A DNA stretch of 64,000 nt from Filobasidium wieringae (lineage: Eukaryota; Basidiomycota; Tremellomycetes; Filobasidiales; Filobasidiaceae): NCBI GenBank assembly GCA_001600055.1, contig BCIV01000012.1, positions 558,474-622,473 of the forward strand, given 5' to 3'. The notes beneath the pieces are model-generated. The model was given only the letters and a program-made list of their open reading frames with translations, was not told the origin of the DNA and did no database searches. Shown piece after piece: positions 1-64,000 of the stretch (the first letter of the stretch is position 1; each line of letters begins with the position of its first letter). Made by a program: the position numbers and the translations under genes.

Positions 1-355
1 AGTTCCTCTCGCCAGAGTCGAGATGACCTTTGCTTGCCTATCGTCAAAGCGATTTAGTACTGACAAGAGGAGCGTTGAACAAAACGATTTGATCTGCTCG
101 AAACCGTTCTAGTTCAACTTCTACTCTTCCGTTATTCCGCCTGACACGTCAACACGCGACCCGATAAGAACAACTCCCGTACTTCCTTCTGGTCACAATG
201 TAAGCGAAAATGATCCTCATCACATCAAGCGACTCATTCCCTCGGTTTTTATCTACAAGTAATATCCAATGCAAAGTTCCCCTCCCGAATGCTTTCGCTC
301 GCTCCACTCTCAGGCCATCCGCTTTTCTCGGTCGTGATCGGTCCGGTTACGACAT
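1..355. other. Intergenic, no gene seen
   Basis: No exon-like reading frame on either strand could be supported here. It lies downstream of the ATP synthase subunit e stop codon and probably holds its 3' untranslated region and part of the next gene's flank. Confidence 0.4.
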
Positions 356-1330
356 TTAGGACGAACCCTCGGCCCAGGAGTTGACAAGCTTCTCCAAGTC
401 GAATTTTGGGTCTTCGGGGTCTGTTATGACTGTATATGAGGAAAACAGGTGGTCAGGAATTTGCATATGTACACATTGCCTATCATCTTGAATCGGGTGG
501 GAGATTGATTGTCCGTATCTGCAAGCGTGTGCAGGAGGTAGTATAGGAGGTAGTTGATAGCCATGACGAGCTTCCACTTCATCCCGTAAGGCGTTTCAAG
601 GGAAGCATTGATGGGCCAGGACGGGTCTCCTATGGCTACCCTGTTCCGCTCCATTCCGCCAAACATCGCCCTCCCACGTGACGTTTCTTCGTACATTCTA
701 CATCTAACCCGTCTTCTCGTACACCCGTTTCGATAATATCTGGATGAGAACGAAAGAAGGAACTCACGGCCAGTCCCCTTCTTTACACCAGCAGCCTCCT
801 CAGCCTTCTTCTTAGCGTAAGCCGTTCGGGCTTGCTCGACTAAATGTTGACGGTGGGCCTGGGCGTTGGCGATCTGTCAGACAAAGAAAGACGAACAGAG
901 AATCAGTACTTAGTTGATAATATTAAGCGTTGAGGTTAGAATTGAACGGAGGAGATGCTGGCTGATACAGGAAGGATAAAGCCGAATAACGCAATTCCTG
1001 TCCGAGGATATGGTAATACGGGCAACGGTCCTTCGCTCTGTTGACACTACCACACCTCCTGCTCCAATCCGCCAGGAACCAATATCCTGTCTCTTTGGTC
1101 CTTCTTGATCCTGAAACACCCATTGATGCATGACTTACCTTCTTCTCATCATATCGAGCCTGCATGGTAGACTGGTGGAAGATACCATAAGAGATACCCA
1201 AAACCAAGGCGGTGTAACGAGCGACCTGTTCAGTGATCGAAGATGGTTCCAAAGTAAGTGGCTTTGCCCGTTGTAGTCTCTGCTTGGGAGATCAGGTCAG
1301 CGAACGTACGTTGACGGTAGGGGAAGCCAT
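356..1330 (-). CDS. TIM11: Mitochondrial F1Fo-ATP synthase subunit e
   Basis: Subunit e sits in the membrane part of F1Fo-ATP synthase and helps dimerise the complex in the mitochondrial inner membrane. Four exons are read on the minus strand: 1330-1310, 1225-1139, 873-768 and 420-356. They join in phase to 92 residues, the usual family size. The start reads MASPTVNVARYTALVLGISY. The single membrane helix carries the dimerisation GxxxG motif as GISYG. A charged, Ala/Lys-rich helix follows, and the protein ends in EKLVNSWAEGSS. Introns 2 and 3 (about 265 and 347 bases) are several times longer than most others in the window. The join of exon 3 to exon 4 (codon split C/AC) is my best reading but less certain than the rest. 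Identification rests on helix, motif, size and tail. Confidence 0.82.
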
Positions 1331-1714
1331 GGTTGTAAGCGGAAGCTGTAAGAAAGTCCGGGATACGTGAACAGGTCAGTTCAAGTTGAGCTGAAGCGCA
1401 AGGATGTACCACAAGCTGTGCTCACTCGATGAATTTTTGGTATAGAAGAAGCGTGGAAGACCAAGGGTGTGAATCGCTGGTCGGGCGATGTCGTTCTTCT
1501 GAATTGTTGAATGGGTTCATCCTGAGTGGAAAGAGAGTCAACGCGAATGACAGAGAATATACGGTGCACCGCGGATAGGCGCAAATCTCTTGATCGAGAT
1601 CGTCATTCCTCACCGTTGAACATGCTTCAACATGCCCAGAACTCACCGGTATGAGTGGAAACGATTCCCTACCTACAATCTGAGTTTTCCTGAGGACTTC
1701 ATAACATGTAACCG
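1331..1714. promoter_or_regulatory. Divergent promoter region, TIM11/REV1
   Basis: This gap of 384 bases lies between two start codons pointing away from each other, so it must hold both promoters. I see no distinctive motif. Short open frames inside it on both strands do not look coding. Confidence 0.4.
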
Positions 1715-4700
1715 ATGGATTCGCAAGCAGAATCGTTCTCATCATCCTTCTGCTCGCCAAGCTTTGAGAAAGCCCTTGCAGAACTCTCCTTGCCTCAACC
1801 AGATGAACAACCCATCGCTTCTGGCAGTAGAACGATCGTGCCAAGTCCTGAGCCGAACGAAAGCTACCCATTTCCTGACTGGCCAGACGAGGATGAGCTT
1901 GCTGCTTTAGCCTCTTTCGAAGAAGGGGTTCATGAACCACACCTGAAACGTAAACGGGATGAAACCGATGATCTAGGTCAGAGCGATGTCTTTGACAACG
2001 AATCTGCGGGGTCGGGGCGGAATATCGTAGTAGCAGATGTTATCTATGATAATAATCCTGCATATGCTGCGAGCAAATTTGGGGGTATCAATGCATTTCT
2101 CAAGCACAAACGAGAGAAACTGTAAGCGACCCGTCTGCGATCTTGCTTGTCAATTCTCGCTCATCTCTCTTGGTTCATATCACCCGTTCAGGCAGATTCA
2201 AAATGCTGATATTGCTAGAACCCAGAGCGTAGGAAAACCCCAAATTTTCAAGGGGATCGAGATTTATGTAAGCAGGTAGTCGAATTCTCTCTCAATCGAA
2301 CTAAATCTGTCAGAGGAACAGATCAATGGATATACCGTACCGCCTCTGACAAAGCTTAGGACAATGATCATGCAGCATGGAGGGACGTATGTCCCATATC
2401 TGGTAAGCTTTGGTTGATCAAGGTGGGCAAGGATACTTGTTAAGCTGACTGGCATGGCTTTCTAGGATCGTAAAGGGATGATGTACGTCCGCCCCAGTCA
2501 GCCAAGACGGTCACTTTAGATCACAAGATGCTCATTGCCCGGCATCACAGAACACATATCCTAGCAACAAATCTGACTCCGGCAAAGTTCAAGGAATTTG
2601 TCAATTACAAAGTCGCCACCCCAACCTGGATAGTAGACTCCGTGGCAGCGGGTAAGCTATTAGACTGGAAGAAGTACAAACTGGTCCCGTCTTTTGGAGA
2701 AGTCGGGGGCTTGAGGGATGGTTTGAGTGGATTTCTAGCTCCGAAGGGAAAGGGGAAGGAAAGGGTCAGATTTGAGCAGGAAGAGGATGTCGAGGTACTT
2801 GAAGGGGATCCGCAAATTGAAGAAGGGGCACAGGATATAGCTACCGGACACCCTTTGGCCGCACCCGATGAGGAGAGGACACTGATCGATCAGGACGTTC
2901 CAGCAAAACCTCAGAATTTGAGAGAAATATACGCCCCTTCTAAAGGCCAGGCTCCAGCTCTCACAACGGATCCTACCACTTTTCAAGGCAACGCTCGTCT
3001 AGGGTACGCCAAAAATGCAGAAAATAAGGAAGCCAAACGCTTGATGCAGAGTGAAGAGTGGAGGGAGCAGAACACAGCCGTCTCTGACAAGTTCTTGCAA
3101 GGATACTATAAAAACTCAAGGCTACATCATCTGTCGACTTGGAAATCGGAGTTGAAATTGCTTGTAGCGGAAGCTCAAAGACGAGCGGAAGAGACGGCTT
3201 TGACGGAGAGAATGGCCCCCCGGGCTAGTCAGAGGCAAGAATACAGCTTAGCTCATGCTGTCTTACCCAAAATTGCTACTCGCTCTGTGGAATTTACCGG
3301 TCCGGCCGTCACCAAGGCGAAGCCAGACAGAGTCATCATGCATGTTGACTTTGATGCCTTTTTTGTCTCATGTGGATTGTCCAGCCGGCCAGAGTTGAAG
3401 GGCAAATCCGTTGTAGTTTGTCACGCTCAGGGAAATCAGGGAGCGTCGAGCACATCGGAGATCGCTTCGTGCTCTTACGAAGCGCGTGCATTCGGCGTAA
3501 AAAACGGGATGTCATTGGGACAAGCAAGAGGCTTGTGTCCGGACATTAGGACCATCCCGTAAGAAATTCAAGTACCTCCCATCCTCCTTCGAGATTAGGG
3601 GCTGAACCGACGCTATCTACAGATATGAATTTGATACGTATCGCGAAAAATCACTGGCTTTTTATACCATCTTGATGGCGTATGCGGACGAGGTCCAAGC
3701 AGTCAGCATCGATGAAGCTATTTTGGATGTCTCTCAGCGTATCACGCAGTCTCAGCGAGTCCCTCCAGAACTAGGAGGCCAGCTTGAGGCCGGAAATTTG
3801 GTTAAGAATCTAGCTGAGGATATTCGTGCGGATATCAAAGAGGCAACGGATTGCGAAGGTATGTCTTTTTAGGCGTCCTTATGGTTTTCAAACTGACTAT
3901 TGTATGCTCCTCAGTCAGCATAGGAATCGGCGACAACATGCTTCTGGCTAGGCTAGCCACTCGGCATGCTAAACCGGCCGGATCCTTCCACCTCAGTCCT
4001 GACAGAGTACCTGAGTTCATGGAATCGCTTGATATCGGCGAGTTACACAACTTCGGATATGCGACGCAAAAGAAAGTGGAATCGATTTTTCAGACTACGA
4101 AATGTGGCGACTTGCTCAAACATTCGAAGGCGTCTCTCCAAGCTTGTTTAGGCGAGAAGAACGGGCAAACCCTGTATAACTTTGTAAGGGGAATCGATCC
4201 AAGGCCTCTGACTCCACACCAAGAGCGACGTTCCGTTTCAGCTGAAGTCAATGTAGGTGTTATCAGATCTTGCTACAAACCTTGAAGTTTAGCTGCTGAC
4301 CAGGGCGATCGCAGTATGGGATACGTTTCGTAACCGATGAGGAAGTGCTGAAGTTTCTGACCGATCTATCAAGTGAAGTCGCTCGAAGGCTGCGGGGCAT
4401 CGAACGTCTCGGACGTCAGGCAACGTTGAAAGTCATGGTCAGAGATCCGGAAGCTCCACAGGAAGCGCCTAAAGTGAGTCGTGGTATACTTCATTGGTGA
4501 TCCTCAACCCTTACACGTCCCTACTGCAGTTCATGGGCCATGGGGTCTGTACCATACACAACAAATCGGCGCCCATTCAAAACCCCGTCGGTGGTCCCAC
4601 CGACGATGGAGAGCGGATCGCTGCTGCGATCATCCGAATCTACCGGTCGCAAACGTTTGATGCGAAAGAGCTGCGTGGAATCGGTATACAAATACAAAAA

Positions 4701-5612
4701 CTTGAAGCGAAGAGCCCTATGGATGAACGGGCTCCTGGCCAAGGTGTATTGAGGTTTGCTCCACGTCCAGAAGCTGTCAAAGCAGCAATCGAGACTGTAG
4801 ACCTGACCCTGGAAAGCAGCTCCCCTGCCGTAAAAGAGATCTTCCGCCCGAAGAAAATGGCTACTACGAAGTTGCACGTCTCAACTCTGCCTCGACTCGC
4901 GAATTTCGTGCCAGGCAAGACAAACCCTCAGGATATCGATCCGGACGTGTGGTCGTCGATGAGTTCTGATGAGCAAGACGAATACAGAAATGCTTGGAGA
5001 ATAAGACGCATCGCAGTGCCTGCTGCGTTTCATATGCCTGTTCTCCCGCGAGTTTCGATGTCTCCTGCTAAATCTCGAACGAGAAAAGCGCTTAATACCC
5101 GCAGTTCCGATGACAGTTTTGCAGCTCCAGGCAATTTGAACGACGGTGGCCCAGTCAGACGGCTTTTTTTCGGCGATTCTCGCGGTCTCACAAAATCCCC
5201 CCAGAAGGTGCGTGCGCTTCAAGAATTGACAGTCGAGGCCCCGCGACGACCTGTCATCCGGATGGGGTCTGCTAGTGCGTCTCAAGATTTGGATAGCATC
5301 CTTGATGGAATCAGCCTCTGGATGGAAAGCGCTGGAGAACGAGAACCCAATCCTCGAGAGATCAAGGCCTTAACGAAATACCTGAGACGTTGTCTTGACC
5401 CGAGCTGCGCAAGTGTTGGGGCTGTACAGGACGCCAGTATGGTACTAGGCTGGTGGCGGAGACTTTGCGTGAATCGATGGGGCGTACAAAGTGAACCTAC
5501 GCCTGAGGACGAAGCCATAGGCAAGCACTGGAAGAAAGCCTTTATGCAGGTGAAACGTGAAATTGACGTCCAAGCAGCAGAACGGTTTGGTGCTGGGTTG
5601 CACCATCCCTGA
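1715..5612 (+). CDS. REV1: DNA repair protein Rev1, Y-family translesion polymerase
   Basis: Rev1 is a deoxycytidyl transferase that inserts opposite damaged bases and scaffolds other translesion polymerases. Nine exons join in phase to 1,134 residues: 1715-2121, 2192-2267, 2322-2402, 2466-2482, 2551-3558, 3623-3858, 3915-4252, 4315-4473 and 4530-5612. The order is an acidic N-terminus, a BRCT domain (about residues 150-240, with FKGIEIY, HGGTYVPYL, THILATNLTPAK and PTWIVDS), then a Y-family core. The core has HVDFDAFF and the catalytic AVSIDEAILDV with paired acidic residues; IGIGDNMLLARLATRHAKP lies in the core, and a little-finger domain follows. The C-terminus from about 5280 is helical and matches the Rev1 C-terminal partner-binding domain (LDSILDGISLWM, WWRRLC). 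The ATG at 1715 gives the longest conserved frame. Its stop is only 44 bases from the stop of the convergent methyltransferase gene. Confidence 0.93.
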
Positions 5613-5656
5613 CGAACATTACGGGTACATGTATAATAAGTTGTAATCATGTATTT

Positions 5657-7925
5657 TCAAGACCATGCCGAAGTTGCTGCCTTCCAGCTCTGAGCAGCTG
5701 TTGCCTCGTCACCCTGATAACTATAGTTCAGTGTTTGTTGAGCCAGGTTCCACCTGGCCTGACGTCGTGTCCTCTCGTCAATCTGATCGGATCCCTCTGG
5801 TTTTATGTAGATGTCAATATCGATATAGTAAGAGCGCGATTCGTGAGCGGTAAACGTGATGGTAGCATGAACGTGTTGTCCGCGGTTCACTGCAAGTGGC
5901 TCAGGTAACAAGAGTCGAGCTTGTTGCCAATGCGTTCGTTGCGCTAGCTCGAGGTCGTCAGCTTTTGCACTGCTGGAGAAGATCATAGCAAAACCTACAG
6001 TGTGGGCCGGTCCCTAGCTCTATCGTCCAACCAGATTCGGGAGCTTCTGGTAGTTCGGAGGGATCGAGGGCGTTTCCTCCTGTGCCATAGTATTCGAACA
6101 TCGTTTGTTGCCTGGCGAGTTCCTCTATACCAGGCAGAGCATGCCAATTTGCGATTGACTCTTCCTCGTCCGTTTCTTCCAGTGTTGACGTTCCTGCTGG
6201 AGGGGCGAAGGTGAGATCGAACCAGGAAGCGATCTATGATCGACGAACGTCAGCTGACTCTGATGCTGATCCATCGCATCCTGCTTGCTTACCCCATGAA
6301 TTAATCCAACCTTTCCGACAGCCCATTCCACCTGAACTTCAAACCGCTCAAGCTCATGCTGGGTGATGGTATAGAAGTCAAAGTCCCTTGGGGAGTCAGG
6401 GAACCCCATCAGAGTTGCAGGATTTATTGGTCCTATCACCGGTTGAGCTAGACGTAGCGGACACATAAAGATAGATCAGCATGATGTATTTGACGAGGAT
6501 CAGGGGGTAAAAGCGCGTACAGAAGGCTTCTTCTCTGGCCGTCTCGCTCAAAGGACTGAAGTCGGTTCCAAATAATCGTTGATTGAAGAAATTTCCCTGT
6601 CGATATCAGCCAGATATCTCAGCATCCCTGGCAAGGATTTTGCGGGACAATAAATACCTTGCTATCCGTCTCCGTCCACAGTGCGCTATCTTCGAAGGGA
6701 ACAAACCATAATCTTCCGCTTGAAGGATACATGGCTCCCCCAGGCTTTAGGTAAAGGTCTCTCGCAAGGAGAAATGATTCGACCTAGGAGGTATACACGA
6801 ACCGAGTCAGCCATCCCAGACAAGAAGACCGGACGACAACTACGACGTACCATTCTTTCATGGAATAGTAGAACCCCTATAGGTTCCGAAACGATAGTAT
6901 CCACTTTTCCCTTGTTCTCCGAGTCTTCACCTGCATCCTCGTCTTGGGCGAGGTTTTCGACGACCTTCTCCTGCGTAGAAGGGGATTCTATCTTTCCTCT
7001 GACAACGTGGATGTTTTGTAGATGCTCGTTGATTCCCTTAGTCGCAGAGAGATCAATGAGCTGTCGTATGACATCGATTCTTGTTTAGCTGAATTTCTGG
7101 CCTATCGCTTGGGTGGCCAAGCAAACCGACTGACTTGCTGAATCTTTTCCGCCATGGAACTCGCCTCCACCGCTATCACTCGATCAGCTCCAGCCTGAAT
7201 TCACAAAATGACTTAAAGGCTTGCTTGATCGGGTATTGGGAGTCCGAAATTCACCTGGGCAGCCATGTAGCTTAGGATTCCGGAACCTAACATGGAATTG
7301 ATCAGTCGTGAACTGCTTTCGACCAAGTTACGAAACATGCCAACACACCTGCACCCAGGTCCATGACGTCCTTTCCCTCGAAAGCGACCTTTGCATTACC
7401 CATGATCGCTCGTCTGTATGTCTCAGTCCTAGCCGTATCTGCCAACATATTGGCCTGTGACTGGAGATTCGCATAGTACTGAAAATAGACTTTGAGGAAT
7501 CTTTTCATGAGCTACAGATGATTCGGGTACCGGGAAGAGCAAGGAGGAGAACGCACAATCCGTATCCTTCTCCTTATCCCCTTCCGGATCAGAAAGTCGG
7601 GACATATCTGGAGCAGACCTGACAGTAGATTATACTTGGTATACGAGCTCTTGACTGCAAGCTGTACGCTATAAGCTCTATGAAAATATGAAAATATGGA
7701 AATGATGGACATACGGATAACGATCAACAGCGATAGCTCCAGTACGCATGAATCATTGTTGACAATGTGACAAGAGGCGAAGCGCAACTGCGCTTCGACC
7801 GTAGTGAAACGCGAAAAGAACAAGACGGTAGAGATCGTAGAGAGCTTGTAACGGTGAGAACCCTTCGCGATGCGAGACCCCAGCATGAACTGGGCTTTCC
7901 CAATTGCGCTAGTTTTCGTTGACAT
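5657..7925 (-). CDS. CARM1-like type I protein arginine methyltransferase
   Basis: These enzymes move methyl groups from S-adenosylmethionine to arginine side chains of nuclear and RNA-binding proteins. The first exon starts MSTKTSAIGKAQFMLGSRIA. About 120 residues, perhaps a PH-like N-domain, precede the core. Core motifs appear in order: YYANLQSQANMLADTART; motif I DVMDLGAGSGILSY, completed across an intron near 7300; RVIAVEAS; the double-E loop SEPIGVLLFHERM; and the THW loop ELAQRTHWQQARLLLPEPL. The beta-barrel continues to the C-terminus (SRSYYIDIDIYIKPEG). The double-E loop form SEPxGxxLFxERM fits CARM1/PRMT4 better than PRMT1 or PRMT5. Several introns are spliced by eye; the small exon near 6470-6600 is the least certain. 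The gene converges on REV1 with 44 bases between stops. Confidence 0.83.
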
Positions 7926-8092
7926 ATCATATCATATAATGATCGCGCACTTATCGAATATTCGGTACAAATGCCACAAACACCTTGTACTGGGAAACCG
8001 ATAGTCAAGACCAGAAAGATAGGGTGATTGTTTTGATAGCTGCTTACGAAATTGACAATCTATCAACACTGCCATAGGTCGAAACGATCTGA

Positions 8093-8772
8093 TCAAGCTA
8101 TGTCGATTAGGATAAAAGCTGCGTCCAATCTTAAAGCATGCAGGTGAAGATATAGCAGACTGATCGCGCTCGACTTGACTTGCGTAAGCCAGATGTAGTT
8201 GGCGCCACTGTCCAATACCGCCGGAAGGTCAAGGCAGCGCATCTGGGGAGCACCGGTCGCCTTACGAGACAGGTACTTCCTTAGGAGAAGATCTTTCGCT
8301 ACCTCTTGGCATCCAAATATCAGCCCATCGAGCTGGTTACTCGGCCCTTGCCAAGTGAGAAGAAGTTTGCACACCTCTACAAAGGCTTTTACTGCGACCT
8401 CAAATTCTTCGGGCTTTTGCAAGCGCTGAGTTTTAATGGGTTCTAGGACGGAAAGACAGGATTCGCATCGCTCGAGCTCAGACTCGAGGCGTTGCCGATC
8501 GTTAGCCGCCACCGTACTCTTAGGCCATTCAGGAAGCCCATAACTGTCAACCATGGCCTCTGTCATAAGGTAATCTAATTGGCTAGCTAGGTACTCTGTG
8601 TTGTGAGTTCGTCGACCTGCCTTGTGAGTTTGTCGATAGTGGTACACAGGCTCGCGTTCTCGCTCCTCAGAGATTCGTGTTCGGCTGTGAGAGCGCTGAG
8701 CTGGTTGTGTATGTCGGATACCAAACTGCTCAAATCTGGGACACAATTCGAGGTGCTCGAATTTGCTGACAT
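8093..8772 (-). CDS. Unrecognised small coiled-coil protein, frame break near 8590
   Basis: I do not recognise this protein. The ATG at 8772 opens MSANSSTSNCVPDL followed by heptad-like coiled coil (SALTAEHESLRSENASLCTT, IDKLTRQVDELTTQ), but that frame stops at 8587. A second frame with helical, coding-like sequence (LDYLMTEAMVDSYGLPEWPK, then LLLTWQGPSNQLDGLIFGC) runs on to a stop at 8093. Joining them needs an intron with a weak donor near 8640 (a GTGTAC donor with a CTAG acceptor keeps phase), a frameshift, or a sequence error. The spliced product would be about 190-210 residues. Its downstream neighbour 9564-10015 has a similar layout of N-terminal coiled coil then helical tail, and both lie beside copies of the same short repeat. 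No function is assigned. Confidence 0.45.
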
Positions 8773-9563
8773 CTTATTCACAATACGACGAAAGTATGGA
8801 AGACCACTAGATTCATTGCGGGATGGATAATCGTTGGTAGCAGGTGGATGACAGCACAAAGAAATGAGAGTGAGTTTAGCACACATGTTTCTCACACCCC
8901 GAACCCACTTATCATACCTTACATATAACTCGTTCTCAGGATCACGCCAGAACGAATAATGAAAGGAAGAACCACATTCACGTCATAAGGCGCAACAGCT
9001 AGCTAAGGGTAGCCGCGCGAAGTGCCAAGCGATATTCGCCACTACGCCTGTAAACACAGCACAGGATGAGACACGGTCATCTAGCGTATACCCTGTGGAA
9101 GATGACCAGAACGTTCTACCCTTGGGAACAAAGGAAGGAGTCAGAGCAAAAACATTAGGATGGGAAAGCACAGGATGGTTGAATGGACGGATGGATGGAT
9201 GGGTATCGCAATGTTTGCCACGTCCACTCGAACGGACCGCCGTTCCCTCCTACGTCATTGTCCTAACAAGGTTGAGAACAATTCATTAATATGTTCGAAC
9301 TATTGGTCATATAGACACAGGTAGTGCGACTCGGAACGAGCGCCATGTCTTTCAGAGCTGCGTCACTTGCAGGTTGCAGGGAGATCGTATCATTACACGT
9401 GTTTGCGTATTAAACGATCGTGGCTCTTCTAGTCACTTCGGATCTTCACGCATCTACTCTTCGGCAGCTGATTGGTCAACTTGCTTACATAATTACATCG
9501 AGCGCATGATAGAATTCTTTTCGCCTTTTTGGCTGGCAGGCAGAAACCAGTCGATGCCTGTCC
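8773..9563. other. Intergenic; one repeat copy, otherwise nothing clear
   Basis: No supported gene. It contains one copy of the imperfect 60-base repeat near 9005-9063 and a short GGATGGATGGATGGG run near 9187-9202. A minus-strand open frame at 8983-9171 shares VVANIA/CVADIA-like residues with the frame crossing the second repeat copy. That may be a diverged exon or simply reflect the DNA repeat. Confidence 0.4.
9005..9063 (-). repeat. Diverged repeat, copy 1
   Basis: About 60 bases here match a second copy near 10395-10450 in the same orientation. The shared core reads GCGATATTCGCCAC here and GCGATATCCGCCAC there, with matching AGCCGCG and CACAG-ACAGG flanks. By eye the identity is roughly three bases in four. 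It could be a duplicated promoter, an exon or a mobile remnant. Confidence 0.5.
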
Positions 9564-10015
9564 TCACTTTGACTTCCGCAGCTTGAGCATTGTGGAGTAA
9601 GAATTTAGTTCATCCTGCATCGGTTCGACAGCATCTTGGATGTACTGTAAGTCAATCTTTTCTTGCCTCTTTCGACCCATTGCATGAATGTGACTGAACG
9701 CTTTGGTTTCTGCCCGTAAGTGATCAGATATTCAGCCGCTTGGCTGAAGATCGCGCGATAACGTTGGCATAAATCCAGCTGCGTAAAGAGGTATTCGTTG
9801 AGTATACGTATTTCTACTCCTTTATCTGCGTGGATAGATGGGTTCGATACCCATTCTTGGACGTTACAAAGGATTGCTTTATGGTGCTCTAACTGAGCGA
9901 TCCTGATCTGTATCTCTTGTCCATTCTCTTGCGCGAGACGTCGCCATTTTTGCGGTATTATCAATTCTTGTACGTCCGCCAACCGCTGTTCAAGTTCTTG
10001 GATCTGCTGAGACAT
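9564..10015 (-). CDS. Unrecognised 130-residue coiled-coil protein
   Basis: Function unknown. The ATG at 10015 starts MSQQIQELEQRLADVQELII, a clear coiled coil, followed by a helical region (QIRIAQLEHHKAILCNVQEW, then RILNEYLFTQLDLC). Read straight through, the frame ends in an unconvincing Arg/Ser-rich tail. Removing a candidate intron of about 54 bases with donor GTTATC, after the codons for LDLCQ, restores a better tail. That tail reads TKAFSHIHAMGRKRQEKIDL and ends STMLKLRKSK at a TGA at 9564-9566, all in phase. The donor is weak, so the splice is inference. The protein would be about 130 residues, soluble and mostly helical. Size, strand and layout resemble the gene at 8093-8772. Confidence 0.5.
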
Positions 10016-10063
10016 TACAGATAGATCATCACTGATGGACGGTTGTTCGGCAGACCCCGATAA

Positions 10064-10692
10064 TCACGTATCTCCAATGGAATGCGTTGAGCTGATATCC
10101 ATGGATGAAGTGATTCCCGAACGTGAAGTATCGACATCGGTGGAGGGCGGATGTATGTCTTTCGAAAGCAAGGATGCGTCCATGTCTTCCAATATCTGTA
10201 AATCCGGTCGACGCTGATACAGAGTACAGAGACTGCGTGCGCGTATATAGGAAAGCCACGGATTGCGGACTACAATCCAGCTCGAGACGGTGGTATACCG
10301 CATACGTTCTGACCTTGGTCGCATTTATACCTAAAATGGAATGATAGGGAATTAAAGGAAGGATACCATCCACGCTATATGACACAAAGTATGGCGGAGG
10401 GGAGCAGCCGCGTAGTGAAGCGATATCCGCCACACACCTTTCACAGTACAGGAAAGGCTCACGATTTTCAGGCGATTGTGGCGAATACATACTCGATTAG
10501 TACTTTGTGAAAGAAAGATTCAGCTGGCAGGTGTCCTTCCCAGATAGCCGTGAAAGCCGATGCTAAGGCAGCTAGCAACTTGTTGAGCAATAATAAGTAA
10601 GGAGTGACGCAGCGCGACTGATGAGAAATAACCATGTCAAAAGTATGGCGAGGATTTGTGGAATCGAAGTGTTTCATCAAACGGTGACCCAA
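10064..10692 (-). CDS. Possible small multi-exon gene, structure unclear
   Basis: A low-confidence candidate. A first exon with coding-like sequence (LLNKLLAALASAFTAIWEG, then SFFHKVLIE) ends at a strong donor GTATGT near 10492. A last exon begins after GATTTACAG near 10213 and reads ILEDMDASLLSKDIHPPSTD, ending at a stop at 10064. What lies between is unclear; it includes repeat copy 2. The piece could be a complete small gene, a decayed copy of a neighbour, or noise. The frame does not join in phase to the gene at 9564-10015, so I keep them apart. Confidence 0.25.
10395..10450 (-). repeat. Diverged repeat, copy 2
   Basis: Second copy of the repeat at 9005-9063, same orientation, with core GCGATATCCGCCAC. 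It lies about 400 bases upstream of the start of the 9564-10015 gene, much as copy 1 lies about 250 bases upstream of the start of the 8093-8772 gene. Confidence 0.5.
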
Positions 10693-10885
10693 TATTCCTC
10701 GCGTTCAAGCGCCAATTGACGGGTTCAAAGACGAATCATACCGTTTCAAAATACATTCATCGAAAATAAACAGACACTCAAGGTACAAACGTCTCCTACT
10801 CCTACTTTTCATCTCATCTCTCTTCCTCCAACATCCATCCCCGCTCAGCTTCGATCCCGCGATCCCGAATGATCAACGCACAAGC

Positions 10886-11771
10886 TTAGATCATGGCCAA
10901 TCCGAGGGAAGAGACGATGGTCGCTCCGATAACGGCGTACCCGGTAGCGTAGACTCCCTTCAACGAGAGGGCTGTTTGTGCAGAAACATAAAGGGGGATG
11001 TAATCAGCCTCTCTTTACGTGTTTACGGGAAACCCCGAATAAATCCGACATCCGCCGAGATCTTCTCCCTGGTCTGTGATACCCGACAAAAGGATCAGTA
11101 GGAAAGAAAGACTAACCTTTACGCATATCCCAAGCCAAATGCCTGATCCCGTTGAAAGTGTGGAAAGTGAAGGGGAGGGCTAGGGTGAATTTGATAGAAG
11201 TCTTGGCCCATCCTGGGAGAGCTGTTTGGTCGGGGAGAGTAGGTCAATACGAGTTTGGAAGGGAAGGTGTTGATACCGAGAGAGGTGCATCATGTAGATG
11301 ATGGGAGGAGGAAGGAAAGGCAGAGGGAAGAGAAGGGGACTCACCAGCTACCAAATCGATCAAATGAGCGCTATCGATAGCGGGGAAAACAGGATGTAAC
11401 AAGAAAGTCATGGCTCCCACATAAAGAGCTCCACTCAGAGCGACTCCGGTGATCCTGTTCAAAGAACTGAGGATCATGGTCAATTGAGGTTGGTAGATGG
11501 TCAAGTGAGGCGAGTTTGGGCGGAGTTGTCGTTGTTCGTTGAGGAGTTTGAGGTTGTCGTGCTCCGTGAGGGACTCGGTTTGGATCTGTCGAGATGGTGT
11601 GGTGGAGAGGCATCGGGTGGATTGGAGGATGATGGGGAGGGGGAGACGGGTGGAGCGGAGCGCTGGGACTGTGGTGGTAGATACGTTAGCTCGTGGGTGG
11701 TTGCGGACAACAACAGGCATGGAGAGCTCACCAGCCCCGACCACTCGGAGGAGAGATTGACGAGCGAGCAT
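10886..11771 (-). CDS. SDH3: Succinate dehydrogenase cytochrome b subunit
   Basis: Membrane anchor of respiratory complex II, which passes electrons from succinate to ubiquinone in the mitochondrial inner membrane. Four exons (11771-11732, 11668-11345, 11221-11117, 10971-10886) join in phase to 184 residues. The start MLARQSLLRVVGAV and the following Arg/Ser/Thr-rich stretch look like a mitochondrial targeting sequence. The mature part has the family sequences SPHLTIYQPQLTMILSSLNR and RITGVALSGALYVG, three membrane helices, and HTFNGIRHLAWDMRK, whose first His is in the position of the haem b ligand. It ends VIGATIVSSLGLAMI. The gene points away from a Zn2Cys6 factor gene across 557 bases. 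Confidence 0.93.
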
Positions 11772-12328
11772 TGTAGGGACGAGTTTTACGGAGATGAGGT
11801 TGTGTGTACGAGGGTGGTGATCCAGGCGAAGGTGATGATCGTCAAGAATGAGAATGATTAGAAGCTCGAGTCGCCATTCGATCCGATTCGATTGGTCGGG
11901 AGGAACCGTTTCGATGGAGGAAATAGCGTTAGAGGGGCGTCGCCTCCAGTTGATGGCCGGTCTGTCGATATATACACGTCGCCTTATCCGATTCGGGTAA
12001 CTCGAGCGTTGGATGAACAGGCCACAGGAAGGTCGATGCGAGGTGACATGTCCTCTTCCTCTCTCCAACGTTCCCACACCACACTCACGTCCACGCCGAG
12101 ACGGCCCATCTTGACCGTCCATCCTCGATCACTACCCATCCACCGCCGCGGCCAACTACCGGGCAAGCTGTGATACGTTCACCGGTCGGGGCCCGGGTTA
12201 TAATTGACTGTCTGATCATTTGAAACGCGTTCGATCGTTTGCTCTCGACTGGCAACTTGCAACGCTCAGTGACACCTCTTGGAACCTTTGGACGGGATAC
12301 CTTGCCCGTTGGAGGATTACCAGCCACG
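11772..12328. promoter_or_regulatory. Divergent promoter region, SDH3/transcription factor
   Basis: This stretch holds both 5' flanks. The only motif I would single out is a CCAAT box reading toward SDH3 at 11891-11895. Open frames upstream of and in frame with both genes lack a better ATG or family signal. Confidence 0.4.
11891..11895 (-). promoter_or_regulatory. CCAAT box upstream of SDH3
   Basis: CCAAT in the context CGACCAATCG lies about 120 bases upstream of the SDH3 start, in the orientation of the gene. The Hap2/3/4/5 (CBC) complex binds CCAAT and controls respiratory genes in fungi. The motif is short, so functional use is inference. Confidence 0.3.
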
Positions 12329-15300
12329 ATGCAACCCACTTCAAACTCGAGGACCAACTCGCCTCACCCTATAATGCAGTATTATCAACCTCAACAACCT
12401 TCTTCTTCCTCTTCATCCAGTTCCACTCCTAATAACAACTTGCAATCACTCACTTCTCCTTCTACCAACCTCACTTACGGATCATCACATTTCAATCCCG
12501 GGTTTTCAAGCGGGTTCACTATCCCTACAAGCAATAGTCGGCCTACTTCTCCTCGTCGGGATCATGGTTCGGTAGCGGAAGATTTGATGCGTCCTTCACC
12601 GCACTACGGGTTAGAACCTTCCGGATCCATGCATGGTCAAGGAATACCAGGATGGACGACTCAACCTCATCAGCCTCCTCATCACGGTCATTACCCTTCG
12701 TCCACCCATCAATTGAATCAAAGAGGATCAGCTTCTCCCTCGCATTTGCCGCCATACAACAATCAAGGTGGAGGGTACATGGACATCCCACCTTCATCAA
12801 AGAAACGACGTGTCTCTTCCCTCCACCCTCAACCTCCCATGCTACAAAAGAACCCATCGACATCCTTCCTAACAGGCCTAAGAGGCGCAGAAGATCTCCC
12901 CCATCATCCCCACGCTTCCCTTCATGGTGGACAACCAAGCACTCGTTCTCCCCAAGCTCAGGAGGACGATTATGATAATTCCGAAGGAGATAGTGGGGAT
13001 GAGGGGACCGTTGCGGATGGTGCCAGTTCGGCCGGTGGGGCGGGGGAGAGAGGGAAGAGGGGTGAAAGGGGCAGAGCGGGCAAGATGAAATTGACCCGTG
13101 GATCTCGGTGAGTGTGCTTCTCTCGCTTTGTCTATATTGACCTATTCCTAAAAGCTCTGATCGATACTCAACTGTTTTCATCTCGATTCTTGATACGATC
13201 ATACTATAGAGCGTGCACGGTCTGCCGCCGCCTGAAAATGAAATGCGTAGCTTCCCCCGGCCCACACCCACATCCTTGCGTCCGTTGTCGTAATGGAGGA
13301 CTGGAATGTGTTTTCGAGGAGAGCATGAGAGGAAAAAGAGGAGGAAGGGGGAAGAAGAGCGAGATCATGGCTAGGAACTTGAGGGAGGTCGAGAATACGC
13401 TCGATACCGTGAGTCTCATGCAGGGCGGAGGAGGTTTGCAGAGATACGAGGAGGATCTTGATGCTGATCCCTGTGAATCAGGTTCTGCGTTCGATACATA
13501 ACCCGAAATTGAGCTTGGCGAGTGGGATGACGAATCTATCACCTAGCATGTCGACGAAACTCTTGAATGGTTCTCCTTCAGGTGACCCTGGAGTAGGGTT
13601 GGAAATAAGTTCACCAGAAAAAGGTCGGTCGAGATCGTCTGCAGGTCTAGGAAATGCGAAATTCACGCGTCTTGTGATTACTTGCAGAACTCGCAGGGGC
13701 CGATCAACTGGATCATCTCAATCAACCTAATCGACCTGGGATCACCCCTCTTATCAATAGCAACCACCCCAGTGGAGAGTCCTGTTCTGCCTCGCGTGCG
13801 GGGAACAGACCACCAGATTCCCCTCGACTACATTCTCTCCCAGATAATACCCTGAACCCTCTGGGATTATTGGCCGAAGCGAGTCTACAGAATAGGAAAC
13901 GATCCAATACGGGGATGAATGGGGAGGGACGGGATAACGGTACTGGAACTGGGACTGGGAATGGGGATATGGGAGGGAATGGGGAGACGGATAGCGTGGA
14001 GAGTGGGCTCAATGGGGCAGAGGCGTTGAGGGGTAATAGACAGGAGGGAGAGGTCAAGGTGAAACGTCTGGGAGTGGGCGATGCTTCGTACTTTAGACCA
14101 GGTCCTATGACCTCACTCGGCTTGAGAAGGGTTATCATCGAGCGCGAGGTGAGTCTGGCTCGATGAAATGTATAGGTGATCCTACGCTGATGATCGATCT
14201 GACGTGAACGACAGCTTAAACCGGAAATCTTGACTTTCACCACTGCAGCTCAGATCAATGATCTGTTCGATGTGTTTTTCGAAAAGATGCATAGGAACGT
14301 TCCGATTCTCAACCGAGAGTTGCACACCCCGGCTGCTGTTTGCGCAAGATCACCTTTCCTACTAACATCGTGAGTCCTTCACTCGTCTATCTCAGCCACA
14401 GAACCCGAGTTGATGATGAGACCGTTCACAGGATCTGTGCGATCGCTTCCCGATTCTACACCAAGGATCCAACCCTTAGACCAAAATTAGCTACGGTCAC
14501 GAAAAAGCTGATGCTCGAGACACCTGCAAGAGGGTACAAATCGCTAGAGATGGTACAAGCATACATATTACTCACATGCTGGACGCTTGGGCCTGAAGAG
14601 AGGTGGGAGCAGGATCTGTCTTACCTGTTGCTAGGGATGGCTATTCGGTAAGCGGATTGTGGCGGTCTGTCGTTTCGCGTCTCGATCCTGACGTTACGCG
14701 AGCCTCAATCAGAATCGCGACCGACATGAATCTGTACAAGAAAAACGTGGTGATGCCGTTGGATACAGAAGAAGGTCGGATACGAGATAGAGGTCAGTGG
14801 ATGCGTAGTAGCGCGAAATCGTACGAGCTGCAGCTGACGCCGTTTCCTTCCTGCCTACAGAGATTGCCAATCGCGAACGAACTTGGCTTCTGTGCTTCAT
14901 CTTCGATCGCTCTCAAAGCGCACAGGTAAGCCAGCCAGTTGCTCATAGTTTAGATATGGTGGAAATAACGTATAGCTGGCTTTGATCTAGATGGGAAGAC
15001 CGTATTCTATCAGAGAAGATGCAATCGTCCGTGAATGCCACTTACCTAGCTGGTATAACCGCACTTCAAGTCAACCCGAAGACTTTGTTCTGGCAGCGTA
15101 TGCTGAGCTCCAACGGATCATGTCACGAGCCCTCGACACCCTTTACTCACAATATGCTACCAACGCTTCTGGCTTGGTGCCGGGCGTAGATTACCCCTTG
15201 GTCGTTTCAGCTGTGAATGAACAGCTAGAGGAGTGGATTCGTAAATGGGAAATGCCGATTGGGTTAGTCTCTTTAGCGCACTTACCCTTTTTCCTTTACT

Positions 15301-16702
15301 GATGAGATCTGTGTACGTGGCAGGGAAATGTCTTTACCGGCACTGGCAGATGGAACTCGGGCACAGGCACAGCACATGTACACCGTAATGGCTCGCTTCT
15401 ATCAGCAATACAACTCTCTGGTGCTTTCATCATTTGCTCTACAGTATGCCATCGAGGTGAGAGACACACACACGTTTCGCACAGCCATTGCGCTCTGCTG
15501 ATGCCGGACCGCTACAGATATCAAACCTTGACCTGCCTGTTTGGTTCAGCAAGGTTGCGACTGCAGCCTCCGCCGTTTTGGCGGTGGTAAAAGATCAACT
15601 CGCTCCAATGGACTACCTTGCTTACTGCACTGATGGACAGATGGTCATGATATGTTATGCAGTACTATCCCTCTTGAAAGTAAGGAGTGCTATTCTATTT
15701 ACAAAAGACGAGCTCTGCTGATTGCGATCGATTTGATATTCAGCTGATTCGACCAGAGTTCAAAACCCTACAAAAAGACCCTCAGACCATTTTGACACTT
15801 CTAAATGAGATTGTTGATTGTCTTGCGAGGACAGCTGTGGACGAGGTGCATTCCGTAGGATTATACGCAACATTGCTTCGGAACCTGGTAGCGAATAAGG
15901 CGGAGGAAGTGCGCACCGATTGGGGTGATGCCGACAAGCAGAAGGATAGCAGGTCGCAACGGTCGAAAGGTCCTTCCACCTCACTCGGCGGATCCAATCT
16001 GGGTGTGCGCTTCAATGAAGAGGAAGGCATGCTTTGGGATGCGTACTCTGGGTATCCTGGGTCTCGCGGCGCTCATCAATTTCACAACGAGGTGCCCGGT
16101 CTCAATGGGTACGCAACGCATACAACCAGTATTACACCGCTTGAGAAATATGCTGATGCAGAATTGATCTACAGGACGACCCCCACAATCGTGCCCAATA
16201 ATCCTGATGGTCAAAATATTGGTGCAGGGATTCCGGGTTCGTCTACTACAGCAATGAATGGTACAATTTGGCCACATGCCGCTGTCAGTTCCGCGCCAAC
16301 TCCTACTGCGGAGCATCAGCTGGAGTCGAGCCATTCCGGATTAGGCGAACTATCGGGAAACTTTATGGACAACTTAGGATTGCCTACCTACGGCGTGGAG
16401 GATATCAACTGGGAAAACAGTCTGTTGATGCCTGTAAGCAATTCGGCCAAGATCACTACCTATCCTGACATCTCGCTGACGGTATTTTTTCCAGGGATTC
16501 GGCAATTTTGGTCAACTGGAGTTGAGTGGAGGATTCGTCCACACTCAATTTGGTAGCGGTATCATGTGAGCAACCCTCATTCTCGTGCGTCATCGCAGCG
16601 GCTTAACGTGCACCCAACAGATCGCCATCAGTTGGAATGACGCCCGCTCACTCAAGACCAGCTACGCCATCGCGCTTGCGAAATACACAATTGCATCAGT
16701 AG
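12329..16702 (+). CDS. Zn2Cys6 fungal-specific transcription factor
   Basis: A nuclear DNA-binding regulator; its targets cannot be told from sequence. The N-terminal 250 residues are low complexity (Ser, Pro, His, Gln, Gly) and contain a basic SSKKRRV. The zinc cluster, spliced across an intron near 13108-13208, reads ACTVCRRLKMKCVASPG then CVRCRNGGLECVFEE, giving all six cysteines. A Gly/Asn-rich spacer follows, then a Fungal_trans-type region from about 14220 (LFDVFFEKMHRNVPILNREL, CAIASRFY, LEMVQAYILLTCWTLGPEER, GMAIR). The many introns are placed by eye. The last two exons are chosen because phase holds: donor GTAAGC to GGATTCGGC near 16494, then donor GTGAGC to ATCGCC at 16621, ending RNTQLHQ at 16702. 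Start is the first ATG; an open frame continues upstream without one. The layout resembles PriB-like regulators. Confidence 0.85.
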
Positions 16703-17049
16703 ATAGTCGACAGTCACGCAAACGGTCATCGATTGCCCAGCCCATGCATTGAGGTATTCCGAACTAGGTTTCACGTCGAGGTTAGGTTCATGCATGCCCC
16801 CTGTATTCACCCGATCGTTGTACACGTATCCCCATTTGATACATCGTTCGACGCAATCTGCTCTGAAATCGCTGTATAAGCTCGACCCGATGCTACCTTA
16901 CAATGCCTAAATGAACTATAGTTGTATTGAGATCTACAAATTACCGTTGAGGTTGTGTCGTTAATTGCCGTAATCGGATGTCGTTATCGTGCCGAATCTA
17001 TTTTGCTTGATAGCGATGCCTTGTTGAAGCATCTAAAATCAATCGCTGC
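16703..17049. other. Convergent intergenic region
   Basis: The transcription factor and the MTHFR-Cns1 gene converge here. I see only 3' flank sequence and no further gene. Confidence 0.4.
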
Positions 17050-20000
17050 CTACTCAGAGCCACGCGAATTTTTGTACGTGTCTACCCATTTCTTCTCCTC
17101 GTCACCCTTCGCTAGCACCACGAAGCTGAGGAGGCCGTCATTCATGACAAGACCATCCTTCTGACCACCAATTGCTGGCAAATCACCCGCCTTCTTGATG
17201 ACATCGCGCAGAGTTAGACCACGACCAACCTTCAGGAGTCGTTTGCCATGAGTCTCGGCAAAGACGACCAGGTTGTCGCAGTAGTACTGATGCGAACGGT
17301 CCCATTCTGCCCAACTACCTCCATTTTGACCATTGGCATCCTTCGGGAACATCGTCTCGAGTTGATCGTAGAACGTGGTGTCCTCGTGGAAGTGAGTGAT
17401 CATGTCGGAAGTGGAGTAAGTGGGATACATCAGGAAAGCGGGGTAAACGACGGGATGATCGATGCCTGGTGGGTACCACTTCTCGCTAGCCCCTACTAAA
17501 GGGATAGTTGGAGAAGATTCGTCTTTGGCGAAAGAAGCGGGACTTGGGTTGTCAGGGGGAGATGGGGAGTGGATCTGAACAAGACCACGTGCCTATGAAA
17601 TATGTAATGAGTATCGACATTTCGCGCATTGGTGGCGATGAACTCACCTCGATAGCCCTTCGAAGAGCTTCCTGACCCACTTTAGCGCGTCTCTCACGCT
17701 CAGTCCTCTCTTGCACCGTCAAGGTTCCCTTGGCCACCTTGCTTTCTAGTCCTTCCCACGTCTTCTGCTTTTCCGCTGACAATTCGGAAGGCAACTGCTT
17801 TCCACGAGTGATACAATCGGATGCATCTTCCCACCGAGAAAGCGCTATCAGAGACGATGCCGCTCGGAAGTAGGCTTTCGCGGATTCAGGGGTCTCTTTG
17901 AGCACAACTCCGGTGTCTCTAAGAACAGACCCATGATTACCGAGCGAAAGATTACAAGCCGCTCGGTTCAACAGCAAACTCAGACGTAGTTGCTGGTTCT
18001 CTGGCTTAGCCTCTATTCCCTGGTTGTAGAACCCGAGAGCATCACGCAATTGACCGGCCTGATGACGCTCGGTCGCTTGCTCCTTGAAGTTTTCCGCAAT
18101 TTCATCAGGTGTTCCATCAAAGATCAGCGACTTCAAAGCTTCCAGGGTCTCGTTCTCCTCCCCGGCAGCTGGATTCTCTCTCATGAAGAGAGGGGTCTTG
18201 TCAAACAGCTCGTCAAGGTTCTTGCTTGCTTTGGGCGCTGGACCAGTGCCATTGCCCATGTTGACAGCGCTTTCGGCTGGCTCGGGATGAGATACACCAT
18301 TGCCGTTACCGTTCGTGACAGGGTGAGCATTTCCGTTGGTCTCTACACTGGACGATCCGTTGACCAAACCTTTGACTCCGTTGACTGCAGAAGCTGCCGC
18401 GTTACCAACCACCTGAGAGGCCTGGGATACAGCGTCGCTGACGGTATTCACCGCATTCGCGGCAATCGAAGCAGCGGGTCGGTCGAGCTGGAAAGGCTCG
18501 AAGATGGATAGACCATCCTTGAAATCGTTAGCAACGATGTTAACCAGATAGGAAGTGTTCATGACGTCTTGGATCAACTTGCGCGAGGTAGAGTTCTCGT
18601 CGTAGAAGTTGGCCCATTGCATACCAAGCTCGAAAGCCTCGTCCTTCCAAGCGATAAAGGATACAGCTTCAACAATAGTAGGCTGAACAATCTCCTTTCC
18701 AGGGAACACTCCCCAGGTGACAGCATTAGGTCCCTCGCTGTGAGTGTTGGTCCTCAGATCTCCCTGTCGATTGACAGCGTAGTAGGTGATACGAGGATCC
18801 TTCTCGATTCGTCGGACTAACTCGTCCAAGAGATTAGGCGCCACAAAGAATTCGAGGTAAGCCTTCTGATAGACGTATCCACCAGCCGGTCCCCATCCGT
18901 GAGTAGGGTCCTCGCTGGATGCTCCATCTACAGCAGGCTGACTGTTAATGGTCAAGTAACCCAGCTCATTCATCTTCGCTAGCTGTTGATCGATAACGGA
19001 AGTCTCCTTGGAAGGAGGCTGACTAGACCAAGGAAGAGCGTTAAGCTCGTTCCTACAGAATTTAGCGAAGAGAGCAGTGATGTCGGAAAATTGCTTGGGC
19101 TCTCCCCAGATCTCGTGAGCGTTATTACCAGGCACATCAATCTTAACGGGGTATCCATCAAGATCACCATAAGCAGGACTTCGCGAATCTCCCCATCGAC
19201 CATTAGGGAATTCGTCCCAATCCTCGGTACGAGAGAGGTAAGATTGCTGACGATTAGCCCAGAAGATAGGTCGGATGGCTTCTCCACGTCGGTTGGGAGT
19301 GAGGGAAGGACGCCAAGGAAGAGGATGGACTTGTTCCCTTCGAGACTCCAGTCTCAGTTCTTCAAGAAGCATTCTAGCACCCTTCTCCAAGTTCAGCGTA
19401 TACACATGCAAACCCCTGATGCCCAACCCAGATCCAACGATATCTCGGCACATCTGAGCGACCAGCTTGGTTCCGACTTCTCGGACCGCCTCGTCGTTAT
19501 CCTGGACAGGTAGCAAGACGTCCCAGAACTTTTGAGGGACAACGATGCTCTCTCTCTTGACCCAGGTCATGAATTTTTGCCAAGACTGGATCGGCATAAT
19601 ACCAGGAACGATGGGAACGTCGATCCCAGCAGCCCTAACTCGCTTGACCCAATCGATGAAGATGTCTACGTCGTAGAACATCTGGGTGAAAATGAAGTTT
19701 GCGCCCGCGTCAATCTTGGCCTTTAAAAACTCGATCTCTTGCTTCATAGCGTCCGCATCCTTGGCAGTCTCGGGATGACCTTGAGGAAATCCGGCAACAG
19801 CGACATCGAAGTAGTCGCCGTATTCTGCTCGGATATACTTGACGAGGTCGATGGCCTTGCTGAACCCTCCGGGAGTAGGAGTCCAGTTGGACTGTCCATT
19901 AGGAGGATCTCCTCGAAGTGCGAGAATATTTTGACAGCCATGTTGCTTGGCAATCTAATAGGATGGATTCAGGTCAATATGCAAGATCAGAAGCCAGGTG

Positions 20001-20500
20001 GACGAGCAGAACTTACTCGGAGAGCCTCCTTCACTTTTTCCTCTGGCACTACAAGACGATATTACGTTTAGCTTCCATGCGAGGTCATACCAATAGCAGT
20101 GTTACTCACTCTCAGTACAACACAAATGCATGCAGGTTTCCATTCCAATGCTCTGCTGACATACTTGAACCAAATTCAAGGTGAGATCAGAGTTCTTTCC
20201 TCCCGCGCCCCTAGAAAATACATTATAAGTCAGCACAGGACTATGATTGAGACGATTAGCTCATGGGGACTTACCAGGTAATGTCGATGAATTCGGGTCC
20301 AAGCAGCCTCATACGCTCAATACGATCGTACAGGTTTTGGAGACCCTTTGGAATAGTAGATGAACTTTTGAGTCAATTCGCTCGATCAAATCGAAAGGTA
20401 ATTGATTGCATACCTGAGCAGTTCGGGGAGGGAAGTATTCGAAACTCCAAACGATCCTGTCCTCCTTCTCAGCGATCGCGAATTTCTCGGAGATCTTCAT
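17050..20500 (-). CDS. MTHFR fused to a Cns1/TTC4 Hsp90 co-chaperone
   Basis: Six exons join in phase to 1,046 residues: 20500-20414, 20345-20275, 20210-20110, 20048-20017, 19954-17648, 17592-17050. Residues 1 to about 590 are a complete eukaryotic methylenetetrahydrofolate reductase, which makes 5-methyltetrahydrofolate for methionine synthesis. They include the FAD-barrel (WSFEYFPPRTAQ, LGPEFIDITWGAGGKNSDLT, LALRGDPP, ANFIFTQMFYDVD) and the regulatory domain (WGPAGGYVYQKAYLEFF, GPNAVTWGVFPGKEIVQPTI). A linker of about 83 residues rich in Ala, Asn and Gly follows. Residues 673-1046 match Cns1/TTC4: NLDELFDKTPLFMRENP, a TPR domain with carboxylate-clamp-like residues (FKEQA, LLNRAACN, KAYFRAAS), and the C-terminal wheel domain (YPTYSTSDMITHFHEDTTFY, LRDVIKK). 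Exon 5 alone carries the end of MTHFR, the linker and the TPR domain with no stop, so the fusion is directly visible. I know of no described protein with this layout. Confidence 0.9.
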
Positions 20501-20975
20501 AGTTCCTGGTTTTGTTAGAGCTTTGCTCTTGTGTTAAAGAACGACGTTAAGGGAAGCTTTCTAGCTATGTATATTACGTTCGCTAATTTCGCCTTCAGTT
20601 TCGGGTCGAACTATTTTGACCGGGTTGATGGCGCCTAACGATCGATTGCGTCGTGTTTCCTACTATCGATACCAGAGAGGTGCTTTGAATATTCTGAAAG
20701 CAACTCGTATGGATCTGGGTCGAGGTATGGAGGTAGTACAGGAATGTTGTAAATAGCAGCATGACTGGCAGAAAATGCCAAGTATCCAGAATTCGATCGA
20801 ACGATAGTCGATGCGTGGAATCATGCTGCTGCGAGTCTCAGCTCTGTCGATCCCGATGGAACGTTCATTTATAGGGATATCGTTAGGTGTGATGTACAGA
20901 GCAAGACGTCGTGATATGAGCCTAATAAACATAACTGAAGGAAGATGACAGCCCCAAAGGATGGCCTGGCATGTT
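20501..20975. other. Intergenic: MTHFR-Cns1 5' flank and SPF45 3' flank
   Basis: No gene seen. It should contain the promoter of the MTHFR-Cns1 fusion and the 3' untranslated region of the SPF45 gene, which points the same way. Confidence 0.4.
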
Positions 20976-23416
20976 TCATAAAAGCTTTCCAGATCTATCG
21001 CCCTTGTCGAATCTCGCCTTGTTGAAGTATGTCGCGCGCTGTAAGAACGAACCCTAAGAGATGTCCAGGTATTATCCATCACACCGTGACTAACCACTTC
21101 TCGTCCACCGAAGAACCTTCCGTCCATTTCCTTTACTGTCCTCCAAGCTCCTGCTAGACCAGAGAACACGACAAAGATGCGTATCGCCTGAGATGGGTCT
21201 GAAGGTGCTGGATCTACCGCATGCATGACGACCCGTTCAACAATTCTGGAAAGCGCAGAACCGTCAGTTTACAGACTCATCCGTAAGCGAGTCATCTGGC
21301 TTACCCGTTCTTTCCACACTCCTCTCCAATCTCCGTTTGAAGGTCTTCATCCGCCTCATCAGGACTACCCAATACGTTTGTAAGGCAAACAACCTCGCTG
21401 GGTTCCCCGTACCTCTTTTTCTCTTCCTGCTTCTTAGCATCTTCATTGAGGTTGACTAGTTTCCCTTTAGTGGTACTAGCCTGAACCCAACCACCTTTGC
21501 TCTTCTTCTTTGTCGGGTCGATGTTTTCTGCAGCGAAAGCATGAACAATTCCATCCTGTTGTTTACCGAGACCTTGTCCTTCCTGATGACCCCACTTCTT
21601 CATCACTACAAGGCGTTTCATGAGTCAGCAGCACTAACAGACGAAAGACCACGAGCAGCACTCACTCCTCTCAGCAAAAGTACCGCTTGTTTCGCTGTTA
21701 CAACAATCGTCAACGCATGCAGCAATCTCCCAATAGTATGTCCTCCACTCACTCCGGTACATTTCCGCTCTTCGCTTCGACTTCTTTCGCCAACATCGCC
21801 ACTACATCTTCCCCGCTCATTCCCGTAGTGTCCCGCACGGCTTCAACCTCCTTCTGGACGACCGCTTCTATCTCGCCCATAGCTGCAGGTCCTTTCAAGG
21901 CGGAAAGCTTGTCAGCGATAGCTTTGGCTGCCGCTTTCCGTTTCTCAATTTGAGCAGCGAAGTCATCTGCTGCAGATACCTGCGGTGTCTCTGCAGGTGG
22001 TACAAAGGAAGGGGTACTGGTGGAGGAGGAAACGAAATTGGGCATCGAAGCAACAGGCCTGACGAATGCAGGGGGTCCTGAAGCGCCCGAGCCGATGCCT
22101 GCACCTATACCAAGTCCCCCTCCACCCGAAGACATGGCCACTCTCCTGGCATAAGCTTCATCTGCCGTCTCGTTTCTTGAGGGGGCAGTGGAAGCTGGCT
22201 GGAAGGAGGGAGCAGATTGCGGTTGGAAGGAGGGAGGTCCCTGAGGTTGCGAGAGTGCCAATCGTCGTGCATACGCTTCATCGGCTGTCTCAGATTTACT
22301 GTATTGCATAGCCTGGCGACGAGCCTCGTCATACGCATTTGGTACTTCTTCGGCAGGCTGCACGTTTGAAGAGCTTGCGGTCTGGTTTGAAGAGTAAAAT
22401 GAGGTAGGAGGTGCAAATGCCTTGGGAGCTAAAGGCCATTGCCATCAAGGTCAGCAACTGCTTGTCAGGCGATCCCGGCGGTGTAACATACCATCTCTCC
22501 TCTCATCACGCTCATCTTCAGAGTAATAACTACCCTCGCTCTCACTCCCTCGTCGCTTGCGTTCTTCTTCCTCTCTTCGCCTCATCTTAGCTTCTTCTCG
22601 TTTAGCTCTCCTCCATCCTCTGTATTCCTGTAAATCATTAGGCTGTCCCGGATTGTACAGCTCGTCAGGTTGAAACACGTGGACAGGCATCTCGAATTGT
22701 TTCTGGGCAGAAGATGGTAACTATCAATTTGGGACTGCCTCGTACTATTTACATGTCGACCAAAGATTACCACTTACTCGCTTCTTGTTTTTCCACTTCC
22801 TCTTTCCCTTTCCCTCTCCCTCTCCGGGATAACCTCTCTTCTTGTTGGCCGGTACATTCGCTCCCTCCAGAGTCATCGCCGGAGGTTTAAAGATCTTTTT
22901 CCCATCCGAGCTAACCACTTGCTCTTCAGATCCTGTCGGGGCCGGTGCCGAGGCGGACAAAGCTGGAGCAGGGGCTGAAATGAAAGTCGACGAAGTGCTA
23001 GCAGAGGCCATAGTAACAGGTTTGAAGCCACTGGAAATGAAAGTAGAAGCTGTTGGTGGTACCGCAGGTTTCACTGCTCCTTTCCCCTTTCTTGAAGCCG
23101 CTGGAGCGAATTTGAGAGCGGCTGACCATCCTGGACGGGCTACTGCTTGATTAGCAGCAGGCACGCTCGACGGATCAGCAGGGTTCGGTGTAAATTCTTG
23201 CGACTGGGGAGAATCTAACGATTCCCTCTCATTGATATCAGCATCCTAATCGAAAGACCGAGGGTTGATTGGCCCCCTCATATATGATAGGATCATACCG
23301 ATGGTCTTGACTAAGGGCAAGTCATTTGAGCTTGACTGTGCTACGGCCACGGCAGCAGCAGGCTGCGGTTCTTTCGTAGGATCCGCCACGAAACTTGTTC
23401 CAGCGAATAGAGACAT
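20976..23416 (-). CDS. Splicing factor SPF45 (RBM17), G-patch and UHM protein
   Basis: SPF45 acts in the spliceosome during 3' splice-site choice. The start reads MSLFAGTSFVADPTKEPQ, and an intrinsically disordered N-half contains RPGWSAALKFAP, a form conserved in SPF45. A charged helix follows (RRAKREEAKMRRREEEERKR), then a region with two copies of ETADEAYARR, then the G-patch (MKKWGHQEGQGLGKQQDGIV). The C-terminal RRM-type UHM domain reads VVMHAVDPAP, GRFFGGREVR and ATYFNKARFDKGDRSGKLL. The last exon is set by donor GTTAGT to CGCGCG, which restores the RRM end and a TGA at 20976. Several introns are placed by eye. It lies downstream of nothing obviously related. Confidence 0.87.
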
Positions 23417-24024
23417 GTCTGACAATTGTCTGGGTTCTGCAAAGTTGTCGAGTCGCTAGTAAATACTAATCTTAGAGAGCTTAGGGTCAAGGGTCAACAG
23501 AGGAAGAGGGAGTTGTACTTCGAACAAGCAGGCGACGCGAATCCAATTTCGCGTTTCAGGCCAGGAACCGCTGAATTTGCAGACACCATCTAATCGATAC
23601 GTAGGAACATGTGGACTACATTGACGGTGCTCCCACTAGCCGATACCGTGCCCGGAAGAAAAATGACCGTCACCCTTCGTGTAGCCTGAAGGGAGATCGA
23701 ACAGCCTCAAGCCTCAAAGGCGTTGCCGATCTCGTTCTCCGAGTGATACTTGCGTATAAGTTTTTATCTGTGGACTTGCACTGGCACAGTTTAGTCACAT
23801 TAAGTACAGACTACAACCGCTCGTGTTAGTAGCAAAAGGCGCATTCGTCAAATTTGAGGCCATGAGGGCCTCACAATTTTGCCAACTCCGCGCAGTTGAG
23901 TACGAGATGCCTCCCTACAAGATCTGAAGATGTAACTACAGTCGTCATGTGCTTTGGACTACCAAGGGATCGAGGGGGAAAAGACACATTGTCATACCAT
24001 CTATTCAGGAACTGCTACATTCAT
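23417..24024. other. Intergenic, nothing supported
   Basis: SPF45 promoter on one side and the 3' flank of an unknown gene on the other. A short palindrome GAGGCCATGAGGGCCTC lies near 23871. No convincing coding or RNA gene was found. Confidence 0.35.
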
Positions 24025-25272
24025 CTAATTTTCAAGCTCGTTGCGCTCATACAAGTCTATAGCTTGTAAAGGTTCGCGAGCTGCTAACGGGTAGGCTAAC
24101 TCGCCCTCCATCAGACAGATGGTCCTCCGCTCGTAGTGTCTCATGACAGTGGCGACCGAGAGACTTTTCAGACAAGAAGACGCATTCTTGAATAGAGAAG
24201 GTAAAAGCGCTCTCTTTTGCACCGAAGTAAGTTTGTGTAACATAGGCTCTATAACCTCGTGATGTTTGTCCCCATGTAAAAGCAACTCAACCCTGGCGGC
24301 AGTCTCATCCCTCCAGTAAGAACAGAACCATAAGAACCATTCCTCGGGTTTCTCGTTCTCACGCCAAAATTGTTTTCCGCGTGCGAGCCTCATCGCGCGA
24401 CCCGGCTCGACAACGAGATCTACCGGTTTAGGCTCCATGTGCAGTTGCTTCATGTTATCTGGATCGACAATATCAAATCAATCATGACTTCTAGTGAAGA
24501 GATTGCACCGGTGGACTCACATTGTAGCCACAACAACGTTCTCCAACCTTTGGTAACGACGTGATTTGGTCAGAAGCCAAGCTTTGACAACGTTGATCGC
24601 CTGTCACTTACAACCATGTGTCCCAAGTTTGTCGGATATAGCTATGAATTCGGGCTCGACCAATTCCCTTGCCCTCACGATGTATTCGCAGTTCTGATGA
24701 CCCTCGGAGGTATCCATAGACAATTTGGCCATAGATTGACTGAAAATGAACTCGAACACTTTTTTGGCCGCTGCGTGTTCCTCTGTATGGTATAGTAGAA
24801 GGCATCAAATTTTGACACTACTGGAGTACTGGTAGGAATCTGATGAGATCTTACCTTCGGTCAATTGTTTCCCTTCGAGTTCTGGTGGAGAAGCGACCAT
24901 CCGTTCCCAAATCTGTTCCGCAAATGCGGGATTGTCGATCTTTCGGTCATGGAACTGAGACACCAGCGATTCCGTGTCCCTAGTGTGATTGGACATGGAC
25001 AGACTACCGGCTGTCACAGCGCTACCAAATATTCCACTGTTGTTCGTCACACTGAAGGCATTTGAAAGCGTGCACTCGGGTCCCGATTTCGCGAATGACG
25101 CAATACTACTGAGTATCGTAGACATGGAGCTGTTCTTAGTTCCCACGGACGACTCGCGGAATATAGGTAGAACGCTTCGTTGTGCTTCAGGACCTGATCT
25201 GGAAGAGTCAATATCAGCCATAGGAATGGCATCTGAGGGCACGCCAAAGCTTTGTTGTTCGTGGTTTGGCAT
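24025..25272 (-). CDS. Unrecognised protein of about 330-350 residues
   Basis: I do not recognise this gene. The ATG at 25272 gives MPNHEQQSFGVPSDAIP; the frame is open a little further upstream but without an ATG. The N-third is Ser-rich and probably disordered (SSMSTILSSIASFAKSGP). The rest looks folded and helical: QFHDRKIDNPAFAEQIWERM, AAKKVFEFIFSQSMAKL, RARELVEPEFIAI, RGKQFWRENEKPEEWFLWFC, AARVELLLHGDKHHEVIEPM. Introns lie near 24795-24855, 24540-24608 and 24458-24520, all phase-consistent, with one small exon reading WRTLLWLQ between the last two. No signal peptide or membrane helix is visible. It is divergent from the sirtuin gene across 526 bases, which may share regulation, but nothing links them functionally. 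Confidence 0.6.
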
Positions 25273-25798
25273 GGTGATATCGTTAAAGGGATGAGACAAG
25301 CGGATGCAATAGTACAGTCCAGATCACATGTCAACAGCGAAGAATTTTACGGTATTTATAGCTAACAAGGACATACCGTATAACCATCCAGTACTCATTA
25401 GTTCAGGGTTCAATCCGCAAACATTTCAGCAGTGATTATCAGTCGGAATAGCGAAAGAAAGGAATGCAAGTCCCCTATTCGAGTACCAGCATCTCTTGCC
25501 ACCTAAACTGGAGTCACGTGAGTCGTCCCGGCGCGTCATTTACGACGCGTTCCAGCGCGGGTCATATTTCGGAGGCTGGTTCAATCTGGTTGATCGAAAT
25601 ATCCACGATGGAGTCCTGGACAGCTGCAGCTCAGCTAATGCTCGCATATCTGCATATAGATGCTACTCATCACCTTGTAGACCTCGACATAGATACCAAG
25701 CGTAGAAACTGTGCACCCTGCTGAGCGGGACAAGCGCACAAGGAATTTCCCTAGATATATCCTTCCTTTGTCCATAGTACGGTCACGACTTTGCAGCC
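25273..25798. promoter_or_regulatory. Divergent promoter region, unknown gene/sirtuin
   Basis: Both 5' flanks lie here. It contains the palindrome TCACGTGA at 25514-25521. Short plus-strand open frames in this stretch are not in the sirtuin frame. Confidence 0.4.
25514..25521. promoter_or_regulatory. E-box TCACGTGA upstream of the sirtuin gene
   Basis: The palindrome lies about 280 bases upstream of the sirtuin start. TCACGTGA is the site type bound by Cbf1/USF-like bHLH factors. The same eight bases occur upstream of UTP5 and shugoshin in this window. Use is inference. Confidence 0.3.
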
Positions 25799-27762
25799 AT
25801 GAGGGTCCTCACACTTCCGACTTCCGGCTCGCTAGACGACCTGAAAGGGAAGGACAGCATGCTTTTCACAAGCGTGATTTCGACCGTGCTCCGGAGCAAG
25901 AGGATTATAGCGGTTTGCGGAGCTGGAATGAGCTGTAGTAGCGGAATACCGGTAAGTTGAGCTCTCAGTCCGGATCGCTATCTCGACTGACCTCGGGATT
26001 TCATCCTCGATGAACAGGATTTCCGATCTGAGAATGGGCTATACTCCTTAGTGTCTAAAATGAAAAGCATTGATGAGGAGACAGATCAAACCACCACAAC
26101 CACTTCAAACCCGTTCACCACAGGAAAATCCCTATTCACGTCTACAACAGCCTTCGCCAATTCCTCATCTACATCATTCTATCTCCGATTCACTTCGGCT
26201 CTCATACTCAGTTCTCGAAAAGCTGAACCAACTCGAGCTCATCGTCTGCTCAAACGATTAGATGATCGAGGACAGATGCTACGGGTTTTAACGCAGAACG
26301 TTGACGGACTTGAGAGTCGAGCGGGTCTGAGCGTGAACAAGACTTGGGTAGATGAAGAACTGTTTCAATCAAACGTAGCATCGTCTTCTCGACTGCCTCG
26401 AACTCCAAACACCCCGAAGTTGTCGAGCAGAAGAAAATCGTGCGGTCCCGGTGCTGCCGCAGGACCACGGACAATGGAATTACATGGTAGTGTACATTAC
26501 GCCCGGTGCAACTTGTGCTCGGAAGAGTATTCTACGCAAAGAGAATGGGTTGAACGATGGAGTTTGGGGGAATCTGTCCATTGCGAGGCATGTCAAATCC
26601 GAGGTGAGTCATCTATTTCCGCGGTTGGAAACTCGGCGTTTTCAATTTCGATTGCCCCTTGATAGCGTTTGAACGAGAATTTCGGTCTGCTCGAGCCATC
26701 AAGACGGGGATGCTGTTACCTTCTTTAGTGCTTTATGACCAACCTCACCCTCAAGGAGAAGAAATAATGCTTCAACACGACAAAGATCTAGCGAGAAGGC
26801 CCGACTGTCTGATCATCCTCGGGACGACGATGAAAGTGATAGGAATCAAAAAGATGGTCAAGGAATATATCAAGACCGTAAAGGAGGAGCTCGCACGTCA
26901 ACAAGCGAAGGAGGACGAAATGAAACGAGCCCCACCATTTGGAGCTCATAGGAGAGTTCCCGTCATTTTCGTCAATAGAACAAGACCTGATAGAGAATGG
27001 GAAAACTTGGTGGATGTTTGGGTAGAAGGAGAATGCGATATGTTTGCCGATAGTGTGGAAAGATCGTGGAAGAAGCAAAAACCGGCAGACTGGCAAATTC
27101 AGGGAACATTGGTGGATGACGCCTACAGGTTTGGGACTAAGAAGAGGAGGATTGGAGAAGGCAAAAAAGGCGATAGTAAGTCACCTTCGTGACACTGCCG
27201 CGCGTGATAAGGGTTCTGATCCCGTCATGCGCGTTTCATAGATCCGAATGGCCCAAGAAGTGCTCGAGCTCAACCTGCTCTAGGCGCACGGGCGCTCACT
27301 GACTCGGCCGACAACGTCCCTTCGACTCCCCAAGTATCAGGACGCAAAAGAAAGCCGGAAGCTATCACTAAAAAGGACACATCAGCCTCAAGCCCGGAGA
27401 CTGACCCGCCTCGCGCCTGTGTGAAACGAAATCGAAATCTGGTTTTGAAGCGGAAATACGATCTCAAAGAGGAAGAAGATATGTCGATGGAAGACACAAA
27501 CATGTGGCTGACTCCTGTCAAAGCTCCTCGGCAAGAATCTGTTCTCGGTGATTACGCTTCCCGAGGCTGTTCGAGTGATGAAGAAAGCGTGACACCAAGC
27601 AAACGGACTAAAAGAGCATGCTACAAGGACCTATTCTCGCCGCCGAGAATGAGACCAAGCGGGTTGCGGGGCTCAGGTGCTTCGTATTTGAGGCATGAAG
27701 TTGATGTGGTGTTGGGCTCGAGCGATTCGGACAGCGATTTGACAGATTTAGATGAATTTTAA
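25799..27762 (+). CDS. Sir2-family NAD-dependent deacetylase, Hst3/Hst4 type
   Basis: Sirtuins remove acetyl groups using NAD; the Hst3/Hst4 class acts on histone H3 Lys56 in the nucleus. Four exons are supported by phase. Motifs in order: RIIAVCGAGMSCSSGIPDFR (NAD-binding; intron between the Pro and the Asp), RVLTQNVDGLESRAG, MELHGSVHYARC with the catalytic His, and two zinc-type pairs CNLC and CEAC. MLLPSLVLYDQPHPQGEE, LIILGTTMKVIGIKK and VPVIFVNRTRP follow. The GIPDFRSENGLYSLV form and the late insertion before the zinc pairs favour Hst3/4. The C-terminal extension of some 200 residues is charged, rich in KRK-type basic clusters, and ends in an acidic SDSDLTDLDEF. The ATG at 25799 starts just before the conserved core. 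Confidence 0.9.
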
Positions 27763-28327
27763 TAATGTAGCGGCCTAATCACACATTGTAGGCGCATGAC
27801 CGTAACGAAATCTCCACGTTGTAGACACACTCGATTTGATTAGTTGTAACTTGATTAGGGGTGGCAGAGGATCTATCAGCATTATATCGTAAATTTAGGC
27901 ATGGAGGAGCTTGAGAGGAGTAGTAGAAGGCGACCAAAGGAGGGCCGAGGGGGAAGTGGATTGGCTGGTGAGAACGTTAGCTTCGCCTACCTTGACTTTC
28001 TATAATCAACCGGAAGAAGGAAATACGTTTCATAGAATGGAGGAAGTAGCAGGAATGAGTAGATCATCGAGCCTGTACGTTTATTGTGCTTTACGCCTTC
28101 TACAAGAAAATTGCCATTCTCTTTGGGGTGCGTCGTAAGAGTATGGCGCACCTAGATGCCAAAACTGCAAGATCACTCAGGGGTGAGTGAGAGGGGTGAC
28201 GAATACGAGTCCCTACTGATAGCAACAACATAGACCAGTGAACCTCCACGTCAGTCCAAAGCAGGTATTGAGCCGATGGGTGGCCCAGTCGCATTATCGA
28301 AATCCAGAAAAAATCAGTCACCTTGCA

Positions 28328-28359
28328 GAACCCGGCTCTCTTCTGTAGCCAGCGGGTTC
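28328..28359. repeat. Short inverted repeat (hairpin)
   Basis: GAACCC GGCT, then nine bases, then AGCC AGC GGGTTC can fold as a two-part stem. It sits next to sequences that look like tRNA A and B boxes (TGGCCCAGTCGC near 28283, GGTTCAATTCC at 28355-28365), but no cloverleaf forms. Confidence 0.4.
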
Positions 28360-28593
28360 AATTCCGACCTTGCATCGCGGTGTGGAGCCGTGTCATCTAA
28401 TACCTCTGAGTACATCGTCAGCTACTTGAAGAACAGGACTTGGAAGATCGCGAGATCTTCCCTTCTAGCAACTCGTTTGCGTGTCCCGTAAATCAGGCAA
28501 AAAGAAAAGGGCACAATGCAAATTGAACATGTGTCCTCTTCTAGGACCATGGATTGATCACTTAATTAAAGATGGTTTACATAAGCCATTCTG

Positions 28594-28661
28594 GTGGTTT
28601 TTTGCAGTTTAAACCCTGTAGGGCCTTGATAATGCTTCGAAAACGCTATCAAAAAACCCAC
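28594..28661. repeat. Nested inverted repeats
   Basis: GTGGTTTTTTG at 28594 pairs with CAAAAAACCCAC ending at 28661, apart from one bulged base. Inside, TTGATA (28626) pairs with TATCAA (28647). This could be a hairpin transcript, a terminator-like element or a small inverted-repeat element. Confidence 0.4.
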
Positions 28662-29199
28662 AACAAGAAGGTACCGATGAACATTACGTCCATCGTTGCA
28701 CACTTCCCCAATCCCAAGCCTTGACTCAATCTAAATTACTTAGAGACCTAGGGTTGACTAGTATTCCCATGGGCTACTTGGATCAGTAATACTTGGGGTT
28801 CAATTTCCTGAAATATATCCCTTTGTGACGTAAGCTAATGCACGCTGCCGTTGGACCTCCCTTCGATCCCATACAACTATCCCTCGGAACTGCCACAAAT
28901 TTCAATAATGATCTCCATCCTGTTCTGCCAATCGATACCGAAAGCCAGACCATCTTCAGCATTTGCCATCTTTGTCTGCCGATGGAAGTCGACTCGAAGA
29001 TCCGATGGGTCCTTTGGGTCGTCATATGAATTGTTTCTTCCCACTTCTTCGGCGACCATTTCGTCCTGCCATATCCACAATCCTGAACGAACGTTCCTGG
29101 ATTATGTTTTGCCTGAATCCCAAGGACCAGCGTATGATCGAAATATGTACGATTGAGATCGATAGTGCCATGGTATAGTACAACAGAGGAACGCCCGTA

Positions 29200-32027
29200 T
29201 TACTCCTCCATGTCTTCATCGTCATCATCGTCACTAGCCTCGTCTGCCTCGTCATCTATCAGACCTCGAGGACGGTCATCCTCCGAGTCGTCATCCTCAT
29301 CGTAGTCGTCCTCATCGTCATCATCTTCGAGATCGTCCTCGTCTGCGTCTTCATCGTCACTACATGTAGGGATGGATCAGTATGTGCACGATCACTATGT
29401 ACTTAAAGGACGATACACTCACTCTTCGTCAGATGCGACAAGCAGCTCTCTTCTCGACTTGCCCTTTCGGCCGTCCAATGCCCTCATCCTGAGCCGACCT
29501 TCATCCTCATCCTCGTCCCCCTCTGCGCTTCTACTCTCGGTTTCTCGTCGACTTTCCAGTCTGACGTCCTCTACCTCACCGATATCCTCATCGTCCCCTT
29601 CTACCTCGACGTCATCATCCATGTCCTCGTCATCATCAGAATCCTCGTCGTCATCTTCGCTATCGGACTCTCCTTCGACGTAGAAGGCGCCCTGTCGCTT
29701 GGGCTTTGGCGGAACGAGAGATTTTCGCAGTTCGATCTGGGCGAGAGCGAGGTCTAGTCGACCGGAGAGTGAGAGGAGGGGGGTATGAAGCTGTAATCGA
29801 GTTTGCAATAGCTGGGAAAGGGAGGCGAGATGAACGGGAAGGGAGGGGATCTATCCGTACGAGCAGGTCAGACCTGTTCAGACGACAAAAAGGATGAAAT
29901 GGCAGAACTCACGGTCATAAGGATGCTTCCTCGTTCAACGAGAACGCCTCGAATCCAAGCGACAACACAACCACCCTCTTTCCCACTCAGACCGCCACCC
30001 CTACCACCGCCTCTCCGCTCGAACCCTCTTCCCTTACCCAACCGTTCCACACACGCCTTCAAGAGCGGCAAAGCCATCGACGCTGGGAGTTTTCGGATGG
30101 TATTCCTGACCATCCCAGGTGTAGAATTTTGAGGGGAAGTAAGGATGAGGGTGAGAAGGGAAGGATCAGAGGTATGTAACGCTTGCAGGAGAAGACGGGT
30201 GAGGGATTGAGTCGACTGAGGTCCGAGCTTTTGTCCTTCTTCCTGATCTTCTTCCTCGACACCGTCCTCCTCTCCATCTTCCACTCCCGTACGTTTCACT
30301 CTTCTTTCCGACTTGGTACCGGCGGGTACGTGATCGGGTTCCAGAACGGCCAATCGTTCTCCCAGGGTCAGATCCGCAAGATCACCCTCGACAGGCAACT
30401 CGAGGTCTTTCTGAGCGAGGTTCTTTTCTTCTTCGGACATGATGGCGCGGGATGCGTTGTTACTAGCGGTAGACTCTTTGAACCTTTGCAATGGGGTAGC
30501 CTGATACGAACGTGTCAGTCTAACCGTTTCGCGTCTGCTCGGACGAGGTCTACTCACTCCTTCGATGGATTCGCTGGTGACAAGTTCCTGTCCGGTCCTC
30601 TTGACCAACACCTCTGGAATAAGTCCACCTCCGACTTCACGAATTCGCTATAAAAGACACCCTTGATCAGCGAGTCCGTCCTCTCAAGATCTTCACGGAC
30701 GAGTGAGACATACCAATTTCTCCCATCGGACCCTACCCGCACCTCCCATCCATCCCACAACCAATTCCTCCGCACTAGCATCGTCCACCTCCATCCCCTC
30801 ACCCTGACCGGGCTTGACTCCGCCACACCCGATGATCCTCATGGTGACCGAATCGTTCCCCACGCTGGGGATGGTCACGCTCAGTTTGGAGACGGGTTGC
30901 AGGGATGGGATGGGAGCGGTCTTCTTCCCCCTCTTCTTTTTACCGTCAGGCGTGGTGGGTGCGGTCTCGGGGTTGAAGGTTGAGCTTGTGATTTGGTAGA
31001 TCTGAATTTCACCCGAAAGGGAGATCAAGTATAATTCCACGTCCCCACCGGTCGTATAGGTTGCGATGGAGTGGACGGGTTCGGAAGTGGGGAGAGGGAT
31101 GGTAGCGATCGTATCGACCGAATCCTTTTCCGAGCTGAAAGACCAGATGGTAGCGATCCTGGAATCCTCTTCGATGGTGATGAACCTGAAAGTTTGTTCG
31201 TCGAGATTGGGAAGCGGCGTGATCTGTCGAACAGGTTCTAAGGCGATACTCTGTGGTCGAACCCATTCTACCTTTTCTTTGGAAGCGGTACTGAGGGGAA
31301 GAGGGAGGGAGAGGATGGTCAGGTTGGAAGAGGCGATGGCGAGGTGGAGTTGATCTTCCGACGATCCGATGACGGAGATGGTCATTGCGGAAGCCGCTCC
31401 TGAAGGGGGAGTGAAACCTTCTGGTAGAGGGGTCGAGAGGGAGACGGACCCCGTGCCAGCCTCGATCACTTCGAAAGTTTCGGGAGAAGCGGTGAGGATG
31501 TGAGACCCGAAAGTCGTGATGGCGAGGGGTTTTGTCGATAACGATATCGTTTTGATGGCTTTCCCACCAGCCGAGGAGATGGAGTAGTAAAACAAGGACG
31601 AGGCTTGAGCGACGATGATGATTTCCGTCTCTTCGTCCGGAGAAGCCCCAGTTCCCGAGACTGATTTCCGTTTTCTCCGTTTCTTGCTCGACCCATCCTC
31701 TTCCCCATCCGTCTCGATGGCAGTGACGTTGAGCCCCTTGACCTGAGCCCAGGTGAGGCTTCGGACCCCACCGTTCTCACCCTTGACGCCATCAAGAGGA
31801 AGATCCCATTCCTTCACTACCGCACTCCTCTCCAAGTCCCAACACCGGAGACGCTGCCCACCCGCGATCCCGGCCGATACGACCGCAGCGAACCGAGTGC
31901 GGGACGAGTTGTAGCCCGAAAGAGAAGGGTGAGGAGGAAGAGGTTGTGTTTGCGTAGGAACCGAGTTGAGCGCAGAGGTGGATTTAGCTCGAGTTGACGG
32001 GTCTAGCTTTTTGGACTTGTTGGACAT
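29200..32027 (-). CDS. UTP5: U3 snoRNP protein Utp5 (WDR43)
   Basis: Utp5 belongs to the t-UTP subcomplex of the small-subunit processome, which begins pre-ribosomal RNA processing in the nucleolus. The start is MSNKSKKLDPSTRAKST; residues 40-420 are a WD40 propeller (FAAVVSAGIAGGQRLRCWDL, VRSLTWAQVKGLNVT, IWSFSSEKDSV). After introns near 30650-30710 and 30500-30555 comes the Utp12-type helical domain (STQSLTRLLLQALHTSDPSL, VRNTIRKLPASMALPLLKAC, PLLSLSGRLDLALAQIELRK). The C-terminus is an extreme acidic tail of Asp/Glu runs, encoded by TCATC/TCGTC-like repeats on the plus strand, ending DDDDDEDMEE. Length is about 850 residues, longer than yeast Utp5 because of the loops and tail. Confidence 0.87.
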
Positions 32028-32187
32028 TTGGCCTTGGGGATATGATGGGTAGGGGTAGGGGAGTGTAGTGGGGGTGGTTGGTGGGTGGTTGGTGAATGGT
32101 CGAGCCGGTCGGAGGTCGAGTCGTTTCTGGTGAGATTGAGGTCGAGATTACGACCCCATCTCAATATTTTGGATCAAACGCGATCAA

Positions 32188-32197
32188 GTCACGTGAC
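32188..32197. promoter_or_regulatory. Palindrome GTCACGTGAC upstream of UTP5
   Basis: A perfect 10-base palindrome with an E-box core lies about 160 bases upstream of the UTP5 start, in the 264-base gap between UTP5 and the end of ALG6. It is a candidate bHLH (Cbf1-like) site. Function is inferred. Confidence 0.35.
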
Positions 32198-32291
32198 AAG
32201 GAAATCAGGTCAATTCAGGTCGAACAAGGGGTATAGAGGTATTTCATCATCGCATCTCCACTTCCAATCCAACGCCATTCCATCTCCCCAT

Positions 32292-34983
32292 TCAAACCCT
32301 CTTCTTCTCACCCGCAGCCACACCCGCACTCGTCTTCTTCCCTCCAAGGTTCCCAAAAGCTACCATCCTGACGCTCATCTCGATCGACTTGTACAGCGCG
32401 ACCAACCAAGCCAACGTGAATATCGAGAACGAGAGGAGGACGTTGGTCACTGGATAAATATCCGGGTACCTTGCGGGAGCGGGGAGGAAACATTCCAAGG
32501 TATGATGCGCGATGATGAAGCCGTAAACGATCTGTCGAGGGACGGGGCGTATGAGCTCGGAAATCCGACGGTTTTATTCGTCGTCGTTGTTTTAGGGGTG
32601 GGGGTGGGGTCAACTCACGTAGCCCAACCAACGGAGCTTGAGGTCAGTCACTCTCAGGGGGTCGTACCCGACCAACCAATTCCATCCCAAGTTCCAGACG
32701 ACGTATTGTAACGTCAACCGATCGCGTTTCAATAACGGGTACATACTACGCGCGCATCACATCAGCTCATCCCTCAACCCTCAACCCTCAACCCTCATCA
32801 TCCCCTCCTTGTGCTCACCTAAAAGTCGCCACGTTCAAAAGCCCTACGGCGGCATCCCACCCCGTCCCCTCGCCCACCCCTCGTTCCCCTAAGAGCATGA
32901 GGACGCTCAACATGGGTACCAAGACGCTCTTCTCATGCACCTGAAAGCTGAACAGGAAGAAGGCCATGGAGGAGGTGAACAGCGTGAGGGGGATCAGGAG
33001 GGCGGTCGGTGGGATCGGGAGCTGGGTGGGGCGAGTGTTGTGAGGGTGAGGGTGGGAAGTGGCGGGGAGACGTAGGCGATAAGACGTCCAGAGGAGGACG
33101 AACAGGGTCGGACTGATCCCTATCCAAGTCGCCAACGTGGCCAACTATCCCGCGCCTTTTCGTATCAGTCCCCCATCCTCCCTTGCTCCTCAAGAGCGCT
33201 GATGATGACGAAGCACACTCACCTTGGCCATCGCCCCCGCCCCGAACGTGTTTTTCCATTTGAAAACGACGTTACTGGCACACCAGAAATTGGCCACCTT
33301 GTCCTCGAAGATCCCCCTTGCCAGTGGGAAGACCCGGGCGAGCACGGTCAGGGGGGCGGAAGGGAATGGACGGAGGAAGGGGGAGAGGACGATCAGGAAG
33401 GTCAAGCTGGTGACTGCTCCGAGTTTTAGGAATAAGTATGTTCTGCGCGCCGGGAGAGAATCGGTATCAACCACCCCTAACCCATCGCCTCACATCACCG
33501 GACCTGACTAAAAACGCACCCTTCTTTCCCACCCAACCAAACGCATTTCCCCATCAAGTACCCAAAGACGGCTGCGCTCCAATAGAGGCCCATCTGTTTG
33601 AAAAGCAGTCCCAGGGAAAAACAGATCGCCCCGGTGAGATCGGAGCCGCGCTGGAAGAGGTGGACGCTGAGGAGGGTCAGGGAGAGGGGGAAGGCGTTGT
33701 ATTGGAAGTGACCGTTGTCTATTAGGATGAGGGATGGGTGGAGGAGGATGGAGGTTATTGTGATTACCTGTTGTGAGGGAGTGTCAGGTCCTCTCCTCTA
33801 GTTTCCCATGCCCCATTTCCCATTTCCCTCGTCCCGACTCCCCCATCCCCCGCTCTGACTCACCCGGGTCCGTTTACTCCTCCCGCCCCTCCAACCCCAA
33901 AGGCAAACGACGGGCCACCAAGAACACATTTCCAACCCAACGACGGTCCATCTCATGAACGACTTCAATTCCGGTGATTCTGCCCCTCGAGAAAGGTCCC
34001 CGGAGAATGAAGAGGGGAGGAGGAGTTGGCCGCTGTACACGAGGGAATAGGGGGGGGGGAGAGTGTGAGAAAAAAGGGGATGAATGGATGAGCGGAGAGG
34101 GACTTGCAGTTGACCATAGATCCAACTTATGTAGGCCGTAACGGGCGGATCTGTCATCCAATCAATCGTATCAGCTCATCAGCCCACCTCCCCTCTCCCA
34201 GATAAACACTGATGGACGTACAATCCAACCTCCACCAATCCCCCTCCCCGACCCCACCTACTTCATACCACCCCACGCCCAATGGAACGTTCACAGTCAA
34301 GTCCATCCAATACCGCTGAGCTTCGAAATCGCCGTATCGGGGTGGGGCGTTCTGGCCTATCGAACAAGTATGTAGGAGGGGGAGGGATGTTTGATCGGTT
34401 CAGGTGGTGGATGGAGAGAAGGGGAAAGAAGGAGGACACGGGGGGGGGACTGACCGCTATACCCTCCTAGGCCTACCAAGAGCTTGATGAGGAGTACGAA
34501 CGCTAGGCATACGAGGAGGACCCAACGGGTGGGTAGGGAATGGGAGAGGGAGCGGATCAGGTTTTTGATTGGTGCATCGGGGTGTTTGTGCGTGGGTTTC
34601 TGCCGGGTCTGAGGGTTCGTTTTGGACAGGGTTTGAGCGGGGTTTGGGTTGGGAAGGGAAGGAGGGAGGAGGGGTGGGGATGTTGGGATCGACGAGGGGG
34701 AGAGGAGGGAGGGGGAGAGGATTCGTTGTGGGATAGGAGAGACGATGGTTTCGTGCCCTCCCATGCCCGGTCCACATGCACTTGCACTCCCCCTTCCATC
34801 CCCACCTGCACTGCTCCCGACCCCAGTCAAACTGCCCGACGCAGCCCCGAAGGAACTACTGGAAACCTCTGATCGTGCTCGAGCCCTTGTCGCGAGGTCG
34901 AGGAGGTGAGGATGGAGGAGATCGGACGATCGACTGGAGCGACGTGAGGCTCTTCGCTGAGCGTAGGATTGCCGTGCTGACAT
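32292..34983 (-). CDS. ALG6: Dolichyl-P-Glc:Man9GlcNAc2-PP-dolichol glucosyltransferase Alg6
   Basis: Alg6 adds the first glucose to the lipid-linked oligosaccharide in the ER membrane before N-glycosylation. The multi-spanning core starts after an N-terminal extension of about 130 residues rich in Ser and Pro (MSARQSYAQRRASRRSSRSS), which is unusually long for the family. Family signals include YWMDLTVNVPLGVWY and DYPPVTAYISWIYGQ in the catalytic luminal loop. Also present are LILIDNGHFQYNAFPL, CFSLGLLFKQMGLYW and VFPLARGIFEDKVANFWCAS, followed by the FSFQVHEKSVL helix. The DNGHFQYN and FEDKVANFWC forms favour ALG6 over ALG8. Six or more introns are spliced by eye. The C-terminus is basic (KKTSAGVAAGEKKRV). 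Its start lies only 120 bases from the divergent Mg2+ transporter start. Confidence 0.87.
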
Positions 34984-35103
34984 CGTTGCCGTGGGGTCAC
35001 TGGTCGAGGGGTCGGATGGTCGGATGAGGGTCGCAGTCGCTGGCGACGACGTCGACGACGGTTCAAACCCAGTCGAGCGCCGCTCGTGATCGCATAAAAA
35101 AGG

Positions 35104-38100
35104 ATGGAAACGGTCATCTCCACGGCGACATCGACAGTCTCACATCCCCTCTCCCACCGTCGACATCCCCTCGACAGCATCACCCACACCATGTCCCCCT
35201 CGACGACCTCCCCACGCTTCATAATCCACAACCCTCCCTTGGACCCCAACGACCCCAACCCTGCTTCCCCCACCCGACCCTTCTCCCTCTCCCTCTCCAA
35301 CTCCCCCTCCAACGCGTTCTCCAACCCCTTGAACGGCGGGCTCAACGTCCTCGGCTCGAGTTCAGCCGGCAGGCAGCAGGGCGGGCTGGGGCAGGGGGGC
35401 ACGATCGGGGTCAGGACTTATGGGAGGGCGGAGAAGCTGAGGGATAGGGAGGCGGAGAGGGAGGCGGATAGGGAGAGACAGAGGCAGCAGGATATCGACA
35501 GTGCCATGAGCATGTGTGAGTACGGTCTGGCTCTCGTAGCTAGCACCACGATGGAACTGATTCGAAACCACAGCGAGAGCTAGATCGAACTCGATGGCCT
35601 CCCCCGAAGACCCATTACCACTGATGAAACGTTCCCTGCACCACTCGCACCCCCACCCTCACTCCCACCCGCACTCACACTCCCACTCTCAACGCTACCC
35701 CAAAACATCCCCCCTGACCGTAAGGGAACTCCCCGAATCCCCCTTCCCCGGCCTGTCCGAGCGGGAAGAGGCGGAGATGCAAAAAGCCCGACGAGGGAGC
35801 GTGTTCATGCTCGAAGAGGAGGAGGAGGAGGGGGGTGGAAGGGATGGGCGGGATTTGGATTTGGATAGGGATGATCGTGATGATGATGATCACGATGACG
35901 ACGACATGGACGGCGATGGGGAGGCGGAGGGGGAAGGCGGGAGGTACCCTCTTGGAGGACGAGGAAGGAGGGGGAGCGAGGGGGACGAAGACGAGGGGAG
36001 AATCAGGAGTGGACAGGTTCGAAGGGAGAGGGAGAAACGCACCAGGGAACGCGAGTCTGAGAGACAACGGGACATCGTCAGAGCCAGGGACAGGTCGAGG
36101 GAGGAGAGGGAAGAGGACAGGTACCACGCCCACAGGACCGATCGTGATTCCCTCAACGACGATAACAGGTCCAACCCCCTGAGCTTGAGTCACGATCATT
36201 CTCTCCATCGACGCACTTCGAACTCCCATTCTTTCCACGACCACGACCACGATCACCACGACGGCACAGGAGCGGGCCGTACTTCCCCCGTCCGAACCCT
36301 CCTGGCAAGTCATCTCATGGGCGGAATGGGTACCGCACGTAACACGTTTGATTTCTCCTCCATGGATGAATATGCCGAGAAGGAGAAGAGAGCGTTCGGC
36401 CCTGGCTTGGGAATGGGAATGGGCATGGGCATGGGCATGGGCATGGGCGTGGGGGCGGGGGGGATGGAATACGGAGAACGAATGGATCTGTCTCGGTGGG
36501 ATGGATTAGGGGATGAGCTCGGGCCTACCAAGGAGGGAGGGAGCATGACGGAACAGAAAAGGTTGATGGGTGAGGAAGAGAGGAGACGGGCCACCCCCAC
36601 CACCACCGCCACCACCGGCGGTGGGATCCCCGAAGCGGACCTCCTGGGAACGGGCGAGGGGAGCGTGACGAGCCACGATCACGATCACGAGGGTAGGATG
36701 TTTGGGGGAACGACCGTAGGTGATGTGAATTCCCCTACCGCCTCTCCCCCCGACACCTTCGCCCACAACGCGGACGCCGGTGGAGCCTCCAACGAGGAAC
36801 CCATACAGGGTCCGTTCGTCAGGCGTAGACAGAGGAAGATGTCTCAATCCAATACCGCGCTTCCCCATGGGGGGAGACGTCAGGGTCGTTTGGCCCTGTT
36901 CGAAGGGATAGGCGGGTTGATGGGGGATGGGAACGCCAGGGATTCTTTCAGCGTCAACATGTCCCCTGACGATAGGGACGGTCCGCTCCGGGGGCTCACT
37001 TCCGCCCTGCCCACGAAAGCGGCGAGGATGGTCAATAAGAACAACAACATGTTCGGTTCCAACCCGGGTGGGAAAGAGGCTGGGATGCCTACCATGGGGG
37101 GCTATAGCGATTACCCCGAACCCATCAGGGCCAGAGTGGGGGGGGAGAGACCGTACCGATTCTCGTTCTATTCGAACGCTTTGCCCGCTACGATCCATGC
37201 CAGGAGTATGAGCGAGTTGCCCGCCGAGGGACAGACGTTCGAGGACTTGTTCGCTGGACGGGGGTCGTTCACGGGGACGGGGACGGGGGGGAACGGAAGA
37301 CAGGGGAGCGAATCGGGCACCCGGAGTGGGACTTCGACCCCGATCGAGAAGGGGGATTTGAACGGGACCGTGCCCAACCCGAAAATGTCCTTGTTGGCCA
37401 GAGCCACCTCGAAGGCCGGTGGGTCGCCCTCCGTCATGGAGAAGAACGAGATTGTCGATCCCGAAGCGAACACTTGGTGGTTGGACGTCTTGTCCCCTAC
37501 AGACGAGGAGATGAGGATGTTGGCAAAGGTACTTGCTCGTCTCCGTCCCGTATACAGACTCGGCATACGGATACTGACGAATCTTACTCACTCACTCGCT
37601 CGCCCACTCATCACAGGTCTTCGGGATCCATCCCCTGACAACGGAAGATATCTTGCTAGAGGAGACGCGTGAAAAGATCGAACTGTTCAGAAGCTACTAC
37701 CTCGTCTGTTTCCGATCGTTCGATCAGGATCCTTACAGTCAGACGTACCTCGAACCGCTCAACATGTACATCATCGTTTTCCGGGAAGGGACCCTTTCCG
37801 TACGTTTCCCCCCTGCTTCAGGTCGTTAGGTATTCATCGTACTCACCCAAGATCCTGGTCCGGCAGTTCCATTTCAGGGGCACCCCTCATCCTCAAAACG
37901 TTCGAAGACGTATCAAGTCCCTCAAAGATTACATCTCCGTCACTTCCGATTGGATCTCTTATGCTTTGATCGACGATATCACCGACGCCTTTGGTCCTCT
38001 CATCCAAAGCATAGAGTACGAGGTGGATGGGATCGACGAGTTGGTCTTGATATTGAAAGAGGCGGAGCAGAGCGATATGTTGAGGAGGTGAGTTTCGGGT

Positions 38101-38927
38101 CGAGCGCCAACGTCGCGATGCCCGATGCTCATGTCATGCGTGCTTGCTTAGAATCGGGACCTGCCGAAAAAAGGTCATGGGTCTGTTACGTCTGATGGGT
38201 AACAAGGCCGATGTCGTCAAAGGTCTCGCGAAACGTTGTAACGAAAACTGGTCCGTCGCTCCGAAATCCGATATCGTCAGTCTCCCCCCGTGTTTCCTTG
38301 ACTTTGCTTGGCCACATCGACGACGCTCACACGACCTCGCTTCATAGGGACTGTATCTCTCGGATATTCAAGATCATTTGATCACCATGACCCAGAATTT
38401 GAATCACTACGAAAAGATTCTGAGTCGATCTCATTCGAATTATCTCGCACAGATCTCGATCGAGATGACCGACGCGAACAATCAGATCAACGACGTCCTT
38501 TCGTGAGTCTTCCGGTCCTGCTGATGCGGGAAGTCGGGGCTGATGTCGGCTTTCGATTTGATAGCAAATTGACCGCGTTGGGTACCGTGTTGATGTGAGT
38601 AGTAGTCGACTGGACGCTCGTGGACCCGTCATTGACGGTACTTTCAATTTAGTCCCATGAATTTGGTCACCGGTCTATGGGGAATGAACGTGCACGTACC
38701 GGGACAGGATGTTGGCGGAGTAGGTCGCATTCTTGTTGACGTCGCCACCTTGGCTGAGCAATACTGATTCGATTGCGATACAGTATGCATGGTTTGCAGG
38801 AATCCTCGGTTGCTTGACGTTGTTCGCGATCGGTGGAGCCTGGGTCACCGTAAGTATCAGCGCCAAACAAAGCGCGTTTCCGCAAACTGATTTGGTATCT
38901 TTCCAGCTCCGCATCTTCGTCCGTTAA
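35104..38927 (+). CDS. CorA-family Mg2+ transporter, Alr1/Mnr2 type
   Basis: These proteins import Mg2+ at the plasma membrane (Alr1/2) or release it from the vacuole (Mnr2). The start is METVISTATSTVSHP; a first intron (donor GTGAGT near 35515) joins in phase to SRARSNSMASPEDP. About 700 residues of disordered cytosolic N-terminus follow, with a His-rich tract (HHSHPHPHSHPHSHSHS), Asp/His runs (DDRDDDDHDDDDMDGDG, HDHDHDHHDG, SHDHDHEG), a GM repeat and many Arg/Glu repeats. The CorA domain starts near 37440: ANTWWLDVLSPTDEEM, FGIHPLTTEDILLEETREKI, YLEPLNMYIIVF, DAFGPLIQSIEYEVDGID. Two membrane helices flank the signature GMN in NLVTGLWGMNVHVPG. It ends WVTLRIFVR at 38927 after a last intron. 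Yeast Alr1 lacks His tracts this strong as far as I know. Confidence 0.88.
36409..36454 (+). repeat. Hexanucleotide repeat GGCATG in the Mg2+ transporter gene
   Basis: About seven tandem copies of GGMATG/GGCATG encode alternating Gly-Met, reading GMGMGMGMGMGMGVG in the N-terminal region of the transporter. Because the unit is six bases, length changes would keep the frame. Confidence 0.8.
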
Positions 38928-39266
38928 GCATCTGATACACACCTACACTGTTTCTTCATACTTGTATAATACCGCTTGCCGTATAGACGACTGCTTGATA
39001 CACATCGAGCGATAGGATACCCGATATATGTAGTCACGTGATCGCGTCTAGTTGTTGAGTGACCGTCTACGCGAGTATCGAGATCAACAACAAATCATGA
39101 CCTCGAGGTGAAATAAGGAAATACCTCGAATATCATCATCGCCATCCCGCACCACGCATACCCGTCATGATAGCAGCTTGAAGCACTGCACTCTTCTAAA
39201 CCATACCTCCCTCGTTCTCACGGGACAAGCTCGACGAAATCCCGGCTCTCAGAGCTCAGCGAGAAC
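38928..39266. promoter_or_regulatory. Shugoshin promoter region
   Basis: Lies between the Mg2+ transporter stop and the shugoshin start on the same strand. It contains TCACGTGA at 39034-39041. Nothing else stands out. Confidence 0.4.
39034..39041. promoter_or_regulatory. E-box TCACGTGA upstream of shugoshin
   Basis: The eight-base palindrome lies about 226 bases upstream of the shugoshin start. It is a candidate bHLH factor site, the same sequence as upstream of the sirtuin and UTP5. Confidence 0.3.
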
Positions 39267-41679
39267 ATGGCTCAACCTACAGGACAACAACCTCCCAAAC
39301 GTTTCTTACCAGCACTAGCTACTGCTCCAGAGACTGTCAGAGTCGGAGCGATGTCTACGAATGGTGACGCAAGTCTCAGCCAAATTCAGGCTTTTGACGA
39401 ATGTGAGCACGATATGCCTTGTGCACGCAGGGTTATGGCTGAGGGGTCGTGTGATTGTACAGACAAGAGGAAACATTCTAGGCAGAATAGGGATATCATA
39501 AAGTGAGCTGAACCGAGCTACTCAGAAAGATTCTTTTCTAAACATGTGTGGTTGCGCCTTAGAACAAACGTCGATAGAGCATACCGGATACGATTACTAG
39601 AAGAAGAGAATGTGGAGTTACAGACGGAGGTGCTGACTGTCCGGCATGAGAAGGCTATCGTTTCCGAGGAGTTGAGAAGAGAACGAGCCAAGACGGAAAA
39701 GATCAAGAACCACGTGAGTCGTCATCTCGTTTTACTAAGAAAAACGTTGCTAAACTGTCCACTTTCCGACTATAGCCTGAAATCAAACAAGCGCTCGATA
39801 TCCTCCTCCTCGCCATTCCCCAAATCAGCCAACTCAGATCACTCTTATCCACATCATCCTCCAACTCTCAAGCATCGTCTGAAACAGATTCCAAGACAAA
39901 TTTGAGGACCCGGTCAAGAGGGATGGAAGCCCCTGTCAAAAAGCTTGAAGTCCAAACTTGGTTGAATAGACCGGCTATCGTCAAAGCTGGAAAACCTGGG
40001 TTGGAGAATCTGACTGAATCGAATGAAGAAATGGATGAGGTTGTCGAAGTCGAAAAGATGGTGCTGGATACAGAGTCAGTCATTTTCTGTCATGCTGATT
40101 CCCCGAGATGAAGGCTAAACCTCACGGATGACAGGATCCACCAAGCCACAGCAAAGCCAGTAGCCGGAAGAGCAGCTGGAAGAAGACAAAGTGGCCTGTT
40201 CCGACCTGTAGTGGACGATCAACCTAACCCCTTTTCCGCTCCTCCCACCTCTCGTACGCCTGTAGCGATATCAGTGCCTGAAAAGGCTTCGGCGGAATCA
40301 CAAGTCAGAAAATCTCCGAGAAAGAAAGTACCCTCTGTGGTTGTTGCTTCGACTTTCGACGAGGTGATCATGGATATGGATATGGGAGTGAGGAAGTCTC
40401 CTAGGAAAAGAACAACTAGGCCAAACTATACGGAAGAACAAGTCATTGAGAGCCCAGTTCCTGTTAAATCGAAACTGAAAGATGTCACTAGTGCCACTAC
40501 GGAGACCACGGCAAAGCGTCGCCGTTCGTTAAAACCTATCGAAGGAGGATTAGTTATCCGAGCCCAGGTCGAGACGATCGAGACCATCGATATTTTGGAG
40601 CCAAATGCTGCGGAAGAACGACCGAGTGCTGAGAGAGTGGAAGATGTTCTGGAAGGGGAACACGAAATGGAAGCTAGAGGTATTCGAGAAGGTGAGTATC
40701 ACGAGAGCCGGCGGCGTCGCTCGTCCAGCAGATCTGACTGTTGCGAGGACCGACTGCAGCCACACCGCCTGCTCAGCACGAGCAAACACTCATGCGAATG
40801 GCGAAAGCAGCTGGGAGCACGACCGTACCCAGCTTAGCGATCCCGTCTTATACTGCGGAATCTGAGGCTCGAGAGGAAGAAGAAGCGGGAGGAAGACAGC
40901 GAAGAGCTAGGAAGAGTGTCAATTACAAGGAGCCAAGTTTACACTAGTAAGGGTTCTCAACTCCTCGTGATTCAAGACATGACTTGATCTCCTCGGTCGA
41001 ATAGTAAAATGCGCAAGCCTGAGTCTGTAGACAAGAATGGTCACCTATACGTATCGGGTCCTTCATCTACCGGTACTTCTAGATCAAGAAGTATCACGCC
41101 ATCTAGCACCCCTGGCCGTAAGATGGTCGGTACTCCGCTAGATACGGTGCCGTCCATGCCGCCGCTTCCATCAAGTCTAAGGAGCGAGGCCGGAGTTGGA
41201 ACAGATGCATCTTACGGGCTCGCAAACCTTGAAACGGTCAACCCGACGGTTATGAGGAGGAAGAGTGTGTTACCCAAATCCAGAAGGGTCGAGTCTCTAG
41301 CCAGTGAGGAGTTGCAAAATGGGGGCAATGGACTGCCCACTTCGGCAAGTGATGCGGAGGTGAGTCCCCGGGTAGTTCCGAAATGATGAGAGATCACATG
41401 CTGATGATGATATCGATCTGATAGTTGCCTTTTGATATCGATGATATCAAGGTGAGAGATCCTGAAAAGCCTTCCTCCAGGCGTCTAGCCCGATTGGGTA
41501 CTCCGGAAACGGAGCCAAACTCGCCGTCCAGGCAACCTTTGAGAGAAGTCACGCCTGTGAACGAGATGGTCTACAAACCGGCTACCGACCCCCACGACCT
41601 GAAAAAGCCAGAAGAGACAATGGCGAAACGAGCGAGAAGGCGCTCGACCTTGTTCCAATCGACTTATGGAGAATCCTAG
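39267..41679 (+). CDS. SGO1: Shugoshin
   Basis: Shugoshin protects centromeric cohesin through PP2A and helps sense kinetochore tension. After an exon starting MAQPTGQQPPKRFLPAL, a coiled coil is encoded across two introns (DRAYRIRLLEEENVELQTEV, IVSEELRRERAKTEKIKNH), as expected for the N-terminal PP2A-binding helix. The middle is long, disordered and basic (VRKSPRKKVPS, MGVRKSPRKRTTRPNY). The C-terminal signature, the basic shugoshin motif, is RRARKSVNYKEPSLH joined across an intron near 40947-41006 to YKMRKPES. It ends MAKRARRRSTLFQSTYGES at 41679. Seven or eight exons are phase-consistent. The order coiled coil, disordered middle, basic motif identifies the family well despite low conservation elsewhere. 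Confidence 0.85.
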
Positions 41680-41813
41680 AAGACATTTGAATACCTTTCA
41701 TGCTAAAGCTTCTTTACGGGTGTACATTTTGACGACGTTTTGATACGGTTGTAAATGATCTACAAGAAGATGGATATAATTGCTCATACGAGGTTGTCTC
41801 GCTGCTTTGTAAA

Positions 41814-43788
41814 TCAAGCAGATGAGTAGCCTCTCCATTTCAAGTACTGTTCCTTGTGTCCATCCTCGACTGAGCAACAATTCTTGACCACCTCGGCGAC
41901 CCTATCTCTGATCGTGTTGGCCCACTTTTCGTTCTTTCCTACATCAATCTCAAATTTCTCGGCTAAATCGTTGACGAGTTTCTGCTTGACCTGTTTCTCG
42001 GTCAGAGCGAATGCTCCCGAGCTCTTCGCCGACCCATCGATATAGGACTTGATGACCTGTTCACTAGGGATCCCCCAAGCTCTGAATTCACCCCATGTGG
42101 AATTATCTTGCTTGGTACTGGTTGTGATCTCGTTCTCATCCATCAGAGGAGCCAGATCGAGGGTTTTCGACTTTTGCCTATCGAACCACGATCGAGCGAC
42201 GATCTCTTCCGAGATGGATGGGTCGTTAAGGTCCGACGGTTTCCAGGTAGGGGTTTCTCTCTTCTTGTCGACGAGCTTGTGGAAGATGCTATCGACCATA
42301 TCATTGGTAGGCGAAGTCTACAGACTCACGACGATCAGCTTGTAGAGTCCCCTCACAGCAGGTATTTGAGAAATTCGTACTGACCAGGAACGCGGTACAC
42401 ATAGCAAGATCATCATTGAATTGACCCTTCAAATCCCTCATCTTCCTCGCTTTCCTATAATTGATAAGTGCCACTTTCATCCCCGTCGGACTCCTCGTAT
42501 CCATGATTTCAATCTGCTTGGCGGCCCATTCCTTCGCTCGATCATCCCATTTCGCTTCCTCGTCTTTGATGGCGGCATGCAGAGCTTCGTAAATTTTGGG
42601 GACGGTCGGTTGAGAAAAGGCATGATCGATTAGGGTTCGCACTGAACCGGTCAGCGGGGAAGGAGCATCAGGGTTGGATTTTGAGGAGTAGGTCGAGCTC
42701 TCGGAGGGAGATGATGCGGAAAAGGGGGTGATCAGGGAGACGAGGCGGGGAAGGGTAGGATCTTGTACGTTCTTCAACTCGTTGACTAGGTCTGATAGGT
42801 TTTCTTGCTTGACGTAATGCGTTGCGATACCCAATTCGCTTTGACCAAAGAAGTAACGTAAACACCTACTGTCTACTGGATGATGCGACTGGAAGACTCA
42901 CTAGACAGCTCTCCCGAATACGCTTTCTCCCGTCAGTCCCAACCAAGCTCCGATATAGCCATCCAGCTGAGCCAAGAAGAACGAAGCTCCAACATCCGGA
43001 GCGAACCCGATAGCTGTCTCTGGCATTGCAAAGTTGGTCGTGGAGGTTGCGATCCTGATCGGGGCTGGGTAAGCTAGACCTGCTCCTCCTCCCACTATGC
43101 AACAAGGAGTTGAAAGGATCAGAAAGCAGGTAGGAAAGGATGAGAAGATAAGGGCACGAACTAGTTATGCCTTCCATGACGACGACATAAGGTTTACCCA
43201 ACCTAGCCAACTCGTAATCCAATTGAACTTCCACTCTGAAGAATTCAAGAGCTTCTTTTATCCTTCCAGCCCTAGTGTTCATGGCCAAAGCTATCCTCCC
43301 AGTCCCATATCGCATCAGCTACCCGTTCCTCGCGATATCCTAGGACTACAGCAGCTCACACTTGATATCCCCACCCGCGCAGAAAGCTCTATTGTCTCCT
43401 ACTCCGAGGATCATCTTTACGTCTGATTCATCCTTCCAAGCCTTGACCTTGGATGCGAGGGGGATGACCATATCCGAGTTCAACGAGTTGAGAGCTTTAG
43501 GACGGTTTAGTTTGAAAACACGAGTCGAGCCGTGCGTTTCGAACAGGACTACGGGCTGTATGATGTGCAAGCAAGGTAGTCAGCTTTACTCGATAAGAAC
43601 AGAAATGGTTGTCTTCTCACAGGTGAAGCATCAGATGCACTCTTCTCGGGCTGCGACTCATTCCCCGGTTGAGTAGACATGCTCATATGTTGACCGATCT
43701 GAGCTAAACGCCGGGCGGCCACGGTAGTAGGTACTGAAGATTGCTGCATTGACCTCTGCAGAGATGTATGAGCTCTAGAGAGGATCAT
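41814..43788 (-). CDS. 3-hydroxyisobutyryl-CoA hydrolase, mitochondrial
   Basis: This crotonase-fold enzyme hydrolyses 3-hydroxyisobutyryl-CoA in valine breakdown. In yeast its homologue Ehd3 is also a mitochondrial ribosome protein (mS47), so that role is possible here. The first ATG, 43788, gives [20 protein letters not shown], with an Arg/Ser-rich, acid-free N-terminus suited to mitochondrial import. Crotonase motifs: [28 protein letters not shown] (oxyanion hole), [11 protein letters not shown] and MGGGAGL, and [20 protein letters not shown], which has the MPE and FxPD residues typical of the hydrolase subgroup. The C-terminal extension ([20 protein letters not shown]) also fits the hydrolase rather than enoyl-CoA hydratase. 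Introns are placed by eye and keep frame. Confidence 0.88.
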
Positions 43789-44133
43789 AAGGTGAGCAGG
43801 AGTCGAGGAGGTTTGGAGGATGAAGGATGAGAATGGCCAATGTGGTTGAGAGGTTGGTAGTCTGACGAGATGAGCCGGGACATGGCGAGGTCCGCAACGT
43901 CGACCGGCTACTTTAGTCCGCGGGCACAATCAATCGTCGGCCGTTTCCGAGCGAATTCTGACGTGTTCCTCTACGATCATATCCTGAATATGGACAACAC
44001 AACACGACACGACACACGTCCTGGATCATGAACGACACGGCAGAGTATTCTCGTTATAGTGTGATAGGAAAGAAGAAACGAAATGACAAGTTGGTGGTGT
44101 GTATATAATGATGGAGGGTGGGGATTAAGGGAT
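43789..44133. other. Intergenic: hydrolase promoter, SSB 3' flank
   Basis: No gene seen. A short CA/CG-rich run (ACACAACACGACACGACACACG) lies near 43997-44020. Confidence 0.4.
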
Positions 44134-46387
<2,254 letters not shown>

Positions 46388-47942
46388 CTTGTCTAAGTTT
46401 TTTTGGGAGGGTAGGTGTAGGGAGTGTGTGTGAGTTGTTTTTGTAAAGAAAAGCGGGCAAGTACCGTTTCCTTTTTTTTAAATTGTGGTTTTGAAGAAGA
46501 AGAAGAGGTGAGGTGGCAAGGCGAAGAAAAGAGGGGCAGAAGTGAGCGCTGGGAGGGAGGGGAATAAGAATGAAGAGGAGTCAATGTGCGAGGCTGAGCG
46601 GGGGAAACGAGCGGGAGAGCAAAGGTTCGAAAAGAGAAAGTTGATTTTTTCACACGGATAAGCGCAACGTTCAAAGCGCACGCGCGAGGGGGAATCAGTC
46701 GATTTGATGCTTTCTCACGCGTCACCACCAGGATTCACCACCATCGAATCGCTTGTCTTTCACAGTTTCACTCATCCTCACAGACAAGGCAGGGCAGAGG
46801 GCAGGGCATGTATGGCAAGGGATGTTCCATGAGTATGCTGTATATCTATCATTGAGACAGAGCAATCTGATTGACAAGGCGAAGTTCCATATCCATCACG
46901 CGAGGCGGATTGGAGACTGATCGATCACTCTTCATTTTGCATGATCGATTGATGAACACGACCTTGCGGTCAACGTTCAAAATCTCATATTTCGAACACC
47001 ATATTCATACCCCAACCAAAGATACCAGACACCGGCCATCTTCATCTCCAAAGCCAAGAGACGGGCATATTTCGCCAGAGTGTGTAGCTCGGTTCCGACC
47101 CATCCATCACAGCGTGGTCCGAGATCCGATTTCTGAAACCCGTCCTGTCTGGCCGGCCTGGAACGAAATCAAGCGAGGTCGCATGACGTAGAAACGTACA
47201 AAGGCGAGGATTCCCCTTTGTCAAGTCGTCATCCCCATCCTCGGATCCGCAATTAGATCCAAGCAAAGCGGTCTAACCCCTTGTGAGCTGGTGCCCGATC
47301 TAGGTACCTCGTATGATGCGTGTTGTGAACGAAACTCGAGGAGTTCCCATGCGAACCAAGACCTGAAACAGTTCGCGGTCATACTTTGTGACAAAACTCG
47401 ACCCATTTAGCGCGTAGAATGCCGTACTTGCGCGAGAAACGGGCTTGGTAGCCGCTTCTGCGGCTGTTTACAATGTCAAGTTGGTATTCTCAGCATCATC
47501 GACCTCGTTCAATTCGACTTGATCCTTCTCATTCTACCTCAAAATCTGCATCGCCTTGCCTTGGAGATACAGCGCTATCACATAATCTCCTCATAATAGA
47601 CATTGACACCTCCCTCCATCCTCTCCTCCCTTCATCCCCGTCGATCGAACGGATCTCTACAATCTCCCGATCGAAACGCAATCGAGGTCCTTTGAACGGT
47701 CATTCCCATCTCAAGCCCGTGAGTCGACCTTCGGATCAAAGCGAAGGACTATGGGTGGAGCTGTACTGATTAGTATATATGTCTGGTATTCGGGCATCGC
47801 TCTGATAGATCCTAGACCTCTGAATCCACCATCAACAACAATCAAACGACCATCCAACCTCAAACCGGACAAACCTCTTGACTTTCCATCTCTCCTATCC
47901 TCCTTTCTTATATCACAACAACCAAATCGAATCTTCTTCACG
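46388..47942. other. Divergent intergenic region, 1.55 kb
   Basis: Promoters of SSB and the RTA1-like gene. Near SSB there is a run of eight T (46473-46480) and several GAAGAA-type purine blocks (46495-46640), which are pyrimidine-rich in the SSB transcript direction. A plus-strand ATG frame of 98 codons at 47473-47769 precedes the RTA1-like gene but shows no family signal and may be an upstream open frame in its leader. Confidence 0.4.
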
Positions 47943-49572
47943 ATGTGTGATCCCTCAGTATACAACGCTACTTGTAACTACCAACCCGGATCGATCAACT
48001 TTGCTGAAGGAGACATCGAATACGATTTCTACGGGTACAACGTATGGACCTGGAACGCTGCGATTTTTGTAGGTGTTTATGGGCTTATGACTCGTGAGTT
48101 CTACTATGTTTCTTTCGGGTATAGGTAGGAGCTGATTTGATCTGTTCATTCTCCTTTTTCCGATTGTCCGTACGATACGGGTCTGTCGTTTGTTGTTGTT
48201 TGATGGGTTACCCCTAATTCCCCTTTCATCAAAATCCACTTACTCATCATCGATCGATGGCCGATCCGCAATTCCTCCTCTCCTCCTTCAATGTGATCAA
48301 CGCATCGTAGTCGCCCACCTCGGACTATCCATCTATTCTCGTCAATGGTGGACCCTCTATACTCTCTTCCTCGGTTCGGCCGGAGAGCTCATCGGGTGGG
48401 GTGGAAGGTTGTGGTCCGCTTTGAGTACTGAGTGGAGCCCTGAACAGGGTGGATATTGGTGGTCCAACGTGAGTTCTCTTTCATAGCCCAAGTATAGGAT
48501 AGATACGGTTCTCGAGATCTAGAAGAGCTGATAGAGCATTTATTGTTCTTATGTAGGAAAACGCATTCTTGATGCAGATCTCCGTTTTGATCTTCTCCCC
48601 TGCTTTCCTCGCTGCCGGCAATTATATCTTATTGGGAAGGATCATTCCTATTCTCGGGTAAGCTCTTCTTCTCCTTGTCGTTCATCATGAACCTGAACTG
48701 ATTCGTGTATTCCCGACCAGACCTCAATACACTTTCATCCATCCTCTGTCTTACACTGTTCTTTTCGTCATTGGAGATCTCGTTTCTCTTATCGTTCAAG
48801 CTATTGGAGGTGGAAGAGCTAGTGCGTCGGATACTCTGGAGGAGGCTAACAGGGGTGGATATATCATGGTACGTCGCCTTCTTCGCTAATGCTCGAACCG
48901 GAACAAACGCGCTGAACGATGTCGTACCGAAAACAGGTCGGAGGAGTCATGTTCCAAATGGTAGTCATGGTCGCATACACGATCGTACTCCTCATGTTCA
49001 TCTACCGATGGAGATCTCAGAAACCTTTCGCACACCAAATCGAACTTCTCAACTGGTGGCCCAACGCGCTCAGGGTCAAATCCATGAAGAAAGGACAAGC
49101 CTCTTCCGTCTCCTCTGAAAACTCTGGCGGGGTCTTGAAACATACCGACTCGGACGCCTCGAATGATATTGGACGAGCTGAATCGGGGGATGCGTTGAAC
49201 GAGAAGATCATCAAGAGGAGGAGCGGGTTCGGGAATGCTGGCGCTTTAGGGGGTGTGGACGCTACGGAGAAGGAGGTCAAGGGGGCAAAGATCTTGTTGG
49301 GAGCCTGTCTCAGTTCCACCTTGTTCATCTTCATCCGGTAAGTCGATCGTCAAATCCCGCCTATTCTCAGTTCAGAGACTGATCGGATCCCCTTTTCCTC
49401 CGATATCAGTTCTATTTACCGTTCGATCGAACTCCTTGCCGGCTGGAACGGGCCTATTATCGAGAACCAATCCCTCTTCAACTTTTTGGATGGGATGCTC
49501 ATCGCCTGGGCCACCGCGATCTTTATCGTCTTCCACCCTGGATTCTTCCTCCCCAGGACGGACAGGCGATAG
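47943..49572 (+). CDS. RTA1-like lipid-translocating membrane protein
   Basis: The fungal RTA1/Rsb1 family has seven membrane helices; members are linked to sphingoid-base efflux and drug resistance, though the transport reaction is unproven. The start MCDPSVYNATCNYQPGSINF has an N-glycosylation site (NAT) and Cys residues in a short outer N-terminus. Helices follow: WNAAIFVGVYGLMT, LHLGLSIYSRQWWTLYTLFL, AFLMQISVLIFSPAFLAAGN, YTVLFVIGDLVSLIVQAIGG, VGGVMFQMVVMVAYTIVLLM. A cytosolic loop of about 85 residues (Ser/Lys-rich) precedes ILLGACLSSTLFIFIR and the final MLIAWATAIFIVFHPGFFLP. Family marks such as FLGSAGELIGWGGR and APAFLAAGNYILLGR-like (SPAFLAAGNYILLGRII) are present. Five introns are phase-consistent. 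The substrate cannot be told. Confidence 0.87.
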
Positions 49573-49956
49573 ATGGTTCATACCTTTTCCTTTATATGTA
49601 GCTGAATAGTTGGTGGTTTAGAAGAGCTAGAATCTGGATTAATCTTAGAGTCGTGTTGGTCGTGGCTAATACCGTTGTTGTCGTTTATACCATTGTTATG
49701 CTATCTGTGAGAAGCTTCCTGATTCTTGAGAAGCGCTGCGATATCACGATGTCGCAATACTTAAAGGGATTACACCTTTCCAGGAAGACGCGCCTTCTGA
49801 CCCGGTAAAAGGAGTACTTGCCTGTCTTCATCGAGTAAATATATAAGAAAGCGCCAGTCATGTTCAAGTACTGAAGAGATCGAAGAGAATGACGGCCGAA
49901 TTCCTGATTTGAGCAAAATACGACATAAAATCATCCAAACTTAGAATCGTCTAATC
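49573..49956. other. Intergenic, nothing clear
   Basis: 3' flank of the RTA1-like gene and promoter of the next small gene. No coding or RNA gene is supported. Confidence 0.35.
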
Positions 49957-50364
49957 ATGCCTGGATCCGACAGCAGCTCGCTCTCATCCTTCCCAATGTC
50001 ATCTTTGAACACAAACCCCACACTCGGACGTCTAAGCTCTCTCCAATCTACGGAATCTGATGCGTTGAGCGACTGTCGTTCCGACGACGCAAAATCTCCT
50101 CCGCCAACATATACTGAGGCTACTAGACAGGAGCCTGGTGCCTCGGCGCCCCGAACGGAACGTGAGGCTTTTGAAAGCGACCGTGATCGTCCGGACCAAT
50201 ACGCAGGACAACCCAATGGGATGAATGCCCCATCTTCTAGCAACCGTGCCCCGCTGGACGAGATGGAGAATGGTGGCTGTTGCTGTCTCCTCAAATACTC
50301 CTGCACGGGCATTGGGGCTGGAATTTGTAGAGCCTGTGCGAAGGTGTTTTGTCGTTGTTGCTGA
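49957..50364 (+). CDS. Small protein with PY motif and cysteine-rich tail
   Basis: An intronless frame of 135 residues, not recognised as a named family. The N-terminus is Ser-rich (MPGSDSSSLSSFPMSSLNTN); the middle has PPPTYTEATRQEP, a PPxY motif of the kind bound by WW domains of Nedd4/Rsp5 ubiquitin ligases. The last 33 residues (MENGGCCCLLKYSCTG, then GICRACAKVFCRCC) hold nine cysteines, three adjacent near the start and two at the end. Such tails are often palmitoylated and membrane-attached (CYSTM-like proteins), which is inference here. There is no signal peptide, so a secreted disulfide-rich peptide is unlikely. A neighbouring small gene at 51195 has a similar cysteine-rich end. Confidence 0.6.
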   Translation: MPGSDSSSLSSFPMSSLNTNPTLGRLSSLQSTESDALSDCRSDDAKSPPPTYTEATRQEPGASAPRTEREAFESDRDRPDQYAGQPNGMNAPSSSNRAPLDEMENGGCCCLLKYSCTGIGAGICRACAKVFCRCC

Positions 50365-50997
50365 TGCTGTACATAATGTCAATACATGCCAGCATGAGCT
50401 CCGCGGCTATTCCGATATCTCTCGGCCCTAGATTTGAAACGATCCAATTCAAGCAGCGCAAGCCAGAAAACCCATGACACTGAGCGACACCGATAGGAAT
50501 GGAGTAAGTTCCTTCCGTGCCGAAGGTGGAAGTTGAACATCGGTAAGATCAAATGGATTGGACCTATAAGGTCGCCAAAAGGGGCGCGGAGAGGGTGCTT
50601 TGTTGACCATCCGCGCGTGCCCGAGATTCCGACCTCACGGTTAGCTGAAGCGATCGCATTCACTCCAGCATCATCCTATCTTCACGATGGCCTCTCTCGT
50701 ATAGATGCCCAGTCCCAATGGTGAGTCTTTGGGTTGGTATGTGACAGGTCTATCCGCACTGGTGTCACACATGTCCATTTACACAGCCAGAATCAGAATT
50801 CTCAGCAGAAGAAGGGGTATCAAAGGAACGCTCGCGTTTCGCGCATCAGCCGCGAAGATCGGGTCTCGCTGCTCCTATTCTTATTTGTTGTGGCTTAGGC
50901 GCAGGACCGCAGCCGAAACGTCTCATCGTATTGATAGCTCGTTATCCATTTAGGAATCCCTCAACCTTACTTCCCTTCTCTGCGCAAACTGTTCTTC
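50365..50997. other. Intergenic, nothing supported
   Basis: Between two small plus-strand genes. Short open frames on both strands (up to 94 codons) lack coding character. No motif stands out. Confidence 0.35.
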
Positions 50998-51183
50998 ATG
51001 GCGACTCGCTGGCCTTTTGACATTGCAAGTTCCATTCGGAGCGACACATCCGGGGATCTTTCCGAAGAAGACAGTTCTTCTCTCCTCTCCCAACCACCCT
51101 CTGATCAAATATCGACCGAACTCTCTGATCTAGCTGCTCCATCCCAATCCTATCAATCACAATACCCCGCCAGCCCATCCTGA
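50998..51183 (+). CDS. Short Ser-rich open frame just upstream of a Cys-tail gene
   Basis: ATG-started frame of 61 residues (MATRWPFDIASSIRSDTSGD, ending SQYPASPS). The stop lies 11 bases before the ATG of the next open frame, which is in another frame. Composition resembles the Ser-rich N-terminus of the 49957 protein. It may therefore be the 5' half of one gene broken by a frameshift or an unseen intron, an upstream open frame, or a separate peptide. No GT-AG intron with a normal donor could be found to join the two. Confidence 0.35.
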   Translation: MATRWPFDIASSIRSDTSGDLSEEDSSSLLSQPPSDQISTELSDLAAPSQSYQSQYPASPS

Positions 51184-51194
51184 AGCACGCGCCG

Positions 51195-51467
51195 ATGGCG
51201 TACGTCAAACCTGCAGCTCAAACCGAACCCCACCAGGGAAAAGATGACACGATCGAACTCGACACTGCTGAAGCTGCTCAACGTAGGAAAGCGATCAACA
51301 AAAAACTAATCGAAGAGGCGGTGATCGTAGCTCCCGAAGTCATCGAGGCCGCTGTGAATGGAAATTGCAGCTGTTCAGATTGCTGTGCAGCATTCTGTAA
51401 TGACTGTGGAGAAATACTCGGGTTCTTGGGAAGCCCACTGTGTGACATGTGTAAGATACTGGCTTAG
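51195..51467 (+). CDS. Small cysteine-tail protein
   Basis: A 90-residue frame starting MAYVKPAAQTEPHQGKDDTI. The middle is charged and helical (EAAQRRKAINKKLIEEAVIV, APEVIEAAVNG), and the end is cysteine-rich: NCSCSDCCAAFCNDCGEILG then LCDMCKILA, eight cysteines in about 30 residues. The arrangement parallels the 49957 gene about 0.8 kb upstream on the same strand, though residue identity is low. The family is not recognised. Possible roles are membrane attachment through acylated cysteines or metal binding; neither is shown. The true start may lie upstream if the 50998 frame belongs to it. Confidence 0.5.
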   Translation: MAYVKPAAQTEPHQGKDDTIELDTAEAAQRRKAINKKLIEEAVIVAPEVIEAAVNGNCSCSDCCAAFCNDCGEILGFLGSPLCDMCKILA

Positions 51468-51755
51468 TTACTTGATGGGCTTTGATGGCGGTATCGATCA
51501 ATATGAAGTTGTCTTATTTCGTTTTTACCCGAGCTATCGAATCTAGCTAGAACCCGTCCCGTGTGGTGTCCTCTTTCGACCTTCTCATCGATACACATCG
51601 TGATTCACATATTCGGTTTCAATTACTTTCACAATCTCTTCGAAAACATGGTTCCGTCTCGTTTCAGTTGTCGTGATATACATAGTGCCGTAGCTAAGGG
51701 TCTCGTTTCATCGCACACCGCACGCTTTAACGATCGTCGGCTCCAGCCAAGTCGA

Positions 51756-52186
51756 TCACTTCTTAGGGCTCAGAGGGTGAGCTATCAAAAGCGAGCGAGA
51801 AGATCAGTGGTCCATGGACGACTAGACGAGATTTGAGAACTCACAACTAGCAGGAGCGCTTCCCCTTCTTCCCATCTCCCCACTGATCCTCCCATCTTCC
51901 ACCGCACTCCCACCCTGTCCTTTGCCCTCCTTCTTCAAGCTCTCCCTCAATTGGGCTCGGGCGGCGTCGTTCCCCGGTCCGCTATTACGGGAGATCGAGA
52001 GCCGACGGGCTTCTTGGTGCGCCGAGGTCGAGGTGTGTTCTAGTTCTCCGGTCTGTTGGAATGGGACGTGAGTAAATCGATAGAGTTGGATAGACATGGG
52101 GTAGGACGGACCTTGCTGTTCTTCCTCTTTCCAAATCCTACCATCTGTTCCATCTTGGACTGAGCTGATTCGAGGCTCGCTAACAT
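51756..52186 (-). CDS. Unrecognised small basic protein
   Basis: Three exons joined by phase: an ATG at 52186 opens MLASLESAQSKMEQMVGFGK; a donor GTCCGT near 52111 and acceptor CCAACAG near 52054 lead to TGELEHTSTSAHQEARRLSI. A third exon after donor GTGAGT near 51848 adds SHPLSPKK before a TGA at 51756. The protein would be about 100 residues, polar, with a helical AARAQLRESLKKEGKGQ and the Ser-rich SISRNSGPGND. Read without splicing, a longer frame exists but starts with TTG and lacks an ATG. I cannot name the family. It converges on the small gene at 51195. Confidence 0.5.
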
Positions 52187-53535
52187 TGTGTAGTGATTGT
52201 ATCGTCTCTGTCGTCTGGTTGTTGGTTTGTTCAGTGGTCGTGCGGCGCGTGCGGTAGATCTGTGATATGTGATGCTCGACTGAAGAAGGGGCGAACCTGG
52301 TCAACTGCTGGAGCAGGTCGAGTTATATAAGAACGGCGACTATCATCGCGTTTTGGTACCGTGATCTCAGCTGATCAGCTTAGCGCGTCATGATCAACGC
52401 CAAGGTTGATTCCGACGTATCAGGATGGACAGCTGACTGCACAAGGTTCGATCCTGATTGGTCGACGTCATCTCGCAGTGAGATTGTACGGGTACGAGGC
52501 TAGGAGGATGGTGATAAGGTCAAGGTTCTTCGGGTTGGACGATCGATCAGGTGGACGAGACGATGCTGGGTGCTGGATGGGTCATACACAGTCATACGCT
52601 TTAGTGTCCGCGCACGTGTTTCAGACCGCGAAGGATGTGCTCGATCGTGCATCTCATGATTACAGGCTTGCACGACCTATACGGAGACTGAGGGTAAGAC
52701 TTATAGAGAGGGCACAGGACGGGAGGCAGCGGAATAGGAGGTGGAGCTATCTTTCCTGAAAGGATACCAATGATGGTGATAATAGTAGGGCGCATTTGTG
52801 TGTTTGTGTGTGTTCATGTGTTTGTGTGTGTGGGTGGTGCGTTCGTGTGTATGTGTACGTGAGCGAGATTGCGGAATTGGTCTCCGATTTCAGGACGTAC
52901 ACGTACCTCCTGTACAACTAATCGATACTCGATGGAGGCGTGCCACTTTGACGAGGCCACCGTGAATGACTCGTTGCCAATAATAGTCGTGTCCCTTTCA
53001 AACAGTCTCTCTCTCTCTGGAAAAGTGGGGGATGGATTGTGTAGGACGGGATACATCTGTATTGTCATGCGAAGCGCGCCATCGCCGTCTGTATTGAATT
53101 ACTGAGTGATCGGATTGGCTGTGTTCTCAGGAGAGAAATGTAAGCTGTCGATTTGTTCGACTTGTCAACGACTCTATCAAGCGATGTCATTATCGAGTTG
53201 ACATCTGAAGTCCCCCACGGCAATAATCACGGTCACCCAACATAGATCATCAGCGCGTAAAGATAGCAACAGATCTGCCCGAAAATCGTACGGGGAGACC
53301 CAGTAGCGAACAACCTAGATACGAGATCCCCCTGCATCCTCCAGAAGAACAGTCCAGGTCCTAAGAGATGAGAAAATCGCAGTCCAGGTCGATTTTCGCC
53401 TCATTTGGGAAACCTGACTAAGCGCTCGGAAATGGGCGTATGACTAATCACGTCATTTATTCGGGACGTCCTTATACCTCGAATCTAGTATTTCATTGAT
53501 CAACAGGTCTCGGGGCGAGCAAGTTGTTGGGTTCA
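52187..53535. promoter_or_regulatory. 1.35 kb divergent intergenic region
   Basis: Holds the promoters of the small gene at 51756-52186 and of the DsbA-like gene. It contains a TG-rich simple repeat (52796-52860) and a short CT run (TCTCTCTCTCTCTGG near 53007). A 117-codon plus-strand frame at 52406 begins with TTG and looks non-coding. Confidence 0.4.
52796..52860 (+). repeat. TG-rich microsatellite
   Basis: Imperfect (TG)n with interruptions (TTTGTGTGTG, GTGTGTGTGGGTGG) over about 65 bases. Low complexity; alternating purine-pyrimidine sequence of this sort can adopt Z-DNA. Confidence 0.7.
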
Positions 53536-54467
53536 ATGTCATTTGCTAGGAATATCTTCAAGTCAAAACTTATTAAACTTACCAACAACGTCTTGAGAGC
53601 CAGAAACATGTCGACTGTAACGAACGGGAACAAGGTCAAGGTGGAGATGGTCTCGGATGCCATCTGTACGTCCTCCCCTTCCGATCCTCTTGACAACCCC
53701 AACACTCACCCTTCTCGCCTTCGCCAGGTCCCTTTTGCTATATCGGTTACAAAAACCTCAACGCCGGTGTCGATCTAGCCAAATCAAAAGGGATCCCGCT
53801 CAACATCGACCTAGAGTTCAAACCCTTCCTGCTCGACCCTACGCTCACCAAGGAATCGGTCAACAAGAGGGAGAGGTATTACGCCAAGTTCGGAGGTAAA
53901 GAGAGGGTGGATGCGATGGAGCAGCAGATGGTCGAGCGAGGAAAGAAAGTCGGGATCGATTTGTAAGTACCTTTCGGAGGGGTTTTGAGCAGGAACCACA
54001 TATCTAATTGGGTTCTGATCTTTCGTAGCTCATACGGAGGAAACGTCTCCCAGACTCACGATTATCACCGCCTAATGGCCTACGCCCATGAAAAAGGGGG
54101 AGAACCCCTTCAACGAAAACTAGCCGAATCATGCTTCACCTCTTACTTTGAGAAAGAACTGGATGTCGGTCAACCAGAACAATTAATCACCAATGCCGTC
54201 CACTCCGGGGTGTTCGAATCGGAGGACGACGCCCGCAAGTTTTTACAATCCGAGGCGTTCGATCAGGAGATCAAGAAGGGGTACCGGGAAGCTCAAGGGC
54301 TAGGGATCTCCGGAGTACCCTTCTTCATCTTTGAGAACAAATTCGCCGTCTCCGGTGCCCAACCTCCCGAGGCGTTTGTAGAGGTTTTCGAACGGTTGAG
54401 CAAGGACAAGAAATCACACCCGGAATTGGTCGAAGGAGCTGCTTGTGAGATTGGCGGGAAGTGTTGA
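53536..54467 (+). CDS. DsbA/FrnE-like thiol oxidoreductase
   Basis: A thioredoxin-fold protein of the DsbA/FrnE/2-hydroxychromene-2-carboxylate isomerase superfamily. Three exons join in phase. The first ATG gives MSFARNIFKSKLIKLTNNVL, a basic amphipathic start that could target mitochondria; a later MSTVTNGNKVKVEMVSDAI would give a cytosolic form. The active site is split by an intron: DAI, then CPFCYIGYKNLNAG with CPFC. It continues IDLEFKPFLLDPTLTKES, then NVSQTHDYHRLMAYAHEKGG, LITNAVHSGVFESEDDARKF and GLGISGVPFFIFENKFAVSG, with the cis-Pro loop GVPFF and the SGAQPPE end typical of FrnE proteins. Substrate unknown. It ends CEIGGKC. Confidence 0.85.
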
Positions 54468-54611
54468 GCTGGATCCCGTCGATGCGCATACCCGGTTGAT
54501 CCGCCTATATACCTGATTGACTGCTGCATGCATGTAGGAAGGATATGAACATTCCATCCTCTATAATACAATCTTCTTTTCTCTCTTCGTCTATATCTTT
54601 CAGTTGCGCAT

Positions 54612-57600
54612 CTAATAACCCGAAGGTCGTTGAACACTGGTATCATAGGCTCTGATGAGTCGTTCTTGATCTTGGTTATTGCTCTCAGTCTGACTGAAAG
54701 CGAATCCTCGTTGTCTTCGCATACGTTGAGTCGCTCGAACCTTCTTGATAGCTTTTTGGAACCTGGTAGAAGAAACGGGGTCAGCGAGACGTAAGTGCGA
54801 CATCTGTATGAATGACTTACTGTTCTTGTCTCGGTCGATAGTCGGACAAGTTGAACTTCTGGATCTCCTGGACGATATGGTAAGACCTGGGGTGATACGT
54901 TCGTCGGTAGCTGTGCAAAACGATCGCCATCAGGTATCGTCCACTCGCTCGAGGTCCGGAAATGGACTCACTATTTCCAGACGTAATCTCGACTCAAGCA
55001 GATCACGGGGAAAACCAACAGGGATAGGTAGAAGACGCCGTTCGTCCATAGACGCGGTACGATACCCCAGTACTCCAACGAGAAGTTCAGAAGCGGAGCG
55101 ACGAGAGCGTAGATAGGAAGAGCGATCATGGTGAATACGAAAGATCCGGGGATAGCTACAAGTTGAGGATCCATCAGTAATAGAAAGCTTTCGTCATACG
55201 CTTCTGACTTACCAGCAAGAGTGTATTTCGTCCAGACACTGGTTTCAAACATGTCAGCCGCAGACTTTATAGCTATTGAAATGCGAAGCTCACTCAGAAA
55301 CCAATGCTGCTTTGCCGAGTACGGTAAGCAGGACCATTAGATACAGAGTAGTTCCCCAGAACCAGTGACCCGTGTCTTTTCCATCACTCTGCTTCATATC
55401 ACCCCAGAAAGTCAAGACGGAGAAGAAGAACAAGAGCTGTGATTGTGGAGCAGATCAGAATCGTTCTTTCAATCAACAGCCAAAGTCCCCGCTCACAATA
55501 CTATGGTAGAATGCGTTACCAATCCATTGCCAGAACGCAGCCTTGGTGAAGAACGCGTTCGTCTGCCCCAATTTGTACAACTGAGGGTATCGGTCGAGCA
55601 TACGTGCTGACACGAATTGGTCGAAGATACCAATGACAAGCGGTGGCAAAACGGTGAAAAGGACGTTGTAGAATGACCAGGTCCAGGATTCGTATACAAT
55701 TTGACCTGAGTAATCGTTGAAGAGGGAGTACTAAAAGCATTGGTCAATCAGCCAGGGACACCAAGCTCAGTAGTCGCTTCGCCCACTCACCCAGAATTGC
55801 GTCATGTACAAGACGATGTTCTTGTAAAAGGTGACTAAACGACCGAATATCAGTTCAACATCCGCGACGATTTCGACTGGGACACTGGGACCTACATAAT
55901 ATCAACTTGGAAAGCCGCTGATAACTCCACGATCCGTGCACGAGTAGCAATTTCTTCAAGAATCGGAATTGGGAAATTGCCACGTCTGCCGATCGTGCCG
56001 CTTGTAAACCCTCAACTCCAGATATACCAACTCCGATATGGGCAGCCTGGATCATTCCCACGTCGTTGGCACCGTCTCCAATGGCGAGCAGGATCGCCTT
56101 CTGATTCTTCTTTACGAGCTTGACGATGAGAGCTTTTTGCAACGGCGAGACTCGACAGCAGATGACGGCCTTGCACATGATGGCCAATTCCAAGAAGACC
56201 TTGGATGTTTCCTTCTCCAGCGCGTATGTCAGGCTCTTGCCATCGATAATCAGGGCGAGCTCCTCGGTATCACCGGCATTACGTTGGTTCTTTATGGCGA
56301 ACAGTCGCTTGTTCAGAAACTCCGAGGTTCCTTCACTGGTCTCCTCGTTCACAATAACCAAATTCATAGACTCGGAAATCAGTCTGCAAGAAAGACCAAT
56401 GTTGATCGCGGTCTCTTGTCGATCACCGGTCAACACCCAGATCTTGATCCCAGCCTGTTGCAAGGTGTGGATCGTATCGGGAACCCCGTCCTGAAGCTTG
56501 TCTTCGATAGCTGTAGCACCGAGAAGGAGCAAATCCTTTTCGATGACCTCTGCGACCTTTTCCAAACCTTCCGCTCGACCGTGTATCTGGGAAGCCGCTG
56601 CATCGTACATGGCAGACCATTTTCGGTATTCCTCGTCCGAAATGTCTCGATAAGCCAAACATAGAGTTCGAAGTCCTTCAGTGGCGTAGTCTTCCAGATG
56701 AACGAGCGTGCTGTCCATCAAGTTGGAAGAACCCTCCACCAACCTCTCGTAAATAACGGTATCGGCTCCCTTTGTATAGAGTTTGATCTTGCCATCGGGA
56801 CCTCGAATGACGGTAGACATCCTTTTCCTGGTGGAGTTGAACTCGCAAACGTTCAAGATCTCGAATTCGGTAGATTTACCTCCAATGTCCACAAAGACGC
56901 TCTTGGGTTTACGTGTCTGATGAAAAGGAGTCAATTTCGATGAAACATACATCGGTTCGGACGACTCACGTGGAAACGATAACCAAGCTCCTCAGCTCCG
57001 GAGACGAGAGCGGCCTCATCAGGACTGGAAGCTTGGTAGATGATCTTCTCGTCCTTGACCTCGGGGATGACCGTATGGCAGACGGCCAACAGGGTCAAGA
57101 ATTCCCTGATAGCATCGCCTTCTTCACCCGGTTCCATCATCCTCCGTTCCAATTCCTGGAAAGTCTTCTGACCCTGATCTGCTTTACTCTCATCGACGGT
57201 CTGCGCGTACATGGTCCCGTAGATAGAACATTCTCGGAACTCCATCTCGTTGCAGGTAAGCGTCCCCGTCTTGTCCGAGAAGATGTACTCGATCTGTCCT
57301 AGTTCCTCGACCAAACTCGACGTTCGGCAAACGGCCGGCGTATCCGTCTTGGCATAATACATGTCGAGATCCGAGTTGATCAGTTGAGCGAGCTGGAATT
57401 TGACAACGTCCATAGAGACGATCAAGCTTTTCAAAGAATAGGGGTGAGCGTGACTAAAGGTGCGTGTGCGGACTGGCCCGGGTGTACGTACGAGATGGGG
57501 ATCAAGTTGTTATACAAGATGATACAAGTAAGAAAATCTTTCGACGATCGAATTCCGGGCATCAGCGAACCGAATCAAGCGCGTCAGCGCGATATATCTC

Positions 57601-59993
57601 ACCTTCCACAAATTGGGTAGCTAGTGGATGAACGCACGATCAGCATCACGTCCGTCTAACAGGAGCAAGTCGGACCCACCTTTGTTCTTGGTCTCATCCT
57701 CGATACGCAAATACCAACTCTGTTTAGAAAAGAACCACTACCTCGCCCACAACATCTGACCATCAGTTCCACGGTCCACCCATAAAGCTAGAGAGGACGA
57801 GACCGTCTTACCGTCCTGATACTGCTTCCGATGGTGGAGATGAGGGACAAGATCAAGAGCAAGATGAACAGGAAGATGATCTGTTGATTGACCTGTCTCT
57901 CCACCGCGGTCCTCTTGATCGGTGCGGCCCTGTACGAGAACGATCGCATCAAAATCAACCCCCCGCGAGCGCGAAACCACTGGCCAAAAAACCCCTCCAC
58001 AAGGGAAGAGACACTCACGTAGCGTTCTTGAACAACTTGGTCTCGTGCCCGGCAGCGACGACCAATCCGAAAGCCCATTCCGTGTTCCTTATCTGAGCTC
58101 CACGTAATAACATTTGATCCGGTCCGATGGGTACCGTCTTCTCCCTCTGACCATCGGGTTCGGTGAATCGGAGGGTGCCATCGTAAGTATAAAGGGAAGA
58201 GTTGGGAGCTTCAGAAAGAAGAGAGCCGGATAGTTTACAGAGGACGTGCGGGGAGGTCAGATGGGCGGTGTTCGAATTGGCCTGTTTGATCTTCAAGTTG
58301 GTCTCCCTATCGTCCAAATGCACAACAACACGACAAAAACGATCAGTCCCTCCCATTTCCCAATCCGCATTTCCTCTAACCCCAACCCAATAAAGCGCAA
58401 ACACCACTCACCCATCCAGATTACTAGTCTCGACATAAGTCAACCCCTCCGGTTCACTACTGGCCAACAAGACCAGATCGGCCGGTATGAAATCGTTATT
58501 CTCCAACCGGACCATATCCCCTACCCTAAGGTTTCTCCAGGGCTTGATCTCGAACCCGCTCGTCAGTGGGTTGAGGACTTTGGAGGGGTTGGAATTGAGT
58601 TGTCGATCGGAGGCGTGTCGTTTCTGTGAGGGAAGGCGGGGAGTCAAGGAGGGATCAGTTTGAGCAGAGAAGATAAGAGGTGAGGTCAGAAGGGGGACTG
58701 ACAATATCTTCCTGTAATTCCTTCAGAGCTGAAGCGGCGATCACGATGGCGAGTGGGACGATGGTCGTCCACCTATTAGTCGGGGAGACGTTTGGGATTT
58801 GTTGAATACAGGCTATCCGTCGGGAACGTCGAGTCATCAATGAGAAGGGAGACAGAGGGAGGAGGGGGGAAGCGAGTGAGTAAGGAAGGAAGAAAGGAAA
58901 TGTGGTTCCTCAAAGGCAGATGAACGACTGACCAGTGAATAAGAAGAACAGATTGGCGTATTTCGAGAATTGTTCTAAGTCCCGGATAAAAGAGGCCTCA
59001 TCAGCTCACCCCTTCCCCCTGACCTATCCACCTGTCCGCAAACGATCGACTCACCGAACAAGAACTTGGGTATGAAACTGACCACGCCGTATTTCCCCGT
59101 GCCGACTCTGTTCCCACTCCATCTCCCCTTGCCCTCATTCCCGGTGCCTCTGACTTGACCTTTCCCCTGTCCGTTCCTCGTCGGATCGTTCAGGTAGATT
59201 TCCCGAGGTTCCCCTTCACCGGAAGATCTACTGAAGGGGTTCAGGGAGGAGAGGGAACCGAGTGAGAAGGAAGAGATCCGAGGGATGGAGAACGATTTCA
59301 AATCTGGTACGTTGAATCGGGAAGGTTTCGGTCCGACTGGGTTATGTGAATGGGGAGCGGCGTAGTCCCAGCTCAACTCGTCTATCGCGAACTCATCGTC
59401 CTCGTCCAACGGGCCTTTCTTCGAGTTCCCATTCCCATTCCCATTCCCGTGAGCCGAGGAGGAAGAGGAGGGGGTGAATTTGTCGTATCTCTCTTCTTGT
59501 TCGCCTAATCTCGCACCTGATCTCGAATTGGGATGGCTCGGTTGGAAACCTGCGGGTGGTTGAGCTTGGTGGGCGAATGGGGTGTTTAGGGTCGTAGAGG
59601 ATGGGCCTGCACCGAATGGGTTCTCTCCGTCGAGGTCGTTGTTGTCGAGGTTACGGGAAGGGAAGTGGGAAGAGGTTATGGAGGAGGTCGATTGGAGTGG
59701 ATGAGAGGGGACGTTATAGCTCGGCGTAGGGTAATCGTCGTCCTCGTCACTAAATGATAACAGAATGAAACAATTCGATCAACACTTGCCAACCTCGTCC
59801 ACTCTACAACCTGGACTCACTCTTGAAAGAAGGGATCCAAGCCCGCTGCTGCTCCTGCTGCGCGTTCGTCCCTGCCTAAAGTCTCGAACGGATCATTGCG
59901 ACCGGTGATACTTCCCTGAGAGAACTGGGAGTGCGCGTTGAGTGGTGGGGAGGAGAGGAAGTCGTCGAATGGATCTGGAGGTGGTGGTGGCAT
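54612..59993 (-). CDS. DRS2: P4-type ATPase, Drs2-like phospholipid flippase
   Basis: Drs2-type flippases move phosphatidylserine to the cytosolic leaflet of trans-Golgi and endosomal membranes and act with a Cdc50 subunit. The start MPPPPPDPFDDFLSSPP opens a disordered region of about 300 residues with DPF and NPF motifs (NDPFETLG, ENPFGAGPSS, LNPFSRSSG) of the adaptor-binding kind. P4 motifs: YVETSNLDGETNLKIKQAN (DGET), NLIPISLIVSMDVVKFQLAQ (PISL), YIFSDKTGTLTCNEMEF (phosphorylated Asp), YQASSPDEAALVSGAEELGY and LLAIGDGANDVGMIQAAHIG. The last helices end VFPVICLSRDYVWK; the cytosolic tail holds RRQRGFAFSQTESNNQ, matching the GFAFS autoinhibitory motif of Drs2. More than a dozen short introns are spliced by eye. 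It points away from the SPF1-type gene across 219 bases. Confidence 0.92.
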
Positions 59994-60212
59994 CGTTGTC
60001 GAGTGGTCGCCTGGTAGAAAGAGGAAATGTGAGGGAAACGGTCGACTGTGTTTATGGCAGATCAATCAGAGCTGTGCCTGCCCAGTTTATGCGTTATCGC
60101 CTCGAAAACGCATACAACGACACGTCCTCCCACCACTTCAACTTTCATTCTTTTCATCGATTCTCTCAATTTCAACAATTTCAACAACGTCGACCACTCA
60201 CAAAACCAAGAA
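59994..60212. promoter_or_regulatory. Bidirectional promoter between two P-type ATPase genes
   Basis: Only 219 bases separate the start codons of the Drs2-type and Spf1-type genes. The right half is pyrimidine-rich with TTTCAACAATTTCAACAA-like repeats (60168-60188), probably leader of the Spf1-type gene. No TATA-like element is clear. Confidence 0.5.
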
Positions 60213-63200
60213 ATGTCGTCGCCGTCGTCGCCATCGAGGTCTCGGCCGGGCATCGTGTCCCCAGAGATCGGGTCCGTCTCGTTACACAACCCCATAAACT
60301 TATGGGCCAGGTTGTACGTCTCCCCGTTCTTGTGTGAGTAGATCGCCCCGTCTGACCGTCCCTCCCGAAATCTCGGAGCATTCACTGATCGTCCTATCCC
60401 ACTCAGCACTCTATCCTCTATTATACTACGCTTACTACCACCGATACGATGAATGGATCAAATCGGAAGAATACACATTCGTCTATACCGTCGGTCTCGT
60501 CTCCCTCCACATCCTCACCTTCCTCTCCACCCGCTGGTCAGTCGGGATTCAGACCGCTTTGGAGAACACCACCGCTCCTAGTCTAGAGGAGGCCACCAGG
60601 GTCAGGGTGGTCATGAAGAAGGACAAGGGTAAGGGAGGGATCACGGATTTGGTCAAGAAACGGGAATTGGATGGTGGGATCGGGTATGGGTTCGTCTACC
60701 AGAGAGATACTTATCTGTTCAACGGTCAGTACTCGCCGCACGTTACCTCTCCAGACGTTCTCCCAGTCTCAACTTTCATGACGTATTCCTATCACATAGA
60801 AAAAACCTTGACCTTCACTCAACTCCCATACCCCTGCGACACCCACCCAGCTCTCTCAACCTTCCAAACCCCTCTCCCCCTCCTCACCCGCCCCACCTCG
60901 AGTAAACAACCCGAAATCCCCACAGCCCGCTCGATCCCGCACCTCATCTCTCAATTCGGTCCGAACACTTGCGAAATCCCCATCCCCAAGTTTACCGAAC
61001 TCTTCGCGGAACACGCCGTCGCTCCGTTCTTCGTGTTCCAGCTGTTCTGCGTGGGACTTTGGTGCTTGGATGAATATTGGAGGTTCAGTCTGTTCACTGG
61101 GTTCATGCTGGTCGCCTTTGAATGTACTACCGTTTTCCAGGTGAGTCGGGGCAGGTCCAGGGTCACTACGATACGATGAGCACGGCTGATTCGATCGTTC
61201 GACTTGGTATCGTAGAGACTTAAAACGCTTACGGAATTCAGAACAATGTCCGTTCAACCTTACCCCATCCAGACTTTCCGTGACAATCAATGGCAAGAGA
61301 TCTCGACGGATCAGTTGGTCCCTAACGATATCGTCTCCATCACGCGTACCAAACCCGATAGCGGGATCCCTTGTGACGTCCTGATCATCAAGGGAACGGC
61401 CATCGTGAACGAGGCGATGCTTTCGGGGGAAAGCACGCCCCTGTTGAAGGAATCCATCGAGCTCAGGGAGGGATCGGATAGGTTGGATTATAACGCCGCC
61501 GATAGGAATAGCGTGCTTTTCGCAGGGACAAAGGCTTTGCAGGTCAGTAAGCCCGAGTCGGGGGATCTTCTCAGTGAGTATCAGGTGGTCAGATGGGCAG
61601 CGTGGAGGTCCGAACTGACGAGACGGTCACGACTACAGCTCCCGATGAAGGTTGTCTAGGGGTCGTCCTCAAGACCGGATTCGGTACCACTCAAGGTCAA
61701 CTGGTTCGAACGATGATCTTCTCGGACGAACGCGTCTCCGCCAACAACCTCGAATCTTTCATCTTCATCGGGTTCCTTTTGATCTTCGCCATCGCTGCCA
61801 GTTCCTACGTCTGGATCGAGGGGAGGAAGAAGGATATGGACAAGGGGAAGTTGTTGTTGGACGTCGTGCTCGTGCTCACTTCCGTCGTACCGCCCGAATT
61901 ACCGATGGAATTGACCATGGCCGTCAACGCTTCCCTCGTCGCGCTTAGCAAGTTTGGTGAGTCTTGCGTTTGGGTGGAACTTGGGTTTGGACCGCGGATG
62001 ACTGATTGAAGGTGCACGCACGTCACAGCCATCTTCTGTACCGAACCCTTCCGGATCCCTTTTGCTGGAAAGGTCGATGTCTGTTGTTTCGACAAGACGG
62101 GTACCATCACCGGTGAAGATCTCGTCGTCGAGGGTGTTGCCGGGGTGGACAAGTCGGACCCTAGGAAACTCGTACCCGTCACGGATTGTGGAAAGGATAC
62201 CGTCGTCACTCTCGCTTCCGCTCACGCGCTCGTCTTGCTCGAGGACGGGACCGTCGTCGGGGATCCCATGGAACGTACCACGCTGGACGCTTTGGATTGG
62301 AAGATCTCGAAAGGCGATCAGATCGGACCGAAGAACAAGGGCGCCAAGGTGGACGTCCAGATCAACGTCAAGAGGAGGTTCCAATTCTCTTCCGCTCTCA
62401 AGAGGATGTCCACCGTCGTCAACGCTTCGGACGCCAGTGGTAGACGGTTGTTGGCCAGCGTCAAGGGAGCACCGGAGACGCTCAAGAAGATGTATAGCTC
62501 CGTCCCTGAAAACTACGACGATACGTACAAGTACTTTACCAGGCGAGGTTCGAGAGTCTTGGCTCTCGGTCACAAGGTCATGAAGACCGATCCTAGCAAG
62601 GTCAAGGACGTTCATAGGGACGACGTCGAGTGTGATTTGATCTTTGATGGGTTCTTGGTCTTCCATTGTCCATTGAAACCGGACGCCGTAGAGAGTCTCA
62701 AGATGTTGGCCGATTCTTCTCATCGAGTGCGTAGCGAGCGAGGGTCGTTTGGTCGTAGATTGGACACCGTGGACTGAAACCTTTTTTTTTTGGCGCTTCT
62801 ACAGTGTGTTATGATTACGGGAGACAACCCCTTGACCGCGGTTCATGTTGCGCAGGACGTCGAGATTGTCGATCGTGATGTCATGATCCTCGATCTCAAG
62901 GAAGGTGCTACCGCCGACGACCGTGAGTACCATCGAGCGTAATTTCTTGCCAATCACACACAGACTGATCACATGATACCGCTACGCTACAGAGCTCGTC
63001 TGGAGGAACGTCACCGAGACCAAGATCATTCCCGTTGACCCCACCAAGCCTTTCGATTCCGTCATCTTGCGCGACTATGACATTTGTATCACGGGAGCCG
63101 CAATGAAGCAGTACGAGAGCCGACCCACCTTTGTCGACCTCATTCAACACACCTGGGTCTATGCACGTGTCTCTCCCCCTCAAAAGGAATTGATCTTGTC

Positions 63201-64000
63201 GACGATGAAAGGACTCGGTTACATCACCTTGATGGCCGGAGACGGAACCAACGATGTCGGCGCGTTGAAACAGGCTCATATCGGTATCGCCCTGCTCAAC
63301 GGTTCAGAAGACGACTTGAAGAAGATTGCCGAACATCAGAGGCTCGAACGTTTGAAGAAGGTATACGAGCAGCAGTGCAAGATCTCTGCTCGTTTCAATC
63401 AGCCTCCCCCTCCCGTTCCTGCCGCTCTCAAAGACGCTTTCCCCGAATTGGCCGGCACTGTCGCTACCGCACAGGAGGCCAGGAAGAAGAACCCCATGGA
63501 AAAGGTCAGTACCGGTCATCTACCGCCTTGAATACGATTCTGTCTGACACTCGGATGTTGTTCAGTTCGATCTCGCTTCAATCACCGATAAGATGGCTGA
63601 GATGGACGACGAGAATGAGCCTCCCAAGATCAAGTTGGGAGACGCCTCTTGTGCTGCACCTTTCACGTCAAAGCTTGCCAATGTCTCTGCTGGTATGTCT
63701 CGGATACCTCCTAGCGATAGATCATGTCGGCTCATCGTTCGTTTGCTTTCAGTCACAAATATCATCCGTCAAGGTCGATGCACTCTGGTCGCTACCACTC
63801 AGATGTTCCTGATTCTCGGGCTGAACGCTCTGATCACCGCTTACTCTTTGAGTGTGCAATACCTTGACGGCATCAAGTTTGGAGACTATCAGGTCACAAT
63901 CACCGGTGTCCTCATGAGTGTCTGCTTCTACTGTATCTCGCGCGCCAAGGTGAGTCGCATCGAAAGGGCTCGTTTATCATATCCGATCACTGAGAACGAT
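60213..64000 (+). CDS. SPF1: P5A-type ATPase Spf1 (ATP13A1), partial
   Basis: Spf1 is an ER P5A ATPase that removes mistargeted transmembrane segments. The gene starts [20 protein letters not shown] at 60213 and runs off the right end; the last complete exon ends at ISRAK near 63951 and the window closes inside an intron. Motifs in order: [52 protein letters not shown] (actuator), [20 protein letters not shown] (P5A signature in M4), [19 protein letters not shown] (phosphorylated Asp), [42 protein letters not shown] and [19 protein letters not shown]. Introns are placed by eye; one ends after a ten-T tract near 62785-62795. Missing: the last membrane helices and C-terminus. Confidence 0.93.

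Follow-up and report, generated by a model that had tools for sequence, protein, structure and literature searches.

A predicted in-frame fusion of MTHFR with a Cns1/TTC4-type Hsp90 co-chaperone in Filobasidium wieringae

The attachment of an enzyme domain to a TPR domain that docks to the tail of Hsp90 is a familiar arrangement, found in PP5, FKBP52, Cyp40 and Cpr7, and both Cpr7 and FKBP52 are Hsp90 partners. Eukaryotic MTHFR is a dimer. Yeast Cns1 is described in a passage of one report as an essential protein that aids the folding of eEF2 together with Hgh1 and Hsp90 (PMC11651573), and excerpts of this and a second report present it as the connection of Hsp90 with Hgh1 and eEF2 in yeast (PMC11651573, PMC13049181). 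The EEVD tail to which such TPR domains bind is, according to a section of another paper, held by five residues: Lys and Asn, a further Asn, and Lys and Arg (PMC2939883).

In the window, i.e. the whole stretch of 64,000 nucleotides of Filobasidium wieringae DNA that was analysed, a gene was found in which an MTHFR continues in frame into a Cns1/TTC4 protein. We consider it likely that it encodes a real bifunctional protein of a Met13-type MTHFR and Cns1, joined most simply once and kept since, in which each half performs its ancestral work and the hold on the Hsp90 tail has shifted. Two proteins that are separate in the related orders seen, one a chaperone helper that is essential and the other an enzyme central to folate metabolism, are apparently present as one chain across a lineage. 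The initial annotation knew of no description of this protein, and our literature search agrees with it in that no description of an MTHFR–Cns1/TTC4 fusion was apparent from the titles. The architecture thus appears to be undescribed within the literature searched; the fusion is nevertheless on record in public databases, e.g. under the name met13 in Naganishia albida.

Gene structure and identity of the two halves

The fusion gene lies on the minus strand and has six exons, which after GT-AG joins encode 1046 amino acids and a stop, corresponding to about 116 kDa (Table 1). The extent that the initial annotation had given for exon 5 was confirmed exactly: a stop-free run of 769 codons, bordered by TATTAG and GTGAGT, carries the remaining part of the MTHFR barrel, the regulatory domain, the linker, the Cns1 N-terminal motif and the TPR domain, and reads in frame from MTHFR into the Cns1 TPR region. 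The Wheel domain, annotated on exon 6, was recovered there by Pfam. Both halves had been regarded as complete, with about 590 and 374 residues, and in agreement with this 587 and about 371 residues were measured and the expected domains were found. The GC contents at codon positions 1, 2 and 3 (0.57, 0.40 and 0.55 in the MTHFR half; 0.60, 0.42 and 0.56 in the Cns1 half) are similar between the halves.

Table 1 Features of the fusion gene, in window positions
Feature	Position	Strand	Residues	Remarks
MTHFR-Cns1 fusion gene, whole coding region	17050..20500	(-)	1046 aa	ATG start at 20500, stop ends at 17050
Exon 1	20414..20500	(-)		87 nt, GT-AG joins
Exon 2	20275..20345	(-)		71 nt
Exon 3	20110..20210	(-)		101 nt
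Exon 4	20017..20048	(-)		32 nt
Exon 5	17648..19954	(-)		2307 nt; stop-free
Exon 6	17050..17592	(-)		543 nt; Cns1 Wheel domain and stop
MTHFR catalytic domain	19355..20467	(-)	12-297	Pfam, 354.9 bits; across exons 1-5
MTHFR_C SAM-binding regulatory domain	18518..19324	(-)	308-576	Pfam, 297.2 bits
Linker	18221..18484	(-)	588-675	between MTHFR end and Cns1 part
Met663 codon	18257..18259	(-)	663	sole in-frame ATG from MTHFR end to PLFM; context AACATGG
Cns1/TTC4 part	17053..18220	(-)	676-1046	homology to Cns1
Thr725 codon	18071..18073	(-)	725	site of first carboxylate-clamp Asn, from alignment with Cns1 proteins
Wheel domain (PF18972)	17074..17457	(-)	912-1039	95.9 bits, cut-off 27

The identities first proposed, MTHFR and Cns1/TTC4, were borne out by the Pfam domains and by a sequence search of the PDB, in which the MTHFR chain 8uy2 matches residues 2-607 (E 2.5e-219) and yeast Cns1 (6hft) matches residues 704-1006 (alignment E 2.7e-27). 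The N-terminal half combines a catalytic barrel with a SAM-binding regulatory domain, as is characteristic of eukaryotic MTHFRs, and contains FEYFPPRT, TWGAGG and RGDP, which, from their roles as we understand them, we take to be MTHFR motifs. A DUF6919 model scored barely above its Pfam cut-off inside the regulatory part. For the C-terminal half, the Pfam TPR models gave no match in the protein at E 0.001, and the TPR domain is assigned because of the alignment with 6hft. The Wheel domain, a PLFM-type motif and the TPR domain, which together mark Cns1/TTC4 proteins, are thus all present, and it is on the Wheel domain and overall homology that the class assignment is based. The PLFM-type motif ahead of the TPR domain occurs in all eight fused sequences discussed below (as PIFM in record P0009) and in 126 of 132 other Cns1 proteins.

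The linker is of low complexity, looks flexible by eye, and has neither an intron nor a stop at the junction. Since it stayed open in 34 of 2000 single-base shuffles, its openness alone is modest evidence, and we regard the seven other records that cross the same junction in frame as the stronger support for the fusion. When compared by eye, the first part of the linker is similar to the tail with which unfused Tremellales MTHFRs end, and this is consistent with a join at the former end of MTHFR. The distance from the MTHFR end to PLFM varies from 76 to 187 residues across the fused sequences, and linker conservation is poor: with the near-identical P0007 omitted, 60 to 88 residues align, of which 14 to 38 are identical. 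An amphipathic, lipid-binding tail in the linker was considered; the hydrophobic moments, calculated without a control set, were 0.32-0.50 for the linkers of seven fused proteins and 0.22-0.52 for the tails of seven unfused ones, and no such tail is proposed.

Copies, fused relatives and origin

Whether separate copies remain in this genome (19.76 Mb, 33 contigs) was investigated with one profile search for each half, and the outcome differs between them. A second, unfused MTHFR gene, the only other one detected, is located on contig C18; its first exon best matches a chain named MTHFR 1 (6fnu), with 8uy2 close behind, and the Wheel profile gave no match near it. For Cns1 no separate copy was found: the sole Wheel match in the genome lies inside the fusion, which for this reason probably holds the only Cns1 of this organism.

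A database search with the whole protein gave 4009 matches among 8000 scored candidates. Among the best 120 of these 4009, seven other records (P0003 to P0009) carry the fusion, and the remaining 113 cover at most 62% of the query, i.e. the MTHFR. Both MTHFR and Wheel are present in P0003, P0004, P0005, P0006 and P0008, with 60-78% identity and 98-100% of the protein covered, although the first residues are missing from P0006, and a segment around exon 3 of the window gene is missing from P0008. P0007 (98% identity), which probably comes from the same or a sister species, and P0009 are partial, and both span the junction. P0005 is from Naganishia albida and P0008 from N. onofrii, Naganishia belonging to the Filobasidiales; the other five records are from metagenome-type sources. 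A second census, with the Cns1 half as query and covering only proteins of at least about 575 amino acids, returned 27 matches: the same seven fused records, 18 proteins with an S7 domain and two others.

Unfused MTHFRs were found in rows named Cryptococcus, Kwoniella, Tremella and Dioszegia, which we take to be Tremellales, and Apiotrichum, Cutaneotrichosporon and Vanrija, presumably Trichosporonales. Among the best 120 of 298 matches, many of them nameless, separate Cns1 proteins are listed for Cryptococcus, Kwoniella, Tremella, Cutaneotrichosporon and Vanrija, and none is named for Dioszegia, Apiotrichum or Naganishia. In Cutaneotrichosporon spelunceum, the locus tags 0205540 and 0502860 suggest that MTHFR and Cns1 are on different chromosomes; in Cryptococcus amylolentus the two are on contigs of equal size.

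Trees were built from hand-chosen rows, including 28 of the 113 unfused MTHFR rows and 23 of the 132 other Cns1 proteins. The fused sequences form one group in both, with support of 100/99 in the MTHFR tree (8 of 36 rows) and 99/97 in the Cns1 tree (7 of 30 rows). Because of this grouping, a single joining event in an ancestor of a lineage that includes the Filobasidiales would be the simplest reading. As to where the fusion arises, a question raised by the initial annotation, the database search and the trees point to a lineage to which Naganishia belongs.

Among five fused proteins (ten pairs), identity is 80-90% for MTHFR and 56-70% for Cns1, and among five unfused species (ten pairs) it is 79-94% and 52-79%, a comparison that is rough as the two sets differ in age. 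Judged from these values, the conservation of either half is similar to that in unfused relatives. That the tethered Cns1 might be decaying was considered and is unsupported: relative to MTHFR it has diverged to a similar degree as in the unfused species, and with pair identities alike this half does not look decayed.

Clamp residues and possible working with Hsp90

All seven fused proteins that reach the carboxylate clamp (P0009 is too short) retain its Lys, second Asn, Lys and Arg. The first Asn is replaced by Thr in the window protein, P0003, P0004 and P0007, and by Val in P0005, P0006 and P0008, so that the full K-N-N-K-R clamp of Cns1/TTC4 proteins is absent from the fused ones. Of the 132 other Cns1 proteins, 130 have Asn at this position and two are gapped there (130 of 130 covering the site). 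Since the seven fused proteins represent at most five branches of one group, the change may have occurred only once.

The one Hsp90 gene that a search of the genome showed ends with MEELD and not MEEVD (C19:356536-356519), a single-base difference seen in one genome, and one Hsp70 on the same contig ends with VEEVD. The other clamps of this organism were surveyed, incompletely, with a short motif over 16 TPR_1 matches plus the Sti1 and PP5 loci; one further motif match, which has Asp at the site and looks by eye like a DnaJ-linked ER type, was excluded because it is not of the clamp kind. The first clamp position is occupied by Thr in TPR2A of Sti1 (aligned with Hop and Sti1 chains) and by Ala in a Cyp40-like protein; Asn is retained in TPR1 and TPR2B of Sti1, in PP5, and in proteins that by eye are Tom70-, Sgt2- and auxilin-like. 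Three of the four identified Hsp90-type clamps are thus changed, PP5 being the exception, and the five others are all unchanged. Among chains of known structure, CYP7 (5jhe), which we take to be yeast Cpr7, and FK506-binding protein 4 (FKBP52) have Thr at this position, and Cyclophilin 40 (1ihg) has Asn.

Since Hsp90 partners such as Cpr7 and FKBP52 also have Thr there, the docking of the fused Cns1 to Hsp90 is probably altered, not lost. A loss of Hsp90 binding through the clamp change was considered, and the case for it is weakened by the Thr in these two chains and by an excerpt of a study in which FKBP51 contacts the Hsp90 tail through Lys272, Glu273, Asn322, Lys329, Lys352 and Arg356 (PMC5660230). 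With the Asn lost in seven of seven fused proteins, and with the matching Asn233 of Hop TPR2A counted among the key residues for MEEVD binding in a passage of PMC7524759, binding could be weakened. This remark on Asn233, and the occurrence of Val, not Thr, in three of the fused proteins, run counter to the view that binding is retained. A relaxed clamp need not be harmful, since deletion of the MEEVD pentapeptide in yeast was reported to cause no growth defect (PMC4608684). In the literature searched, no paper contained MEELD as a separate word, and in none did TPR2A, MEEVD and N233 occur together.

The following course of events can be envisaged for a bifunctional protein that was joined once and then kept. 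MTHFR would have become attached to the N-terminus of the fungus's own Cns1 in an ancestor of the lineage that includes the Filobasidiales, and the pair would have been retained since then as one chain of about 116 kDa. The MTHFR half would serve methyl-folate synthesis, and the Cns1 half, on its flexible linker, the Hsp90- and Hgh1-dependent folding of eEF2; a DUF383 domain, presumably that of Hgh1, was found in the genome. Because of the dimeric state of eukaryotic MTHFR, the enzyme might display two Cns1 modules, which would face both tails of an Hsp90 dimer. Thr or Val in place of the first clamp Asn would represent a shift in the hold on the tail, not its loss.

A further step, along lines suggested in the initial annotation, would be that the fusion was selected because it ties the supply of methyl-folate and methionine to Hsp90-dependent eEF2 folding, or because it keeps MTHFR on Hsp90, with MTHFR stability or its control by SAM depending on the state of the chaperone. 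Such functional coupling is unlikely on present evidence, even though the fusion is retained in every fused branch seen despite very different linker lengths, the clamp change goes along with membership of the fused group, and PP5 and FKBP52 likewise tie an enzyme to an Hsp90-docking TPR domain, as is generally known; the same picture would be expected if two always-needed genes had been fused neutrally, and the linkers are poorly conserved. The fusion offers a natural test between two alternatives, namely a link of the Hsp90 machinery with the supply of methyl groups and with translation elongation, or a simple tether that large essential proteins tolerate without harm.

We consider it quite unlikely that the tail code of Hsp90 has shifted across the lineage, with MEELD matched by the Asn loss in Cns1, Sti1 TPR2A and the Cyp40-like protein and with EEVD kept by Hsp70, and that MTHFR acts as a permanent subunit that supplies each Hsp90 dimer with two Cns1 modules and couples methyl supply to elongation-factor folding. 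A shift for every Hsp90 co-chaperone is not borne out, as PP5 retains Asn. If the tail and the co-chaperone clamps have changed together in relatives as well, this would be a natural experiment on how the tails of Hsp90 and Hsp70 are told apart.

One polypeptide or two, and comparison with known systems

The fusion is predicted to be made as one polypeptide of about 116 kDa. P0003, P0004 and P0006 are continuous, with no break at any of the five positions where the window gene has introns, and P0007 and P0009 end in intron-like sequence, which suggests that the metagenome caller ignores introns; if so, the three continuous records would derive from spliced RNA that spans both halves. It is very unlikely that the locus yields two proteins, with a separate Cns1 that is expressed through an internal promoter, initiated internally at Met663 or at the Met of PLFM, or released by cleavage of the linker. 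The start context of Met663 is strong, with A at -3 and G at +4, a common Met precedes PLFM by 11 residues in P0004 and P0006, a Met is found 44-45 residues ahead of it in P0005 and P0008 and 94 residues ahead in P0003, and the linker looks flexible. However, no start Met ahead of PLFM is common to the eight fused sequences: Met663 is shared at its distance only by the near-identical P0007, and P0009 has no Met before its PLFM-type motif. Furthermore, 18 of 19 other Cns1 proteins compared start 25-64 residues ahead of PLFM (the motif was not found in P0157).

An artefact of the gene model or assembly in which two neighbours were merged is extremely improbable and was rejected, since the junction is located inside one exon, free of stops and introns, and recurs in frame in seven other records, even though such mergers are probable elsewhere, as in the Agaricomycetes, where 18 of the 27 long Cns1 matches consist of Cns1 and a ribosomal protein S7 domain and the S7 part opens with its own Met in four of five chains examined. 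The latter chains are probably merged neighbouring genes. They resemble the MTHFR fusion in that Cns1 is chained to another protein, and differ from it in that Cns1 comes first (five examined), S7 mostly has its own Met, and the join point is variable.

Compared to yeast Met13-type MTHFR (8uy2, 6fcx), the fusion has the same catalytic and SAM-binding regulatory domains. The unfused fungal MTHFRs close with a tail of 7 to 51 residues (seven of seven compared), whereas the fusion continues into a second protein. With Cns1/TTC4 (6hft) it shares the PLFM motif, the TPR region and the Wheel domain, but its Cns1 is located behind MTHFR and carries Thr or Val for the first clamp Asn in each of the seven proteins reaching the site. 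Like PP5, FKBP52, Cyp40 and Cpr7, it combines an enzyme with a TPR domain, and Cpr7 and FKBP52 have the same Thr at the clamp site, in contrast to the Asn of Cyclophilin 40 (1ihg). The enzymes in those proteins are a phosphatase or prolyl isomerases, whereas here a folate-pathway enzyme is connected to a TPR and a Wheel domain, which is a new domain combination among the enzyme-TPR co-chaperones.

Surroundings of the fusion gene, its linker and a second MTHFR gene

The next gene upstream of the fusion gene, on the same strand, resembles by eye one for a splicing factor with G-patch and RRM domains (SPF45-like). The C-terminal tails of the unfused MTHFR proteins of Tremellales (P0010-P0015) are rich in Val, Ala, Gly and Asn, with what looks like an 11-residue pattern. 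The fusion linker begins with a stretch that resembles these tails; such a segment may be a membrane-binding helix. In the partial fused record P0009, the sequence diverges immediately past GTPD of the Cns1 part (near residues 627-636), as though translation ran on into an intron absent from the window gene. The other MTHFR gene of the genome is interrupted by several introns and adjoins a gene that by eye looks SAICAR synthetase-like.

Coordinates of the features discussed (C18 and C19 are contigs of the same genome)
Feature	Position	Strand	Locus
SPF45-like gene (by eye)	window, about 20980-21624	-	
Fusion linker	window, 18484-18221	-	
Second MTHFR gene	C18:355500-360000		L009
Hsp90 tail MEELD	C19:356519-356536	-	L011/L034
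Hsp70 with VEEVD end	C19:73792-75803		

Chaperone tails and TPR clamps

The sole Hsp90 gene found in the genome encodes a C-terminus ...STKRMEELD, not MEEVD, and an Hsp70 ends in VEEVD. The first clamp Asn (carboxylate clamp K-N-N-K-R) is replaced by Thr in TPR2A of Sti1 (L028/L041, C4) and by Ala in a Cyp40-like protein (L042/L051, C21). It is retained in Sti1 TPR1 and TPR2B, in PP5 (L029, C17) and in proteins named by eye as Tom70-, auxilin- and Sgt2-like (L037, L040, L043).

Cns1-S7 chains in Agaricomycetes

Among the 27 matches to the Cns1 half in proteins of at least about 575 aa, 18, from Agaricomycetes, carry 40S ribosomal protein S7 behind Cns1 in a single annotated chain (P0183, P0189, P0201, P0209 and P0235 among them). 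In four of the five chains read, S7 comes with a Met of its own, and the join point varies from chain to chain, so Cns1 and S7 are probably neighbouring genes joined by annotation.
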